A DNA stretch of 64,000 nucleotides from positions 558,001 to 622,000 of the forward strand of contig CABDVE010000001.1 in assembly GCA_901420285.1 (NCBI GenBank). The letters are read 5' to 3'. A model generated the notes under the pieces. It had not been told where the DNA came from, did no database searches, and was given only the letters and a program-made list of their open reading frames with translations. Origin of the DNA: Stutzerimonas stutzeri (GTDB lineage Bacteria > Pseudomonadota > Gammaproteobacteria > Enterobacterales > Pasteurellaceae). Below, in pieces: positions 1 to 64,000 of this stretch. Position 1 is the first letter of the stretch, and each line of letters opens with the position of its first letter. The position numbers and the translations under genes are program-made.

Positions 1-1298
1 AAACCACCGACCAAGGCTTCGATCGCACCGTTATCTGAATTTAGCGAAACCAATGCGGAGTTAGCCGCCGGAATTTGCCCTAGCACCCATTCGCCATTGT
101 CGCGTTGCCGAAGCCAAATTTGTTCGCCGATTTTCACCGGATTGGCGCGACCCGTCCAACGCATTGCTGCGGAAGAAAGCATCATTTTTTCACCGGAGGC
201 AAGTAATAATTCTGCGCCGTTTTTGCTAACGCTTAATACGGCTGCCGGAATGAAGGGCTCGGAATTCGGTAATTTTTTCAAAAAGGCAATGATGCGTTCG
301 TTATCCCAAACCGCTTCGTTTTTTTGCCATAAGGGTGCACCGCCGCGATAACCATGACGCATATCGTAATCGATTAAGTTATTGCGTACCGCTTTTTGCG
401 CTTGTTCTTGGTCTTTGGAGAGTACGGTGGTAAACACCTTATAGCCGCGGGTGTAAGCTTCTTCTTCGCCGAATCGTTTTACCATTTCTTGGCGCACCAT
501 TTCCGTAACGTAATCCGCTCGAAAATCAAATTTGGCGCCGTGGTAACTCGCTACAATCGGTTCTTTAATTGCCGCATCGTATTCGTCTTTAGTGATGTAT
601 TTTTCATCCAACATACGCGCTAATACTACGTTGCGACGTTCTTCCGCGCGTTTCGGCGAATATAACGGATTCATCGTGGAAGGCGCTTTCGGCAGGCCGG
701 CGATAATTGCCATTTCGGATAAGGTCAGCTCATCTAAGGATTTGCCGAAATAGGTTTGCGCTGCCGCTGCAACGCCGTAAGAACGATAACCCAAGAAGAT
801 TTTATTTAGATAAAGTTCCAAAATTTCTTGTTTACTGAGAGTATTTTCAATTTCAATGGCCAGCACCGCTTCGCGCGCTTTACGAATAATGGTTTTTTCC
901 GGCGTTAAGAAGAAGTTGCGGGCTAATTGCTGGGTAATCGTACTCGCTCCCTGCGATGCCCCACCGTTACTTACCGCCACCCATAATGCACGAGCGATAC
1001 CTACCGGATCTAAACCGTGATGATCATAAAAACGGCTATCTTCCGTTGCTAAAAAAGCATCCAGCAAGCGTTGCGGGACGTTTTCCAATTTCACCGGAAT
1101 GCGGCGCTGTTCGCCCACTTCGCCGATAAGTTTGCCGTCCGCCGTATAAATTTGCATCGGCTGTTGCAATTCCACGGTTTTTAAACTTTCCACCGAAGGT
1201 AAGGCTGATTTAAGGTGAATGTAAAGTATGCCGCCGGCTACTAATCCTAAAATACACAGGGTTAATAGACTGCTTAATATTAATTTTGCGATCCGCAT
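1..1298 (-). CDS. mrcA: Penicillin-binding protein 1A, C-terminus cut off by window edge
   Basis: Bifunctional peptidoglycan glycosyltransferase/transpeptidase of the inner membrane. Translation from the ATG at 1298 begins MRIAKLIL, followed by a single N-terminal membrane segment. The family-51 glycosyltransferase domain follows, with recognisable EDSRFYDHHG, GASTITQQLARN and KEREAVLA-like motifs (here KAREAVLA). The transpeptidase domain lies mostly outside the window. AGAGAG precedes the start. It is divergent from comA, the arrangement known next to the H. influenzae com operon (ponA). The competence CRP-S site overlaps its start codon, so CRP/Sxy binding could affect its expression. Confidence 0.95.
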   Translation of the reverse strand, partial: MRIAKLILSSLLTLCILGLVAGGILYIHLKSALPSVESLKTVELQQPMQIYTADGKLIGEVGEQRRIPVKLENVPQRLLDAFLATEDSRFYDHHGLDPVGIARALWVAVSNGGASQGASTITQQLARNFFLTPEKTIIRKAREAVLAIEIENTLSKQEILELYLNKIFLGYRSYGVAAAAQTYFGKSLDELTLSEMAIIAGLPKAPSTMNPLYSPKRAEERRNVVLARMLDEKYITKDEYDAAIKEPIVASYHGAKFDFRADYVTEMVRQEMVKRFGEEEAYTRGYKVFTTVLSKDQEQAQKAVRNNLIDYDMRHGYRGGAPLWQKNEAVWDNERIIAFLKKLPNSEPFIPAAVLSVSKNGAELLLASGEKMMLSSAAMRWTGRANPVKIGEQIWLRQRDNGEWVLGQIPAANSALVSLNSDNGAIEALVGG

Positions 1299-1305
1299 CG
1301 TAAAA
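1284..1305 (+). promoter_or_regulatory. CRP-S (Sxy-dependent CRP) site of the competence operon
   Basis: A 22-bp imperfect palindrome with core TGCGA-N6-TCGTA flanked by TTT and AAA. The C at the third core position instead of T is the hallmark of Pasteurellaceae CRP-S sites, which need both CRP-cAMP and Sxy. A possible -10 (TATATT, 1343-1348) would put the site centre about 60 bp upstream of transcription start. The site overlaps the start codon of the divergent PBP1A gene. Confidence 0.8.
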
Positions 1306-1396
1306 TTCTCTCTTGCTTGATGATTTATCTTGGAGTCATAACTATATTCGGCCGCTAAGTATAAAAGATTCACCGCCTAAATAATAGGAAAAGCAT

Positions 1397-2230
1397 ATGC
1401 TGATGCCTTATAAAAAACGGCAAGTAATTCAAATTGGCGTGTACCGACAACACGAACGATTCCAGGTCGTTTGGCTCAATCCTCAAAAACTAGTTCAATT
1501 TCTTTCTTTTTCTATCGAAGAAACGAACCTCTATGCCAAATTGACGGCACGTTTAACGGCAGACTTTCCGCAAATACGCATACAGCTTAGAGTGGTTGGC
1601 TGCATTTCACCACATTTGACTTGGTCTAAAACGCTGATTTTGCCGCATTCGTTAAGCGTACAAGAATGCGAGCGACAATGTCAGTTTGTCTTGCAAAAAG
1701 AATTGCCTATCGCGTTAAACGAACTTTGGTTCGATTATCGGGCAAAGCCTCTGAAACAAGGTTTTCGTTTAGATATTCACGCCGTTCGCCGCCAAACGGC
1801 AATGGATTTTCAATGCGATTATGACAAATTGCCTCTTCAGGTTTTAGATCTCATGCCACACGCGATTTTACGCGCGTTTCATTTCGTTTTGAGTGAGCGA
1901 TGTGAAAATTCGCTTTATTTGTATCAAGATATGCAACATTGTTTTGCCCTTATGGAAGCCGCTCATCAGCCGCAAATGTTACAAGCAACGGGAAATTTGA
2001 TTACGCTTTTCGAACAATTTTGTCGGCGTTTTGAGTCAAAGATTGAACGGGTTTACTTTTATCGAACGGTTGATTGTGAACCAATTGATCTGCCTGCTGA
2101 TTGGAATCAAGTAACAACCGACGCGCCTTTTATTGCCTTAGGAAATTGCCTTTGGCAAACAACGGAGCCGCAACAAAATATATCGCAAGGCAGTGCGTGT
2201 TTAACAGAGAATTGGGATGAACGGGATTAA
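1397..2230 (+). CDS. comA: Competence protein ComA (PilM-like)
   Basis: First gene of the competence operon. ComA belongs to the PilM-type actin-like ATPase family that forms the cytoplasmic part of the type IV pilus alignment complex used for DNA uptake. It is 277 residues, close to the family length. AGGAAA precedes the ATG; a second ATG two codons later is an alternative start. Its 3' end overlaps comB by 14 bp, implying translational coupling. Identification rests mainly on operon order, size and partial sequence likeness. Confidence 0.88.
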   Translation: MLMPYKKRQVIQIGVYRQHERFQVVWLNPQKLVQFLSFSIEETNLYAKLTARLTADFPQIRIQLRVVGCISPHLTWSKTLILPHSLSVQECERQCQFVLQKELPIALNELWFDYRAKPLKQGFRLDIHAVRRQTAMDFQCDYDKLPLQVLDLMPHAILRAFHFVLSERCENSLYLYQDMQHCFALMEAAHQPQMLQATGNLITLFEQFCRRFESKIERVYFYRTVDCEPIDLPADWNQVTTDAPFIALGNCLWQTTEPQQNISQGSACLTENWDERD

Positions 2231-2735
2231 TTTATTGCCTTGGCGGTTGGAAAAATATCAAAGGGCGTTAATCACTTTTCTGATTAAGTTATGTGTCGTT
2301 TTCAGCACCGCATTGACCGCCTATGCGACGCTATATTGGTTTCACCAGCAACAACAGACCGAATTAAATGCACGCTTGCAAACCCTCGAACAACAAAAAA
2401 ATCGCTTAGCCGAAACCGCCGGACAAGTTATGCAGATTAAGCAAACAATACAAAGTTTTACCGAATTGCAAGCCATTGCGCCCGAGAGCGTAACGCAAAT
2501 TTTGTCCTTGTTGCCGCAATTTCCTTTCCGACAAGGTGAATTGGAGAGCTTTAATTTGAACGAAGATCTTGTTCAATTAAAGGGATTTTGTTTAGAACAA
2601 GACGAATTTGAACGATTACACGAATTTTTAAGTGCGCATTTCATTTCGGTGAAGCTCATTCAATTTAAACCGGAGCAAGGACGTTTGGCATTTGAGTTTG
2701 AGCTTTCCTCAACCATAAAATCGGGTGATCGATGA
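2217..2735 (+). CDS. comB: Competence protein ComB (PilN-like)
   Basis: A 172-residue bitopic inner-membrane protein of the PilN type. It starts MNGINLLPWR, the INLLPWR motif typical of PilN and thought to contact PilM/ComA. One transmembrane segment (about residues 18-42) follows, then a periplasmic coiled-coil stretch (QQQQTELNARLQTLEQQK). It overlaps comA upstream and shares ATGA with comC downstream. Confidence 0.9.
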   Translation: MNGINLLPWRLEKYQRALITFLIKLCVVFSTALTAYATLYWFHQQQQTELNARLQTLEQQKNRLAETAGQVMQIKQTIQSFTELQAIAPESVTQILSLLPQFPFRQGELESFNLNEDLVQLKGFCLEQDEFERLHEFLSAHFISVKLIQFKPEQGRLAFEFELSSTIKSGDR

Positions 2736-3247
2736 AAAAGTTTATCAAATATCGTTTGCCGACAGTGGAAAAATGGTTGGCGTTGCCGAAACGCTATCAT
2801 TGGAGTTTGTTTGCAATTTGCCTAGGTGCGATCAATTTTCCTGTTATTTGGGAAAACTGGCAAAGCCATCAACGGCTGCAGTCTATTGAGCAGGAGATGA
2901 CACAACAGACGGCAGAACTCGCTCACCAAGAAAAATTACTTATCGCGTTAAAACAACATTCCGATCGAAATGAGTTATCGCCGCAATTAACCAAGCGGAT
3001 TGTGGCATTAGATCAACAAATTCACGGTTTGTTAAGTGAGGAAATCGAATTGACCGAGTATCAATGGGATTTTTCGTCTCATCCGGTGTTACAGCTTCAG
3101 TTGGTGGGGAGATTTCAAGAGTTACACGATTTTGTTGCCGCGCTTTCCGAACAGAATGCGTTAGCATTCGCTCAACTGGAAATGCAAAAAACGGAACGCG
3201 GACAGGTGCAAAGCCAAGTGATTTTACAATTAAAACGAGAGGAATAA
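2732..3247 (+). CDS. comC: Competence protein ComC (PilO-like)
   Basis: A 171-residue inner-membrane protein of the PilO type, predicted partner of ComB in the alignment subcomplex of the DNA-uptake pilus. It has a short cytoplasmic N-terminus, one membrane segment near residues 22-42, a coiled-coil region and a small C-terminal periplasmic domain. Its start overlaps the comB stop (ATGA). Sequence conservation in this family is low; position and architecture carry the call. Confidence 0.87.
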   Translation: MKKFIKYRLPTVEKWLALPKRYHWSLFAICLGAINFPVIWENWQSHQRLQSIEQEMTQQTAELAHQEKLLIALKQHSDRNELSPQLTKRIVALDQQIHGLLSEEIELTEYQWDFSSHPVLQLQLVGRFQELHDFVAALSEQNALAFAQLEMQKTERGQVQSQVILQLKREE

Positions 3248-3249
3248 GC

Positions 3250-3645
3250 GTGCGGAAATTTCACTATTTTTTTACGGCGATTTTAGGATTGTGTTCCTAC
3301 TTGCCTGGACAAGCGGCCGATCCTTTTGATCGTACTCAGCGGCAAAGTGAACTTCAGTCGGAAACGAGAATATCAACACGCACGGCAAAATGCTCTTTCA
3401 ATGAGCCTGTTTTTGCCGTTGAAACTGCGTTTGATCAACTGAAATTGGTGGGTGTAGTGATGTATAAACAAGTGCCCGAGGCCTTGTTTTTAGATGATCG
3501 CCAGCAATTAATTATGGCTAAGCAAGGACATCGGTTAGGGCGGGAAAGCTACCTGTTGCAACAAATCGGGAAAAACGGGGTGCGGCTGCTTCGTCCTAAA
3601 GCGGGACAATGCGAGCAAACCGAATCTTTAGATGTACGATTTTAG
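3250..3645 (+). CDS. comD: Competence protein ComD (PilP-like)
   Basis: Predicted periplasmic pilotin-like link between the ComB/ComC complex and the ComE secretin. I start it at the GTG at 3250, two bases after the comC stop. This gives 131 residues beginning with a signal peptide (VRKFHYFFTAILGLCSYLPG, cleavage after GQA). An open frame extends upstream inside comC but lacks a sensible start. Length is near that of H. influenzae ComD. Confidence 0.87.
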   Translation: MRKFHYFFTAILGLCSYLPGQAADPFDRTQRQSELQSETRISTRTAKCSFNEPVFAVETAFDQLKLVGVVMYKQVPEALFLDDRQQLIMAKQGHRLGRESYLLQQIGKNGVRLLRPKAGQCEQTESLDVRF

Positions 3646-3653
3646 GAGTATCT

Positions 3654-5039
3654 ATGATAAATCGGTTGAAAAAATATGGTCTGCTTTTGTTGAGTTTTTG
3701 CTGTTTGAAGGTTGCTGCCGAGTTCAAAGAAAATCAAGTGTTTTCCATTCGTTTGAAACAAGCCCCGATGGTGGCGAGCTTGCAAGAGCTGGCACTGGTG
3801 CAAGGGACAAATTTAGTGGTGGATGACGAACTGGAGGGATCGCTTTCTTTGCAATTGGACAATGTGGATCTTGATCGCGTGCTGCGTTCTGTGGCGAGAA
3901 TGAAAGGTTTGTCGTTGCGTGTGGAAGATGACATTTATTATTTGGGCAAACGTTCCGAGCAGGAAGCCTTTGCCGCACCGATGAATGCGGTGCCACCGGC
4001 GTTAGTCGGCGAATCCGTTGATGCGTTGAAAGAGTCGGAATCCAATTTGGTCAGCCGTACGATAAAACTGCATTTCGCCAAAGCATCGGAAGTAATGAAA
4101 TCCCTTACTACGGGTAGCGGCTCGTTGCTATCGCCGGCGGGTTCGATTGCCTTTGATGATCGTAGTAACTTGTTGATTATTCAAGATGAAGCGAAATCCG
4201 TCAAAAATATGGCAAAACTGATCGCAGAGCTTGATAAACCTATTGAACAAATCGCCATTGAGGCGCGTATCGTGACAATTACCGATGAGAGTTTAAAGGA
4301 ATTAGGCGTGCGTTGGGGAATCTTTGCACCAACGGAAAACGCTTATCGCGTGGGCGGGAGTTTAGAGGCGGCCGGTTTTACGAATTTAACGGAAAATTTA
4401 AATGTGAATTTTGCCGCAAATACCACACCGGCCGGTTCGATTGCGCTGCAAGTGGCCAAGATTAACGGACGCTTGTTAGACTTGGAACTGACTGCATTGG
4501 AGCGTGAAAACAACGTGGAAATTATTGCCAGCCCACGTTTACTAACGACTAATAAGAAAAGCGCAAGCATCAAACAAGGGACGGAAATTCCTTACGTGGT
4601 TACTAACGGTAAAAATGACACACAATCTGTCGAATTCCGTGAAGCGGTACTGGGATTGGAAGTAACGCCGCATATTTCCAAAGATAATAATATTTTATTG
4701 GATTTATTGGTTAGTCAAAATTCACCAGGCAATCGTGTTTCTTATGGGCAGCAAAATAATGAAGTGGTGTCCATCGACAAGCAAGAAATTAACACCCAAG
4801 TATTTGCTAAAGATGGCGAAACTATCGTATTGGGTGGCGTGTTCCATGACACGATTAGTAAAGGTGTGGATAAAGTGCCGGTGTTGGGGGATATTCCGCT
4901 AGTAAAACGATTGTTCAGTAAAGAAAGCGAACGCCATCAAAAACGTGAGTTAGTGATTTTTGTGACGCCGCATATTTTGAAACAAGGGGAAACGTTGGAT
5001 TCCTTAAAACAGAAAACGAGAGGCAAGCAAGGGCGGTAA
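3654..5039 (+). CDS. comE: Competence secretin ComE (PilQ-like)
   Basis: Outer-membrane secretin through which the competence pilus and incoming DNA pass. The ATG at 3654 follows AGGAGT and gives 461 residues with a signal peptide (MINRLKKYGLLLLSFCCLKV). An N-terminal secretin/TonB short domain (residues 30-90) and an N1/KH-like domain precede the C-terminal secretin domain. That domain contains VEIIASPRLLT and the VPVLGDIPLVKRLF motif characteristic of secretins. An upstream in-frame ATG at 3609 overlaps comD and lacks a ribosome site. Confidence 0.95.
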   Translation: MINRLKKYGLLLLSFCCLKVAAEFKENQVFSIRLKQAPMVASLQELALVQGTNLVVDDELEGSLSLQLDNVDLDRVLRSVARMKGLSLRVEDDIYYLGKRSEQEAFAAPMNAVPPALVGESVDALKESESNLVSRTIKLHFAKASEVMKSLTTGSGSLLSPAGSIAFDDRSNLLIIQDEAKSVKNMAKLIAELDKPIEQIAIEARIVTITDESLKELGVRWGIFAPTENAYRVGGSLEAAGFTNLTENLNVNFAANTTPAGSIALQVAKINGRLLDLELTALERENNVEIIASPRLLTTNKKSASIKQGTEIPYVVTNGKNDTQSVEFREAVLGLEVTPHISKDNNILLDLLVSQNSPGNRVSYGQQNNEVVSIDKQEINTQVFAKDGETIVLGGVFHDTISKGVDKVPVLGDIPLVKRLFSKESERHQKRELVIFVTPHILKQGETLDSLKQKTRGKQGR

Positions 5040-5041
5040 CG

Positions 5042-5740
5042 GTGCGGTTGGATTTGAGCAAATTTTTTCATTTTAGTTGTGTGCTATGCCAATCCGCTTT
5101 AAAACAAGGGGCAAACGGCATTTGTTCGAGCTGTCAGCGAAAGATGAAATGCTACATTTATTGCGGCGGTTGCGGTGCACCTTTGCAATATTTTGCTTGC
5201 CGTTGTGGAAATTGTCGACAACTGGAACCGGCTTGGGATCGAATGGTGGTTATCGGACATTATGCGGAGCCGCTTTCTTATTTGATTCATCGGTTTAAAT
5301 TTCGAAAACAATTTTGGCTTGATCGCACATTGGCGCGTTTGTTGTTGCTTGCTGCTTATGATGCCAGACGCAGTCACGGCTTAACTTTTCCGCAAGCCAT
5401 TATTCCCGTGCCTCTATATCATTTTCGTCAATGGCAACGCGGTTACAATCAAGCGGAGCTACTGGCGAAAATATTAAGTCGATGGCTTGAAATTCCTTGT
5501 TTATCTCATATCGTTAAGCGGGTAAAACATACACATACCCAGCGAGGATTGACCGCGCATGCACGCCGGCGGAATTTGGAAAACGCTTTCGTTGTAGATT
5601 TTTCCGTGGCGTTTCCTTATGAATCGGTGGCTCTGGTAGATGACGTAATTACCACCGGTTCCACTTTAAATGAAATTGCCAAACAACTGCGTCAATTAGG
5701 TGTAAAAGAAATTCAGGTATGGGGACTAGCGCATGCTTAG
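5042..5740 (+). CDS. comF: Competence protein ComF, phosphoribosyltransferase family
   Basis: Cytoplasmic ComF/GntX-family protein of 232 residues needed for transformation after uptake of single-stranded DNA. It starts with GTG two bases after the comE stop. The N-terminal zinc-ribbon cysteines are visible (CVLC near residue 14, CSSC, CGGC, CRCGNC). The C-terminal phosphoribosyltransferase fold has the PRPP-binding motif LVDDVITTGSTL around residue 200. It is the last gene of the com operon; a short inverted repeat without a T-run (about 5745-5758) follows. Confidence 0.95.
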   Translation: MRLDLSKFFHFSCVLCQSALKQGANGICSSCQRKMKCYIYCGGCGAPLQYFACRCGNCRQLEPAWDRMVVIGHYAEPLSYLIHRFKFRKQFWLDRTLARLLLLAAYDARRSHGLTFPQAIIPVPLYHFRQWQRGYNQAELLAKILSRWLEIPCLSHIVKRVKHTHTQRGLTAHARRRNLENAFVVDFSVAFPYESVALVDDVITTGSTLNEIAKQLRQLGVKEIQVWGLAHA

Positions 5741-5840
5741 CTCACGTTATCAGTAACGGCAATCCTAATAAATGAGTGGAAAAAATGCTGCGGTAGGCGT
5801 ATCATCGCTGACAAATTTTCTCAAGTATTAAGGAACGTTT

Positions 5841-6425
5841 ATGGAACAGATTGCTATTTCGGAAGCGGCGCAAGCGCATTTTCGCAAATTGTTAAGTACT
5901 CAAGAAGAGGGCACTAATATTCGTATTTTTGTGGTTAATCCCGGTACGCCGAATGCGGAGTGCGGTGTGTCTTATTGCCCACCGAATGCGGTAGAGGAAA
6001 GCGATATTGAAATGAAATATGACAATTTTTCCGCCTTTGTCGATGAAGTCAGTTTACCATTCTTAGAGGAAGCGGAAATTGATTATGTCACGGAGGAATT
6101 GGGTGCTCAATTAACACTTAAAGCGCCGAATGCCAAAATGCGTAAAGTGGCGGATGATGCACCGTTAATTGAACGCGTAGAATATGTCATTCAAACTCAA
6201 ATTAATCCGCAGCTTGCCAGTCACGGCGGACGTATTACCTTAATTGAGATCACCGAGGATGGCTACGCAATTTTACAATTCGGCGGTGGCTGTAACGGTT
6301 GCTCAATGGTGGATGTCACCTTAAAAGATGGGGTAGAAAAACAATTGATTAGTTTATTCCCGAACGAATTGAAAGGTGCAAAAGACGTAACGGAACATCA
6401 GCGCGGAGAGCATTCTTATTATTAA
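5841..6425 (+). CDS. nfuA: Fe/S biogenesis protein NfuA
   Basis: Iron-sulfur carrier that delivers [4Fe-4S] clusters to apoproteins, particularly under stress. It has 194 residues: a degenerate A-type scaffold domain (1-95) and a C-terminal Nfu domain with the cluster ligands CNGC at about residues 151-154. AAGGA precedes the ATG. It follows the com operon in the same direction with a 100-bp gap. Confidence 0.95.
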
Positions 6426-6454
6426 TCTTCCATTTCCGTTTAATTAATATGAAC

Positions 6455-6474
6455 AGGGGCGTATTTACGCCCCT
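6455..6474. terminator. Hairpin between convergent nfuA and asnC
   Basis: Perfect 9-bp stem AGGGGCGTA/TACGCCCCT with a 2-base loop, followed by a weak T-rich stretch. It lies between convergent genes and could serve both. Confidence 0.75.
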
Positions 6475-6489
6475 AATCATTTTCGGCAA

Positions 6490-6942
6490 TCATGGCTTTA
6501 TGTCCCGCAAAATCGGATTTTGCATTGAAATTAATGTTTCGGTGGACTGAATCTCATCAATTAGTTGAATCTTGGTTGCTAGCACGGAGTGCAATTCCGC
6601 AATGGTATGCGTCATTACTTTAATGAAAATCGAATAGTTTCCCGTAGTATAGTAAGCCTCAACCACCTCATCAAAAGTCTCTAATTGTTTAATCACTTTC
6701 TCATAATCTTTCGCGCTTTTCAAAATGATACCGATGAAACAGCACACATCGTAGCCGAGTTTACGTTCATCAATGATCACTTTGGTGCCTTCAATAATGC
6801 CGGACTGACGCATTTTTTCTACACGCACGTGAATAGTGCCGGGGCTGACGCCGAAGTTTTTTGCCATTTCGGCATAGGGAGTGCGGGCGTCTTTGGTGAG
6901 AACGCGGAGGATTTGTTGATCCAAATTGTCAATATTGTGCAT
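6490..6942 (-). CDS. asnC: Transcriptional regulator AsnC
   Basis: Lrp/AsnC-family regulator of 150 residues. It has an N-terminal winged helix-turn-helix (YAEMAKNFGVSPGTIHVRVE, about residues 23-42) and a C-terminal RAM/effector domain with IDEIQSTETLISMQNPI. The sequence is very close to E. coli AsnC, including GCFIGIILKSAKDY-like text. It is divergent from asnA, which it is known to activate in response to asparagine in E. coli. The AT-rich 156-bp intergenic region should carry its operator; I could not define the site. Confidence 0.95.
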   Translation of the reverse strand: MHNIDNLDQQILRVLTKDARTPYAEMAKNFGVSPGTIHVRVEKMRQSGIIEGTKVIIDERKLGYDVCCFIGIILKSAKDYEKVIKQLETFDEVVEAYYTTGNYSIFIKVMTHTIAELHSVLATKIQLIDEIQSTETLISMQNPILRDIKP

Positions 6943-7098
6943 GAAATAACTCCTTTTAAAGATTATCTAATTTTTTACCATCTATTTAAATAATATTCAA
7001 TATTAATTAATAGGTAAATAAAATACTTGAGCTATATGTTCATTTTGTTAAATAATACCTAATGAAATTTACTTCTTTTTTAAAAATAGGCGGAAAAT

Positions 7099-8091
7099 AT
7101 GAAAAAAACATTTATTTTGCAACAACAAGAAATCAGTTTTGTGAAGAACACTTTCACCCAAAACTTAATCGAACAACTTGGTATTATCGAAGTGCAAGGC
7201 CCAATTTTGAGTCAGGTGGGCAATGGGATGCAAGACAATCTGTCAGGTGTCGAGAAAGCGGTTCAAGTTAACGTAAAACAAATCCCCAATGCGGTGTTCG
7301 AAGTGGTTCACTCTTTAGCGAAATGGAAACGACATACTCTCGCCCGTTTTCATTTTAAAGAAGGCGAAGGCTTATTTGTGCATATGAAAGCGTTGCGCCC
7401 TGACGAAGATTCATTGGATCAGACACATTCCGTCTATGTGGATCAATGGGACTGGGAAAAAGTGATTCCGGAAGGTCGCCGTAATTTCGCCTATTTAAAA
7501 GAAACCGTAAATTCTATTTATCGTGCGATGCGTTTGACCGAATTAGCGGTGGAAGCACGTTTCGATATTCCGGCGATTTTGCCGAAACATATCACGTTTG
7601 TACACAGTGAAGATTTAGTAAAACGTTATCCGAATTTAACCAGCAAAGAACGTGAAAATGCCATTTGTAAAGAATATGGCGCCGTGTTCTTGATCGGTAT
7701 TGGCGGTAAATTATCCGACGGTAAACCGCACGACGGTCGTGCACCGGATTATGATGACTGGACGACGGAATCAGAAAACGGCTATAAAGGTTTGAACGGC
7801 GATATTTTGGTGTGGAACCCGGATTTAGAGAAAGCCTTCGAGCTTTCCTCTATGGGGATCCGCGTGGATGAATCCGCCCTTCGTTTGCAAGTCGGCTTAA
7901 CCGGAGATGAGGAACGTTTGAAAATGGATTGGCACCAAGAATTACTGGCCGGAAAATTGCCGTTAACTATCGGTGGCGGTATTGGTCAATCCCGTATGGC
8001 AATGTTCTTACTTCGTAAAAAACATATCGGTGAAGTGCAATCCAGCGTTTGGCCGAAAGAAATGTTGGAACAATATCAGCATATTCTTTAA
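7099..8091 (+). CDS. asnA: Aspartate--ammonia ligase
   Basis: ATP-dependent ammonia-using asparagine synthetase (AMP-forming), 330 residues, the normal length. It is a class II aminoacyl-tRNA-synthetase-like fold. [18 protein letters not shown] at the N-terminus and [14 protein letters not shown] near the C-terminus are diagnostic. It is divergent from asnC and followed by a strong terminator hairpin. A one-mismatch copy of the dispersed 12-mer (CAATGCGGTGTTC) lies inside the gene near 7290. Confidence 0.97.
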
Positions 8092-8140
8092 TTTCTTCAA
8101 GCATTGCAAAGTGCTGTAATACGCCGTGCATTGCTTGGCT

Positions 8141-8152
8141 TCAATGCGGTGC
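8141..8152 (-). repeat. Dispersed 12-mer copy (TCAATGCGGTGC)
   Basis: Single intergenic copy of the window-wide repeat, in the context GGCTTCAATGCGGTGCTGTT. It lies 50 bp downstream of asnA and upstream of the asnA terminator. Confidence 0.85.
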
Positions 8153-8195
8153 TGTTGGAGCACTTCATAGTCGCAGTGGCGACGGATCCGAACTT

Positions 8196-8244
8196 AACGT
8201 TATTCGGTAAACCCAAGCGGAATGGGCAAGCCGAATAACGTTTT
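8196..8244 (+). terminator. asnA terminator
   Basis: Perfect 12-bp stem AACGTTATTCGG / CCGAATAACGTT (8196-8207 and 8231-8242) ending in TTTT, with a long loop containing a further small CCC/GGG pairing. The rest of the 237-bp gap before the symporter gene has no open frame I trust. Confidence 0.8.
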
Positions 8245-8328
8245 AGCTTTGAGATATCGTCAATTTTATTGACTCGCTTTAAGATTTCATTATAGTTGAG
8301 TCCTTTTTATTTTTAACAGGAACATTTT

Positions 8329-9843
8329 ATGGCGCAATCCGCTCCGAAACGTGAGACCTTCTCCGGTCGTAATGCGTTTATTTTAGCCGCCATTGGCTCA
8401 GCCGTTGGGTTGGGTAACATTTGGCGTTTTCCTTACACCACCTATGAAAACGGCGGTGGTGCATTCATTATCCCTTACCTTATCGCGTTATTAACCGCGG
8501 GGATTCCGCTTTTATTTTTAGATTACGCAATCGGCCATCGTCACCGCGGTGGTGCACCGCTTTCTTATCGTCGCTTCAGCCCGCATTTCGAAGTGTTTGG
8601 TTGGTGGCAAGTGATGGTCAACGTGATTATCGGCTTGTACTATGCGGTCGTATTAGGTTGGGCAGCGAGCTATACTTATTTTTCCATCAACAGCGCATGG
8701 GGCGATAAACCGATCGACTTCTTTATTGGTGAATTCTTGAAAATGGGCGATATTGCTAACGGTGTAAGCTTTGATTTTGTCGGTATGGTGACCGGCCCGT
8801 TAATCGCGGTGTGGGTAGTTGCTTTGGGCGTATTGTCTTTAGGCATCCAAAAAGGGATCGCGAAATCCTCCGCCATTTTAATGCCTGTATTGGTGATTAT
8901 GTTCGTTGCTTTGGTGATTTATTCATTATTTCTACCGGGCGCAGCGAAAGGCTTAGATGCGTTATTTACCCCGGATTGGTCAAAACTTTCCAGTCCTAGC
9001 GTGTGGATTGCGGCATACGGTCAAATTTTCTTCTCGCTGTCCATTTGCTTCGGCATTATGGTGACCTACGCTTCTTATTTGAAGAAAGAATCGGATCTCA
9101 CTGGCAGTGGTTTAGTGGTTGGCTTTGCCAACAGTAGTTTTGAAGTGTTAGCCGGTATCGGCGTGTTTGCCGCATTGGGCTTTATCGCAACGGCTCAAGG
9201 GCAAGAAGTGAGCGAAGTGGCAAAAGGCGGCATCGGTTTGGCTTTCTTTGCCTTCCCGACCATCATCAACAAAGCACCGTTTGGCGAAATATTGGGCGTG
9301 TTGTTCTTCGGTTCGTTAACCTTTGCGGCATTAACTTCTTTCATCTCCGTTATCGAAGTCATCATCTCGGCGATTCAAGACAAACTCCGTATTCGTCGTG
9401 CAAAAGTGACCTTCATCGTGGGTGTACCAATGATGTTTGTTTCCGTGATTTTATTCGGTACCACAACGGGCTTACCGATGTTAGATGTATTCGATAAATT
9501 CGTGAACTATTTCGGTATCGTCGCTGTGGCATTTGTGTCATTAATTGCGATTGTGGCGAACGAAAAATTAGGTTTATTGGGCGATCACTTAAACGAAACC
9601 TCTTCTTTTAAAGTGGGCTTCTTCTGGCGTTTATGTATCGTTCTTACCACCGGCATTTTGGCGTTTATGTTGTTTAGCGAAGGCGCGAAAGTGTTTGCCG
9701 AAGGTTACGAAGGCTACCCGAGTTGGTTCGTAAATATCTTTGGCTGGGGGATGGTCGTAAGCTTGCTCGTGGTGGCGTTTATTCTTTCCCGCTTAAAATG
9801 GAAAAGCGAAACCAAATTAACGTTGGAAAGCAAAGGAGAATAG
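8329..9843 (+). CDS. Sodium-dependent amino-acid transporter, NSS (SNF) family
   Basis: Twelve-segment inner-membrane symporter of 504 residues of the neurotransmitter:sodium symporter family. The N-terminal motif [16 protein letters not shown] (residues 21-36) is the sodium/substrate-binding signature. Bacterial relatives with a small companion protein, such as MetP of Corynebacterium, import methionine and alanine. That substrate is inferred here from the adjacent tiny gene, not from the sequence itself. Confidence 0.93.
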
Positions 9844-9844
9844 A

Positions 9845-9940
9845 ATGAGTAGCAGTGCAATAATTATGATGATTATCGCTCTCGGCGTGATTTGGGGCGG
9901 GTTGATTTACGCCTTACTGCGTTTGCCGAAAGAAAATTAA
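9845..9940 (+). CDS. Small subunit of the NSS transporter (MetS-like), 31 residues
   Basis: A tiny membrane protein starting one base after the symporter stop: MSSSAIIMMIIALG, then VIWGGLIYALLRL, ending PKEN. It has one hydrophobic helix and the short G-x-x-W-G-G-L-x-Y pattern known from the methionine/alanine importer small subunit (MetS) family. Close spacing implies translational coupling. It is shorter than common ORF cut-offs and easily missed. Confidence 0.85.
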   Translation: MSSSAIIMMIIALGVIWGGLIYALLRLPKEN

Positions 9941-9950
9941 ACGAAACGAG

Positions 9951-9987
9951 ATAGGACCGCACTTCAATGCGGTCCTATTTTGTTTTT
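9951..9987 (+). terminator. Terminator built from an uptake signal
   Basis: Perfect 11-bp stem ATAGGACCGCA / TGCGGTCCTAT with a 6-base loop followed by TTTTGTTTTT. The left arm and loop contain ACCGCACTT, the complement of the canonical uptake signal AAGTGCGGT. The right arm reads TCAATGCGGT, matching the core of the dispersed 12-mer. Confidence 0.9.
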
Positions 9988-10084
9988 CCAATATTTCCCG
10001 AAAGCCGGCTCAACTCCGTTTGCTGCCAAAATTCTGTTGCGCCATTTGTGAGCTTTCGCCATTATTTTAACTTTATATCTTATT

Positions 10085-11137
10085 TTAGTTATTTTCTCCT
10101 CTTACTGCCTCAACCCAACGTTCAATTAACCGTTTACTTTCTACATCGGCGCCGAAGCGGATGAAGTCAATGTCCAATAAATTGAGTTTGGTCGGATCAC
10201 TGGCTTTAGGGGAGGCTTTGGCGTGAATATTGGTAGGGATTTGGTAAGAATCGGATTCCCGCCATGGGATTTCTTGCGCTTCGGTGTCGAGGACGAAATC
10301 CACAAAATGTTTAGCGTTTTCAAGATTGCGTGCTCCTTTGATGATACTGACTGCGCCCAATGTGTAGCCGACACCTTCGCAAGGCAAAATGCCTTTTACC
10401 GGTGCGCCTTTGTCTTTTTCACGCACATAGCTGTGCATAAAGGATATGTCAACAGCCACTTCACCGGTGGCTAAATTACCGGTTGCCAATCCGCTTTTGG
10501 AATATTGCGCCACATTGGTATTGAGTTTTTTCAAGTAATCAAAGGCTTTTTCTTCACCCCAAAGTTGAACCAGTGTGGTGAGTAATGAATAGCCGGTGCC
10601 GGAAACGCGCGGATCGGCGTATTGGATTAGGTTTTTGAATTCGGGCTTGAGTAAGTCGGTAAAGCATTTGGGTTCAGGAATATTCAGCTGTTTTAATTTC
10701 TCCGTGTTCACACCGATGGCGACTTCCATCAAATAAATGATTGAGGTGTAATCACCCCGTTCGTCCATTAATTTTTTAAATTGCGGCATGATGTCTTTTT
10801 GTAATGGGGAACGATAGGAGGCGAGTAAGCCTTGATCGGCAGCTTGTAAGTGAGGTTCAAAGGTACCGCCAAACCAGACGTCTGCCTGCGGGTTGTCTTT
10901 TTCCGCTTTGATTTTGCCAAGTACGGCGCCGGTGCTGTTGCGTACAAATTTCGCATCGACCTTATATTTTTCGGCAAAACGTTGGGTGACTTTTTCACAC
11001 GTGACATTTTGCACGCTGCAATAAATGGTCAGTTTGCCTTCCGCCTGGGCACCTTGTGTATAAAAAAGCATTGGAAGCAGGCAAAATACGGCCGTTTTTA
11101 ATGATGTTTTTGAGCGATTTTTAGAAAGCTTGGACAT
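10085..11137 (-). CDS. Periplasmic solute-binding protein, AfuA/FbpA-like, under TPP riboswitch
   Basis: A 350-residue extracellular solute-binding protein with a signal peptide (cleavage near TQGAQAEG, residues 28-35) and an iron/sugar-phosphate type fold (LTIYCSVQNVTCEKV, DVWFGGTFEPH, YADPRVSGTGYSLL). The family includes ferric-ion (FbpA) and hexose-phosphate (AfuA) binders. The leader holds a TPP riboswitch, so thiamine, a phosphorylated thiamine or a precursor is a plausible ligand (inference). It does not resemble E. coli ThiB closely. No permease or ATPase gene accompanies it. The start at 11137 follows AAGGA. Confidence 0.85.
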   Translation of the reverse strand: MSKLSKNRSKTSLKTAVFCLLPMLFYTQGAQAEGKLTIYCSVQNVTCEKVTQRFAEKYKVDAKFVRNSTGAVLGKIKAEKDNPQADVWFGGTFEPHLQAADQGLLASYRSPLQKDIMPQFKKLMDERGDYTSIIYLMEVAIGVNTEKLKQLNIPEPKCFTDLLKPEFKNLIQYADPRVSGTGYSLLTTLVQLWGEEKAFDYLKKLNTNVAQYSKSGLATGNLATGEVAVDISFMHSYVREKDKGAPVKGILPCEGVGYTLGAVSIIKGARNLENAKHFVDFVLDTEAQEIPWRESDSYQIPTNIHAKASPKASDPTKLNLLDIDFIRFGADVESKRLIERWVEAVRGENN

Positions 11138-11236
11138 TGGTTTAATCCTTAGTGAAGATTGAAAAACAATACCGGCTAACAGCTAAACGGGGGAAAACGG
11201 CTTGAAATAAGCCTTGGAAAAGCAGAGTGAAGTGCA

Positions 11237-11321
11237 TTAGTTTCCTACGTCAGTGCTAACTGTATCAGGTTCACGGGTATTTCTCAGCCCGATTGTTTGC
11301 GCAACCGAGCACCCCGACTAA
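11237..11321 (-). promoter_or_regulatory. TPP (thiamine pyrophosphate) riboswitch
   Basis: Read on the minus strand, the region contains the conserved THI-box elements in order: P1 strand TTAGT, then CGGGGTGC, GGCTGAGA, ATACCC, GAACCTGAT, a TAGCACTGACGTAGGAA segment, and the closing P1 strand ACTAA. About 100 bases separate it from the start codon of the downstream binding-protein gene, enough for an expression platform. It should lower expression when TPP is plentiful. Confidence 0.93.
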
Positions 11322-11339
11322 CGGGCGTTACTATAGGCG

Positions 11340-11623
11340 TTTGTTACGGATTTGTAAACGGATAAGACGAGTTTGAGAGACATTTTGATGCATCTAAGAG
11401 CAGCCAAAAGATAAAGGAAATTGGATCTTCCGCAGAGCACCGCATTGAAGCCTTATTTTATGCACAGGTTTCTTTCCAACAGCGGAAGCGATAATACTTT
11501 TAAGCAAAGAGGGCATAATTTCTATGCCGCATCGTCAGTTGAATTGGAAAGCGCAATCTCAAACGGGAAATATTGCGATTATATTGGTGCCCAGGCGGCT
11601 TCTGTTTTGGCAAATCGATCGCT
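11340..11623. other. Gene-free stretch with one dispersed 12-mer
   Basis: The region between the riboswitch and the YdcZ-like gene. It has an exact 12-mer copy at 11437-11448 in the context GCAGAGCACCGCATTGAAGCC (positions 11433-11453). Short open frames exist on the plus strand (about 11421-11627 and from 11534), but none resembles a protein I know. They may be remnants or chance. Confidence 0.5.
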
Positions 11624-12097
11624 TTAACTTTTCAGCAACGCGATGACTTTATCGCCGAAGAAATAGAATATCAGGCCGAAGGCGACAATCATCAAACCGA
11701 TAAGTTTAACAAGGTTTATTTCACGCACCGGCATACCGATTAAGCCGAAGTGATCGATCGTGGCGGCGGAAAGCAGTTGACCGATAATAATAAAAAATAG
11801 CATGGCGGTAATGCCGAGTTTGGGTGCTAATAAAACGGTGCTGAATACCACGCCTGCACCGAGTACGCCGCCCAGCAATTTCCACCAAGGCTGCTGCGGA
11901 ATCTCACTCAATCCGCCCCATAAATCTGTTTTAAACAGCGCGATAATAAATAACAAAATGGTGCCGACGGCAAAAGAAATGAAGGTCGCGACGAGCGGTT
12001 CGCCGCCCACCGCTTTAGCCAATTGCGTATTAATAGCAGATTGCGACGCCAATGCGGTGCCCGCCGCCAAAGCAAGCAGAAGATAAACAAAAAACAT
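11624..12097 (-). CDS. DMT-type membrane transporter, YdcZ/DUF606 family
   Basis: Inner-membrane protein of 157 residues with five predicted hydrophobic helices. The N-terminal LLLALAAGTALASQSAINTQLAK is typical of the DUF606 (YdcZ) half-size drug/metabolite transporter family, whose members often work as homo- or heterodimers. The substrate is unknown. It stands alone, with dispersed-repeat hairpin DNA upstream at 12205-12254. Confidence 0.85.
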   Translation of the reverse strand: MFFVYLLLALAAGTALASQSAINTQLAKAVGGEPLVATFISFAVGTILLFIIALFKTDLWGGLSEIPQQPWWKLLGGVLGAGVVFSTVLLAPKLGITAMLFFIIIGQLLSAATIDHFGLIGMPVREINLVKLIGLMIVAFGLIFYFFGDKVIALLKS

Positions 12098-12204
12098 TAA
12101 GCCTCCGAAAAAGGCGGCATTATAGTGTTTTTCCGCCCGACGTCCAATGACAAAAAAACTTGAAAGATTACACTGTGCGTCGTTTTAACAGAGAACGGTG
12201 ACCA

Positions 12205-12254
12205 TCGCCAACAGCACCGCATTGAAACAGGCGCCAATGCGGTGCTGTTGGCGA
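12205..12254. repeat. Inverted pair of the dispersed repeat (20-bp arms)
   Basis: Perfect 20-bp arms (TCGCCAACAGCACCGCATTG at 12205-12224 and its complement at 12235-12254) with a 10-base loop. It holds one exact 12-mer (12214-12225) and one copy with a single mismatch (12234-12245). It sits downstream of the minus-strand cation transporter gene and could act as its terminator, although no T-run follows. Confidence 0.85.
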
Positions 12255-12266
12255 CAAACGCAGTTT

Positions 12267-12878
12267 TTAGTTCACTTTCAATTCACTTTGGGCTTGATGG
12301 ATTACTGCCACGGCCCCACTTATGCTTAATCCACCGATCACGGTTGCCACGAGTAAATCGGGTAAGTTGGATTGGGTAAAATACACTGCACCTGCCGCAG
12401 CAATAACCAATAAATTACCAATCGCATCGTTACGCGAACAAATCCATACGCCGCGCATATTACTATCACCTTCGCGGTATTTGTAAAGTAATAAGGCGGA
12501 AATGACGTTTGCGACCAAGGCAAGTATGCCGATTAAGCTCATTTTATGATAACTTGGCAAACTGCCTAGCCACCATAAATACGCACTTGAGCCTAGCACC
12601 CATACACCGAAAATTGCCATCGTGTAGCCTTTGAGTAAAGACGCTTTTGCACGTACTGATAACGCCATTGAAAGCACAAACAAGCTAATTCCATAATTGC
12701 TAGCGTCGCCTAGAAAATCCAACGAATCCGCCAATAACGAGGCAGAGTCGGCGTTTACGCCACTGATGATTTCTACCAAAAACATTCCAAAGTTAATGGC
12801 AAATACTGTCCATAAAATATAGCGATAATATTGTGAAACAGCTGTTTCACAATGATGAGAAGAACAACAATCTTTCAT
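12267..12878 (-). CDS. Cation efflux protein, CDF-like, MerR-controlled
   Basis: Inner-membrane protein of 203 residues with about six hydrophobic helices. The motif SLLADSLDFLGDASNYGISL (residues 48-67) matches helix 2 of cation diffusion facilitators, with metal-site aspartates D52, D55 and D59. It lacks the C-terminal cytoplasmic domain of full-length CDF pumps. N-terminal CCSSHHCET could bind metal. It is transcribed divergently from a MerR-type regulator through a promoter with the 19-bp spacer typical of MerR control. Likely metal is zinc, cadmium or cobalt (inference). Confidence 0.85.
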   Translation of the reverse strand: MKDCCSSHHCETAVSQYYRYILWTVFAINFGMFLVEIISGVNADSASLLADSLDFLGDASNYGISLFVLSMALSVRAKASLLKGYTMAIFGVWVLGSSAYLWWLGSLPSYHKMSLIGILALVANVISALLLYKYREGDSNMRGVWICSRNDAIGNLLVIAAAGAVYFTQSNLPDLLVATVIGGLSISGAVAVIHQAQSELKVN

Positions 12879-12907
12879 TTTTTCTCCTTATTCATTAAGA
12901 TGAATGC

Positions 12908-12938
12908 ACTTTAAACCCTGTACTAACAACAAGGTCAA
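12908..12938 (-). promoter_or_regulatory. MerR-type promoter with 19-bp spacer and operator
   Basis: On the minus strand, TTGACC (-35, 12933-12938) and TAAAGT (-10, 12908-12913) are separated by 19 bp, the long spacer that MerR-family activators untwist. A dyad ACCTTGT/ACAGGGT (12915-12935, 6 of 7 pairs) lies across the spacer as in mer, zntA and cueO promoters. It drives the cation efflux gene. Confidence 0.82.
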
Positions 12939-12943
12939 AGAAA

Positions 12944-13354
12944 ATGAAAAATTATTTACAAATTAAAAACCTTTGCGAACAAACCCACTCCACACCGGAA
13001 ACCATACGGTTTTATGAAAAAATTGGTTTACTTCCTGCTCCCATTCGAGCGGCAAACGGCTATCGTCTTTATACGCAAGATACCGTTGTTTTACTTAATT
13101 TTATTAAAGCTTGCCGTGAACTTGGTTTCAGTGTGGAAGAAACCGCTCGTTTTACTGAGCTTTATCAACAACAAAAAGGCGAATGCGTCCCTGTTAATAT
13201 GTTGGTGCAAAAGCATTATCAAGATATACAAGAAAAAATTGCTAAATTGCAAGAAATTGAACGTTTTCTCTTCCCTTTAATGCAATGTGAAAAAAATGAT
13301 GTTACCGAATGCGAAGCCTTAAAAGGCATTTCAACACGCGCAGAACAACATTAA
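12944..13354 (+). CDS. MerR-family metal-responsive regulator
   Basis: 136 residues. The N-terminal winged helix (TPETIRFYEKIGLLPAPIRA, residues 17-36, then NGYRLYTQD) is a clear MerR DNA-binding domain. A dimerisation coiled coil follows, and a C-terminal tail carries Cys residues (GECVP near 84, QCEKNDVTEC near 119-128) in places used for metal in ZntR/CadR/PbrR relatives. The metal cannot be fixed from sequence alone. It is divergent from the efflux gene it very likely controls. Confidence 0.9.
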   Translation: MKNYLQIKNLCEQTHSTPETIRFYEKIGLLPAPIRAANGYRLYTQDTVVLLNFIKACRELGFSVEETARFTELYQQQKGECVPVNMLVQKHYQDIQEKIAKLQEIERFLFPLMQCEKNDVTECEALKGISTRAEQH

Positions 13355-13857
13355 AAAATCGCTTTATTTTGTGCTTAACATAGGATTTATTTTTTTCCAA
13401 AGTTATCAATACAAACCACTTTTTATTCAACTATTTGTTATGGATTATTGTCGAGTTTTTATAAAAAAGTGATTTTTACTACCTTGTTTGGAATTCTCGG
13501 TGATGAGCTACGTTAACACCGAGAGCGAACGGATAAAGTCAGAACTAAACAGAAAAAAAGCGTGATTTGCATAGCATTCAATGCGGTGCTGTTGGCGAAC
13601 TTGGTGGAAATCAGCAGTGCTAAGGGGCACAACATCATCGGCGTGCAGAAAGTGGCGAATACCTAACCGAAAGTGCTGGATTTGGTCGACAGGCTCGCGC
13701 GGAAATCGGCGCAAAAGAAATCAGCGTAATAAAATCAATTGTTCAAAATAGGGCGCAGGATATCGCAAATCGCGCACGGATTGGGGCGTCGTGCTTTGCT
13801 TTTGCGCCCGCAAGTGGTAGAGTAACGCCAATTTTTTCCATCCGATAAGGATGTTGC
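13355..13857. other. 503-bp gene-free region with dispersed repeat and a possible gene remnant
   Basis: Contains a hairpin CTCGGTG/CACCGAG (13496-13523) and an exact 12-mer copy (13578-13589). A stretch at about 13580-13725 reads on the plus strand as protein-like text (VLLANLVEISSAKGHN, then IIGVQKVANT) interrupted by one in-frame TAA before PKVLDLVDRLARKS. It looks like a decayed short gene, but I cannot name the family. Confidence 0.4.
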
Positions 13858-16353
13858 TTGAAACACGATCTTAATCGAGCGAGAAAATGTGTGGAAATGT
13901 TAGATCAACGCCGTTTGGAACGCGCGTTGCTCGGTTCCGGTGACGGTTTCCAACAGGTTTTGTCTTTGCTCCCGCTACTTTTTCAATTAAATCATCCAAG
14001 TTTGCCCGGTTATGTGGTGAAAGCGCCTTGCGGCGTCGCACATTTTTCATTGTCGGATTATCAACAACGTTTTCTTAAGGGCGAATATCCCGCTCATTAC
14101 GATGCTTTCAAACGGCAATTTTATACGGCCAAACCGCCGATTTTAGGTTTGTACGTAATGGGCAGTTTCGGCTCGATTAGCCAAACCAGCAGTTCGGATA
14201 TGGACACTTGGATTTGTTGTCGTGAAGACTTAAACGATACAGAGCGCGATTTATTAACACAAAAAGCACGCCAAATCGAAGAATGGGCGCTGCAATTCGA
14301 TGTGGAAATTCATTTTTATTTAGTCGATCAACAACGTTTTCGCAATGATCGTTACGCTGACCCGATCACGAACGAAAATAGCGGTTCAGCGCAATATATG
14401 TTGTTGTTGGACGAGTTTTATCGCTCTGCCGTTCGCCTTGCAGGCAACCCGCTATTGTGGCTGCATTTTTGGGTGGAAAAGGAAACGGATTACGAAAGCG
14501 AAGTACAAAAAGCCGTCGAAAACGGCGAAATCAACCCGCAGGATTGGGTGGATTTCGGTGGATTAGGGCAGTTTTCAGCCAATGAATATTTTGGTGCCAG
14601 TCTTTGGCAGCTTTATAAAGGAATTGATTCGCCTTATAAATCGGTGCTGAAAATTTTACTGTTAGAAGCCTATTCCAAAGAATATCCGAATACCCGTTTG
14701 ATTGCTCGCCAATTCAAAGAAGATCTGTTTGCCGGCAACACCACGCCGTCTCATCATTTTGATCCGTATATCGCCATGCTTGCCAAAGTGACGGACTATT
14801 TAACCGAACTTGCCGAATTTAAACGATTGGATTTTGTGCGCTGTTGTTTTTATGTAAAAGCCACCGAAGATTTGGCACTATGCCAAATTCATAACTGGCG
14901 CACCAATTATTTGCAAATTTTGGCGCAAGAATGGGGTTGGAGTGACGATACCATTCGCGAACTCAATCGTCGCCCATTTTGGAAAATCAAACGAGTGAAG
15001 GAAAGTCACGAGAATTTGGTGAAATTCCTGATGCTGAGTTATCACAATTTGGTCAATTTTGCGCGTAAACACAAAATTCATTCCCGCGTAGCACCGCAAG
15101 ATATTAACATTCTTACGCGTAAACTTTACACCGCATTTGAAGCGTTGCCCGGCAAAGTGATTTTGCTTAATACGCAAATTTCTCGCGATTTGTCGGAACG
15201 CCACATCAGTTTCTTAGAAGTACGTGGCAACAAACATTTTAAAGACGGTTGGTATCTGATTAATCAACCGCCGAGCGCGATGATGTTCTCGGAAAATCGT
15301 GTCATCGAATACAGCGAGAGCTTGAATAAATTGGTAGCTTGGGCGTATTTCAACCGCTTACTTACCGCCGAAACCGAGCTATATTTATTCAGTCGAACAG
15401 TCAGTATCGAAACCTTACGTAATTTTGTGGCGGATCTGCGCTTATCTTTTTCGCGCGCCATTACCGCAGCAGACAGCGGTGCCCTGGCGACACCTTGTGA
15501 AATTCGCAATATCGTCATTGCGGTGAATTTAACGGTGGATCCCACCGCTCATTTAACTGAATTGAAAGCGCAGCTTTCCGCCAGCGATTTGTTTAGTTTC
15601 GGTCCGCTCGAACAAAATTTAGTCGGTAGCATTGATTTCACTTATCGCAATATATGGAACGAAATTCGCACCCTGCATTTTGAGGGGCCGCATGCGATTT
15701 TGATGGCTTTAAAAGTGCTTTCCAATAAAATTTATCGTGGCGCTGGCAGTCCGCGTTCCGTACAGGTTTTTTGTTATAGCCAACATTATCGGCGCGCTTT
15801 ACGTAGCCTAGTGAACGCTTTGGTTAATCGTTGCATCAGTATTCAATTGGGTGACAGCCAAGCGTGCCGTACGCCGCGTTTACGCGTGGCCGGTAAAAAC
15901 TGGCAATTCTTTTTCGAAGATCGCGGCATCAGTTTGCAAGAAGTGGAGAGTGACGCGCAAAATGCAGCAGATTTTGATGACGTGCTGCAAAGTCCGGTGG
16001 AAGAAAAAGACGAGCTTCCCGCACCGGATCGTCGATATCCGCCGGAAATTGATCACTTCGCCAGCGAAGGTTTCTTACAATTTTTCTTTGAAGATAACAA
16101 AGACGACAGCTTCAATGTCTATCTGTTAAACGAAGCCAATCACTTGGAAATTTATCGCCATTGTGACGGTTCGAAAGACCAGAAAGTACGCGAAATTAAC
16201 CGACTTTATCAGGCCTCGTGCTTGGAAGGCGGCGAGAATCCGTATCACATCGAGTCGCGCAATTTCAATTATCCGCAGTTTTACCAAATTCAACGTTGTC
16301 CGCAAGGTCGCGTGCAGATTTTACCGTTTAAATATCAACGCAAAGCCGTTTAA
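13858..16353 (+). CDS. cyaA: Adenylate cyclase, class I
   Basis: Makes cAMP from ATP; cAMP-CRP governs sugar use and, in Pasteurellaceae, competence. It has 831 residues, the class I length. The N-terminal catalytic domain has the nucleotidyltransferase motif GSFGSISQTSSSDMDTW (about residues 102-118); the C-terminal half is the regulatory region linked to PTS IIA-Glc. The start is TTG at 13858 after AAGGA, as in E. coli cyaA, where a poor start codon limits synthesis. Confidence 0.96.
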   Translation: MKHDLNRARKCVEMLDQRRLERALLGSGDGFQQVLSLLPLLFQLNHPSLPGYVVKAPCGVAHFSLSDYQQRFLKGEYPAHYDAFKRQFYTAKPPILGLYVMGSFGSISQTSSSDMDTWICCREDLNDTERDLLTQKARQIEEWALQFDVEIHFYLVDQQRFRNDRYADPITNENSGSAQYMLLLDEFYRSAVRLAGNPLLWLHFWVEKETDYESEVQKAVENGEINPQDWVDFGGLGQFSANEYFGASLWQLYKGIDSPYKSVLKILLLEAYSKEYPNTRLIARQFKEDLFAGNTTPSHHFDPYIAMLAKVTDYLTELAEFKRLDFVRCCFYVKATEDLALCQIHNWRTNYLQILAQEWGWSDDTIRELNRRPFWKIKRVKESHENLVKFLMLSYHNLVNFARKHKIHSRVAPQDINILTRKLYTAFEALPGKVILLNTQISRDLSERHISFLEVRGNKHFKDGWYLINQPPSAMMFSENRVIEYSESLNKLVAWAYFNRLLTAETELYLFSRTVSIETLRNFVADLRLSFSRAITAADSGALATPCEIRNIVIAVNLTVDPTAHLTELKAQLSASDLFSFGPLEQNLVGSIDFTYRNIWNEIRTLHFEGPHAILMALKVLSNKIYRGAGSPRSVQVFCYSQHYRRALRSLVNALVNRCISIQLGDSQACRTPRLRVAGKNWQFFFEDRGISLQEVESDAQNAADFDDVLQSPVEEKDELPAPDRRYPPEIDHFASEGFLQFFFEDNKDDSFNVYLLNEANHLEIYRHCDGSKDQKVREINRLYQASCLEGGENPYHIESRNFNYPQFYQIQRCPQGRVQILPFKYQRKAV

Positions 16354-16478
16354 TCCGAGTTTTCCCATCGGGAATTAATGTGCTAAATCAACTTTCATCA
16401 TTTTTTACATTGGAAGATCGTTAAAATCTCGTTAAAATAACGCGGTTTTTTCGTCAAATCTTCGCCTAGGGGGGGAAT

Positions 16479-17108
16479 ATGCAAGAAACATTGAAAGTTT
16501 TATTGATAGACGATCACCCGCTAATGCGTCGCGGCATTAAGCAGCTTGTGGAATTGGACGATAACTTTGAAGTGATTGCCGACGTTGGCGGCGGTGCGGA
16601 AGGGATTTCCGTTGCATTACAAACATCACCGGATTTGATCATTTTAGATCTGAACATGAAAGGACTTTCGGGGTTAGATACATTAAAAGGCTTACGGGCG
16701 GAAGGGGTGGATGCGCGCATTGTGATTCTCACCGTATCCGATGCGAAAAATGATATTTTCGCCTTGGTGGATGCCGGTGCAGACGGTTATCTACTCAAAG
16801 ACACCGAGCCGGATACCTTGCTCGAACAACTTAAAGCCATTGCGCAAGGCGAAGTGATTTTAAGCGATTCGATTAAAAATTTGCTGCTTGAACGCGAACA
16901 TCGCCAAGATCCGATGGATTCTTTAACGGAGCGCGAAATGGACGTATTACGTTTAATCGCCACCGGGTTATCGAACAAACAAATTGCCGGACAATTATTT
17001 ATTTCGGAAGAAACCGTAAAAGTGCACATTCGCAATTTATTGCGCAAACTTAACGTCCATTCCCGCGTCGCGGCTACGGTGTTATATTTCGAATATAACG
17101 GCCGTTAA
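16479..17108 (+). CDS. narP: Nitrate/nitrite response regulator NarP
   Basis: NarL/FixJ-type response regulator of 209 residues. The receiver domain has DD at 11-12 and phosphoacceptor D57 ([10 protein letters not shown]). The LuxR-type helix-turn-helix at the C-terminus contains [20 protein letters not shown] and [16 protein letters not shown]. NarP with sensor NarQ controls anaerobic respiratory genes in Haemophilus. A very strong ribosome site (AGGGGGG) precedes the ATG. No sensor kinase lies nearby. A terminator follows. Confidence 0.93.
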
Positions 17109-17129
17109 TGCGGTTCAAAATAAAAATGT

Positions 17130-17168
17130 ACGGTCGGAAATTCGTGAGTTTTCCGACCGTATCTTTTT
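17130..17168 (+). terminator. narP terminator
   Basis: Perfect 11-bp stem ACGGTCGGAAA / TTTCCGACCGT (17130-17140 and 17150-17160), then ATCTTTTTG. Confidence 0.9.
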
Positions 17169-17203
17169 GTCTTTAAAAAATGCTGAAGGCGAAGATCGAT
17201 TTC

Positions 17204-17248
17204 AGCACCGCATTGAACCCTTGTCCCGCAAGGCTTCAATGCGGTGCT
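17204..17248. repeat. Inverted pair of the dispersed repeat
   Basis: Two exact 12-mers facing each other (17205-17216 and 17236-17247), with 14-bp perfect arms AGCACCGCATTGAA/TTCAATGCGGTGCT. The 17-base loop can itself pair (CCTTG/CAAGG). It lies between the convergent narP and yibQ genes and may act as a terminator for yibQ. Confidence 0.85.
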
Positions 17249-17259
17249 ATCGGGCAACC

Positions 17260-18102
17260 TCAACGCGGTACGCCGCGCAGCAATGGCACCGGTTCAAAGG
17301 GGGCGACCGAGGTTGGCGCCGGAATATCGTTGAAAATCAAGATAAAGGGTTTGCTCGGCACGAAAGCTTCGTCGCGCCATAAACTGCCTATTCCGACTAA
17401 CTGTATATCCGCCGGTAAATTAGCCAAACCTTGTTGCAGCACCGCAACAGTATTCGGCCGTGGATGACCGATCGCGATGGCCGTGCCACGTTTGCGTGCG
17501 TGTTGAAGGGCGGCTTGGAATTGATGTTGTACATCAGCCGGTTCATTGCTGTCGTCTAAAAAAATATGACGTTCGAGCACGCGCACGCCTTGTTCGCGTC
17601 CGATTCTGCCCGCTACGGATTTGCCGCTGGTGCGACTATCGAGGAAAAATAAATGCTGCGCGCGCAACGCGTTCATTAAATGACTCATCAATAGGTTGTC
17701 TGCCGTAGCGGCGCTCCCCATATGATTATTCATCCCAATGGCGTGCGGCACGATATTTCTCGCCGTTTGTACACGATTCGTCACCTGTTCTGCCGACATA
17801 CCCAAATGCAAGCCGCCGGATTCAATTTTTATCGAACTCACGGGTTGCATCGGCATATGAATCAAAATATCGCGCCCTTGCGCAAAGGCTTCGCGGTCGC
17901 GTGCTGCAGCGTAAGGCGCGGCGGGAATAATGGCGACGGAAATCTCGCGCGGCATTGCCAAAATTGCCGCGTCTTGTTTTGGATGATACCCCACATCGTC
18001 AATTACGATGGCGAGTTTATGTTGCGCAAAAGTTAATGAGGAATAAAGCGCGGCGGAAAAAACAAGCAGATTTTTGCGCGCGTTTTTTAGTAAGCCGAAC
18101 AT
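17260..18102 (-). CDS. yibQ: Divergent polysaccharide deacetylase family protein (YibQ)
   Basis: Predicted periplasmic protein of 280 residues. The signal peptide ends near SSLTFAQ. A NodB-like fold of the divergent polysaccharide deacetylase family (DUF610) follows: LAIVIDDVGYHP at 30-41 with the two Asp, ILIHMPMQP, IGMNNHMGSAAT and FFLDSRTSG. Its start codon overlaps the envC stop by one base (TAATG), so the two are translationally coupled. The pairing with envC is conserved and suggests a role in cell-wall or envelope remodelling; the substrate is unknown. Confidence 0.9.
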   Translation of the reverse strand: MFGLLKNARKNLLVFSAALYSSLTFAQHKLAIVIDDVGYHPKQDAAILAMPREISVAIIPAAPYAAARDREAFAQGRDILIHMPMQPVSSIKIESGGLHLGMSAEQVTNRVQTARNIVPHAIGMNNHMGSAATADNLLMSHLMNALRAQHLFFLDSRTSGKSVAGRIGREQGVRVLERHIFLDDSNEPADVQHQFQAALQHARKRGTAIAIGHPRPNTVAVLQQGLANLPADIQLVGIGSLWRDEAFVPSKPFILIFNDIPAPTSVAPFEPVPLLRGVPR

Positions 18103-19331
18103 TATTTAATCCACCCTGCCGGGTTCACCGGCACGCCCTTACGGCTGATGCCGAAATAAAGCGCCGGACGCGAAACTTCGCCGCTGTCGCCCACTTGCGC
18201 GATGGTTTGCCCTGCGGAGACCAGTTGCCCTGCTTGCACAAATACCGCTTGATTAAAACCGTACAGGCTCAAATCGCTGTCGCCATGTTTAACGATCACC
18301 ATATAGCCGTAACCATTTAATTGCCCGGCTAAAATTACCCGCCCGCCGGCGATGGCGCGTACCGGTGTACCCCGCGGTGCCGCGATTACCATGCCTTTCC
18401 AACGCGCTTCGCCCGCTTGTGTGGAGCCAAACGAATACAGCGTGGAACCGCTTACCGGTTTTTGATATTGCCGCGCTGCCGCGCCTAAGCCGTTAGCGCT
18501 GTTAATCAAGCGACGTTCTTGTTCTGTCGGTTGATAAGGTTTGGCGGTGCGTTTTTCTTCCGCCTGTTTGCGCTGTGCCAAGGCCTCACGTTCTTGTTGT
18601 TCTTGCGCTCGCACCGTTTGTTCTGCCCGCTGAATCTCTTGTCGCAAGGCGGCTTCGTTAGCGCGCAAAGTGGCTAGTTTATTTTGATCTTTATCGATAT
18701 TTTTATTGATTTCGTTTAACGTTGATTGACGCTCACGCTGCGCTTTTTCTAATTCCTGTTGCTGTTTTTTTTGCGTTGAAAGCTGCGCTTTATGACTTTG
18801 TTGACGGCTTAAAATCTCTTCTTTTTGTTTGGTGATTTGCGCTTGCGTAGCGTTAATATTTTCAATCGTCTCAATGCGTACGCGGTTTAAATGTTCGTAA
18901 TACACTTTCATTCGTGCCGCTTTTTGAGCATCCTCGGAAAACATTCGTTGCAACACGGAAGGATTCAAACCGGAACGATAAATCGCATCCATTTGTCTTG
19001 CCAGCTTGGCTTTTTGCTCGCGTTCTTTTTTCTCAAGTTGCTTGATTTGCCCATCTGCCTCGGCGATTTGCTTGCGAATTTCTTGCAGGCTCAGTTCGGT
19101 ATCGCGCAATTCACCCGCCACAGAATTGATTTTACTTTCTTGATTTTTTAGCGTGGATTGTAATTTGGCCTGTGCGCGTTTTTGCTCGGCCAGTTTGGAT
19201 TCTTGTTGCTTGATTTGTTGTTGAATTTGATTGAGATCGGCGGCTTCGCCCGTCGGCGCATAGCCCGAAATAGTGCCACACAAAAGCGCGGTCACGATAG
19301 ATATTTTCCCATATAAGGCAAACCGCGACAT
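18102..19331 (-). CDS. envC: Murein hydrolase activator EnvC
   Basis: Periplasmic activator of the amidases AmiA/AmiB in septum splitting. I start it at 19331 (MSRFALYGKISIVTALL, signal peptide) rather than the in-frame upstream codon at 19379; this gives 409 residues. A long coiled coil (residues about 35-260, rich in Gln/Lys/Glu) is followed by a C-terminal LytM/M23 domain that lacks catalytic zinc ligands, as in EnvC (WKGMVIAAPRGTPVRAI, VIVKHGDSDLSLYG). It is first in a two-gene operon with yibQ. Confidence 0.93.
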   Translation of the reverse strand: MSRFALYGKISIVTALLCGTISGYAPTGEAADLNQIQQQIKQQESKLAEQKRAQAKLQSTLKNQESKINSVAGELRDTELSLQEIRKQIAEADGQIKQLEKKEREQKAKLARQMDAIYRSGLNPSVLQRMFSEDAQKAARMKVYYEHLNRVRIETIENINATQAQITKQKEEILSRQQSHKAQLSTQKKQQQELEKAQRERQSTLNEINKNIDKDQNKLATLRANEAALRQEIQRAEQTVRAQEQQEREALAQRKQAEEKRTAKPYQPTEQERRLINSANGLGAAARQYQKPVSGSTLYSFGSTQAGEARWKGMVIAAPRGTPVRAIAGGRVILAGQLNGYGYMVIVKHGDSDLSLYGFNQAVFVQAGQLVSAGQTIAQVGDSGEVSRPALYFGISRKGVPVNPAGWIK

Positions 19332-19504
19332 AACCCGTCCCCATTCACAAAATTGCGCGAATCTTATCATATTTGTCAAAAGGCGAAAAAGTTTCCCGCG
19401 GATTTTTGCGAAAGATCAGGAAATGCCGCCTTTTCGCTTTAACATGGTGGTTTTTTTTGCTATAAAATGCGCGTTTTTAATTTACCTACAACAAGGAGAA
19501 TCCT

Positions 19505-20188
19505 ATGGAATTAGTCTTTATTCGTCATGGTTTCAGTGAATGGAACGCAAAAAACCTATTCACCGGCTGGCGCGACGTCAACCTTACCGAACGCGGCGTG
19601 GAAGAAGCCAAAGCGGCCGGTAAAAAATTATTCGAAGCCGGCTATGAATTTGACATTGCCTTCACCTCCGTCCTCACCCGCGCCATCAAAACCTGTAACA
19701 TTGTATTGGAAGAATCTCACCAATTATGGATTCCACAAGTGAAAAACTGGCGCTTGAACGAACGTCACTACGGCGCGCTACAAGGTTTGGACAAAAAAGC
19801 CACCGCTGAACAATACGGTGACGAACAAGTGCACATCTGGCGTCGTTCTTACGACATCTCCCCACCGGATTTAGACCCGGCAGATCCGAATTCCGCCCAT
19901 AATGACCGTCGTTACGCCAACTTACCAAAAGACATCGTACCGAATGCTGAAAACTTAAAATTAACCTTAGAGCGCGCCCTCCCATTCTGGGAAGATCAAA
20001 TTGCTCCGGCCTTACTCGCCGGAAAACGTGCATTGGTGGTCGCGCACGGCAATTCCTTACGCGCTTTGGCAAAACACATCATCGGCATTTCCGACGCGGA
20101 AATTATGGATTTTGAAATCCCGACCGGCCAACCACTTGTGTTAAAACTTGATGAAAAGTTAAACTATTTAGGTCATTATTATCTTTAA
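19505..20188 (+). CDS. gpmA: 2,3-bisphosphoglycerate-dependent phosphoglycerate mutase
   Basis: Glycolytic interconversion of 3- and 2-phosphoglycerate. It has 227 residues. The RHGFSEWN motif at 7-14 carries the phosphoacceptor His8, and [11 protein letters not shown] holds the second catalytic His. An excellent ribosome site (AAGGAGAATCCT) fits a highly expressed gene. Codon use is biased accordingly. Confidence 0.97.
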
Positions 20189-20249
20189 TCTTTCATTCGG
20201 TGAAAAAAAGTGTGGTTTCCTTGTCGCACTTTGTTTACACGAACAAACG

Positions 20250-20279
20250 AAAACCGCAGGTGAAAACCTGCGGTTTTTT
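20250..20279. terminator. Bidirectional terminator between gpmA and gsp
   Basis: Perfect 11-bp stem AAAACCGCAGG / CCTGCGGTTTT with loop TGAAAA, followed by T residues and preceded by A residues. A dispersed 12-mer copy follows at 20323-20334. Confidence 0.9.
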
Positions 20280-20344
20280 GTGGCTGCAAGGTGAGAAATG
20301 AAAGCGCTGAAGTGGCTAATCAGCACCGCATTGAGTTAGAGAAT

Positions 20345-22231
20345 TTATTTGGTTTGAAAATCCTTTTCCGACAATACACGCAGCGGTTGCATATCGCTGT
20401 CGCCCATAATCACCCGGCTTGGGTCGGAACGTAAACAACTGCCGCCGTAATGCCCGCCGACGGTAAAAGTGCAGATTTGTAAATATTGATCTTCCACTTT
20501 CGGTAAACACCAAAGCTGTTGGTAAATGTTTTCTTGTTTGCCGAAACGTCCATCCGTGCTATTTAACACCAAATTGTCATCGCCGAACAATTTCACGTTG
20601 TCGCCGCGGCGGCCGGCAATCGGTTTTTGCGCGTAACCGTTTTTGATTAATTCCGGTGTCAGTTCGAAACTCGCTTCCAACAAATAACGATGATTCGGGA
20701 ACAACGACCACAACACCGGCAAAATCGCTTTATTGCTTGGAATCGCCGTCCAAAGTGGTTCGTAAACTTGCACTTCCGGCCGCAACAAAACGTCGATTAG
20801 GCGCACTTTATCTTCCGCATAGCCGGTCCGAATCGGCGGCGCCACTTCTTGTCCTGTCGCGTCTTCGCGCAATTGCTCCAACATGGTTTCCCACGCCCAA
20901 GTTTTCCACACGCTTTGGATTTGGTGGTTTTCATCGTCCAACAAGCGACCGCGATTATCCCAATGTAGCCCTTCCGTGCCGTGAATAATTTTCGCTTGAA
21001 AGCCGCCTTGGATCAGTGCTTGGCGCATAAACAGCGCGTGATAATCTTCTTCATCGTCGTGATCTTGCAAAATATGTACTAATTTGCTGGCGCGGCTGTG
21101 TTGCCAACAATCCGCCAAGGCATTGCGCAAACCTTCACCGGGGTTTTCTCCTAGCTTAAGTCCCGCCTGTTGTGCCCAACGATTCATTATTTCGCCGGCC
21201 TCGGCGTGGCAAGATGCGGAATCCGCATTATATTCGTACACTTTTAGCCCACGCTCGTCCAGACAAAAATCCAAACGGCCTGTGATGGTTTGATAACGAC
21301 GATTCTGCCAAGACAAACGCAAGCGTGGCCAAAGCAGTTTAGGAATATTGAAATATTGCAGTAATTTATCGTCTTGCAGCACTTTGTCGGTGGCGTGCAA
21401 ATACATTAAATGCAGTTCGTTGGTAGCACGAATCAGTTCATGTTGAGCGTTTTCGGAAATGGCGAAATAACGATATTGATCCGAACGGCTGACGCGATGG
21501 CCGTGCATCGCTTTCACGTAAGCGGCATCAAACGGTTTCGATTCATCCAGCCAATGGCCTTCAAATTGACCTTTATTTGCAAGATGTCCGGCTTTAATCA
21601 CCAAATCTTCCGGTTTTGGCGTCGGCTGCGGCAGACTGTATTGCGTATCCGCGGTTTGAATCATCCAGCCTAAAATTTTCGTATCGTCGAAGGTATCTTG
21701 CAACAGATAACCGTTTGAGCACCGCATTGGCAGCTCGCGCGTCCATTGTTGCCCGCTTGGCAGACGTGAGTGAATCACATTTTGCTCGGCGATGCGGATT
21801 TTATCGTCTAATACTTCGGTAATAATCGCTACATGACCGGTATGTTTAAATTCACCACCTTCTTGCCAAATCAAAAGCGCACCGGCTTCGGGTTTGCGTT
21901 TGCTGCCGTTGGCGAAAGCTTGCAACGGTAACAAGGCGTCGTTCGTCACTTGGCGCAGAAAACGCAACGAAAAAATTTCATAGGCCATGCCCACGTCGGT
22001 AAACACCATGCCGTGATTGAGATATAAATAACGGCGCGCAAATTCCACACATTGCCATTTGTAGCCCATATATTCGCGTCCTAAATAACTGCGAAAGGCG
22101 GCATCATCGGGAAACTCTGCTTCGTCGGCCGTGGTGTAATCGGAAGAATAAATGGCAACGCCACCCGGTGCGTAACCGAGCAGGCTGCCGAAAGGATCGT
22201 GAGTGGTAATATTAGTAGAACGTTCCGGCAT
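20345..22231 (-). CDS. gss: Bifunctional glutathionylspermidine synthetase/amidase
   Basis: Joins glutathione to spermidine using ATP and also hydrolyses the product. It has 628 residues, close to the E. coli enzyme. The N-terminal CHAP/papain-like amidase domain has catalytic Cys at about 61 (YKWQCVEFARRY) and the HTGHVAIITE His. The C-terminal ATP-grasp synthetase domain (about 220-628) has RLDFCLDERGLKVYEYNADSA and KPIAGRRGDNVKLF. The gene carries a near copy of the dispersed repeat at about 21718. A second, synthetase-only paralogue lies at 31774-32955. Confidence 0.95.
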   Translation of the reverse strand: MPERSTNITTHDPFGSLLGYAPGGVAIYSSDYTTADEAEFPDDAAFRSYLGREYMGYKWQCVEFARRYLYLNHGMVFTDVGMAYEIFSLRFLRQVTNDALLPLQAFANGSKRKPEAGALLIWQEGGEFKHTGHVAIITEVLDDKIRIAEQNVIHSRLPSGQQWTRELPMRCSNGYLLQDTFDDTKILGWMIQTADTQYSLPQPTPKPEDLVIKAGHLANKGQFEGHWLDESKPFDAAYVKAMHGHRVSRSDQYRYFAISENAQHELIRATNELHLMYLHATDKVLQDDKLLQYFNIPKLLWPRLRLSWQNRRYQTITGRLDFCLDERGLKVYEYNADSASCHAEAGEIMNRWAQQAGLKLGENPGEGLRNALADCWQHSRASKLVHILQDHDDEEDYHALFMRQALIQGGFQAKIIHGTEGLHWDNRGRLLDDENHQIQSVWKTWAWETMLEQLREDATGQEVAPPIRTGYAEDKVRLIDVLLRPEVQVYEPLWTAIPSNKAILPVLWSLFPNHRYLLEASFELTPELIKNGYAQKPIAGRRGDNVKLFGDDNLVLNSTDGRFGKQENIYQQLWCLPKVEDQYLQICTFTVGGHYGGSCLRSDPSRVIMGDSDMQPLRVLSEKDFQTK

Positions 22232-22662
22232 AAAAACTCCGAGTGAAATAACAAACGGGCATAGTATAGATCTTTTGCTTTACGCCCCCAAATGTTTTGC
22301 GCGTTCAATCAGTAGCGCATCGATGTCTGCCGCCACGAGCTCGTCGCAGAGCACCGCATTGAAGCCCCGCCATAACGAAAAGGTTTTCTGCCGTCTTATG
22401 TTCAACGCGTGGTTGATTTGGCGACCTTTCAGCGCGCATTGGGACGCTTCGGTAGGGCTTTCAATGCGGTGCTCATTTGAAGGTTCGAAGGAATGTTGCG
22501 GACTGCGTTGTGGAAAAGATTTGCCGGACAAGAATTAGTCGAAAACGGCGAAAATTCATTCGGCATTGTGACGAAAAAAAGCTTTTTTCTGTCAATCTGC
22601 CGGGGAAATATTGTAAACTAGCCCATTCTTAAAATGGCTGATAGAAATTGCAGAGATAAATT
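22232..22662. other. 431-bp gene-free region bounded by an inverted pair of the dispersed repeat
   Basis: Exact 12-mers at 22351-22362 and 22461-22472 face each other about 100 bp apart, with the longer arms GAGCACCGCATTGAAGCC and GGCTTTCAATGCGGTGCTC nearly complementary. Short frames inside are protein-like (plus strand VVDLATFQRALGRFGRAF; minus strand DELVAADIDALLIERAKHLG) but too short to identify. They may be fragments of lost genes. Confidence 0.5.
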
Positions 22663-24030
22663 ATGTTAATCAATAAATTCAAACGTGCCGAGCAAAACAT
22701 CCGAAACTTGCCTTTTTTGCCGTTAGAAAAAACGCAAGTGGAATTTTTGTTCAGCCCGGCCGAATTTAAAACGCAGATTATTGAATTGATTCGAAATGCC
22801 AAAAAACGCATTTATATCACCGCACTTTACTGGCAAAAAGACGATGCGGGGCAAGAAATTTTGGATGAAATCTATCGGGTGAAGCAACGACACCCGGATT
22901 TGGATGTAAAAATTTTAGTGGATTGGCATCGTGCCCAGCGCAATTTATTGGGCGCTAAAAAATCGGCCACCAATGCCGATTGGTATTGCGAGCAACGTCA
23001 AACCTACCAACTGCCTGACGATCCGAATATGTTTTTCGGTGTGCCGATTAATACGCGCGAAGTGTTCGGCGTGTTGCATGTCAAAGGTTTCGTGTTTGAC
23101 GACAGCGTGCTGTATAGCGGCGCCAGCATTAATAATGTGTATTTGCAACAACAAGACAAATATCGTTACGACCGCTACCAAAAAATCACCAATGCGGTGC
23201 TGGCGGACGCGATGGTGAATTTTATCAACGACTATTTATTGGATTTCAATGCGGTGTTCCCGCTTGATGTTGGTAATCGCCCGCGGACTAAGGAAATTCG
23301 TGCGGCGATTCGTGCTTATCGTAAAAATCTGGCCAACCACGCTGAATACAATTTGCCAAATGCGGGCGAATGTTCCGACGTTTTAAGTGTTTCGCCGTTA
23401 TTTGGTTTGGGCGCATCGGGCAACGAACTCAATCAAGTAATCAAAAAATTGTTCCTGAAAACGCAACAAAATTTGATTATTTGCACGCCGTATTTTAATT
23501 TTCCGCGCACCTTGCAACAAAAAATCGCTGCGTTGTTAGAGAAGGGCAAGCAAGTGGAAATTATCGTGGGTGACAAGGTGGCGAATGATTTTTACATTCC
23601 GCCGACACAGCCCTTCAAAATGGCGGGCGCTTTACCTTATTTATACGAAAGTAATTTGCGTCGTTTTTGCGAAAAATTTGAAGGCGAAATCGAACGCGGT
23701 CAGCTTTGCGTTCGCTTATGGAAAGACGGCGACAATACCTATCATTTAAAAGGCGTGTGGGTGGATAATGATTATATTTTACTCACCGGTAATAATTTGA
23801 ATCCGCGCGCTTGGCGTTTGGATGCGGAAAACGGTTTGTTGATTCGTGATCCGCAGCACGAATTACGGCCGCAAGTTGCCAAAGAATTGCAACATATTCG
23901 CCAACATACCACCGTGTTAAAGCATTATTCCGAGCTTGAAGAGCTTTCTCAGTATCCGGAACCGGTGCAAAAATTACTGAAAAAATTCGCCCGCATTCAA
24001 GCGGATAAGTTAGTGAAAATGATTTTATAG
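22663..24030 (+). CDS. pssA: CDP-diacylglycerol--serine O-phosphatidyltransferase
   Basis: Makes phosphatidylserine, the precursor of phosphatidylethanolamine. It has 455 residues, like E. coli PssA, a peripheral membrane enzyme of the phospholipase D superfamily. Two HKD-type motifs are visible: HVKGFVFDDSVLYSGASINN (about 137-156) and YHLKGVWVDNDYILLTGNN (about 361-379). A short leader follows the repeat-rich region. It contains a canonical uptake signal (22819-22827) and two motif-like copies near 23190 and 23250. Confidence 0.96.
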   Translation: MLINKFKRAEQNIRNLPFLPLEKTQVEFLFSPAEFKTQIIELIRNAKKRIYITALYWQKDDAGQEILDEIYRVKQRHPDLDVKILVDWHRAQRNLLGAKKSATNADWYCEQRQTYQLPDDPNMFFGVPINTREVFGVLHVKGFVFDDSVLYSGASINNVYLQQQDKYRYDRYQKITNAVLADAMVNFINDYLLDFNAVFPLDVGNRPRTKEIRAAIRAYRKNLANHAEYNLPNAGECSDVLSVSPLFGLGASGNELNQVIKKLFLKTQQNLIICTPYFNFPRTLQQKIAALLEKGKQVEIIVGDKVANDFYIPPTQPFKMAGALPYLYESNLRRFCEKFEGEIERGQLCVRLWKDGDNTYHLKGVWVDNDYILLTGNNLNPRAWRLDAENGLLIRDPQHELRPQVAKELQHIRQHTTVLKHYSELEELSQYPEPVQKLLKKFARIQADKLVKMIL

Positions 24031-24085
24031 CAGTAAGGGGAAATGTCGCGTTTCCCCTTAAAATTTCCTTAAGTGTAAAAATATT

Positions 24086-26433
<2,348 letters not shown>

Positions 26434-26504
26434 TCCGTGAAAAGTGTGGTTATTTTTAAAAACGTTTTCAAATCAACCGAACTTTTCCAATAACAGGAGC
26501 ATTT

Positions 26505-27017
26505 ATGCAAATTCTAGAACCCCAACAATTCGCTAGCTGGAATGAACCCATTGAAATGCTGTACGCTTGCCACGGTAAAGTGAAGCGTTTTTGTCGACAG
26601 CTGACGATTTTGCCTGATTATTTGACGAAACACGGTTGCAATCAGGCGGTAAAAAACGATGTGCGGCAAATTCTAAATTATTTCAATCAATCCGCGCCGT
26701 TGCATCATGACGATGAGGAAAAGGATTTTTTCCCCGCCCTGATAGCCAAAGTGCCTGAAGCGAAAGCAAAGGTGGATGAATTGGAACGCCAACATGTTGA
26801 TTTGCATGAAAATTGGCGTCTACTTGCGGTGCAACTCGAAAGTCTTGTTGCGCAACAATGTGATAAGGTGGATGCGGTGCTGATTCAGCGTTTCGTTGCG
26901 GCTTACGACCGGCATATCGCTATTGAAGAACCATTGTTTGAATTGGGAAAACGTTATTTGAGCGAGGCGGAATTAAAGGTGATGGGCGCGATTATGTCAA
27001 AACGACGCCTTGTGTAA
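26505..27017 (+). CDS. Hemerythrin HHE-domain protein
   Basis: A 170-residue cytoplasmic four-helix protein with His/Glu residues placed as in hemerythrin-like domains: ACHGKV (about 23), LHHDDEEKDFF (about 67), RQHVDLHENW (about 95) and DRHIAIEEPLFE (about 134). These could bind a di-iron centre for oxygen, NO or redox sensing. A ribosome site (AGGAGC) precedes it. A TusA-like gene starts 3 bp after its stop, so the two are probably cotranscribed. Confidence 0.88.
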   Translation: MQILEPQQFASWNEPIEMLYACHGKVKRFCRQLTILPDYLTKHGCNQAVKNDVRQILNYFNQSAPLHHDDEEKDFFPALIAKVPEAKAKVDELERQHVDLHENWRLLAVQLESLVAQQCDKVDAVLIQRFVAAYDRHIAIEEPLFELGKRYLSEAELKVMGAIMSKRRLV

Positions 27018-27020
27018 TGT

Positions 27021-27230
27021 ATGGATTATCTACTTGATACCCGCGATTATCGTTGCCCGTTGCCGCTATTGATGGTGAAGCAAGCGCTGTTGCGACTAAC
27101 GGCGGAGGATAAATTATCGGTTTTACTTTCCGGCGACAGTGATTGGCGCGAAATCCAACGACTTTGTGAAATGTACCTTTGCCATTGCCAATACGAGGCA
27201 GATCAAACATTAATAATCCGTAAACGTTAA
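27021..27230 (+). CDS. TusA-family sulfurtransferase-like protein
   Basis: Small protein of 69 residues with the CPLPLL motif at 12-17, the persulfide-carrying cysteine of the TusA/YedF family. A typical TusA fold is suggested by its length. Tight spacing to the hemerythrin gene suggests a shared role, perhaps in sulfur or iron redox handling (inference). The sulfur donor and acceptor are unknown. Confidence 0.85.
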   Translation: MDYLLDTRDYRCPLPLLMVKQALLRLTAEDKLSVLLSGDSDWREIQRLCEMYLCHCQYEADQTLIIRKR

Positions 27231-27307
27231 TTTGTCGCCGCCCTGTTTTATCCAGCCGTGCCGACCATAAACACATTCGACGACGCTTTTTGCGAGCTTC
27301 ATTTTTG

Positions 27308-27416
27308 GCACCGCATTGAAATCCCAAACGAGCACCGCATTGAAGTCTCAAACGAGCACCGCATTGAAGTCCCAAATGAGCACCGCATTGAAGTCTCAAA
27401 TAAGCACCGCATTGAA
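27308..27416 (+). repeat. Five-copy tandem array of the dispersed repeat (24-bp period)
   Basis: Units at 27308, 27332, 27356, 27380 and a partial one at 27404. Each begins with GCACCGCATTGAA followed by an 11-bp tail resembling GTCTCAAACGA. Variants among tails are single-base changes. A degenerate inverted copy (TTCAATGTGGT) follows at 27426. It sits in the 400-bp gap between the tusA-like gene and yajC, which otherwise holds no gene. Confidence 0.95.
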
Positions 27417-27633
27417 TGAGCCGTGTTCAATGTGGTCAGCCAAAGATGCAAAATTAGTGTAAAGGTTAGTCGTGCGAAGGCACCAAATTAACGGGAGAAA
27501 AGGTACATTTTTTTTACAATATCAAGCGCGCGCTTTTCGTGTAATGTTCAATATGCTTTTCACATTTCACGCGATTTATGGTATTTTAGCGCCCAAATTT
27601 CAACTTAATTCAACTTAATAAGGAAAACTTACA

Positions 27634-27927
27634 ATGGAAGCACAAAACCCAATGTCCACGTTATTTATTTTCGTGATTTTCGGTTTAATTTTTTACTTTA
27701 TGATTTATCGCCCACAAGCGAAACGCAACAAAGAACACAAAAAACTGATGTCTGAACTGGCTAAAGGCACTGAGGTGTTAACTGCCGGCGGTATGATGGG
27801 CAAAATCACCAAAGTGATCGAAGACAACAACAGTGTAGTGATTGCGTTAAATGAAAATACAGAAATCACAATCAACCGTAACTACATTGTAACCATCCTG
27901 CCGAAAGGTTCCGTCAAAACGCTTTAA
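27634..27927 (+). CDS. yajC: Sec translocon accessory subunit YajC
   Basis: 97-residue inner-membrane protein of the SecDF-YajC complex. One N-terminal helix (LFIFVIFGLIFYFMIYRPQ) is followed by RPQAKRNKEHKKLM and a cytoplasmic beta domain. First gene of yajC-secD-secF, with 23 bp to secD. Confidence 0.96.
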   Translation: MEAQNPMSTLFIFVIFGLIFYFMIYRPQAKRNKEHKKLMSELAKGTEVLTAGGMMGKITKVIEDNNSVVIALNENTEITINRNYIVTILPKGSVKTL

Positions 27928-27950
27928 TCCTCCATACCCAAGGGAAAACT

Positions 27951-29798
27951 ATGTTAAATCGTTACCCATTATGGAAGAATCTAATGGTGATCCTCGTGGT
28001 CGCCATTGGTGTTTTATATTCTCTTCCAAATATTTACGGTGAAGATCCGGCCGTGCAAATTTCCGGTACACGCGGGCAACAAGCTGATACGACGGCGTTG
28101 AGCCAAGTTCAAGAAGTGTTAAAAGATAATAATCTTACTGCCAAATCAGTGATCCTCGAACAGGGTTCGATTCTTGCCCGTTTCAGCAATACCGATGATC
28201 AATTACTTGCCAAGGATAAAATTGCCGAAAAGCTCGGTAATCATTACACCACCGCATTGAACCTTGCTCCGGCTACGCCCGCGTGGTTAAGCACGCTTGG
28301 CGCCAACCCGATGAAATGGGGCTTGGATTTGCGCGGCGGGGTACGTTTTTTGATGGAAGTGGATATGAATTCCGCTTTGGCAAAACGCCAAGAACAATTG
28401 CAGGACAGCTTGCGTACCGAACTTCGTAAAGAAAAAATTCAATATACTTCAATTAAAAATGCCGATAATTTCGGCACAACGGTTACCTTGGCCGATAGCG
28501 CTCAAATTTCCAAAGCCGGTCGGATTATTCGTCAAGCGCATCCGACCCTGGATGTGAGCGATTCCGGTGATACCTTAACCTTATCTCTTTCCGGCACCGC
28601 ATTGAATGAAGCGCGGGATTTGGCGATTGAACAAAACTTAACTATTTTGCGCAAGCGGGTGTCCGAATTAGGCGTGGCGGAAGCGGTGATTCAACGGCAA
28701 GGCGCTGAACGCATTGTGATCGAATTGCCGGGTGTGCAAGATACCGCACGCGCGAAGGAAATTTTAGGTGCGACCGCCACCCTTGAGTTCCGCTTGGTGA
28801 ATCCGACGGCGAATGTTGAAGCAGCAGCACGGGGTATTGTTCCGGCAGATTCTGAAGTGAAATATGACCGTCAAGGTATGCCCGTGGTTTTATTAAAACG
28901 TCCTTCTTTGGGCGGTGAGCATATTATCAATTCCAGCGCCGCATTGGATCAGCAATCCGGCACGCCACAAGTTAGCGTTACTTTAGATAGCGAAGGCGGC
29001 GATCAAATGTCGCAAATCACTAAGAAATTTTATAAAAAACCGATGGCGACCCTTTATGTTGAATATAAAGACAACGGCAAAAAAGATGAGAACGGTAAAA
29101 CCATTTTAGAGAAAAGTGAAGAAGTGATTAACGTGGCGACCATTCAGGCGCGTTTCGGTGCGAATTTCCAAATCACCGGCGTAAGCAGTATGGCGGAAGC
29201 GAATAATCTTTCCACGTTGTTAAAATCCGGCGCCTTGATCGCACCGGTGCAAATCGTGGAGGAACGCACTATCGGTCCATCACTTGGCGCGCAAAACGTG
29301 GAACAGGGCTTGGATGCGAGTTTCTGGGGGTTAATTGCGGTGATCCTGTTTATGCTGTTTTACTATAAAGTTTTCGGCGTTATCGCGAGTTTAGCTATGG
29401 TAATTAATATCGTGTTGTTGGTCGGTTTGATGTCAATTCTACCGGGTGCAACGCTTTCTATGCCGGGAATTGCGGGTATCGTATTAACTTTGGGAATGTC
29501 GGTGGACGCCAACGTGTTAATCTTCGAACGGATTAAAGAAGAAATCCGTAATGGTCGCCCGATTCAGCAAGCGATTAATGAAGGTTATAACGGCGCATTT
29601 ACATCTATCTTCGATGCCAATTTAACCACTATTTTAACGGCAATCATTCTTTATGCCGTCGGTACCGGTCCGATTCAAGGCTTTGCGATCACCCTTTCCT
29701 TAGGGGTAGCGATTTCTATGTTTACTGCAATTACAGGAACGCGCGCCCTTGTGAACGCAATTTACGGTGGAAAAAATATTAAGAAATTATCAATTTAG
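27951..29798 (+). CDS. secD: Protein translocase subunit SecD
   Basis: Uses the proton gradient to complete protein export through SecYEG. It has 615 residues: one N-terminal helix, a large periplasmic domain with WGLDLRGGVRFLMEV (about 124-138), and a C-terminal block of five helices with GMSVDANVLIFERIKEE. The exact dispersed 12-mer at 28594-28605 encodes GTALNEA in frame, and a near copy at 28248 encodes TTALN. Confidence 0.97.
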   Translation: MLNRYPLWKNLMVILVVAIGVLYSLPNIYGEDPAVQISGTRGQQADTTALSQVQEVLKDNNLTAKSVILEQGSILARFSNTDDQLLAKDKIAEKLGNHYTTALNLAPATPAWLSTLGANPMKWGLDLRGGVRFLMEVDMNSALAKRQEQLQDSLRTELRKEKIQYTSIKNADNFGTTVTLADSAQISKAGRIIRQAHPTLDVSDSGDTLTLSLSGTALNEARDLAIEQNLTILRKRVSELGVAEAVIQRQGAERIVIELPGVQDTARAKEILGATATLEFRLVNPTANVEAAARGIVPADSEVKYDRQGMPVVLLKRPSLGGEHIINSSAALDQQSGTPQVSVTLDSEGGDQMSQITKKFYKKPMATLYVEYKDNGKKDENGKTILEKSEEVINVATIQARFGANFQITGVSSMAEANNLSTLLKSGALIAPVQIVEERTIGPSLGAQNVEQGLDASFWGLIAVILFMLFYYKVFGVIASLAMVINIVLLVGLMSILPGATLSMPGIAGIVLTLGMSVDANVLIFERIKEEIRNGRPIQQAINEGYNGAFTSIFDANLTTILTAIILYAVGTGPIQGFAITLSLGVAISMFTAITGTRALVNAIYGGKNIKKLSI

Positions 29799-29808
29799 GC
29801 AGGGAATG

Positions 29809-30783
29809 ATGAAACTTTTTGCAAAAGATAAAGACGGGCATTTTATTCGTGAAATCAATGGAATTAAACTCCCGTTCCCATTGACCGAATTTATGAAAGT
29901 GCGTAAATGGGGTTATTTATTTTCTGCCTTTGCGATGGTGATTTCGCTATTTTTCATTATCACTAAAGGTTTTAACTGGGGCTTGGATTTTACCGGCGGT
30001 GTAGTATTTGATACCCGTTTCTCGCAAGTTGCGAACTTGGATCAAATTCGCGCTAAGTTGAACGAGCATGGCATCGAAAGCCCTATCGTACAAACCACCG
30101 GTTCCGTGCAAGACGTGATGATTCGTTTACCGGCGGCGGATAACGACGTAACCATTGGTGATCGCGTAAAAGCCATGTTAGTGGAATTAGATCCGAACAT
30201 TAAAATTAAGAGTGTAGAATTTGTTGGTCCGAATGTCGGAGAAGAGTTGGCACAGGGCGCGGTTTACGCAACTTTAGCGACGCTTGCTATGATGTTGCTT
30301 TACGTTGGATCACGCTTTGAATGGCGTTTAGGTTTCGGCGGTATTGCTTCCCTCGCCCATGACGTGATTATTACGCTTGGCGTATTTTCGGCGTTGCAAG
30401 TGGAAATGGACTTAACTTTCGTGGCAGCGATTCTTTCCGTAGTAGGGTATTCCATCAACGACAGTATTGTGGTGTTCGACCGAGTGCGGGAAAATTTCCG
30501 CAAAATTCGTCGGTTAGATACGATTGATATTATTGATATTTCCCTCACGCAAACCCTATCAAGAACCATCATGACCTCTGCGACGACTTTAATCGTGGTG
30601 ATCGCCTTGTTTTTCTTCGGCGGACCGTCTATTCACAACTTTTCGCTGGCATTGTTGGTCGGGATTGGTTTTGGTACCTATTCTTCCATCTTTATCGCCA
30701 TTGCAATCGCTTACGACGTGGGGCTGCGCCGCGAACACATGATTCCGCCGAAAGTGGATCGCGAAGTGGATGAACTTCCTTAA
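29809..30783 (+). CDS. secF: Protein translocase subunit SecF
   Basis: Partner of SecD with six membrane helices. Visible motifs are NWGLDFTGGVVFD (about 50-62) and SVVGYSINDSIVVFDRVRENFR. Two adjacent ATG codons (29806 and 29809) follow AGGGA; I prefer the second for spacing. The gene is 324 residues from there and ends in a strong terminator. It is cotranscribed with secD (gap about 10 bp). Confidence 0.95.
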   Translation: MKLFAKDKDGHFIREINGIKLPFPLTEFMKVRKWGYLFSAFAMVISLFFIITKGFNWGLDFTGGVVFDTRFSQVANLDQIRAKLNEHGIESPIVQTTGSVQDVMIRLPAADNDVTIGDRVKAMLVELDPNIKIKSVEFVGPNVGEELAQGAVYATLATLAMMLLYVGSRFEWRLGFGGIASLAHDVIITLGVFSALQVEMDLTFVAAILSVVGYSINDSIVVFDRVRENFRKIRRLDTIDIIDISLTQTLSRTIMTSATTLIVVIALFFFGGPSIHNFSLALLVGIGFGTYSSIFIAIAIAYDVGLRREHMIPPKVDREVDELP

Positions 30784-30796
30784 GACATAAATATTA

Positions 30797-30831
30797 TCGG
30801 TCGGTTAAGTTCGTTTAGCCGACCGATTTTT

Positions 30832-30833
<2 letters not shown>
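30797..30833. terminator. Bidirectional terminator between secF and murQ
   Basis: Stem TCGGTCGG / CCGACCGA (30797-30804 and 30819-30826), extended inward through a wobble pair, followed by seven T. It lies between convergent genes and just touches the murQ stop. Confidence 0.9.
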
Positions 30834-31767
<934 letters not shown>

Positions 31768-31773
31768 TTATCC

Positions 31774-32955
31774 TTATGGCACAAAATAATGTGGTACGAA
31801 ATGACTGTCATTGCCGGTGACAGCGGTGAAATCTTCGCGTAGGCCCATGCCGCAAGCCACATCACCGATGACCCAGGAACCGATTACCGGATACATGCCA
31901 TCAAAATTCGGGAGCTCGAACTTTTGTTGGTAAATGTAACCGGATGTGTCGTAGAAAGCAGAGTGTTCGCTGCCTTTAGCGGCGAATTCCACGCCGTTGC
32001 TTTTTTCGTAGTAGAACACGTTGGCGCCTTCGCGGCCAAGCAACGGTTTTTTTACCCAAATGGCTTTTCTATCGGTGATATCGAATTTATTAAAATATGC
32101 CGGCAATAAATTCGGGTGGTTAGGATAGCGTTGCCACAACTTAGCGAGCAAGGCTTTGTTGCTTAATAACATTTTCCAAGCGGGTTCAATAAAACTTGTA
32201 TGCGCGTTCGGAATATGTCGTGCAAATTCCGCGCCGCTGAGCCATTCGAGCGGATAGAGCTTGAATAACATATCAATCGGTGCATCGTTCAAATCGACAA
32301 ATTCTTGATTTTCTTTGTTGTAACCAATGTCTTCTACGGCAAGTTGATGAATATTCCAACCCGCGTTATAAGCCACATCGGCAAGATAATCTAAATTGCC
32401 CCAATCTTCGCGTCCCGCTTCTTGCATGGCACTGAAATAGAAATCGTTTTTGCCGCTTTGTTGTTTTAGAAAGGTGAAATGTTTGAGCAATTCTTCGTGG
32501 ATCCAGTTGAATTGGTCGCGATATTGTAACCCCTCGATTTGTTCCAACCATTGCCATTGCACTATCGCTGCTTCCAGCAATGAAGTCGGTGTATCGGCAT
32601 TGTATTCGAACATTTTCAAGTTTTCGCCGTCGTAGCCGAAATCAAAACGCCCGTATAAATAGGGCGCTTGTTTATGCCACGCGTCTTCAATCAACTGCTT
32701 TTGCAAATCGGTAAAACGATAATAAGCGTAGTCGCCTTGTTTGATTTCATCGGCGACAAAATCCAAACACATCGCATGTAGTTCGTTGGTGGCGTCTTCA
32801 ATGCGGTCGATTTCAGCCAAGGTAAATTCATAGGCGACATTGTCCGACCAATAATGCGAGCCGTCACTTGAAAGCAGATTGTAATAATCAAAGCCAACAT
32901 CAAGCAATTGTTGCACCATATCGGGGCGCGTCGGAAAACCGGTAACCCGTTTCAT
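31774..32955 (-). CDS. Glutathionylspermidine synthase-like ATP-grasp protein (YgiC family)
   Basis: A 393-residue homologue of the synthetase domain of Gss without the amidase domain, as in E. coli YgiC/YjfC. Recognisable parts are RFDFGYDGENLKMFEYNADTPTSLLE, KPLLGREGANVFYYE and WVIGDVACGMGLREDFTAVTGNDSHFVPH. The true substrate is unclear; YgiC does not make glutathionylspermidine in reported work as I recall. It follows the YgiB-like lipoprotein gene by one base, the same pairing as ygiB-ygiC. Confidence 0.92.
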   Translation of the reverse strand: MKRVTGFPTRPDMVQQLLDVGFDYYNLLSSDGSHYWSDNVAYEFTLAEIDRIEDATNELHAMCLDFVADEIKQGDYAYYRFTDLQKQLIEDAWHKQAPYLYGRFDFGYDGENLKMFEYNADTPTSLLEAAIVQWQWLEQIEGLQYRDQFNWIHEELLKHFTFLKQQSGKNDFYFSAMQEAGREDWGNLDYLADVAYNAGWNIHQLAVEDIGYNKENQEFVDLNDAPIDMLFKLYPLEWLSGAEFARHIPNAHTSFIEPAWKMLLSNKALLAKLWQRYPNHPNLLPAYFNKFDITDRKAIWVKKPLLGREGANVFYYEKSNGVEFAAKGSEHSAFYDTSGYIYQQKFELPNFDGMYPVIGSWVIGDVACGMGLREDFTAVTGNDSHFVPHYFVP

Positions 32956-32956
32956 A

Positions 32957-33562
32957 TTAACCTCCGCTACTTTGTCGGTTGGAATTGCTCGGACTAGTGA
33001 AACCGCCGCGCGAAACCGGTTTGCTGTTCATGCTACCGGCATTGCCTTTTACCAACATTGGTTTGCCGACGGAACGATTGGTTTGCGGTTGAATCACCTG
33101 ACCGCTTGGGGTGGAAACCGCACGGTTGCTCGGATGATAGCTCGGGCCTAAGAAATTGCTAATGGCTCGTGCCGCCATATAGCCCATTACACCACCGGCA
33201 ATCGCTGAACCTAGTGAAGCGCCTTCGCTGCCGGTGGCTTGGCTAGAGCCGGTTGTTGAAGCATTCGTTTCGCTGCCGGACTGTGCATTTGGCACCGCAT
33301 TGGCGTCACTGTCGGCGTTGCGTAAGCCTAAACCCGAAGAAAGAGCGTTGCCGGTTTGTTGGGTTGCTTGTTGGTCGCTATTCATTTGTGTCGCCGGCGC
33401 GTTTTGGCTATTTTTATCTGCTTCACAAAGCTCGATTTTTTGCCAATCTGCAAGGCAGTCTTCAAGAGAATGGTAGACGTCGCGTTGGACTTCTTCTTCC
33501 GAACAGCCGCCGAGCAGGGCGACGATGGAAAGGGTGACGAGAATTTGATTTTGTTTTTTCAT
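32957..33562 (-). CDS. DUF1190 lipoprotein, YgiB-like
   Basis: A 201-residue lipoprotein with signal sequence MKKQNQILVTLSIVALLGGC, lipobox LLGGC and lipidated Cys20. The mature part has a DUF1190 pattern: CLADWQKIELCEAD, a Ser/Thr/Ala/Gln-rich linker, a glycine-rich GAIAGGVMGYMAARAI segment (about 125-140) and a disordered Ser/Asn/Gly-rich C-terminus. It overlaps the HAD gene upstream by 4 bp and is followed by the YgiC-like gene. Confidence 0.88.
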   Translation of the reverse strand: MKKQNQILVTLSIVALLGGCSEEEVQRDVYHSLEDCLADWQKIELCEADKNSQNAPATQMNSDQQATQQTGNALSSGLGLRNADSDANAVPNAQSGSETNASTTGSSQATGSEGASLGSAIAGGVMGYMAARAISNFLGPSYHPSNRAVSTPSGQVIQPQTNRSVGKPMLVKGNAGSMNSKPVSRGGFTSPSNSNRQSSGG

Positions 33563-34263
33563 AGTTTAGTTAGCTCGCTTAAGTGATGGATTTCTAAAGT
33601 CGGTAATACGGTCGCTTCGGTAAAATCGGCAAGGGAGTTATCTGATAAATTTATCCATACCGCTTGGCAACCCGCCTGAATCGCGCCTTGTACGTCGGTG
33701 GTTAAATTATCGCCCACGTGTAAAATTTCTTGCGGTTTTACCTTGAAATAACGGGCAGTTTGGCGAAACAAATCTTTATGCGGTTTGGCTCTACCGTGTT
33801 CACCGCCACGTAAAACCAACTCAAACTGAGATAAATGAATACGCGCCGGTTCTACGTTACCGTTGGTGATGACGCTTAATCGGTAGCGCGTTTTTAATTC
33901 GTTCAACACGTTTGGCGTGTCGCTCGGTAAATCAATTTGATGACGCCAATGGAGAAATTCATTAATGGCGAGAGTTAATGCACGGTCGATTTCTGCTGAA
34001 TTTTTTCCTTGTGCGAGCAAAAATTGGCGTAACGCTTCTTTACGCCACCGGGTGACATCTTCGCTTAAAATCGGATCTTGTTGGGCGATACGCGCTTTCC
34101 AAGTCGGCCATTCTTGTTCAAAGGTCGGGCATTGAGTCAGTGTTTGTGTAAATTGCACAAAACGCGCTACTGCAGTGCGAATAACGTCTTGGTTATCGTA
34201 AAGGGTGTCGTCCAAATCGAAGCTGATTACTTTGAAGGGCTGGAGGTTGCGATAAAATTTCAT
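33559..34263 (-). CDS. yigB: HAD-family phosphatase, YigB-like
   Basis: A 234-residue haloacid-dehalogenase phosphatase. It has motif I FDLDDTLYDN (about 15-24), motif II VITNGN, a motif III Lys in GRAKPHKDLF, and motif IV HVGDNLTTDVQGAIQAG. E. coli YigB dephosphorylates FMN and a riboflavin intermediate; the substrate here is inferred. Its start directly follows the DUF2251 stop, and its end overlaps the next gene by 4 bp, so translation is coupled. Confidence 0.9.
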   Translation of the reverse strand: MKFYRNLQPFKVISFDLDDTLYDNQDVIRTAVARFVQFTQTLTQCPTFEQEWPTWKARIAQQDPILSEDVTRWRKEALRQFLLAQGKNSAEIDRALTLAINEFLHWRHQIDLPSDTPNVLNELKTRYRLSVITNGNVEPARIHLSQFELVLRGGEHGRAKPHKDLFRQTARYFKVKPQEILHVGDNLTTDVQGAIQAGCQAVWINLSDNSLADFTEATVLPTLEIHHLSELTKL

Positions 34264-34683
34264 TTATTTGATAGTTGGTACATTAAGCCATTGGCTGGCT
34301 TTGTCGTTGGTGATTTCTTCGTGTGTCCACATACTCATTAAATCCGGCTGCGGATACTTGTTGCCGTTATAACCGACAAGACGGGCAAAATCAAATACCG
34401 CATGCGGATAACCGTTAATTAAAAGCAATGCCAGATAACCGCTTGTGTCCCAACAAATTTCGAGTTTACGCGCTTCATGGTGGTTTGATGCGGAATCTAC
34501 GTTGTACACGTGCAACATGTCCGCAATCGGCTGTTCGTTTTGGCGCATATCAAGCGCGTAAAAATAGCCGGTTTGCCCGTCATCTTCAAACATTACCGCG
34601 AGATGATCGTACACGGTGGAATGCGTTCCGACTTGTTTTGGTGTACCGAGAAAGAGTTCGTCCTCAAGGGTTAAATGTAACAT
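34264..34683 (-). CDS. DUF2251 protein
   Basis: A 139-residue soluble protein with text typical of the DUF2251 family (YDHLAVMFEDDGQTGYFYALD, DVDSASNHH-like, ICWDTSGYLALLLINGYPHAVFDF). Function is unknown. It is first in a five-gene minus-strand run ending with murQ and abuts yigB without a gap. Confidence 0.85.
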   Translation of the reverse strand: MLHLTLEDELFLGTPKQVGTHSTVYDHLAVMFEDDGQTGYFYALDMRQNEQPIADMLHVYNVDSASNHHEARKLEICWDTSGYLALLLINGYPHAVFDFARLVGYNGNKYPQPDLMSMWTHEEITNDKASQWLNVPTIK

Positions 34684-34728
34684 ACGTATTCCTATTTTTT
34701 AGCGTTTAAGATGAACGGTTTGGCGTAT

Positions 34729-34992
34729 TCAGCGATTAATCGGTCGGGTTGTCATGAAATAAAGGTTTTCAATATCCGCTTGAGCCAGCAAGAGCCGAAC
34801 AAAAGAATTTTTACAAATAAAAGGATAGTTTGGCGATTTAACAATATGGGGCAATCCAATGGGGAGTTGACGGCAACCTACCGAAAGAAGTCCCTGTTCG
34901 AGCTTTTCTACATTAATCTCAAAATTAGGCTCTTTTGGGCTGGATTTGATAGCAATTTCCCACAAACTCGCCAGACTAAAATACAGTTCATT
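34729..34992 (-). pseudogene. Decayed VapC-type PIN-domain toxin
   Basis: Read on the minus strand the region gives NELYFSLASLWEIAIKSS, then ELPIGLPHI-like text and SFVRLLLAQADIENLYFMTT. This matches the middle and end of COG3744-type PIN toxins (SxASxWEIAIK, PFDRLLIAQA, LxTxD). The N-terminal LLDTH segment is missing, the conserved Asp of the DRLLIAQA motif is Val, and the C-terminus ends early at a stop. No antitoxin gene is visible. A plus-strand frame across 34711-35028 is a shadow. Confidence 0.72.
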
Positions 34993-35184
34993 ATTAGGTT
35001 TAAAGTTAGTTTAATTTTTTTGGTTTAATGTAATCAAGTGAAATTTGGATAAAAAAATCGTACTTGCTTTGCAAAAAAATGAGTCGTTCATTAAACCCCG
35101 GATTAACAATTTAAGCATGTTTAATATTTAACTTAGATTTAATTTTCTGTCCAAGTTTTAAGGGGGGAGATTTTGCGGTGCGTT

Positions 35185-35212
35185 TTGTTTTTAGCCATAA
35201 GTATCGTATAAT
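35185..35212 (+). promoter_or_regulatory. Probable fabZ promoter
   Basis: TTGTTT (35185-35190) and a consensus TATAAT (35207-35212) separated by 16 bp, about 50 bp before the fabZ start. The rest of 34993-35184 is AT-rich with nothing I can name. Confidence 0.65.
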
Positions 35213-35260
35213 CCGCAAGTCTTTTTTTTCTATTTGTACAAATATTTTAAGGGTATTACC

Positions 35261-35707
35261 GTGTCAGAACAGCAATCAAAAGTGATCGAAGCAAAAGAAA
35301 TTATGACGTTATTGCCACACCGCTATCCATTTTTGTTGGTAGATCGCGTGTTGGATTACAAAGAAGGCGAGTGGCTAAAAGCGATTAAAAATATCAGTGT
35401 GAACGAGCCTTGTTTTACCGGTCACTTTCCGGGCGAGCCGATTTTACCCGGTGTGTTAATTTTAGAAGCGCTTGCCCAATCTATGGGAATTTTGGCGTTC
35501 AAAACCCATGAAATCAAAGGCGGCGAGCTATTCTATTTTGCCGGTATTGACGAAGCGCGCTTCAAACGTCCGGTGTTACCCGGTGACCAAATGGAACTCA
35601 ATGTTCAAGTGATTAAAGAACGTCGAGGAATTACCGCTTTTACCGGCATCGCGACGGTTAACGGCGAAGTCGCTTGTGAAGCGAAATTAATGTGCGCACG
35701 TCGCTAA
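35261..35707 (+). CDS. fabZ: 3-hydroxyacyl-ACP dehydratase FabZ
   Basis: Dehydrates hydroxyacyl-ACP in fatty-acid synthesis. I start it at GTG 35261 ([15 protein letters not shown]) with AAGGG upstream, giving 148 residues, the length of the H. influenzae protein. The hot-dog fold active site is seen as [23 protein letters not shown] (His and Glu). It is followed by lpxA at 13 bp, as usual; lpxD, its common upstream neighbour, is absent here. Confidence 0.96.
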
Positions 35708-35720
35708 TTAAGAGGCAGCT

Positions 35721-36509
35721 ATGATCCACCCAAGTGCAAAAATCCATCCGACCGCTCTTGTTGAAGAAGGCGCGGTTATTGGCGAAAACGTGGTTATCGG
35801 CCCTTTCTGCATCGTTGAAGGCAGCGTTGAAATTAAAGCACGTACCGTGCTGAAATCGCACGTTGTGATACGTGGCGATACGTTAATCGGCGAAGATAAC
35901 GAAATTTATCAATTCGCCAGCATCGGAGAAGTGAACCAAGATTTAAAATATCAAGGCGAGGCCACTAAAACCGTTATTGGCAACCGCAATAAAATTCGCG
36001 AACACGTCACTATTCACCGCGGTACCATACAAGGCGGCGGCGTAACCTATATCGGCAACAACAATTTGCTGATGATTAACGTTCATGTAGCACATGATTG
36101 CCAAATCAAAAATAACTGCATCCTTGCTAATAACGCGACCTTGGCCGGACACGTAGAACTTGATGATTTCGTAATTGTCGGCGGTATGTCGGCGATTCAC
36201 CAATTCGTCGTCGTGGGTGCACATGTAATGCTTGGCGGCGGTTCGATGGTAAGCCAAGATGTGCCACCTTACGTAATGGCGCAAGGTAACCACGCGCGTC
36301 CGTTTGGTGTGAACTTGGAGGGCTTAAAACGCCGCGGTTTTGATAAACCGACTATGCACGCTATCCGTAACGTGTACAAAATGATTTACCGCAGCGGCAA
36401 AACTCTCGAAGAAGTCTTGCCGGAAATTGAGCAAATTGCCGAAACCGACTCAGCCATCAGTTTCTTTACCGATTTCTTCAAACGTTCTACGCGCGGAATT
36501 ATCCGTTAA
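35721..36509 (+). CDS. lpxA: UDP-N-acetylglucosamine acyltransferase
   Basis: First enzyme of lipid A synthesis. It has 262 residues: a left-handed parallel beta helix of hexapeptide repeats ([19 protein letters not shown] and similar) with the catalytic His region in [13 protein letters not shown], and a helical C-terminus. It belongs to the fabZ-lpxA unit, followed by repeat and terminator DNA. Confidence 0.97.
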
Positions 36510-36539
36510 ATTAAGGGTGCATAACGAAGTCATCAAATA

Positions 36540-36551
36540 GCACCGCATTGA
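36540..36551 (+). repeat. Dispersed 12-mer copy
   Basis: Exact copy in the context ATAGCACCGCATTGAAGCCC, between lpxA and lpxB, with a truncated inverted partner (GCTTTCAAC) about 20 bp on. Confidence 0.85.
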
Positions 36552-36622
36552 AGCCCTGTCCCGCCGCTTTCAACATCTCCTTTCCGGCGAAACGGCGGCC
36601 TGAGAAATGACAATAAACCGCT

Positions 36623-36659
36623 CAACCGCTCTTTGACGCTCAAAGTGCGGTTGTTTTTT
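36623..36659 (+). terminator. Terminator containing a canonical uptake signal, between lpxA and lpxB
   Basis: Outer stem CAACCGC / GCGGTTG (36623-36629 and 36647-36653) and inner stem CTTTGA/TCAAAG, followed by six T. AAGTGCGGT lies at 36643-36651. It sits 12 bp before the lpxB start, so lpxB probably depends on read-through or its own promoter. Confidence 0.85.
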
Positions 36660-36671
36660 AGGATAAATTCA

Positions 36672-37844
36672 ATGAATAAAAAAAATCCGACCATCGCGTT
36701 GGTTGCCGGCGAAGTGTCCGGCGATATTCTTGGCGCGGGCTTAATTCGTCAGCTCAAAATTCATTATCCGCAGGCGCGTTTTATCGGTATCGCCGGCCCG
36801 CGTATGCTTGCGGAAGGCTGCGAAAGTTTGGTGGATATGGAAGAACTTTCGGTGATGGGGGTGGCGGAAATTCTTAAACATTTGCCGCGCCTGCTGAAAA
36901 TCCGTAACAATGTGATTCAAACTATGTTACGCGAAAAGCCGGATGTATATATCGGCATTGATGCGCCGGATTTTAATTTAGGAGTGGAACTCAAATTAAA
37001 GGCTAACGGCATCAAAACCATTCATTATGTCAGCCCGTCCGTATGGGCGTGGCGCCAGAATCGTATTCATAAAATCGCCAAGGCAACTCATCAAGTATTG
37101 GCGTTTTTGCCTTTTGAAAAAGCGTTTTACGATAAATTTAACGTGCCTTGCCGCTTTGTCGGTCATACCATGGCGGACGCCGTTCCGCTAAAACCGAACC
37201 GCATTGAAGCCCGTCAACATCTAAATCTTGACGTGAATCAACGTTATTTGGCGATTTTGGTGGGGAGCCGCGGCTCGGAAGTGGCGTTTTTAACCGAGCC
37301 TTTCCTACAAACCGCGTTGTTGCTGAAACAACGCTTCCCTGATTTGCAATTTCTTGTGCCATTGGTGAATGAAAAACGGCGCGCGCAATTTGAAGCAATT
37401 AAAGCGCAGGTCGCACCGAATTTAGCGATGCACGTCATTGACGGCAATGCGCGCCAAGTGCTGATTGCCGCCGATGCGGCTTTACTTGCTTCCGGTACCG
37501 CGGCGCTTGAAGCGATGCTATGTAAATCGCCGATGGTAGTGGGCTACAAAATGAAAGCGCTCACTTATTGTTTGGCTAAACGTTTGGTGAAAAGTAAATA
37601 TATTTCTCTACCGAATTTGCTTGCTGATGAAATGCTTGTGCCGGAAATGATTCAAGAGGAATGTACCCCGGCCTTGTTAGCTGAAAAACTGGCGGTATAT
37701 TTTTCCACGGAGGAGGCTGCGCTTGAACATCGCCGAGTTTTAATTCAGCGCTTCACCGATTTGCACCGACTGATTCAATGCGGTGCTGATCAGCAAGCTG
37801 CGCAAGCGGTCATTGATTTATTGGAAGGCACAAAAAATGTTTGA
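36672..37844 (+). CDS. lpxB: Lipid-A-disaccharide synthase
   Basis: Condenses UDP-diacylglucosamine and lipid X. The ATG at 36672 ([21 protein letters not shown]) gives 390 residues. GT19 family motifs are seen: [14 protein letters not shown] and [21 protein letters not shown]. An exact dispersed 12-mer at 37775-37786 encodes IQCGAD near the C-terminus. Its end overlaps rnhB. Confidence 0.97.
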
Positions 37845-38430
37845 TTATCCTAAAAATTACCGACTTATCGCCGGCGTGGACGAAGTGGGGCGCGGGCCAT
37901 TGGTTGGTGCGGTGGTGACGGCTGCGGTGATCCTTGACCCGAATAACCCAATTGAAGGTTTGGCGGATTCCAAAAAATTATCGGAGAAAAAACGCCTCGC
38001 ACTTGCCGCAGAAATCAAACAAAAGGCTTTGGCGTGGGCACTCGGGCGCGCTGAAGCGGAAGAAATCGACAAACTCAATATTTTGCAAGCTTCCTTGTTG
38101 GCCATGACTCGTGCGGTTGAAGCGTTGCGGATTCGGCCGCAGTTTGTGTTGTTGGACGGCAATAAAATTCCGAACGATCTCGATATTCCGGCGCAAGCAG
38201 TGGTGAAAGGCGACAGTCTGGTTGCGGAAATTAGCGCTGCATCGATTTTAGCCAAAGTAGCGCGCGATCAAGAAATGGAAGAACTGGATCGACAATATCC
38301 CGAGTACGCCTTTGCTCAACATAAAGGGTATCCGACGAAATTACACCTCGAAAAGCTCACCGCATTAGGGCCTTTGCCGCAACATCGTCGCAGTTTCGCG
38401 CCGGTGCGTAAGGTATTGGAAAATCGTTAA
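37837..38430 (+). CDS. rnhB: Ribonuclease HII
   Basis: Removes ribonucleotides from DNA:RNA hybrids. The ATG at 37837 overlaps the lpxB stop by 8 bp and gives 197 residues. The DEVGRG motif at 15-20 has the first catalytic acids; [12 protein letters not shown] and [16 protein letters not shown] are also characteristic. Confidence 0.97.
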
Positions 38431-38439
38431 GGAGAAGTT

Positions 38440-40296
38440 ATGCAGACCATTTTCACGAACGCGCTTTGGATCAGTCCTTTGTTTTGGACGCTGATTTTAC
38501 TCGCCGTTGCGGTTTTACTTTTTGTTCGTAACAAAGTGCGGATGGATGCTGTCGCGTTACTTGTAATGTTGGCGTTTTATTTAAGCGGCATTTTAACCAT
38601 TAACGAAATTTTCGCCGGATTTAGCGACCCGAATATTATTTTGATCGCCTTATTGTTTATCGTGGGCGAAGGCTTGGTGCGCACCGGAGTGGCTTACCAA
38701 GTCAGCGAAGGTATTTTGAAACTTTCCGGCAATAGCGAAACCAAGGTTTTGATTTTATTAATGTTAGCGGTTGCAGGTTTAGGGGCATTTATGAGTTCTA
38801 CCGGCGTGGTGGCGATTTTTATTCCGGTGGTATTAATGATTTGTCGCCAAATGAACCTTTCGCCAAAACGCCTAATGATGCCGCTTTCTGTCGCGGGGTT
38901 AATCAGTGGGATGATGACTTTAATCGCCACTGCACCGAACTTGGTGGTGAATGCGGAGCTAATCAAAGATACCGGTACGCGTTTGCGTTTTTTCGATTTT
39001 ACCCCGATCGGGTTGGTAATTTTGTCGCTCGGTATCGGTTATATGCTGCTGATTCGACGCTGGCTCGGTGCCAATGGTGCGGCAGAAAATCAAGATAATA
39101 ATCAGCGTTCCATGGCGGAATTGATTGATGAATACGGTTTGCGCGATCGTACTAAACGCTTTGTGGTACGTACCGGTTCGCCGTTTATCGGCAAAAATCT
39201 CAATGAACTGCATTTGCGCTCCAGTTACGGATTAAACGTGTTAGCGATTGAACGTTGGAAGCATTTCCGCCCGGTTTACACGATGCCGCTTGGTACCTCG
39301 GAAATTCACGAAAAAGATATTTTGATGATCGACATCGGTCAACAAACCTTTGATTTAAGCGAGTTTTGTCAAAGCCATAATTTAGAACCGGCGGAAATTA
39401 AATCACAATCTTTTAATGAGCACGCCAAATCTATCGGCATGGCCGAACTTACTTTGGTGCCGGGTTCCGGCATTATTGGTAAAACTACGCAGGAAGTCGA
39501 ATTTCGTTCCCGTTACGGCTTAAATGTGGTGGGCATTAAGCGCGACGGCGAGTTGATTTCTGACAGTTTCAGAGGCACACCTTATAAATTGGGCGATCTC
39601 ATTTTGGTGGTGGGCGATTGGAAATTTATTCAACAGATGCGCAGTCGCACCAAAGATTTCGTAGTATTGAGTTATCCGAAAGAAATGGAGCGCGTAGTGC
39701 CCGCGCGAAGTCAAGCGCCACAAGCCTTATTTTCGGTATTCATTATGGTGCTGTTAATGGTCTCCAATGTGGTGCCAAATGTGATTGCCGCGTTGATCGG
39801 TTGCTTGCTATTGGGCTATTTCCGCTGTGTTGACGCGAAAAGTGCTTACGATTCAATTCATTGGCCGAGCTTGATTTTAATTATCGGTATGATGCCTTTT
39901 GCCATTGCGTTGCAGAAAACCGGCGGGATTCAATTGGCCGTGCAAGCGATGTTGCAATTGGTGGGCGATTGGGGGCTGTACTTGGTGTTAATGATGCTGT
40001 TTATTTTCTGCGCCGTAGTGGGTTTATTTATTTCTAACACGGCCACGGCAATTTTGGTCGCGCCGATTGCCATTTCCTTAGCGCAGCAATTGCAGGTTTC
40101 GCCGATTCCGTTTGCCATGGTGGTGGCTATCGCCGCCTCTGCCGCCTTTATGACTCCGGTTTCCTCACCGGTGAACACCATGGTGGTCGGCCCCGGTGGT
40201 TACAAATTTAGCGATTTCTTAAAAATCGGCGTGCCGTTTACGTTGATAGTCATGGTGGTGACGGTGTTTTTAGTGCCGGTATTGTTTCCGTTTTGA
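38440..40296 (+). CDS. SLC13-family permease with two TrkA-C (RCK_C) domains, YfbS-like
   Basis: Large inner-membrane protein of 618 residues. An N-terminal permease half (about 10-205) and a C-terminal half (about 430-618) of the ArsB/SLC13 type flank two cytoplasmic RCK_C domains (about 230-400; FVVRTGSPFIGKNLNELHLRS and LVPGSGIIGKTTQEVEFRS are paired repeats). Substrate is unknown; relatives move anions such as sulfate or carboxylates. It follows rnhB by 9 bp and ends where AT-rich accessory DNA begins. Confidence 0.9.
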   Translation: MQTIFTNALWISPLFWTLILLAVAVLLFVRNKVRMDAVALLVMLAFYLSGILTINEIFAGFSDPNIILIALLFIVGEGLVRTGVAYQVSEGILKLSGNSETKVLILLMLAVAGLGAFMSSTGVVAIFIPVVLMICRQMNLSPKRLMMPLSVAGLISGMMTLIATAPNLVVNAELIKDTGTRLRFFDFTPIGLVILSLGIGYMLLIRRWLGANGAAENQDNNQRSMAELIDEYGLRDRTKRFVVRTGSPFIGKNLNELHLRSSYGLNVLAIERWKHFRPVYTMPLGTSEIHEKDILMIDIGQQTFDLSEFCQSHNLEPAEIKSQSFNEHAKSIGMAELTLVPGSGIIGKTTQEVEFRSRYGLNVVGIKRDGELISDSFRGTPYKLGDLILVVGDWKFIQQMRSRTKDFVVLSYPKEMERVVPARSQAPQALFSVFIMVLLMVSNVVPNVIAALIGCLLLGYFRCVDAKSAYDSIHWPSLILIIGMMPFAIALQKTGGIQLAVQAMLQLVGDWGLYLVLMMLFIFCAVVGLFISNTATAILVAPIAISLAQQLQVSPIPFAMVVAIAASAAFMTPVSSPVNTMVVGPGGYKFSDFLKIGVPFTLIVMVVTVFLVPVLFPF

Positions 40297-40320
40297 TTAT
40301 AATTAAAAAATGCGCGCTTA

Positions 40321-40605
40321 CTATGGACGTGGATAAAGTCGTCGGCTATGGATAACAGTTTTAATTTGTACTTCATTGCCGATGATGGCGTAAACAATAC
40401 GATAACCACGACAAAATGCTTCTCGCATACCATCATAGCGCATTCTTCCAACCCCTTCAGGCATAAATGCGATCATGTCGATCTTGGCATAGAGATCTTC
40501 GTAGAGTTTCAGCCCGCTTGTAAAAGAGTAAGTAAATTCAGCAACATTTTCCACAATATGATTGATGTCATTTTGTGCTTCTTCGGTAACGATAATCTTA
40601 TGCAT
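40321..40605 (-). CDS. RelE/ParE-family toxin
   Basis: A 94-residue small basic protein with the RelE/ParE fold signature in its C-terminal half: MREAFCRGYRIVYAIIGNEV then KTVIHSRRLYP. Members either cleave mRNA at the ribosome (RelE) or poison gyrase (ParE); ParE-like text is slightly favoured. Its start overlaps the end of the antitoxin gene by 8 bp, typical of coupled modules. Confidence 0.85.
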   Translation of the reverse strand: MHKIIVTEEAQNDINHIVENVAEFTYSFTSGLKLYEDLYAKIDMIAFMPEGVGRMRYDGMREAFCRGYRIVYAIIGNEVQIKTVIHSRRLYPRP

Positions 40606-40771
40606 AAGCGCGGTTATCTATTTCGGCAAATTCCTGTGCTTTGCGTTCAAGTTTGGCAAGTGCTTGTCGTTTAGATTCTTCGAGCGTTAATACTCGACCG
40701 GCTTTAATATCTTCATCGGCACGACGAATTTTTTCCGCTAAAAATTCATCATAGCCTTTTTCTTTGAGCAT
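40598..40771 (-). CDS. Antitoxin of the RelE/ParE module, 57 residues
   Basis: A short charged protein beginning MLKEKGYDEFLAEKIRR and ending EFAEIDNRAYA, below usual ORF cut-offs. AGGAG stands 7 bp before the ATG at 40771; an in-frame ATG at 40777 is too close to that site. The N-terminal half would be the DNA-binding part and the Lys/Glu-rich helix (LTLEESKRQALAKLERK) the toxin-wrapping part. Family is uncertain; identification rests on position and size. Confidence 0.8.
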   Translation of the reverse strand: MLKEKGYDEFLAEKIRRADEDIKAGRVLTLEESKRQALAKLERKAQEFAEIDNRAYA

Positions 40772-40871
40772 AATCATTCTCCTGTGCTATTACGCGCCCA
40801 CTATAAACCGAGTGATGAACAAAATCAACGGTGGTATTCGTGTACAAAATGGTTGTTGTATTGTTTCCGTT

Positions 40872-40910
40872 TTAAAAAAATAAGGCAGATTATGAAAGAT
40901 AATCTGTCTT
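40872..40910 (-). terminator. Terminator of the two-gene unknown operon
   Basis: Minus-strand hairpin AAGACAGATTAT / ATAATCTGCCTT (one G-T pair, 5-base loop) followed by ATTTTTTT. Confidence 0.85.
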
Positions 40911-40919
40911 GGTTTATAG

Positions 40920-41354
40920 TTATTGATTTAAGAATTCACATGCATCTTTATTGCCGTTATCACAATCCTCTTGTGCTCCTTTGAGCATAATACATCCCCC
41001 TTCATAGCCATTTTTGCAGGGCATTTTAGCATATAAAATGCTTTTGCTTATGTCTTGTTTTACTTTACTTAAATCAGATATTTTTAATTTTTTAGCTAGA
41101 GAAGGATTCTCTTTTTGAAAATTTTTTCCGTCAAAAGAATAAATAAGGGCAATTATTAATTGGTCGCGCCCTAAATTTTCATGAATATCATTTACTACTT
41201 TTTTTGATTCTGAAGTAGCTGATGGATCACGACTAATGAGAGTATAAATATTTTCAGGCCCAACTCTAGCTTGCTCAAATTCTTGCATAGTTTCAGCTTG
41301 GGCAAAAGAACTCAATGCCATTAATGCAGCTAATGCAATTACTTTTTTATACAT
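40920..41354 (-). CDS. Unknown secreted/periplasmic protein
   Basis: I do not recognise this protein. It has 144 residues with a clear signal peptide (MYKKVIALAALMALSSFAQA, cleavage after AQA). The mature part is charged and helical, with four cysteines close to the C-terminus (PCKNGYEGGC and EDCDNGNKDAC) that could form two disulfides and faintly recall Sel1-type Cys spacing. AT-rich codon use differs from its neighbours. It follows a four-helix membrane protein gene by 10 bp, probably as one operon. Confidence 0.8.
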   Translation of the reverse strand: MYKKVIALAALMALSSFAQAETMQEFEQARVGPENIYTLISRDPSATSESKKVVNDIHENLGRDQLIIALIYSFDGKNFQKENPSLAKKLKISDLSKVKQDISKSILYAKMPCKNGYEGGCIMLKGAQEDCDNGNKDACEFLNQ

Positions 41355-41364
41355 AAGGTTTCTC

Positions 41365-41859
41365 CTATTGATTGTTGTTTGAATATACAGTTTTAAATTT
41401 ATTGACAGTATCGGTTATTTTAAAAAGCGCTCCCACAGCCAGCGCAATTGATGCAATACCGGCATATAAGTGTGATTGCCAATTAGTGCCTGAGAGGCAT
41501 AAACGTGGTGCGATATTATTTTCGAAATCTGAAACATAGTTGAAGTAGAAAAGGAACAATAATATGGATGCAATAGCTGTAGTGAGTCCAATATTAGTCC
41601 TTTCTGCCCATTTTTCATTCAAATATCTTTGAGATATAGCAATAAAAACACAAAGTACAATAATTACAATTGGGGTATAAAAATCAATAGATTGCTTTGA
41701 TGGGGTTAAACACTCGGGAAGAATAGGAATAGATGCTTTAGTTATTGGCATTACCAGACCTTCCATTGTGGAAGGTAATGAATAAGCAAATAACAGCACA
41801 CAGAAAATCGTGGCTGTAATATCTATCCAAACAGCATATTTATTTGATTTTGAAGTCAT
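41365..41859 (-). CDS. Unknown four-helix membrane protein
   Basis: No family recognised. It has 164 residues with four predicted membrane helices (about 10-28, 61-79, 89-106 and 128-145). A roughly 30-residue external loop between helices 1 and 2 holds a Cys (PILPECLTPSKQ); another Cys lies in PRLCLSGTNW. It ends in a hydrophilic tail. First gene of the pair with the exported protein at 40920-41354. Low GC suggests acquired DNA. Confidence 0.8.
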   Translation of the reverse strand: MTSKSNKYAVWIDITATIFCVLLFAYSLPSTMEGLVMPITKASIPILPECLTPSKQSIDFYTPIVIIVLCVFIAISQRYLNEKWAERTNIGLTTAIASILLFLFYFNYVSDFENNIAPRLCLSGTNWQSHLYAGIASIALAVGALFKITDTVNKFKTVYSNNNQ

Positions 41860-42035
41860 TTTTTCTCCCCAATAATATTAATCAAAATTCCGCTTGATTA
41901 TACATTGTTTTTTTTTTGTACAATATTTTTGTAAAATTTGTTCAATTTTATGCTGTGTGTCGATATTGCCTTTTGGCAAAAGCTGATGCCGCAGGTAAAA
42001 TACCCCAAACTTATCCAACAAAAACAAGGAAAATT

Positions 42036-42629
42036 ATGACCGCACTTTTAAAAATTGGCTTAGTTTCTGTGTCTGATCGCGCTTCAACTGGCGTGTATCA
42101 AGATCAAGGCATTCCAGAATTACAGGCTTGGTTAGAACAAGCATTGATCGATCCTTTTGAGGTGGAAACTCGATTAATTCCAGATGAGCAACCGATCATC
42201 GAACAAACCCTGAAAGCATTGGTGGATGAGCTGGGCTGCCACCTTGTTTTAACCACGGGCGGCACCGGCCCGGCAAAACGCGATGTGACGCCTGATGCGA
42301 CGCTTGCCGTTGCCGATCGCGAAATGCCGGGCTTCGGCGAGCAAATGCGCCAAGTAAGTTTGCATTTCGTACCGACGGCGATTTTGTCGCGCCAAGTGGG
42401 GGTGATTCGTAAAAATAGCTTAATTCTAAATCTACCGGGACAGCCGAAAGCCATTAAGGAGACGCTGGAAGGCGTGAAAGATGAGCATGGTAAAGTTTTG
42501 GTAAAAGGCATTTTCAGTGCGGTGCCCTATTGTCTGCAACTGATTAATGGCTTGTATATTGACACTCGTGCGGACATTATCGAAAGTTTCCGCCCGAAAT
42601 CGGCTCGCCGTGAAACGTCGGAGAAGTAA
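42036..42629 (+). CDS. mog: Molybdopterin adenylyltransferase
   Basis: Adenylates molybdopterin before molybdenum insertion. The ATG at 42036 follows CAAGGA and gives 197 residues; an in-frame upstream ATG lies in AT-rich DNA. Motifs LVSVSDRASTGVYQDQG and LTTGGTGPAKRDVTPDAT are diagnostic. A canonical uptake signal complement (42039-42047) overlaps codons 2-4. It is followed closely by glnB. Confidence 0.95.
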   Translation: MTALLKIGLVSVSDRASTGVYQDQGIPELQAWLEQALIDPFEVETRLIPDEQPIIEQTLKALVDELGCHLVLTTGGTGPAKRDVTPDATLAVADREMPGFGEQMRQVSLHFVPTAILSRQVGVIRKNSLILNLPGQPKAIKETLEGVKDEHGKVLVKGIFSAVPYCLQLINGLYIDTRADIIESFRPKSARRETSEK

Positions 42630-42970
<341 letters not shown>

Positions 42971-42971
<1 letters not shown>

Positions 42972-44017
42972 TGGAAAATCATCTCAATTTGCACCGCGCT
43001 TTGCTTAGCATTGCGGCGGTGATCATTATTCTTGCCGGTATTAAACTGGCGGCAGAAATTGTCGTACCGTTTTTGCTGGCACTGTTTATCGCAATCATTT
43101 GTTCACCAATAATTAAATCAATGACGGCACGACGGGTACCGCATTGGTTGGCCATGTTGCTGCTGTTTGTGTTGATTTCGTTGATTTTCTTCTTTTTGGT
43201 TGGCTTGGTTAACAGTAGCGTACGCGAGTTTAACCAATCTATTCCGCAATATAAAACTCTGCTATCGGAACGTATTAATGATGTGATGGCTCTGATTCAA
43301 CGGTTCAATGTCCCGATTCAGCTTTCGCGCGAAACCATTCAAGATAATTTTGATCCGAGCGTGATTATGAATTTTGTCAGAAGTTTATTACTGAATTTCT
43401 CCGGTGTGGTGAGTAATACTTTTGTGCTTATTTTAGTGGTGGTTTTTATGCTTGCCGAAGCGCCGACCATGAAACGCAAATTTGCCTGCGTAATGAGTTC
43501 TAATCCAAATGATGCGGCGACTAAAGAACGCCATATTGACCGCGTGTTGCAAGGTGTGATTGGTTATCTTGGCATTAAAAGTATTACCAGTTTGCTTACC
43601 GGCATCAGCATTTTTATTTTGCTTGAAACTTGCGGTGTGCAATACGCAATTTTATGGGCGACCTTAAGTTTCTTACTGAATTACATCCCGAACATCGGCT
43701 CCGTCATTGCCGCCATTCCGATTATCGTACAGGCGTTATTGCTCAACGGTTTCGGCATCGGTTTCAGCGTAGCGGTCGGCGTAATCGCGGTTAATCTGGT
43801 GATCGGCAATATTCTCGAACCGAAAATGATGGGTCAACGCCTAGGGCTTTCCACTTTAGTCGTCTTCTTATCTCTACTTTTCTGGGGATGGTTGCTCGGT
43901 ACTGTGGGGATGCTGCTTTCTGTACCGCTTACCATGGTGCTTAAAATCGCCCTGGAATCCGGTTCACACACTGTGAAATATGCGGCATTGTTGGGCGATG
44001 TGGAGGATCGTAAGTAA
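42971..44017 (+). CDS. perM: AI-2E family transporter (PerM-like)
   Basis: Inner-membrane protein of 348 residues with about eight helices. It starts at GTG 42971, overlapping the glnB stop. Family motifs include IAIICSPIIKSM and LNYIPNIGSVIAAIPIIVQALL, plus GNILEPKMMGQRLGLSTLVVFLSLLFWGW split over the last helices. Relatives include putative permeases and exporters of small molecules; substrate is unknown. Confidence 0.9.
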
Positions 44018-44111
44018 ATGTATTAAAAATGAAAAGATGTGCTGAAACCGCGCTAAATACGACTATTCACTATTTTTAGGGGACGTTTCACCGCATATTA
44101 CTTTTTGGTCG

Positions 44112-44528
44112 TTAAATATTTCTTAACTTATCTGAATACAAAATTAAACAGAGCGCAATCACCATAATCAAAATCGCACCGGCAAACAGGATCGTTTCGC
44201 TCGCGCTTTCATGGTTAACAATGATTAAGCGCAACATGGCGGTAATCCCTGCATAGATGAAATAGCGCAGCGGAAAGTGATAGCCGCTTTTAAAATATTG
44301 CACGATAAGCCCGATAAAACCGAAGTACAGAAAAAACATTACAGCTTCTTCCGCTACGGCATAAGGCACAACCGAGGAGGGATTTATTACCATTAAGGCG
44401 AGAGAATAGGTGATTTTGGCTAAAGCAATGACGAGCACGACGGCAAGGGCAATCAATGCGGTGCTCAATACGACCTTCAATATACCGATCACGATTTTAG
44501 GTAATTTTTCTAATTGATTTTCTTCCAT
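44112..44528 (-). CDS. psiE: Phosphate-starvation-inducible PsiE-like membrane protein
   Basis: 138 residues with four membrane helices. Text such as SGYHFPLRYFIYAGITAMLRLIIV and HESASETILFAGAILIM is typical of PsiE. Function is unknown. The exact 12-mer at 44453-44464 lies within the coding region (STALIA in the minus-strand frame). Confidence 0.9.
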   Translation of the reverse strand: MEENQLEKLPKIVIGILKVVLSTALIALAVVLVIALAKITYSLALMVINPSSVVPYAVAEEAVMFFLYFGFIGLIVQYFKSGYHFPLRYFIYAGITAMLRLIIVNHESASETILFAGAILIMVIALCLILYSDKLRNI

Positions 44529-44552
44529 TTTGTTTCCTTAAGTCTATGTTTA

Positions 44553-44584
44553 ATAAAAAATACCGATAAAACGTCATCGGTATT
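44553..44584 (-). terminator. queH terminator
   Basis: Perfect stem AATACCGAT / ATCGGTATT (44559-44567 and 44576-44584) followed on the minus strand by a T-rich run. Confidence 0.85.
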
Positions 44585-44617
44585 TGGGTAAAGTAAGATC
44601 CGTTTTTGTGGTTTTTT

Positions 44618-45343
44618 TTAATCCGGCGAATAATACAATTTACCGATTTCGATTTTTTGGCGGCCCGTTTGTTCACGCCATTTATTGCTGTCGCGTAGGG
44701 AATACACGCAGCCGCAATATTCCTGCTGATAAAAACGTTCGCGTTTGCTGATTTCAATCATGCGTTGCGAACCGCCTTCTTTGCGCCAGTTGTAGTCCCA
44801 ATAAATCACGTCATCATATTTTTCCGCTGCACGATGACCGCAGCCGTTAATTTGCGCCATGTCTTTCCAACGGGAAATGCCAAGGCAACTGGTGAACACC
44901 GGAAAACCATGCTCATGGGCGTATTCGGCGGCTTTTTCAAAACGCATATCGAAACACATGGTGCAACGAATGCCGCGCTCCGGCTCCCATTCCATACCTT
45001 TGGCACGATCAAACCATTCTTGGCGATCATAGTCTGCGTCGATAAACGGAATACCGAACTTTTGCGCAAAGCGAATATTTTCTTCTTTGCGGATTAAATA
45101 TTCTTTAAGCGGATGGATATTCGGATTATAAAAATAAATCGTAAATTCAATACCGGATGCCAAAATCGCTTCCATCACTTCGCCCGAGCAAGGGGCGCAG
45201 CAGGAATGTAAAAGCAGTTTATTATGCCCATCCGGCAATTCCAGTTTTTCACGAATAAAAGGCGCATTGGGATCTTTACGCGGTTTTTGTTTACGTGTTT
45301 TATGTTGAAAACCGACCGCACTTTGAGATTGTTGTTCTGTCAT
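44618..45343 (-). CDS. queH: Epoxyqueuosine reductase QueH
   Basis: Last step of queuosine synthesis, replacing QueG in many bacteria. It has 241 residues of the DUF208 family: [11 protein letters not shown] (about 46-56) and [10 protein letters not shown] provide cluster and redox cysteines, and [16 protein letters not shown] is near the C-terminus. It completes the pathway served by queA and tgt at 24-26 kb. A canonical uptake signal is at 45315-45323. Confidence 0.95.
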
Positions 45344-45344
45344 C

Positions 45345-46334
45345 TTAATAACTTCTATCTACCGATAAATAGGCTAAAGAAATCAACGCGTTTTTATACT
45401 CGCTTTCCGGCAAAAGTTGAATCGCATCGACGGCTTTTTGCGCTTCCTGTTTGGCGCGATCCATGGCGTAATCTAAGGATTTGTGCTCCGCCATAATGGC
45501 TAACACTTCATCGATAGCTTCACGTTTTCCGCCTTGTTCGATGGCTTCGCGAATCAATGCCGCTTGTTGTTCATTACCGTGGCGCATGGCGTGCAATAAA
45601 GGAAGCGTCGGTTTACCTTCGGCTAAATCGTCACCGACATTTTTCCCGAGCGCTTTGGCATTGGCACTGTAGTCCAACACATCATCTACCAGTTGGAATG
45701 CGGTGCCGAGATAACGACCATAATCTTGCAGTGCTTTCTCTTGGGCTTCTGTCGCGCCGGCAATAATCGCTGCCGCTTGTCCGGCTACTTCAAATAAACG
45801 GGCGGTTTTACTGTAAATCACCCGCATGTAATTTTCTTCGCTGGTTTGCGGATCGTTGACGTTCATTAATTGCTGCACTTCACCTTCCGCCAGTACGTTG
45901 GTGGCATCCGCCATAATGCGTAAAATTTTCAGGGATTCTAACTGTGCGACCAACTGAAAGGCGCGCGTATAAATAAAGTCTCCGACTAATACGCTTGCCG
46001 CATTGCCGAACTCCGCATTTGCCGTGGCACGCCCGCGACGCATATCGGATTCATCGACCACATCATCATGTAATAAAGAAGCAGTGTGAATAAATTCTAC
46101 AAAAGTCGCACAGGTAATGGCTTGTTGTCCTGCAAACCCCAACGCTCTTGCAGCCAATACGGCAATTAGCGGACGAATACGCTTACCGCCGCCTTGTACA
46201 ATATAAAAACCCAGCTGATTAATTAATGCCACATCAGAATTTAGCTGGGCTAAAATTGATTCATTGACTTTTTGCATATCCGCATGGCTTAACGCCTGGA
46301 TTGCCTGCATATCCATTAAGTTTGTTGTATTCAT
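45345..46334 (-). CDS. ispB: Octaprenyl diphosphate synthase
   Basis: Makes the side chain of ubiquinone and menaquinone. The two Asp-rich motifs [15 protein letters not shown] and [10 protein letters not shown] are clear. I take the start at 46334 ([13 protein letters not shown]), 329 residues; 46319 or 46361 are alternatives and no start has a good ribosome site. It is divergent from rplU, as in Haemophilus, and one base from queH. Confidence 0.94.
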
Positions 46335-46482
46335 TTTGTTAATTCGACTGATTAAAACCAATAAAATCAGGCCTTGGTGAAACGAAAAAAGTAAAGTGCG
46401 GTGGATTTTACCTGATTTTTCAGGCTTTCTGAAATCAAACTGCCGAATTTGCGAATTTTTTTATTTTCCCGCAAATAAATTC

Positions 46483-46511
46483 TTGCTATCCCCTAAAATT
46501 TTCCGTAGAAT
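46483..46511 (+). promoter_or_regulatory. Probable rplU-rpmA promoter
   Basis: TTGCTA (46483-46488) and TAGAAT (46506-46511) with a 17-bp spacer, about 70 bp upstream of rplU. An extended canonical uptake signal (AAAGTGCGGTGGATTTT, core 46394-46402) lies between this promoter and ispB. Confidence 0.65.
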
Positions 46512-46582
46512 TTGCGCCCTATTTGTATGAATTTTATGTGCGAAATGAAACAACATTAGAGCACAATTATAGCGGAGTATTT

Positions 46583-46894
46583 ATGTACGCAGTTTTCCAA
46601 AGTGGCGGTAAACAACACCGAGTAAGCGAAGGTCAAGTGGTTCGTTTAGAAAAACTTGAACTTGCAACTGGCGCAACAGTTGAGTTTGATTCAGTGTTAA
46701 TGGTCGTTAATGGTGAAGATGTTAAAATCGGTGCACCGGTTGTTGCCGGCGCAAAAGTAGTGGCTGAAGTAGTGGCACAAGGTCGTGGCGATAAAGTTAA
46801 AATCGTTAAATTCCGTCGTCGCAAACACAGCCGTAAACAACAAGGTCATCGTCAGTGGTTCACAGAAGTGAAAATCACTGGGATTCAAGCATAA
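46583..46894 (+). CDS. rplU: 50S ribosomal protein L21
   Basis: 103 residues from the ATG at 46583 ([18 protein letters not shown]). The C-terminus has [19 protein letters not shown], the L21 RNA-binding signature. Upstream in-frame codons are not needed. Cotranscribed with rpmA 20 bp downstream. Confidence 0.98.
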
Positions 46895-46914
46895 TTTCAG
46901 AGGAGAGCAAGTAG

Positions 46915-47172
46915 ATGGCAACTAAAAAAGCTGGTGGTTCAACTCGTAACGGTCGTGATTCTGAAGCTAAACGTCTTGGTGTTAAACGTTTCGGTGGTGA
47001 ATCTGTATTAGCAGGTAGCATCATCGTTCGCCAACGTGGTACGAAATTCCACGCAGGCAACAACGTTGGCATGGGACGTGACCACACCTTATTCGCGACA
47101 GCCGATGGTAAAGTAAAATTTGAAGTAAAAGGCGAAAAAAGCCGTAAATACGTGAGTATCGTTACCGAATAA
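46915..47172 (+). CDS. rpmA: 50S ribosomal protein L27
   Basis: 85 residues starting [16 protein letters not shown], the conserved N-terminal tail that reaches the peptidyl-transferase centre, followed by [14 protein letters not shown]. It has a strong ribosome site and ends before a terminator. Confidence 0.98.
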
Positions 47173-47189
47173 TTTTACTAAAACAGAAT

Positions 47190-47221
47190 AAAATGCCCTG
47201 CTTTCATGCGGGGCATTTTTT
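47190..47221 (+). terminator. rplU-rpmA terminator
   Basis: Stem AAAATGCCC(C/T)G with its partner CGGGGCATTTT, 8-base loop, then a T-run. Confidence 0.92.
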
Positions 47222-47233
47222 GTAGATGAAATA

Positions 47234-48151
47234 ATGAAACAACAACCCCTGTTAGGTTTCCTTTTTGCATTGATTACCACCATGGCGTGGGGCTCGCTGC
47301 CGATTGCCTTAAAACAGGTCGTCGCGGTGATGAATGCGCAAACCATTGTTTGGTATCGCTTTGTTGTAGCAACTTGCGCCCTCTTGTTATTACTCGCTTA
47401 TAAAAAAGCCTTACCCAATTTCTCTAAACTTGGCTATTTTGCTGGGTTGGCAATTATCGGCGTAATGGGATTAGCGGGAAATTTTTTCTTATTTAACAGC
47501 TCGTTAAATTACATCGAACCTTCCGTAGCGCAAATTTTTATCCATTTATCTTCGTTCGGTATGCTCATTTGCGGCGTACTCGTGTTTAAAGAAAAACTAG
47601 GCTTACACCAAAAAATCGGCTTGGTTTTGCTACTCATCGGTTTAGGTTTATTTTTCAATGATCGATTGGAAATCTTTAGCGGATTAAACACATACTCCAC
47701 CGGCGTATTTATCAGTATTAGTGCTGCCTTGGTGTGGGTTGCCTACGGCATGGCGCAAAAACTCATGCTCAGAAAATTCAGCGCGCAACAAATTTTATTC
47801 ATGATGTATTTCGGCTGCGCCATGGTTTTCACGCCCTTTGCCGAATTTTCACAAGTTCGGGAATTAACGCCATTTGCTTTCGGCTGCTTTATTTACTGCT
47901 GTTTAAACACCTTGTTCGGCTATGGTGCTTATGCCGAAGCCTTAAATCGCTGGGAAGTATCCAAAGTCAGCGTAGTCATCACTCTGGTTCCGCTATTTAC
48001 CATTTTATTTGCTCACCTCGCCCATTACATTGATCCGGCCGATTTCCCCGCGCCGGAACTCAATATCCTGAGCTATATCGGCGCATTTATTGTCGTATGC
48101 GGCGCGATTTTATCCGCCATCGGACACAAACTCATTCCAAATAAATCCTAG
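47234..48151 (+). CDS. DMT-superfamily (EamA) transporter
   Basis: Ten-helix inner-membrane protein of 305 residues with duplicated EamA domains (MAWGSLPIALKQVV near the N-terminus; second repeat from about 155, VWVAYGMAQKLM). Substrate is unknown. In H. influenzae an orthologue precedes obgE directly; here two further genes intervene. Confidence 0.92.
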   Translation: MKQQPLLGFLFALITTMAWGSLPIALKQVVAVMNAQTIVWYRFVVATCALLLLLAYKKALPNFSKLGYFAGLAIIGVMGLAGNFFLFNSSLNYIEPSVAQIFIHLSSFGMLICGVLVFKEKLGLHQKIGLVLLLIGLGLFFNDRLEIFSGLNTYSTGVFISISAALVWVAYGMAQKLMLRKFSAQQILFMMYFGCAMVFTPFAEFSQVRELTPFAFGCFIYCCLNTLFGYGAYAEALNRWEVSKVSVVITLVPLFTILFAHLAHYIDPADFPAPELNILSYIGAFIVVCGAILSAIGHKLIPNKS

Positions 48152-48152
48152 T

Positions 48153-49814
48153 ATGCAAACCCTTATCCACTTCTATCGACTCATCCGTCCCTATTGGTGC
48201 AACCGCAAGCAATGGCTGGCTTGGCTTCTATTGGCGGGCGTTTTAGGCTTTAGTTTGCTGATTATTGAAGTAGGCGTTTATATTAACCATTGGAATAAAG
48301 CCTTCTACGATGCCCTCACGGCATTTGAAACCGAGAAAATTCTGCCGCTATCCTTACAATATCTGGGCTATATGGCATTAGTGGTGTTATGCGTCGCTAT
48401 CGGCAGTTGGTTGCGTAAGCTCTTGATTATTCGCTGGCGGACGCATTTAACCCGTCAATTTGAAGAAAACTGGTTAACACAACACAAGCTTTATCGCTTA
48501 ACCCTGAAACAGGAGCCGGACAATCCCGATCAACGAATTGCCGAAGATGTGGCGATGCTGGCGGAAAAAAGCCTCGATCTGTTAAAAAATTTATGTATGA
48601 ATATCGCCAAGATCGTGGCATTTGTCGGCATTTTATGGCAAATATCCGGTGTAATTGAATTTGAAATTGCCGGCACCACGATTCGATTGTCGGGCTATTT
48701 GGTTTGGTTGGTGCTAATTTATACCTTAATTTGCAGTTTATTCACCCATTTCATCGGTCGCCGCCTGCTTCCGTTAAATATTGAAAAACAACAAGCGGAA
48801 GCCGACTATCGTCGCGGCTTGTTAAACTTACACAACCACGCCGAGCAAATTGCGTTCTACCAAGGTGAACCTCGCGAACAGCACCGCATTGAACGGCGCT
48901 TTAGTCGCATTGTGCGAAACTGGCACGCCATTATGGGACGGGAATTCAAACTGGAAGTGTTCAGCGCGTCTTATTTACGCCTCACCAATATTCTGCCGTT
49001 ATTTGCCGTGTTGCCTTTATATCTGGCCAAAACCATTACCTTCGGCACCATGATGCAGGCGCGTTCGGCGTTCAGCTCGGTACAAGATGGTTTCGGCTGG
49101 TTTATGGATTTTTATAAACGCATTATGGAATGGTCCGCCACGGTGCAACGGTTGTGGGAATTTCAACAATCCCTTAATGCGCTCCCCGCTTATGCGGAAC
49201 CGAAAAAGCAAGGGAACGAGTTGATTTGTGAACAGTTACAAGTCGCCTTACCCAATCAATCAACGCCGTTATTTGAACCGATTTCTCTACGCTTACAAGC
49301 CGGCGATTGGTTGCATTTGCAAGGCGCGAGCGGCATCGGCAAAACCAGCCTGTTGCGCACTTTAGCCGGTTTGTGGCCGCCATTGAACGGCAGTTTCAGT
49401 TTACCGTACAGCGCCTTACTCTTCTTGCCGCAAAAAAGCTATCTGGTCAAAGATCGGCTGGATAACCTGCTTTGTTATCCGAAAAGTGCGGTCGATTTTC
49501 CAAATCTTTTTGAAAATGTATTACAGGATGTCGGACTGGCACATTTATGTGCGTCGCTAACGGAAGAACGCGACTGGGCGCAAATCCTTTCCGGCGGCGA
49601 ACAACAACGCATCACCTTTGCTCGCGCGTTGATTTTGCGCCCGGCACTCATTTTCTTTGACGAAACCGCTAATCAGTTGGACGTTGTTTCCGCACGTGAA
49701 TTATTCAAATTGCTTAAGTGCCGATTGCCGGAAACGATTGTGATCGGCATTACTCATCAAAACGAGTGGCAAGACTTGTTTAATCGCCGCTATCAATTGA
49801 AACCTATCGCATAA
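48153..49814 (+). CDS. SbmA/BacA-type ABC transporter, fused permease and ATPase (YddA-like)
   Basis: 553 residues. The N-terminal membrane domain (about 20-330) is of the ABC_membrane_2 (SbmA/BacA/Rv1819c) type with a GEPREQHRIERRF loop. The C-terminal ATPase domain has Walker A GASGIGKTSLL, signature LSGGEQQRITFARAL and Walker B LIFFDETANQLD. The ATG at 48153 is one base after the DMT stop. The 12-mer at 48881-48892 encodes QHRIE in frame. Relatives move peptides or cobalamin-like compounds. It sits directly before a TonB-dependent receptor gene. Confidence 0.9.
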   Translation: MQTLIHFYRLIRPYWCNRKQWLAWLLLAGVLGFSLLIIEVGVYINHWNKAFYDALTAFETEKILPLSLQYLGYMALVVLCVAIGSWLRKLLIIRWRTHLTRQFEENWLTQHKLYRLTLKQEPDNPDQRIAEDVAMLAEKSLDLLKNLCMNIAKIVAFVGILWQISGVIEFEIAGTTIRLSGYLVWLVLIYTLICSLFTHFIGRRLLPLNIEKQQAEADYRRGLLNLHNHAEQIAFYQGEPREQHRIERRFSRIVRNWHAIMGREFKLEVFSASYLRLTNILPLFAVLPLYLAKTITFGTMMQARSAFSSVQDGFGWFMDFYKRIMEWSATVQRLWEFQQSLNALPAYAEPKKQGNELICEQLQVALPNQSTPLFEPISLRLQAGDWLHLQGASGIGKTSLLRTLAGLWPPLNGSFSLPYSALLFLPQKSYLVKDRLDNLLCYPKSAVDFPNLFENVLQDVGLAHLCASLTEERDWAQILSGGEQQRITFARALILRPALIFFDETANQLDVVSARELFKLLKCRLPETIVIGITHQNEWQDLFNRRYQLKPIA

Positions 49815-49922
49815 AAATCAATCTTTACGGAATAAAAAAGAATTGCTATTATTCGCACGCATTTTTAAATGCGAATAAATATCATTTGATGGAGTTATTT
49901 TTTATTTCCTTGGATCAATTTT

Positions 49923-52112
49923 ATGCACAATCAACCAACAAATAAGCGGCATCTTTTCACGCTTAGCGCGCTCTTTTTAGCCCTTCACAGCACAGCCTTT
50001 GCCAACGAACAATTGGATGTGATCAATGTGAGCACCGCATCCAATGTGACCGCTACGGAAAATACCAAGTCCTATACCACTTCTGCGATGAAAACCACAA
50101 CGGGACTGGAATTAAGTCCGAAAGAAACGCCACAATCGGTGAGTGTGATTACCAAAGAACGCCTTGACCGACAACGAATCACTACTATGGAAGACGCCTT
50201 AAAAACAATCACCGGTATTAATGTGATTCCTGATGCCACGCGCTGGCGTTACCAATCGCGTGGCTTTTACATTGATCAAATGGAAGAAGACGGCATTTCA
50301 ACAACCGTCGCCGGTGCATCGGGAAATCCGTATAACGATCCGCAAAGTATGTCCAGCCTTGCAATTTATGATCATATTGAAGTGGTTCGCGGCGCAACCG
50401 GCTTAACTCAGTCAAATAGCGAACCGGGCGGTACGATCAATGCGGTGCGCAAAAAGCCTACCGAAACCACTCAACTGAGTGGTTCCGTATCTTTCGATCG
50501 CTTTGGTAAAACCATTGGAATCGCTGATGTATCGGGAAGTTTAAACCCGTCTAAAACAATTCGCGGACGCCTTATCGCACAAGGAAGCCGCGATAAAACC
50601 TTTAAAGATAATGTGGACGGTGATACAAAACTTATTTATGGCGTGATTGAAGCCGATTTAGGCGACAGCAGTCGATTAACGCTGGGCGGTATGTTCCAAA
50701 AAGTGAAAAGTACGCCGGATTTCTACGGCGTTCCAATGGGAAATGGTTTCGACTTAAATCTTTCCCGTAAAACTTATTTAGGTGCGCCTTGGAACGAAAC
50801 GGTATTTTATAAACGCAACGTTTTTGCGGAGTTTGAACATTTCTTTAACGATAATTGGAAATGGGAAAGTAAAGTCAATTATATCCGTTCGTCATCAAGA
50901 CAAGAATTTGCCCTCGCTGCGAATACCGGCGGAAGATTCGTCGGTATCGGTCAGAATGGCATTTTTACCGGCGCAACCGACAATATTCAGCTTTACGATA
51001 ATCACGGTTCGCAAATTTCTTGGCAAAACCGCTTAAACGGTAAATTTGATTTGCTCGGACAAACTCACGATATTTTCTTTATGAATTCTTATTCGAAAGA
51101 AAAACAAGATTCCTATAATCCGTGGAAAGCCCGCTCCGCCAATGCTTATAACATTTACACTTATAACTGGAACAGCGTGCCGCGTCCCGATTGGTCGACG
51201 GGTAATGCGAATTATACCGACACCGCAAAAGACATCGTAAATAACGCCTTTTCAATGGGTGTTCGTTTTAATCCTACGGAAAAATTACATTTAATTACCG
51301 CAGGACGTTACACACGTTGGACATACAGGTTTGATAACAATAAAACCGGCGTTTCTACGCAATATAGCAAAAATTCTTTTGTTCCTTATTTCGGTATTAC
51401 CTATGACTTGAATGATAAACATAGCTTATATGCCAGCTATACAACCATCAAAAAACCGCAAACAAACCGCGATATGGACAACAATTTGCTTGATCCCATC
51501 GAAGGGACTAACTATGAATTCGGTTGGAAATCCGATTGGTTTGCCGACGGAAAATTAAACAGCTCGCTTGCTTTTTTCCAAATTATTCAAAAAAATCGCC
51601 CTTATGATTTAAACGCCCGCAATAGTGCCGGTAACTGGGCTTATACTTCAATCGGCAAGATTCGCAGTCGTGGTTTTGAAGCCGAAATTTCGGGCGCGTT
51701 AACGGAAAATTGGCAAATGTTCGCCGGTTATACCTTTAATATGAGCGAATACCAGGAAACTGAAGGTAGCCGATTTACCGCCGGAACAAATTTCAGTAAA
51801 CATACGCCAAGACACATCTTCCGCCTTTATACCAGCTACACGTTACCGTTTGACGATAGAAAATGGTCGATCGGCACAGGCACGACCATTCAAAGCAAAA
51901 CGGATAGCTTATGGGGCGTGAAACAAGGTGGTTATAGCTTAATTGATGCGGATATTCGTTATCAGGCGAATAAACACTTCAGTGTAAGTTTGATCGGAAC
52001 CAACTTAACGGATAAACGCTATTACGAAAATGCACGCGTTCGTACCATGGGCATTAATAATTTCTACGGCAGACCGCTTAACGTGATGCTGGTGGCCGAC
52101 TGGCGATTCTAA
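49923..52112 (+). CDS. TonB-dependent siderophore receptor
   Basis: Outer-membrane receptor of 729 residues. It has a signal peptide (ending STAFA), a possible TonB box near QLDVINVS, and a plug domain with KETPQSVSVITKERLDRQRITTM and YDHIEVVRGATGLTQSNSEPGGTIN, as in FhuE/FpvA-type ferric-siderophore receptors. A 22-strand barrel follows, ending in aromatic Phe (MLVADWRF). An extended -10 (TGCTATTAT, 49844-49852) and a 16-bp palindrome (49858-49873) lie upstream. Ligand unknown. Confidence 0.93.
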   Translation: MHNQPTNKRHLFTLSALFLALHSTAFANEQLDVINVSTASNVTATENTKSYTTSAMKTTTGLELSPKETPQSVSVITKERLDRQRITTMEDALKTITGINVIPDATRWRYQSRGFYIDQMEEDGISTTVAGASGNPYNDPQSMSSLAIYDHIEVVRGATGLTQSNSEPGGTINAVRKKPTETTQLSGSVSFDRFGKTIGIADVSGSLNPSKTIRGRLIAQGSRDKTFKDNVDGDTKLIYGVIEADLGDSSRLTLGGMFQKVKSTPDFYGVPMGNGFDLNLSRKTYLGAPWNETVFYKRNVFAEFEHFFNDNWKWESKVNYIRSSSRQEFALAANTGGRFVGIGQNGIFTGATDNIQLYDNHGSQISWQNRLNGKFDLLGQTHDIFFMNSYSKEKQDSYNPWKARSANAYNIYTYNWNSVPRPDWSTGNANYTDTAKDIVNNAFSMGVRFNPTEKLHLITAGRYTRWTYRFDNNKTGVSTQYSKNSFVPYFGITYDLNDKHSLYASYTTIKKPQTNRDMDNNLLDPIEGTNYEFGWKSDWFADGKLNSSLAFFQIIQKNRPYDLNARNSAGNWAYTSIGKIRSRGFEAEISGALTENWQMFAGYTFNMSEYQETEGSRFTAGTNFSKHTPRHIFRLYTSYTLPFDDRKWSIGTGTTIQSKTDSLWGVKQGGYSLIDADIRYQANKHFSVSLIGTNLTDKRYYENARVRTMGINNFYGRPLNVMLVADWRF

Positions 52113-52130
52113 TTTCTAAAACTATCTTAA

Positions 52131-53420
<1,290 letters not shown>

Positions 53421-53450
53421 GTTCTGACCGAACGGTTTAAGTTGGAGTTA

Positions 53451-53496
53451 AAAAATAGCACCGCATTGGAAGAGGTTTCAATGCGGTGCTATTTTT
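53451..53496. terminator. Bidirectional terminator made from an inverted pair of the dispersed repeat
   Basis: Perfect 18-bp arms AAAAATAGCACCGCATTG (53451-53468) and its complement (53479-53496), with a 10-base loop. The arms supply T-runs for both strands. It contains one exact 12-mer (53478-53489) and one with a single mismatch. It lies between the convergent obgE and smpB. Confidence 0.9.
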
Positions 53497-53623
53497 AGAG
53501 ATCAATAATAAGGTTGGGTTTTGCTTCGATAGGCTTCTTAATAACCTCAAGATGAGGCATCTTGCCCAAGGTTCGGGCGTTGTGCGACGTTTTAAAAACG
53601 CTTCCCTTTTTAAAAACGTCCCT

Positions 53624-54106
53624 TTAGCCGCGACGTGCATTTTTCATAATTCGCTCTTTTGCGACTTTCCATTCACGATCTTTAATATCATCGCGTTTGT
53701 CGTGTTGTTTTTTCCCTTTTGCTAAGCCGATTTTAATTTTTGCCCATGCGCCTTTCCAATAAAGGGAAAGCGCGACGATGGTGAACCCATCGCGGCTGGA
53801 TTTGCCGAACAGCGATTCAAGTTCGCGTTGCTTTAACAAAAGTTTACGCGTTCGCGTTGGATCGCATACCACATGGGTTGAGGCCAAACTTAACGGCTGA
53901 ATGGTCGCGCCGAACAAATAAGCCTCGCCATTTTTGAAAATAATGTAGCTGTCGCTGATATTTGCCTTGCCGGCGCGCATGGATTTGACTTCCCAGCCTT
54001 GCAATTCAAGCCCGGCTTCGATTTCGTCTTCAATAAAATAATCGTGGCGTGCGCGTTTATTCAGTGCAATGGTGTTTGAACCCGGTTTTAGTTTTTTCTT
54101 TGTCAT
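53624..54106 (-). CDS. smpB: SsrA-binding protein SmpB
   Basis: tmRNA partner in ribosome rescue. It has 160 residues with [38 protein letters not shown] and a basic tail ([16 protein letters not shown]). The ssrA gene is not in this window. Confidence 0.97.
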
Positions 54107-54174
54107 AATTTGATCCGGTGAAAAAATTTCCGCAGATTCTACCGAATCTGTGCGGTGATGGCAAAAAGAGGGGG

Positions 54175-54202
54175 AAAGAAAAAGGCTGAATCCTCAGCCT
54201 TT
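54175..54202 (-). terminator. arcA terminator
   Basis: Minus-strand stem AAAGGCTGA / TCAGCCTTT with a 4-base loop, followed by TTTC. Confidence 0.85.
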
Positions 54203-54221
54203 CTTTGCGTTATCTTAGTCT

Positions 54222-54932
54222 TTATTCGATTTCGCCACAGAAACGATAACCTTCGCCATGCACCGTGGCGATAATTTCAGGCGTGCCGGGGTGATCTTCA
54301 AAATGTTTGCGGATGCGACGAATAGTGACGTCCACCGTACGATCTTGCGGTTTTAACTCGCGCCCAGTCATTTTCATCAACAATTCTTCGCGGGTTTGCA
54401 ATTTGCCCGGGTTTTCACAGAAATGTAACATGGCGCGAAATTCGCTGCGTGGCAATTTAAATTCTTCGCCTTCCGGATTGATTAAATTATGACTGTTTAA
54501 ATTTAATGTCCAACCGTTAAAACGATAAAATTCTCGTCCGCTTCGGTTTTCTTTTTCGTGTTGCGCCATCACGCGGTGTAACAAATTTCGCGCGCGGATG
54601 GTAAGTTCGCGTGGGTTAAAAGGTTTGGTGAGATAATCATCAGCACCGATTTCTAAACCTAAAATTTTATCCACTTCGTTATCGCGACCGGTTAAAAAAA
54701 TCAGCGGCAAATTGGCGTATTCGCGTAATTCGCGCGCCAATAATAAACCGTTTTTACCGGGCAAATTAATGTCCATTACTACCAAATCAACCGAATTATT
54801 TTTTAATACTCGGTGCATTTGCTCCCCTTCTTCGGCTTCAAGCACGACGTAACCTTCCGCTTCGAAAATCCCTTTCAATGTATTGCGGGTCACGGCTTCA
54901 TCTTCAACAATAAGAATTTGCGGGGCTGCCAT
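54222..54932 (-). CDS. arcA: Aerobic respiration control response regulator ArcA
   Basis: OmpR-family regulator repressing respiratory genes when oxygen is low. I start at the ATG at 54932 ([16 protein letters not shown]) with AAGGA upstream, giving 236 residues. Phosphoacceptor Asp54 lies in [10 protein letters not shown]; the winged-helix domain includes [20 protein letters not shown] and TVHGEGYRF. An FNR-like palindrome lies about 100 bp upstream. Confidence 0.97.
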
Positions 54933-55033
54933 TTTCAATCCTTTTACTTATTTTTAGTGAGGCGTATTTTAGCTTTGTAACATTGTTGTAACAATGGAAA
55001 ACAGCGGCTATTTTTTGTGATCCTTCTATTTTT

Positions 55034-55047
55034 ATGATCTAAATCAT
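55034..55047. promoter_or_regulatory. FNR-like palindrome between arcA and dsbD
   Basis: ATGATCTAAATCAT is a perfect match to the inner half sites TGAT-N4-ATCA of the FNR box. It lies about 100 bp before arcA and 66 bp before dsbD. arcA is known to be FNR-activated in E. coli, so arcA is the likelier target. Confidence 0.65.
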
Positions 55048-55112
55048 ATTTTTAGGGTTTCAAATTTCTTTATGTTAAAATCTCGCCACACCAACCTTAT
55101 GACCCCTTTTTT

Positions 55113-56861
55113 ATGAAAAAATGTTTCCTTATTTTTAGCCTGTTTTTTACTGCATTCGCGACACAAGCGGGTTTATTGGATAAATCTCAAACAACCTTTT
55201 TAAAAGTAGAAGACGCTTTTCCACTTTCCATCCAACTTTCCCCCGATAAACATCAGTTACATGTCCACTGGAATACGGTGGACGGCTATTATTTGTATCA
55301 AGATAAAATTAGCGTAGCTACTGTAGAACAGACACTTGCGGTGACGTTTGCGCAACCGCCGGAAATTCATCAGGATCCTTATTTCGGCGCAGTGAACGTA
55401 TTCACCAAACCGCTAGATGCGACTTTCTCCGCTGCAAACGCCCTTGCTCCGGAGGACCGCATTGAAATCCGTTACCAAGGCTGCACCGATGGGTTTTGTT
55501 ATCCTCCGGAAATAAAATCTTTACGTGTGGGTGATTTAATTACGTCAGCGCAGACTTTTGAAAAAACGGGCGCGCGTTCAATTGCCGAACAGCCCTTGTC
55601 GGCGCCGCAAGATCAACTTGCTGCCGGTTTATTTCGGCATAAATACGCAGTGTTAGGCTTTTTCCTGCTAGGTTTAGGCTTAGCTTTCACGCCTTGCGTA
55701 TTGCCGATGTTGCCGTTGTTATCGGCAATTGTGATCGGCCGGCAAAATCGCCCGAATATGGCGCGTGCCTTTTCCTTGAGTTTCCTTTACGTGCAAGGTA
55801 TGGCGCTCACTTATACGTTGCTCGGTTTAGCGGTCGCTGCCATAGGGCTGCCGTTTCAAATCGCCTTGCAACATCCTTACGTAATGATCGCGCTATCGGT
55901 CATGTTCGTTTTGCTCGCACTTTCTATGTTCGGCATGTTTACGTTGCAATTACCGAGTTCTCTACAAACCAAGCTGAACGCTTTAAGCCAAAAACAAACC
56001 TCCGGCGCATTCGGCGGCGCATTCTTCATGGGCATGATTGCGGGCTTGGTCGCGTCGCCTTGTACATCGGCGCCGCTTTCCGGTGCGTTGCTGTATGTAG
56101 CGCAAAGCGGTGATTTATTTACCGGCGCCGTCACCTTGTATTTATTGGCGCTTGGCATGGGCGTGCCGTTGATGCTGATTACGCTGTTCGGTAACAAAAT
56201 TTTGCCGCAATCCGGCGAGTGGATGAACACGGTGAAAAGTACTTTCGGTTTTGTAATGCTCGCCTTGCCGGTCTTTTTACTTTCGCGCATTTTGCCGGAA
56301 GGCTGGGAACCGCGTTTGTGGGCATTATTGGCAACGACGTTCTTTGTTTGGTTTGCGCTGCAAATGCCGAAAAATGGTTTCGCTTATGCGCTGAAAGTTT
56401 TGTCTTTGGTTTGCGCCGTGATTGCCGCGCAACCTCTGCAAACCCTTGTCTGGCAAGGCTCCAATGCGGTGCTCTACACGACTTCCAATGACGAAGTTGA
56501 GCCTGTGAAATTCCACCGCATTGAAAGCCTGCAAGAACTGGAACAAGCCTTGGCGAACAATCCACACAAACTGGCGATGTTGGATCTTTATGCCGATTGG
56601 TGTGTCGCTTGTAAAGAATTTGAAAAATACACGTTTCGCCATGAAAAAGTGCAACAAGCCTTTGGTAATCTGTTATTGCTTCAAGTGGATATGACTCGAA
56701 ACGGCGAAGAAAATAAAGCCATTATGGAACGTTATCAAGTACTGGGTTTGCCGACGATTTTATTTCTTGATAAAGCCGGCAATGAGCGTGCAAATAGCCG
56801 CGTAACAGGTTTTATGGATGCGCCGACATTTTTAAATTGGATTGAAAAATTGGGTTTTTAA
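55113..56861 (+). CDS. dsbD: Thiol:disulfide interchange protein DsbD
   Basis: Passes electrons from cytoplasmic thioredoxin to the periplasm. It has 582 residues: signal peptide, periplasmic alpha domain with CTDGFCYPP (about 125-133), eight-helix beta domain with FTPCVLPMLP and ASPCTSAPLS, and gamma thioredoxin-like domain with DWCVACKEFEKYTF (about 497-510). Near copies of the dispersed repeat lie at about 55455, 56463 and 56514. Confidence 0.96.
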   Translation: MKKCFLIFSLFFTAFATQAGLLDKSQTTFLKVEDAFPLSIQLSPDKHQLHVHWNTVDGYYLYQDKISVATVEQTLAVTFAQPPEIHQDPYFGAVNVFTKPLDATFSAANALAPEDRIEIRYQGCTDGFCYPPEIKSLRVGDLITSAQTFEKTGARSIAEQPLSAPQDQLAAGLFRHKYAVLGFFLLGLGLAFTPCVLPMLPLLSAIVIGRQNRPNMARAFSLSFLYVQGMALTYTLLGLAVAAIGLPFQIALQHPYVMIALSVMFVLLALSMFGMFTLQLPSSLQTKLNALSQKQTSGAFGGAFFMGMIAGLVASPCTSAPLSGALLYVAQSGDLFTGAVTLYLLALGMGVPLMLITLFGNKILPQSGEWMNTVKSTFGFVMLALPVFLLSRILPEGWEPRLWALLATTFFVWFALQMPKNGFAYALKVLSLVCAVIAAQPLQTLVWQGSNAVLYTTSNDEVEPVKFHRIESLQELEQALANNPHKLAMLDLYADWCVACKEFEKYTFRHEKVQQAFGNLLLLQVDMTRNGEENKAIMERYQVLGLPTILFLDKAGNERANSRVTGFMDAPTFLNWIEKLGF

Positions 56862-56907
56862 CCCGGTTATTCATAAACGTAAAAGTCCTTTTTCAGTCCC
56901 TATATTT

Positions 56908-56929
56908 ACGCAACCGTTTGCGTTATAAT
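56908..56929 (+). promoter_or_regulatory. PurR operator and -10 element of purH
   Basis: ACGCAACCGTTTGCGT (56908-56923) closely fits the PurR consensus palindrome and abuts a consensus TATAAT (56924-56929), so the repressor would block the promoter when purines are plentiful. The -35 is not clear. Confidence 0.85.
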
Positions 56930-56969
56930 GCGCGCCTATTTTTTTACCAATTAATAAAGGAAAAATACA

Positions 56970-58568
56970 ATGACAGCTCGTCCTATTCGTCAGGCTTTAT
57001 TGAGCGTTTCAGATAAAACCGGTATTGTGGAATTTGCTCAAGGTTTAGTAAAGCGTGGCGTGAAATTACTTTCCACCGGTGGCACCGCAAAATTGTTAGA
57101 ACAAAATGGCTTGCCGGTCACCGAAGTGTCTGATTACACCGGTTTCCCGGAAATGATGGACGGTCGCGTGAAAACTTTACATCCGAAAGTGCATGGCGGC
57201 ATTTTAGGTCGCCGCGGCACGGACGATGAAGTCATGAAACAGCACCGCATTGAAGGCATTGATATGGTGGTGGTGAATTTATATCCGTTTGCTGCCACGG
57301 TAGCAAAACCGAATTGCACCCTTGAAGATGCGGTAGAAAATATCGATATCGGCGGCCCAACTATGGTGCGTTCTGCAGCGAAAAACCATAAAGATGTGGC
57401 GATCGTAGTCAATAACAATGATTTCAATACAATTCTTGCGGAAATGGATCAACATCAAAATAGTCTTACTTTGGAAACCCGTTTTGATTTAGCGATTAAA
57501 GCTTTTGAACATACGGCACAATACGATTCCATGATCGCGAACTATTTCGGTCAATTAGTGAAACCTTATCATGTCGCGGCGGAAGAAGATGCGAATGCCA
57601 AGTGCGGTCAATTCCCACGCACTTTAAACTTGAACTTCGTGCGTAAACAAACCATGCGTTACGGCGAAAATTCCCACCAAAATGCTGCGTTCTATGTGGA
57701 TTTAAACGTGAAAGAAGCCAGCGTGGCAACCGCAACCCAACTTCAAGGCAAAGCCCTTTCCTATAACAACATTGCCGATACCGATGCGGCGCTAGAATGC
57801 GTGAAAGAATTTGACGAGCCGGCGTGCGTGATCGTCAAGCACGCCAACCCATGCGGCGTGGCGTTAGGCAAAGATATTCTGGAAGCCTACAACCGCGCTT
57901 ATCAAACGGATCCGACTTCCGCATTCGGCGGCATTATCGCGTTCAACCGTGAATTAGATGAAGCCACCGCAAACGAAATCGTAGAACGCCAATTTGTAGA
58001 AGTGATTATTGCGCCGAAAGTTTCTGCGGCTGCGGTAGAAGTGGTAAAACGCAAGAAAAACGTGCGCTTACTTGAATGCGGCGAATGGCACGGACGCACC
58101 GAACGTTTGGATTTCAAACGCGTAAACGGCGGATTATTAGTGCAAGACGCGGATTTAGGCATGGTCGGCTTGGACGATTTAAAAGTAGTCAGCAAACGTC
58201 AACCGACCGAACAAGAACTGAAAGATTTATTATTCTGTTGGAAAGTGGCGAAATTTGTGAAATCCAATGCCATTGTTTACGCGAAAAACAGCCAAACCAT
58301 CGGTATCGGCGCTGGTCAAATGAGCCGTGTTTATTCTGCCAAAATCGCTGGCATTAAAGCACAAGATGAAGGTTTAGACGTGGCAGGTTGCGTGATGGCA
58401 TCCGACGCCTTCTTCCCATTCCGCGATGGCATTGATGCGGCGGCGAAGGTGGGGATTCAGTGTGTCATCCACCCGGGCGGTTCTATGCGCGATCAAGAAG
58501 TGATTGATGCGGCGGATGAGCATGGGATGGTGATGGTGTTAACGGGGATGAGACATTTTCGTCATTAA
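56970..58568 (+). CDS. purH: Bifunctional AICAR transformylase/IMP cyclohydrolase
   Basis: Last two steps of IMP synthesis. It has 532 residues: an MGS-like cyclohydrolase domain ([27 protein letters not shown]) and an AICAR transformylase domain ([41 protein letters not shown]). The dispersed 12-mer at 57242-57253 encodes QHRIEG in frame and a canonical uptake signal lies at 57600-57608. Confidence 0.97.
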
Positions 58569-59040
58569 TTTATGTCGTAACTTCGCTCAATGAGTGACTT
58601 ACTTATTTCTCCCCTCTTTCGTAAAGAGGGGGAGATTTAAACGATGCTGAATGTACTATGAGGTTGAAATAACTTCTGCCAAATCTCCCCTACCCCTCTT
58701 TGCTAAAGAGGGGAATTGGTTAGATAAAAATCTTTCTGAATCAACCGCATTTTAAATCGACGAAAGAACAAACCGGGTTCCCTTCTTTGCCGCCTGAAAA
58801 ATTGGGAATTTGTAGGAAATTTTTGCATGTTTGAGCGTAGCGAGTTCAAAAATTTCCGTTAAGCAAATTCCCAATTTTTCAGGAAACAAGGCAAAGCAGG
58901 GTGTGCTTTCTTTTTGCCTACTTTTGCTTTGCACAAGCAAAGAAAAAGTAGGTCGCTCATCGAGCGAAATTCGATGTAAATGAATAAAAGAAAGTCATTA
59001 AAAGCTAAAAAATAGAATTCATAACTCACAAGGACACACC
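58569..59040. repeat. Gene-free block of nested hairpin repeats between purH and purD
   Basis: Four inverted repeats follow one another. Two are related: TCTCCCCTCTTT-type at 58608-58635 and CCCCTCTTT/AAAGAGGGG at 58693-58713. A long one is at 58793-58883, with perfect 20-bp outer arms (CCTGAAAAATTGGGAATTTG and complement) and 11-bp inner arms. The last is at 58917-58952 (CCTACTTTT...AAAAGTAGG). Such hairpin blocks look like mobile or REP-type intergenic elements. The minus-strand frame through it is not a convincing gene. Confidence 0.8.
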
Positions 59041-60330
59041 ATGAACATTCTCATCATCGGAAACGGCGGTCGTGAACACGCCCTTGCTTGGAAAGCAGCA
59101 CAATCTCCTCTTGCGACGAAAGTTTTTGTCGCGCCCGGCAACGCAGGTACAGCCTTAGAAAACAACGTGGAAAACGTCAATATCTCCGCCACCGATATTC
59201 CGGCTTTGGTGAAATTTGCCCAAGAACATCAAATCGGTTTAACCATCGTGGGGCCTGAAGCACCGCTTGTGATTGGCGTGGTGGATGCCTTCCGTGCGGC
59301 TGGGTTAAAAATCTTTGGACCGACTCAAGCGGCTGCGCAGTTGGAAGGTTCCAAAGCCTTTACCAAAGATTTCTTGGCGCGTCATCAGATCCCAACGGCG
59401 GGATATCAAAACTTCACCGAAGTGGAACCGGCATTGGCTTATTTACGCGAAAAAGGCGCGCCGATTGTGGTGAAAGCGGACGGTTTGGCTGCGGGCAAAG
59501 GCGTGATTGTGGCGATGACATTGCAAGAAGCGGAAGATGCCGTGCGCGATATGCTTTCCGGCAATGCCTTTGGTGAAGCGGGCAGTCGCGTGGTGATTGA
59601 AGAATATTTAGACGGCGAAGAAGCCAGTTTCATTGTGATGGTGGACGGCAAAAACGTGGAGCCGATGGCAACCAGCCAAGACCATAAACGCGTGGGCGAA
59701 AAGGATACCGGTTTGAACACCGGCGGTATGGGGGCGTATTCGCCTGCTCCGGTCGTTACGCCTGAAATCCACGATCGCATTATGCGCGAAGTGATTTACC
59801 CGACCGTGAACGGCATGGCGCAAGAAGGCAATGTGTACACCGGTTTCTTATATGCCGGCTTGATGATTATGCCGAATGGTCAGCCGAAAGTGATTGAATT
59901 TAACTGCCGTTTTGGTGATCCGGAAACCCAGCCGATCATGCTGCGCTTGGAGTCCGATCTTGTGGAACTTTGCCTCAAAGCCTGTGATGGCAAATTGGAT
60001 GAAGTGAAATCGCAATGGAATCCGAAAGCGTCCTTAGGTATTGTGCTGGCGGCAGAAGGCTATCCGGGTGATTATCGCAAAGGTGACGAAATCACAGGGC
60101 TTCCACAAAGTGCAGTTGAAAGTGAAAAAGTTTTCTTAGCTGGCGTGGCAGCCAAAGATGGCAAATTGCTCACCAACGGTGGGCGTGTGTTATGTGTTAC
60201 CGCATTAGGCGAGAGCGTATTCGACGCGCAACAAAAAGCCCTGAAACTTGCCGAACAAATTCATTGGAACGGACGTTTTTATCGCCGTGATATCGGTTAT
60301 CGTGCGGTGGCGCGTGAGCAGAAAAAATAA
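59041..60330 (+). CDS. purD: Phosphoribosylamine--glycine ligase
   Basis: Second step of purine synthesis. It is a 429-residue ATP-grasp enzyme with NILIIGNGGREHALAWK, DGLAAGKGVIVA, GGMGAYSPAP and FNCRFGDPETQ. Separated from purH by the hairpin block, so probably partly independently expressed. Confidence 0.98.
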   Translation: MNILIIGNGGREHALAWKAAQSPLATKVFVAPGNAGTALENNVENVNISATDIPALVKFAQEHQIGLTIVGPEAPLVIGVVDAFRAAGLKIFGPTQAAAQLEGSKAFTKDFLARHQIPTAGYQNFTEVEPALAYLREKGAPIVVKADGLAAGKGVIVAMTLQEAEDAVRDMLSGNAFGEAGSRVVIEEYLDGEEASFIVMVDGKNVEPMATSQDHKRVGEKDTGLNTGGMGAYSPAPVVTPEIHDRIMREVIYPTVNGMAQEGNVYTGFLYAGLMIMPNGQPKVIEFNCRFGDPETQPIMLRLESDLVELCLKACDGKLDEVKSQWNPKASLGIVLAAEGYPGDYRKGDEITGLPQSAVESEKVFLAGVAAKDGKLLTNGGRVLCVTALGESVFDAQQKALKLAEQIHWNGRFYRRDIGYRAVAREQKK

Positions 60331-60445
60331 TTGAGCTTTACATATGAGTTTATTTCATTAATCCAATGAAAAAATATGAGTTAAAGTTCATCGAATAAAT
60401 GATTACACTATACGACCTTAATTATATTACCCACAGGAGAACAGA

Positions 60446-61711
60446 ATGTTTACAAAAAATATGACTATTGCCGACTACGATCCCGTGTTATGGCAAGCCA
60501 TTCAAAATGAAAATCGTCGTCAGGAAGAACATATCGAATTAATCGCCTCTGAAAACTATGCTAGTCCGCGCGTGATGGAAGCGCAAGGTTCCCAATTCAC
60601 CAACAAATATGCGGAAGGTTATCCGGGTAAACGTTATTACGGCGGTTGTGAATACGCAGATATTGTGGAACAGCTTGCCATTGATCGCGCGAAAGAATTA
60701 TTCGGCGCGGACTATGTGAACGTACAACCGCACTCAGGTTCGCAGGCCAATGCGGCGGTTTATATGGCGTTACTCAACCCAGGCGATACCATTCTAGGCA
60801 TGAGTTTGGCGCACGGTGGCCATTTGACCCACGGTGCGTCCGTGAGTTTCTCCGGTAAGATTTATCACGCGGAACAATACGGCATTACCGATGAAGGTCT
60901 GATTGATTACGATGCATTACGCAAACAAGCGCACGACATAAAACCGAAAATGATTGTCGGGGGGTTCTCCGCATATTCTCAAGTAGTAGATTGGAAAAAA
61001 ATGCGTGAAATTGCCGATGAAGTGGGCGCATATTTATTTGTGGATATGGCGCACGTTGCAGGTTTGATCGCTGCCGGGATTTATCCGAACCCATTGCCAC
61101 ATGCTCACGTGGTAACGACAACGACCCACAAAACTTTGGGAGGACCACGTGGCGGCTTGATTCTTTCGTCTTGCGGTGATGAAGAAATCTATAAAAAACT
61201 TAACAGCGCCGTTTTCCCGGCTGGGCAGGGCGGTCCGTTGGTACATATTATTGCGGCGAAGGCGGTGTGCTTTAAAGAAGCCTTGGAGCCGGAATACAAA
61301 GTGTATCAGCAAAACGTGTTAAAAAATGCTAAAGCCATGGTAGACGTATTTAAACAACGCGGTTATAAAGTGGTATCCAACGGCACGGAAAATCACCTGT
61401 TCTTAGTGGATTTAGTCAGCCACGGTTTAACCGGTAAAGCCGCTGATGCCGCATTAGGCAAAGCGAATATTACTGTGAACAAAAACTCCGTACCGAACGA
61501 TCCGCAAAAACCGTTTATTACTTCCGGTATCCGAGTTGGTACACCTTCCGTTACCCGTCGTGGCTTTAACGAGCAAGATTGTCGTGAATTGGCCGGCTGG
61601 ATGTGCGACGTGTTAGACGCCATCGGCAAAGAAAACGAGGCGCAAGTGATTACGGCAACCAAAGAAAAAGTCTTAGCGATTTGTAAGCGTTTGCCGGTTT
61701 ACCCGCAATGA
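60446..61711 (+). CDS. glyA: Serine hydroxymethyltransferase
   Basis: Converts serine to glycine and supplies methylene-tetrahydrofolate. It has 421 residues; the PLP-lysine is in [14 protein letters not shown] (about 225-238). AGGAGA lies before the ATG. It shares ATGA with the next gene. Confidence 0.98.
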
Positions 61712-61989
61712 TTTATTTCTTGGTGTTGATTACATGGTTAGTGGCGGTGAATATCACCGCTTATTTTTTAATGCGAAAAGACAAAATTCGCGCAGTACGC
61801 CATGGCTGGCGTGTTCCTGAAAATACCTTTTTCCTTTTCTGTCTTTCCGGCGGTTTTGCCGGCGTTTATGGTGGTATGCAACGTTTCCATCACAAAACCA
61901 AACATTTCGCGTTCAAACTCGCTGTGGTGCTAAGCGGCTTATTTTGGTCGGCCTTGTTGCTTTGTGGGTTCTTCTACTTTCGCCATTGA
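61708..61989 (+). CDS. DUF1294 small membrane protein
   Basis: 93 residues with three hydrophobic helices and the DUF1294 pattern: [41 protein letters not shown]. Function unknown. Its start overlaps the glyA stop by 4 bp. A dispersed 12-mer copy (61997-62008) follows its stop. Confidence 0.87.
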
Positions 61990-62122
61990 CGGGCCTTCAA
62001 TGCGGTGCTCAATGGCATATCTGTTATAGTACACATCAATATAGTTTTTATTTCATTGGCGAACTATTTTTTGTCAAACTTATCTAACCCTTCGCATTGA
62101 TGATTCACCATAGGAGAGTATT

Positions 62123-62461
62123 ATGAAAATCAAGCAAACTTTTTTAGCTGTCGCCGGTACGGTTTTATTGGCTTCAGTAAATGTACAAGCAGCGCAGTTG
62201 AACAGAGATATCGGGCGTTATGTTTATACTTGTGACGATAACAAAACGTTGGAAGTGGTTTATGTCAATTCAGGTAAGCAATCTTACGCGATTATTAATC
62301 AAATGGATGAAATGGTGCCGTTAAAACAAGTGAAATCCGCTTCAGGCGCGATTTATAAGGCGTTAAGCAGTAATTACACTTATGAACTATTAACTAAAGG
62401 TGATACGGCAACATTAGTTGAAGGCGACGACAAACCGATACTATCAAATTGTCGGTTATAA
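62123..62461 (+). CDS. Periplasmic C-type lysozyme inhibitor (MliC/PliC family)
   Basis: 112 residues with a type I signal peptide (cleavage near NVQAAQL, no lipobox, hence PliC-like rather than lipoprotein MliC). The mature domain has YTCDDNKTLEVVYVN, an ASGAIYKALS loop that in the family inserts into the lysozyme active site, and a final Cys (ILSNCRL) able to pair with the first. Probably protects against host lysozyme. Confidence 0.85.
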   Translation: MKIKQTFLAVAGTVLLASVNVQAAQLNRDIGRYVYTCDDNKTLEVVYVNSGKQSYAIINQMDEMVPLKQVKSASGAIYKALSSNYTYELLTKGDTATLVEGDDKPILSNCRL

Positions 62462-62477
62462 CCCGGTAAAAAGAAAC

Positions 62478-62498
62478 AGCGGCATTACGCCGCTTTTT
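62478..62498 (+). terminator. Terminator after the lysozyme inhibitor
   Basis: Perfect stem AGCGGC / GCCGCT with 5-base loop and five T. Confidence 0.9.
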
Positions 62499-62616
62499 GT
62501 CAACCGTAAAATACGGGCTATTTTACTACATTTAGTATTTTTGTCGTTTTTATCAACATATTGTTGATTAACTGTTCAAATATGTTGTTTTTTTTTCATT
62601 TTTTTGCATTTAGTTA

Positions 62617-62646
62617 TTGACCGAATCGACAAAAAATAGTTTAATA
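62617..62646 (+). promoter_or_regulatory. tRNA operon promoter
   Basis: TTGACC (62617-62622) and TTAATA (62641-62646) with an 18-bp spacer, followed by a GC-rich discriminator (CGCCCCG), the pattern of stringently controlled stable-RNA promoters. Confidence 0.75.
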
Positions 62647-62675
62647 CGCCCCGTTGTTCGGCAGTAGCCGGTAAC

Positions 62676-62751
62676 GCCTCGATAGCTCAGTCGGTAGAGC
62701 AGGGGATTGAAAATCCCCGTGTCGGTGGTTCGATTCCGCCTCGAGGCACCA
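62676..62751 (+). tRNA. tRNA-Phe (GAA)
   Basis: 76 nt with the CCA encoded. Acceptor stem GCCTCGA/TCGAGGC, D arm AGCTCAGTCGGTAGAGC, anticodon loop TTGAAAA with anticodon GAA between GGGGA/TCCCC, and T arm with GGTTCGATTCC. Closely matches E. coli tRNA-Phe. Confidence 0.98.
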
Positions 62752-62753
62752 AT

Positions 62754-62829
62754 TCCTCCTTAGTTCAGTCGGTAGAACGGTGGACTGTTAATCCATATGT
62801 CGCAGGTTCGAGTCCCGCAGGAGGAGCCA
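62754..62829 (+). tRNA. tRNA-Asn (GTT)
   Basis: 76 nt including CCA. Acceptor TCCTCCT/AGGAGGA, anticodon loop CTGTTAA with anticodon GTT, T arm GGTTCGAGTCC. It is cotranscribed with tRNA-Phe 2 bp upstream and is a substrate for queuosine modification by Tgt. Confidence 0.98.
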
Positions 62830-62835
62830 AATTCT

Positions 62836-62868
62836 AAAAAGCCGCTAAAGAAATTTAGCGGCTTTTTT
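62836..62868 (+). terminator. tRNA operon terminator
   Basis: Perfect 14-bp stem AAAAAGCCGCTAAA / TTTAGCGGCTTTTT with loop GAAA, followed by further T. Confidence 0.95.
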
Positions 62869-63064
62869 CCATCTATAATTTACCCAATAATGACGTTATT
62901 TAGGGTTAATAATGAAAAGACTCTTTGCTAAATAACGATATGCCATTTTATGTAATATTTTCATCTAAAAAATGTATTGTACTTTTCTTGAAATCCTTCT
63001 TGTAATGGTGTTAAATCAACACATCTTATAGGGGTATAAAACGAACTACGTTTAGAAGGATTTT

Positions 63065-63892
63065 ATGTGTCAATTGCTCGGTATGAATTGTAATACGCCG
63101 ACAGATATCGTGTTTTCTTTTGAAGGCTTTCGTCGCCGTGCCGGCTTAACGGATTGTCATTCCGATGGTTTCGGTATCGCTTTTTTTGAAGGTCGTGGCG
63201 TGCGGATTTTTCGCGATAATCGTCCTGCTTCACTTTCACCTATCGCCGATTGTGTAAAACAATATAAAATTAAGTCACTCAACGTAATAGCCCATATTCG
63301 CAAAGCGACACAAGGCGCAGTCAATATTGAAAATACTCATCCGTTTATCCGTGAAATTTGGGGAGAAAACTGGGTATTCGCACATAATGGTAACTTAAAA
63401 GATTTACCGAATATGTCGGAAAGTTTTTGTCAACCGATCGGTTCAACAGATTCCGAGGCTGCATTTTGTTATATGGCGGAATTCTTAAAAAGCCGTTTTA
63501 AGAAAAAACCGACGGAAATGCAAATTTTTCAAGCGATTCAAGAAGTGAGTAAAGAACTTGCTGCTCATGGTACGTTTAATTTCATTTTGTCTAACGGCGA
63601 ATGGATGATTGCTCACTGTTCTACTAATTTGCACTATCTGGTACGCAAAGCCCCTTTCGGTAAGGCGCACCGCATTGACGATGACGGCGTGATCGATTTC
63701 AATGATTATGCTAAAGATGGCGACAAAGTCACTATTATCACCACCTTTCCGCTCACCAAAGACGAACCTTGGACGAAAATGGAAAATGGCGGTTTTGTGT
63801 TCTTTAAAGAGGGCGATAAAATCGCAGAAGTGATTGGCGTCGCGAAAGAAATAATTGATGACGGTACCCTTGGCAATCGCAAGGCAGCTTAG
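63065..63892 (+). CDS. yafJ: Class II glutamine amidotransferase, YafJ-like
   Basis: 275 residues. The N-terminal nucleophile is Cys2 (MCQLLGMNC) after Met removal. Other family residues are in HSDGFGIAFFEG, VIAHIRKAT, NTHPF and WVFAHNGNL, and a GSTDSE motif follows. It forms a stand-alone glutaminase domain; the acceptor substrate is unknown. The exact 12-mer at 63667-63678 encodes AHRIDD in frame. Confidence 0.93.
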   Translation: MCQLLGMNCNTPTDIVFSFEGFRRRAGLTDCHSDGFGIAFFEGRGVRIFRDNRPASLSPIADCVKQYKIKSLNVIAHIRKATQGAVNIENTHPFIREIWGENWVFAHNGNLKDLPNMSESFCQPIGSTDSEAAFCYMAEFLKSRFKKKPTEMQIFQAIQEVSKELAAHGTFNFILSNGEWMIAHCSTNLHYLVRKAPFGKAHRIDDDGVIDFNDYAKDGDKVTIITTFPLTKDEPWTKMENGGFVFFKEGDKIAEVIGVAKEIIDDGTLGNRKAA

Positions 63893-63924
63893 TCAAGTGG
63901 CCTTTTCTTTTGGGCCAGTAGAAA

Positions 63925-63955
63925 GGGTCGTTTTAACAAAATTTCAGAACGACCC
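63925..63955. terminator. Terminator-like hairpin near the window end
   Basis: GGGTCGTT / AACGACCC with a 15-base loop. Flanking bases favour termination on the minus strand of a gene beyond the window; it may also serve yafJ. Confidence 0.6.
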
Positions 63956-64000
63956 AAGATTTAAAAAACGGATTGAGTTTTTCTTCCGACCTTAACTCAA

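Follow-up and report, generated by a model that had tools for sequence, protein, structure and literature searches.

The window analysed here, a 64,000-nucleotide stretch of a Pasteurellaceae genome, contains an orphan receptor of the P5PA/AfuA type that is real, conserved and under riboswitch control. The TPP riboswitch, the protein family, the conservation without a permease and the retained phosphate site can all be read from the sequence. A thiamine-pathway ligand and a partnership with the AfuBC permease-ATPase are well motivated by the sequence comparisons given below. We tentatively propose a new class of thiamine-precursor receptor, permease-less and TPP-repressed, that would derive from a vitamin-B6-phosphate receptor, capture HMP phosphate and possibly thiazole phosphate, and borrow AfuBC.

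Table 1 Features of the binding-protein locus (window positions)
Feature	Position	Strand	Basis or detail
SNF-family Na+ symporter, neighbour	8329-9843	+	
Inverted repeat, 11 bp, 6-nt loop, holding AAGTGCGGT; possible terminator	9951-9978	.	Sequence reading
Orphan periplasmic binding protein (350 aa) of the P5PA/AfuA family	10085-11137	-	ORF, family and structure comparison
Predicted Sec signal peptide, residues 1-32, ...AQA before EGKL	11042-11137	-	Sequence reading
Aptamer-to-start-codon leader, probable expression platform, Shine-Dalgarno-like AAGGAT	11138-11224	-	Folding
TPP riboswitch aptamer (THI element)	11225-11326	-	Rfam RF00059
Candidate sigma-70 promoter	11330-11358	-	TTTACA-N17-TATAGT, 10/12 consensus matches
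YdcZ-family exporter, neighbour	11624-12097	-	
CDF-like protein, neighbour	12267-12878	-	

The aptamer matched RF00059 with 61.3 bits (gathering score 54.3; E-value 1.4 × 10−9) and covers model positions 1-105 without truncation, one arm being gapped at 11 consensus positions. The sequence-only reading, which had called the aptamer complete, was correct in this; its span of 10085-11321 holds the gene and the aptamer but misses five bases of the Rfam match. The candidate promoter ends at 11330, immediately before the aptamer, and a consensus scan of the region found two sigma-70-like sites against 3.1 expected, which is no excess. The binding-protein ORF follows the aptamer after 87 nt. The neighbours of the ORF (Table 1) include no ABC permease or ATPase, as had been claimed for a lone gene, and no p5pB-type permease was found beside it within the window at an E-value of 1e-100. 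The inverted repeat lies between the convergent symporter and binding-protein genes, with AAGTGCGGT, which we take to be the Haemophilus-type uptake signal, at 9956 on the minus strand. This repeat is absent from the sites listed by the terminator scan, and the same scan scored no terminator between aptamer and gene on the minus strand.

When the leader was folded with the aptamer enforced, the unpaired fraction fell from 57 % to 8 % for the AUG and from 32 % to 22 % for the Shine-Dalgarno sequence. Without the enforced aptamer, the downstream leader pairs with the 3' half of the aptamer. These predicted folds are compatible with translational repression by TPP. As the leader fold was no better than shuffles (z-score −0.51), we infer the direction and mode of regulation from the riboswitch class. 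At high cytoplasmic TPP, the folded aptamer would most likely hide the start codon and lower translation; at low TPP, the binding protein would be made and exported.

By Pfam, the window protein belongs to the extracellular solute-binding proteins. It is not ThiB, in agreement with the earlier reading: it scored 62.5 bits against the ThiB family TIGR01254, below the cut-off of 93.4, and shared 27 % identity over 145 aa with the ThiB of the host. It was also below the NCBIfam cut-offs for 2-aminoethylphosphonate binders. The best solved relative is P5PA, a pyridoxal-5'-phosphate (PLP) binder (E-value 1.9 × 10−129), followed by the hexose-phosphate binders VcA0625 and AfuA. Identity is 58-59 % to P5PA (6WCE), 58 % to a P5PA-type protein from Actinobacillus capsulatus (323 aa aligned), 50 % to AfuA (50-52 % for AfuA and VcA0625 together) and about 14-21 % to ferric binders. 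This corrects the AfuA/FbpA-type assignment made earlier: P5PA, and neither an iron nor a sugar-phosphate binder, is the closest characterised relative. The window protein falls short of the 65 % identity that the authors of P5PA set as their family limit (PMC8427247).

The structure prediction that had been suggested as a check gave an AlphaFold model (pLDDT 90.5) closest to P5PA (Z 45.6; rmsd 1.9 over 313 residues) and then to AfuA (Z 44.5), with the best ferric binders at Z 31-34 and ThiB (2QRY) at Z 30.5. Since the gap between P5PA and AfuA is about one Z unit, the fold does not separate them, whereas the sequence does (58 % vs 50 %).

Pocket residues are given in P5PA numbering, in which mature residue 1 corresponds to window residue 33 and residues 1-314 of 6WCE align to model residues 33-346; the phosphate and ring contacts are those defined in PMC8427247. 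All five phosphate residues (T37, S147, G148, T149 and S183) and the ring residues Y103, H203 and Q267 are identical in the window protein and P5PA. G36 and L105 in the ring environment of P5PA are S36 and M105 in the window protein. Mutation of Y103, T149 or H203 reduced the PLP affinity of P5PA, and for H203 the Kd went from about 0.03 to 10 µM (PMC8427247 Table 3). The equivalents of AfuA D206 and E229, of which the alanine mutants abolished G6P binding (PMC8427247), are S204 and T227 in the window protein, and the AfuA1 of the host keeps D and E. From these residues, the pocket looks built for a phosphorylated ring and not for a hexose phosphate, with a ring side altered from that of P5PA.

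Conservation was surveyed in 140 Pasteurellaceae genomes. A carrier is defined as a genome with a clade A or clade B gene as assigned by tree, among the matches listed (some listed ones of about 53-58 % identity were left unplaced), and a linked gene as one with a TPP riboswitch just upstream on the same strand. Infernal riboswitch scans covered 95 genomes (46 + 49), including all carriers. Among the matches listed, 58 of the 140 genomes carry the gene clade and 39 of these 58 have the riboswitch upstream, in nine genus codes; a motif check of all 58 agreed. The arrangement of riboswitch and gene is far beyond chance. Three linked riboswitches were below the gathering score (G066, 52.2 bits; G126, 53.4 bits; G058, 49.0 bits). 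Named examples include Aggregatibacter segnis, A. kilianii, A. actinomycetemcomitans, Lonepinella koalarum, Pasteurella bettyae, Avibacterium and Necropsobacter.

In a tree of 80 rows, the two riboswitch-linked clades, A with 46 rows (support 100) and B with 13 rows (support 98), were joined (SH-aLRT 86) apart from the P5PA group. The addition of 40 more rows returned the same two clades and the same 58 genomes. Six changes of the riboswitch label are needed on the 80-row tree, and a single gain plus several losses is possible. Unlinked rows are often on long branches (0.41 for G089 and 0.30 for G080). Riboswitch remnants were searched with a lowered Rfam threshold in ten loci: seven unlinked carriers supplied eight of them, and the P5PA-like relative G010 and the linked G066 one each. 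The only TPP match was the known one in G066.

Among the matches listed, residue 203 is His in 28 of the 39 linked carriers, Asn in 11 (eight of clade B and three of clade A) and Leu in none; in the 19 unlinked carriers it is Leu in 13, Asn in three and His in three. The ring site is therefore not uniform, as 11 linked members have Asn, and few events lie behind the loss of H203, as 11 of the 13 Leu belong to g22 genomes. All 11 genomes of g22, an H. parainfluenzae-group code (including L015:5992-7038), have Leu at 203 and no riboswitch, hinting at an altered ligand in that group. S183 and S147 alternate between Ser and Thr across the 39 linked genomes among the matches listed. Glu at mature position 106 is characteristic of clade A, where 47 of 48 members have it and the remaining one has Asp; it was dropped as a ligand contact because, by the predicted strand 132-144, it should point away from Y103 and M105.

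No AfuB-type permease was found beside clade A or B genes in the fetched flanks (up to 6 kb for named loci and 1.5 kb for others), whereas P5PA-type and AfuA-type genes have AfuB-type permeases alongside in such flanks. Parts of thiBPQ lie a few kb from the gene in three relatives (L013, L019 and L034), and distant AfuC-like ATPases (26-38 %) at a similar distance in L015-L018 and L050. In G102 (L110:10707-15582), a same-strand cluster of thiM, thiD, thiB, thiP and thiQ ends about 4.5 kb from the riboswitch-linked gene. Besides the linked-clade gene, Aggregatibacter genomes encode a further P5PA-like protein with a permease and an ATPase of its own. Two binding proteins close together, only one of each pair with a TPP riboswitch, were observed in Avibacterium (L029:5926-6984 and 8178-9233) and Necropsobacter (L034:4555-5580 and 5902-6966); in the tree, the Avibacterium partner groups with P5PA-like rows and the Necropsobacter partner is inside clade B. 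The window gene is 90-92 % identical to Aggregatibacter orthologs and about 63-71 % identical to those in other species of the genus code of the host, and the host AfuB is 95 % identical to the AfuB of two Aggregatibacter-coded genomes. Either transfer or an odd genus assignment would account for an Aggregatibacter-like gene and AfuB in the host.

The only AfuB-type permease of the host is about 255 kb away, outside the window, in afuA1-afuA2-afuB-afuC. AfuB-type matches (E-value up to 1e-100) were found in 128 of the 140 genomes and, among the matches listed, in 58/58 carriers (incomplete or interrupted in G024, G079 and G123) compared with 70/82 others (p = 0.0014, uncorrected for kinship), which fits the earlier suggestion of a permease encoded elsewhere. 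The 12 AfuB-less genomes include no carrier among the matches listed, and 11 of them are without any AfuA/P5PA-type binder at an E-value of 1e-60 among the matches listed, so this co-absence concerns the whole binder family and is not specific to the gene. In genus g19, the three AfuB-less genomes are exactly those without the gene among the matches listed. In E. coli at low PLP, rescue by P5PAB depended on AfuC of the hexose-phosphate system (PMC8427247). From the genomes compared, AfuBC would be the most economical partner; ThiPQ may be an alternative. The earlier reading had also suggested looking for another TPP riboswitch ahead of an orphan permease-ATPase pair, and the host genome scan showed none there: it gave two TPP riboswitches, that of the window and one before thiBPQ-bioB.

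The host has thiD and thiE, both without a riboswitch (L100:7020-8481), and in Aggregatibacter G017 each of the two genes has a TPP riboswitch upstream. Searches of the host for ThiC, ThiG, TenA and PF02110 (ThiM) gave no match, and by its gene content the host is predicted to be unable to make the pyrimidine half of vitamin B1. Among the matches listed, ThiD was over the cut-off in 37, ThiE in 36 and ThiM in 27 of the 39 linked genomes. In ten linked genomes, among them the host, ThiD and ThiE are present but neither ThiM nor true ThiG is found among the matches listed, and TenA is also missing in seven of the ten. Intact ThiC was found in five of the 140 genomes and in no carrier among the matches listed; one genome of the same genus, G117, has ThiC and is without the gene among the matches listed. 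In the carrier G119 (C1:1535424-1536307), a sub-threshold TPP riboswitch is followed by broken thiC and thiG fragments, which we read from the sequence as a thiamine operon undergoing decay in this relative of the host. Twelve carriers are without ThiD among the matches listed, ten unlinked and two linked (G059 and G126). The ten unlinked ones keep the gene open and hold a TPP riboswitch elsewhere.

Associations were calculated among the matches listed, and none of the p values is corrected for kinship. Within the 58 carriers, ThiD was present in 37 and absent in two of the linked, compared with nine and ten of the unlinked (p = 8 × 10−5), and across the 140 genomes ThiD was found in 37/39 with a linked gene compared with 71/101 others (p = 0.0014). 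Presence of the gene as such was not associated with ThiD (46/58 carriers vs 62/82 others; p = 0.69), and its relation to intact ThiC (0/58 vs 5/82; p = 0.076) was not significant alone. An independent-pairs test on the tree with 52 carrier rows had three usable pairs, of which on average 2.2 agreed, none disagreed and 0.8 showed no difference. As three pairs cannot reach significance, the link between riboswitch and ThiD is suggestive only.

The explanation that we favour, at somewhat below even confidence, is a TPP-repressed P5PA paralogue that would bring a phosphorylated thiamine-pathway compound, most likely HMP phosphate, to AfuBC; both ligand and permease partner are what we infer from the comparisons above. 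The gene would have split off the P5PA lineage and acquired TPP riboswitch control within the Pasteurellaceae. The exported protein would bind a small ring compound from the thiamine pathway, in phosphorylated form, and pass it to the AfuBC permease-ATPase, also used by hexose-phosphate binders, and ThiD and ThiE would turn imported HMP phosphate into thiamine monophosphate. HMP phosphate and PLP share the layout of methyl, ring and CH2-phosphate. HMP phosphate is preferred because of this PLP-like layout, because riboswitch linkage goes with ThiD and because carriers are without intact ThiC. Furthermore, the host already has a riboswitch-controlled thiBPQ; thiamine uptake is therefore covered and a phosphorylated precursor fits better. 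G059 and G126 speak against HMP phosphate in those two genomes, as this ligand would be useless without ThiD, and TMP/TPP or PLP better explain the twelve ThiD-less carriers.

The first of these alternatives, a second receptor for TMP, TPP or thiamine beside ThiB that would use AfuBC or ThiPQ, is unlikely in our estimate. It would agree with the direct control by TPP, with the persistence of the gene in ThiD-less genomes, which should be able to use thiamine compounds only, and with the nearby thiBPQ locus in three relatives. However, the host has its riboswitch-controlled thiBPQ, the pocket and family are P5PA-like and not ThiB-like, and in 10 of the 12 ThiD-less carriers the gene has no riboswitch, while a TPP riboswitch is present elsewhere in the genome.

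We rank next, as rather improbable, a protein that is still a PLP binder with the function of P5PA, the riboswitch merely coupling B6 salvage to the B1 state. Retention of the gene in ThiD-less genomes would be accounted for in this way, and the 58 % identity to a P5PA-type protein and the kept Y103, T149, H203 and Q267 agree with PLP. No reason is given thereby for TPP control in nine genera, P5PA G36 and L105 are replaced, Aggregatibacter has its separate P5PA-like system besides the gene, and H203 is mostly gone where the riboswitch is gone (16/19 among the matches listed).

Third, and doubtful, is thiazole phosphate (HET-P) imported ready-made, which ThiE would join to the HMP diphosphate that ThiD produces from HMP taken up by the cell. 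HET-P is favoured by the ten linked genomes in which ThiE has no visible source of thiazole phosphate; the import would fill this gap in the host and the nine others without PF02110 (ThiM) or true ThiG, and the phosphate site is kept. Against it, 27 of the 39 linked genomes do have ThiM among the matches listed. By general chemistry, the ring of HET-P is five-membered and its arm is longer than a PLP-type CH2-phosphate, while the P5PA pocket takes a six-membered ring with CH2-phosphate. An ordinary hexose-phosphate or ferric-ion binder with a chance or decaying riboswitch insertion agrees with the 50 % identity to AfuA and is nevertheless very improbable, as the counterparts of D206 and E229, which G6P binding needs, are lost and the riboswitch is kept in 39/58 carriers among the matches listed.

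When compared with known systems, P5PA of Actinobacillus pleuropneumoniae (6WCE, p5pAB; PMC8427247) is the closest solved relative by sequence and fold and shares the phosphate-site and main ring residues. The P5PAB work also used an ATPase borrowed from afu (PMC8427247), a likeness to the proposed AfuBC partnership. Unlike P5PA, the window protein is below 65 % identity, has no adjacent p5pB, carries S36 and M105 and is under a TPP riboswitch, a feature absent from all P5PA-lineage rows of the trees. AfuA (4R73/4R74) and VcA0625 (8X1A) share with it 50-52 % identity, the fold (Z 44) and the phosphate pocket, and AfuA also the AfuBC permease of the host genome as probable partner, whereas the missing D206/E229 equivalents, a location outside the afu operon and the riboswitch control set it apart from AfuA. 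ThiB (TbpA, 2QRY) of ThiBPQ is similar in general fold (Z 30.5) and TPP riboswitch control but not in sequence, which is only weakly similar and under the family cut-off; no thiPQ adjoins the window gene, and the true thiBPQ of the host is elsewhere.

ThiXYZ, CytX and YkoEDC for HMP and ThiW and ThiU for HET are the transporters given in PMC6593275 (Table 1), and that table includes no transporter for the phosphorylated halves and no P5PA/AfuA-type receptor. If our reading is right, the window protein would share with these different systems the uptake of TPP-pathway precursors. A precedent for confusion between HMP and B6 vitamers as ligands of one transporter is HmpT/PdxU2, an unrelated ECF S-component that was thought to be an HMP carrier and whose bound ligand proved to be pyridoxamine (PMC4860826); such ligand guesses can therefore fail. 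We found no prior report in the literature searched of the gene under a TPP riboswitch, and an earlier listing in the regulon supplement of PMC3766115 is possible. The words thiamin and riboswitch do not occur in PMC8427247.

If the HMP phosphate reading is true, thiamine-pyrimidine auxotrophs of animal mucosae could salvage building blocks that are already phosphorylated. This would explain how the pathway is fed in Pasteurellaceae that have ThiD and ThiE and are without ThiC, ThiG and sometimes ThiM. It would also mean that a receptor has switched between a phosphate of vitamin B6 and a precursor of vitamin B1, and that one ABC permease serves several receptors under different controls.
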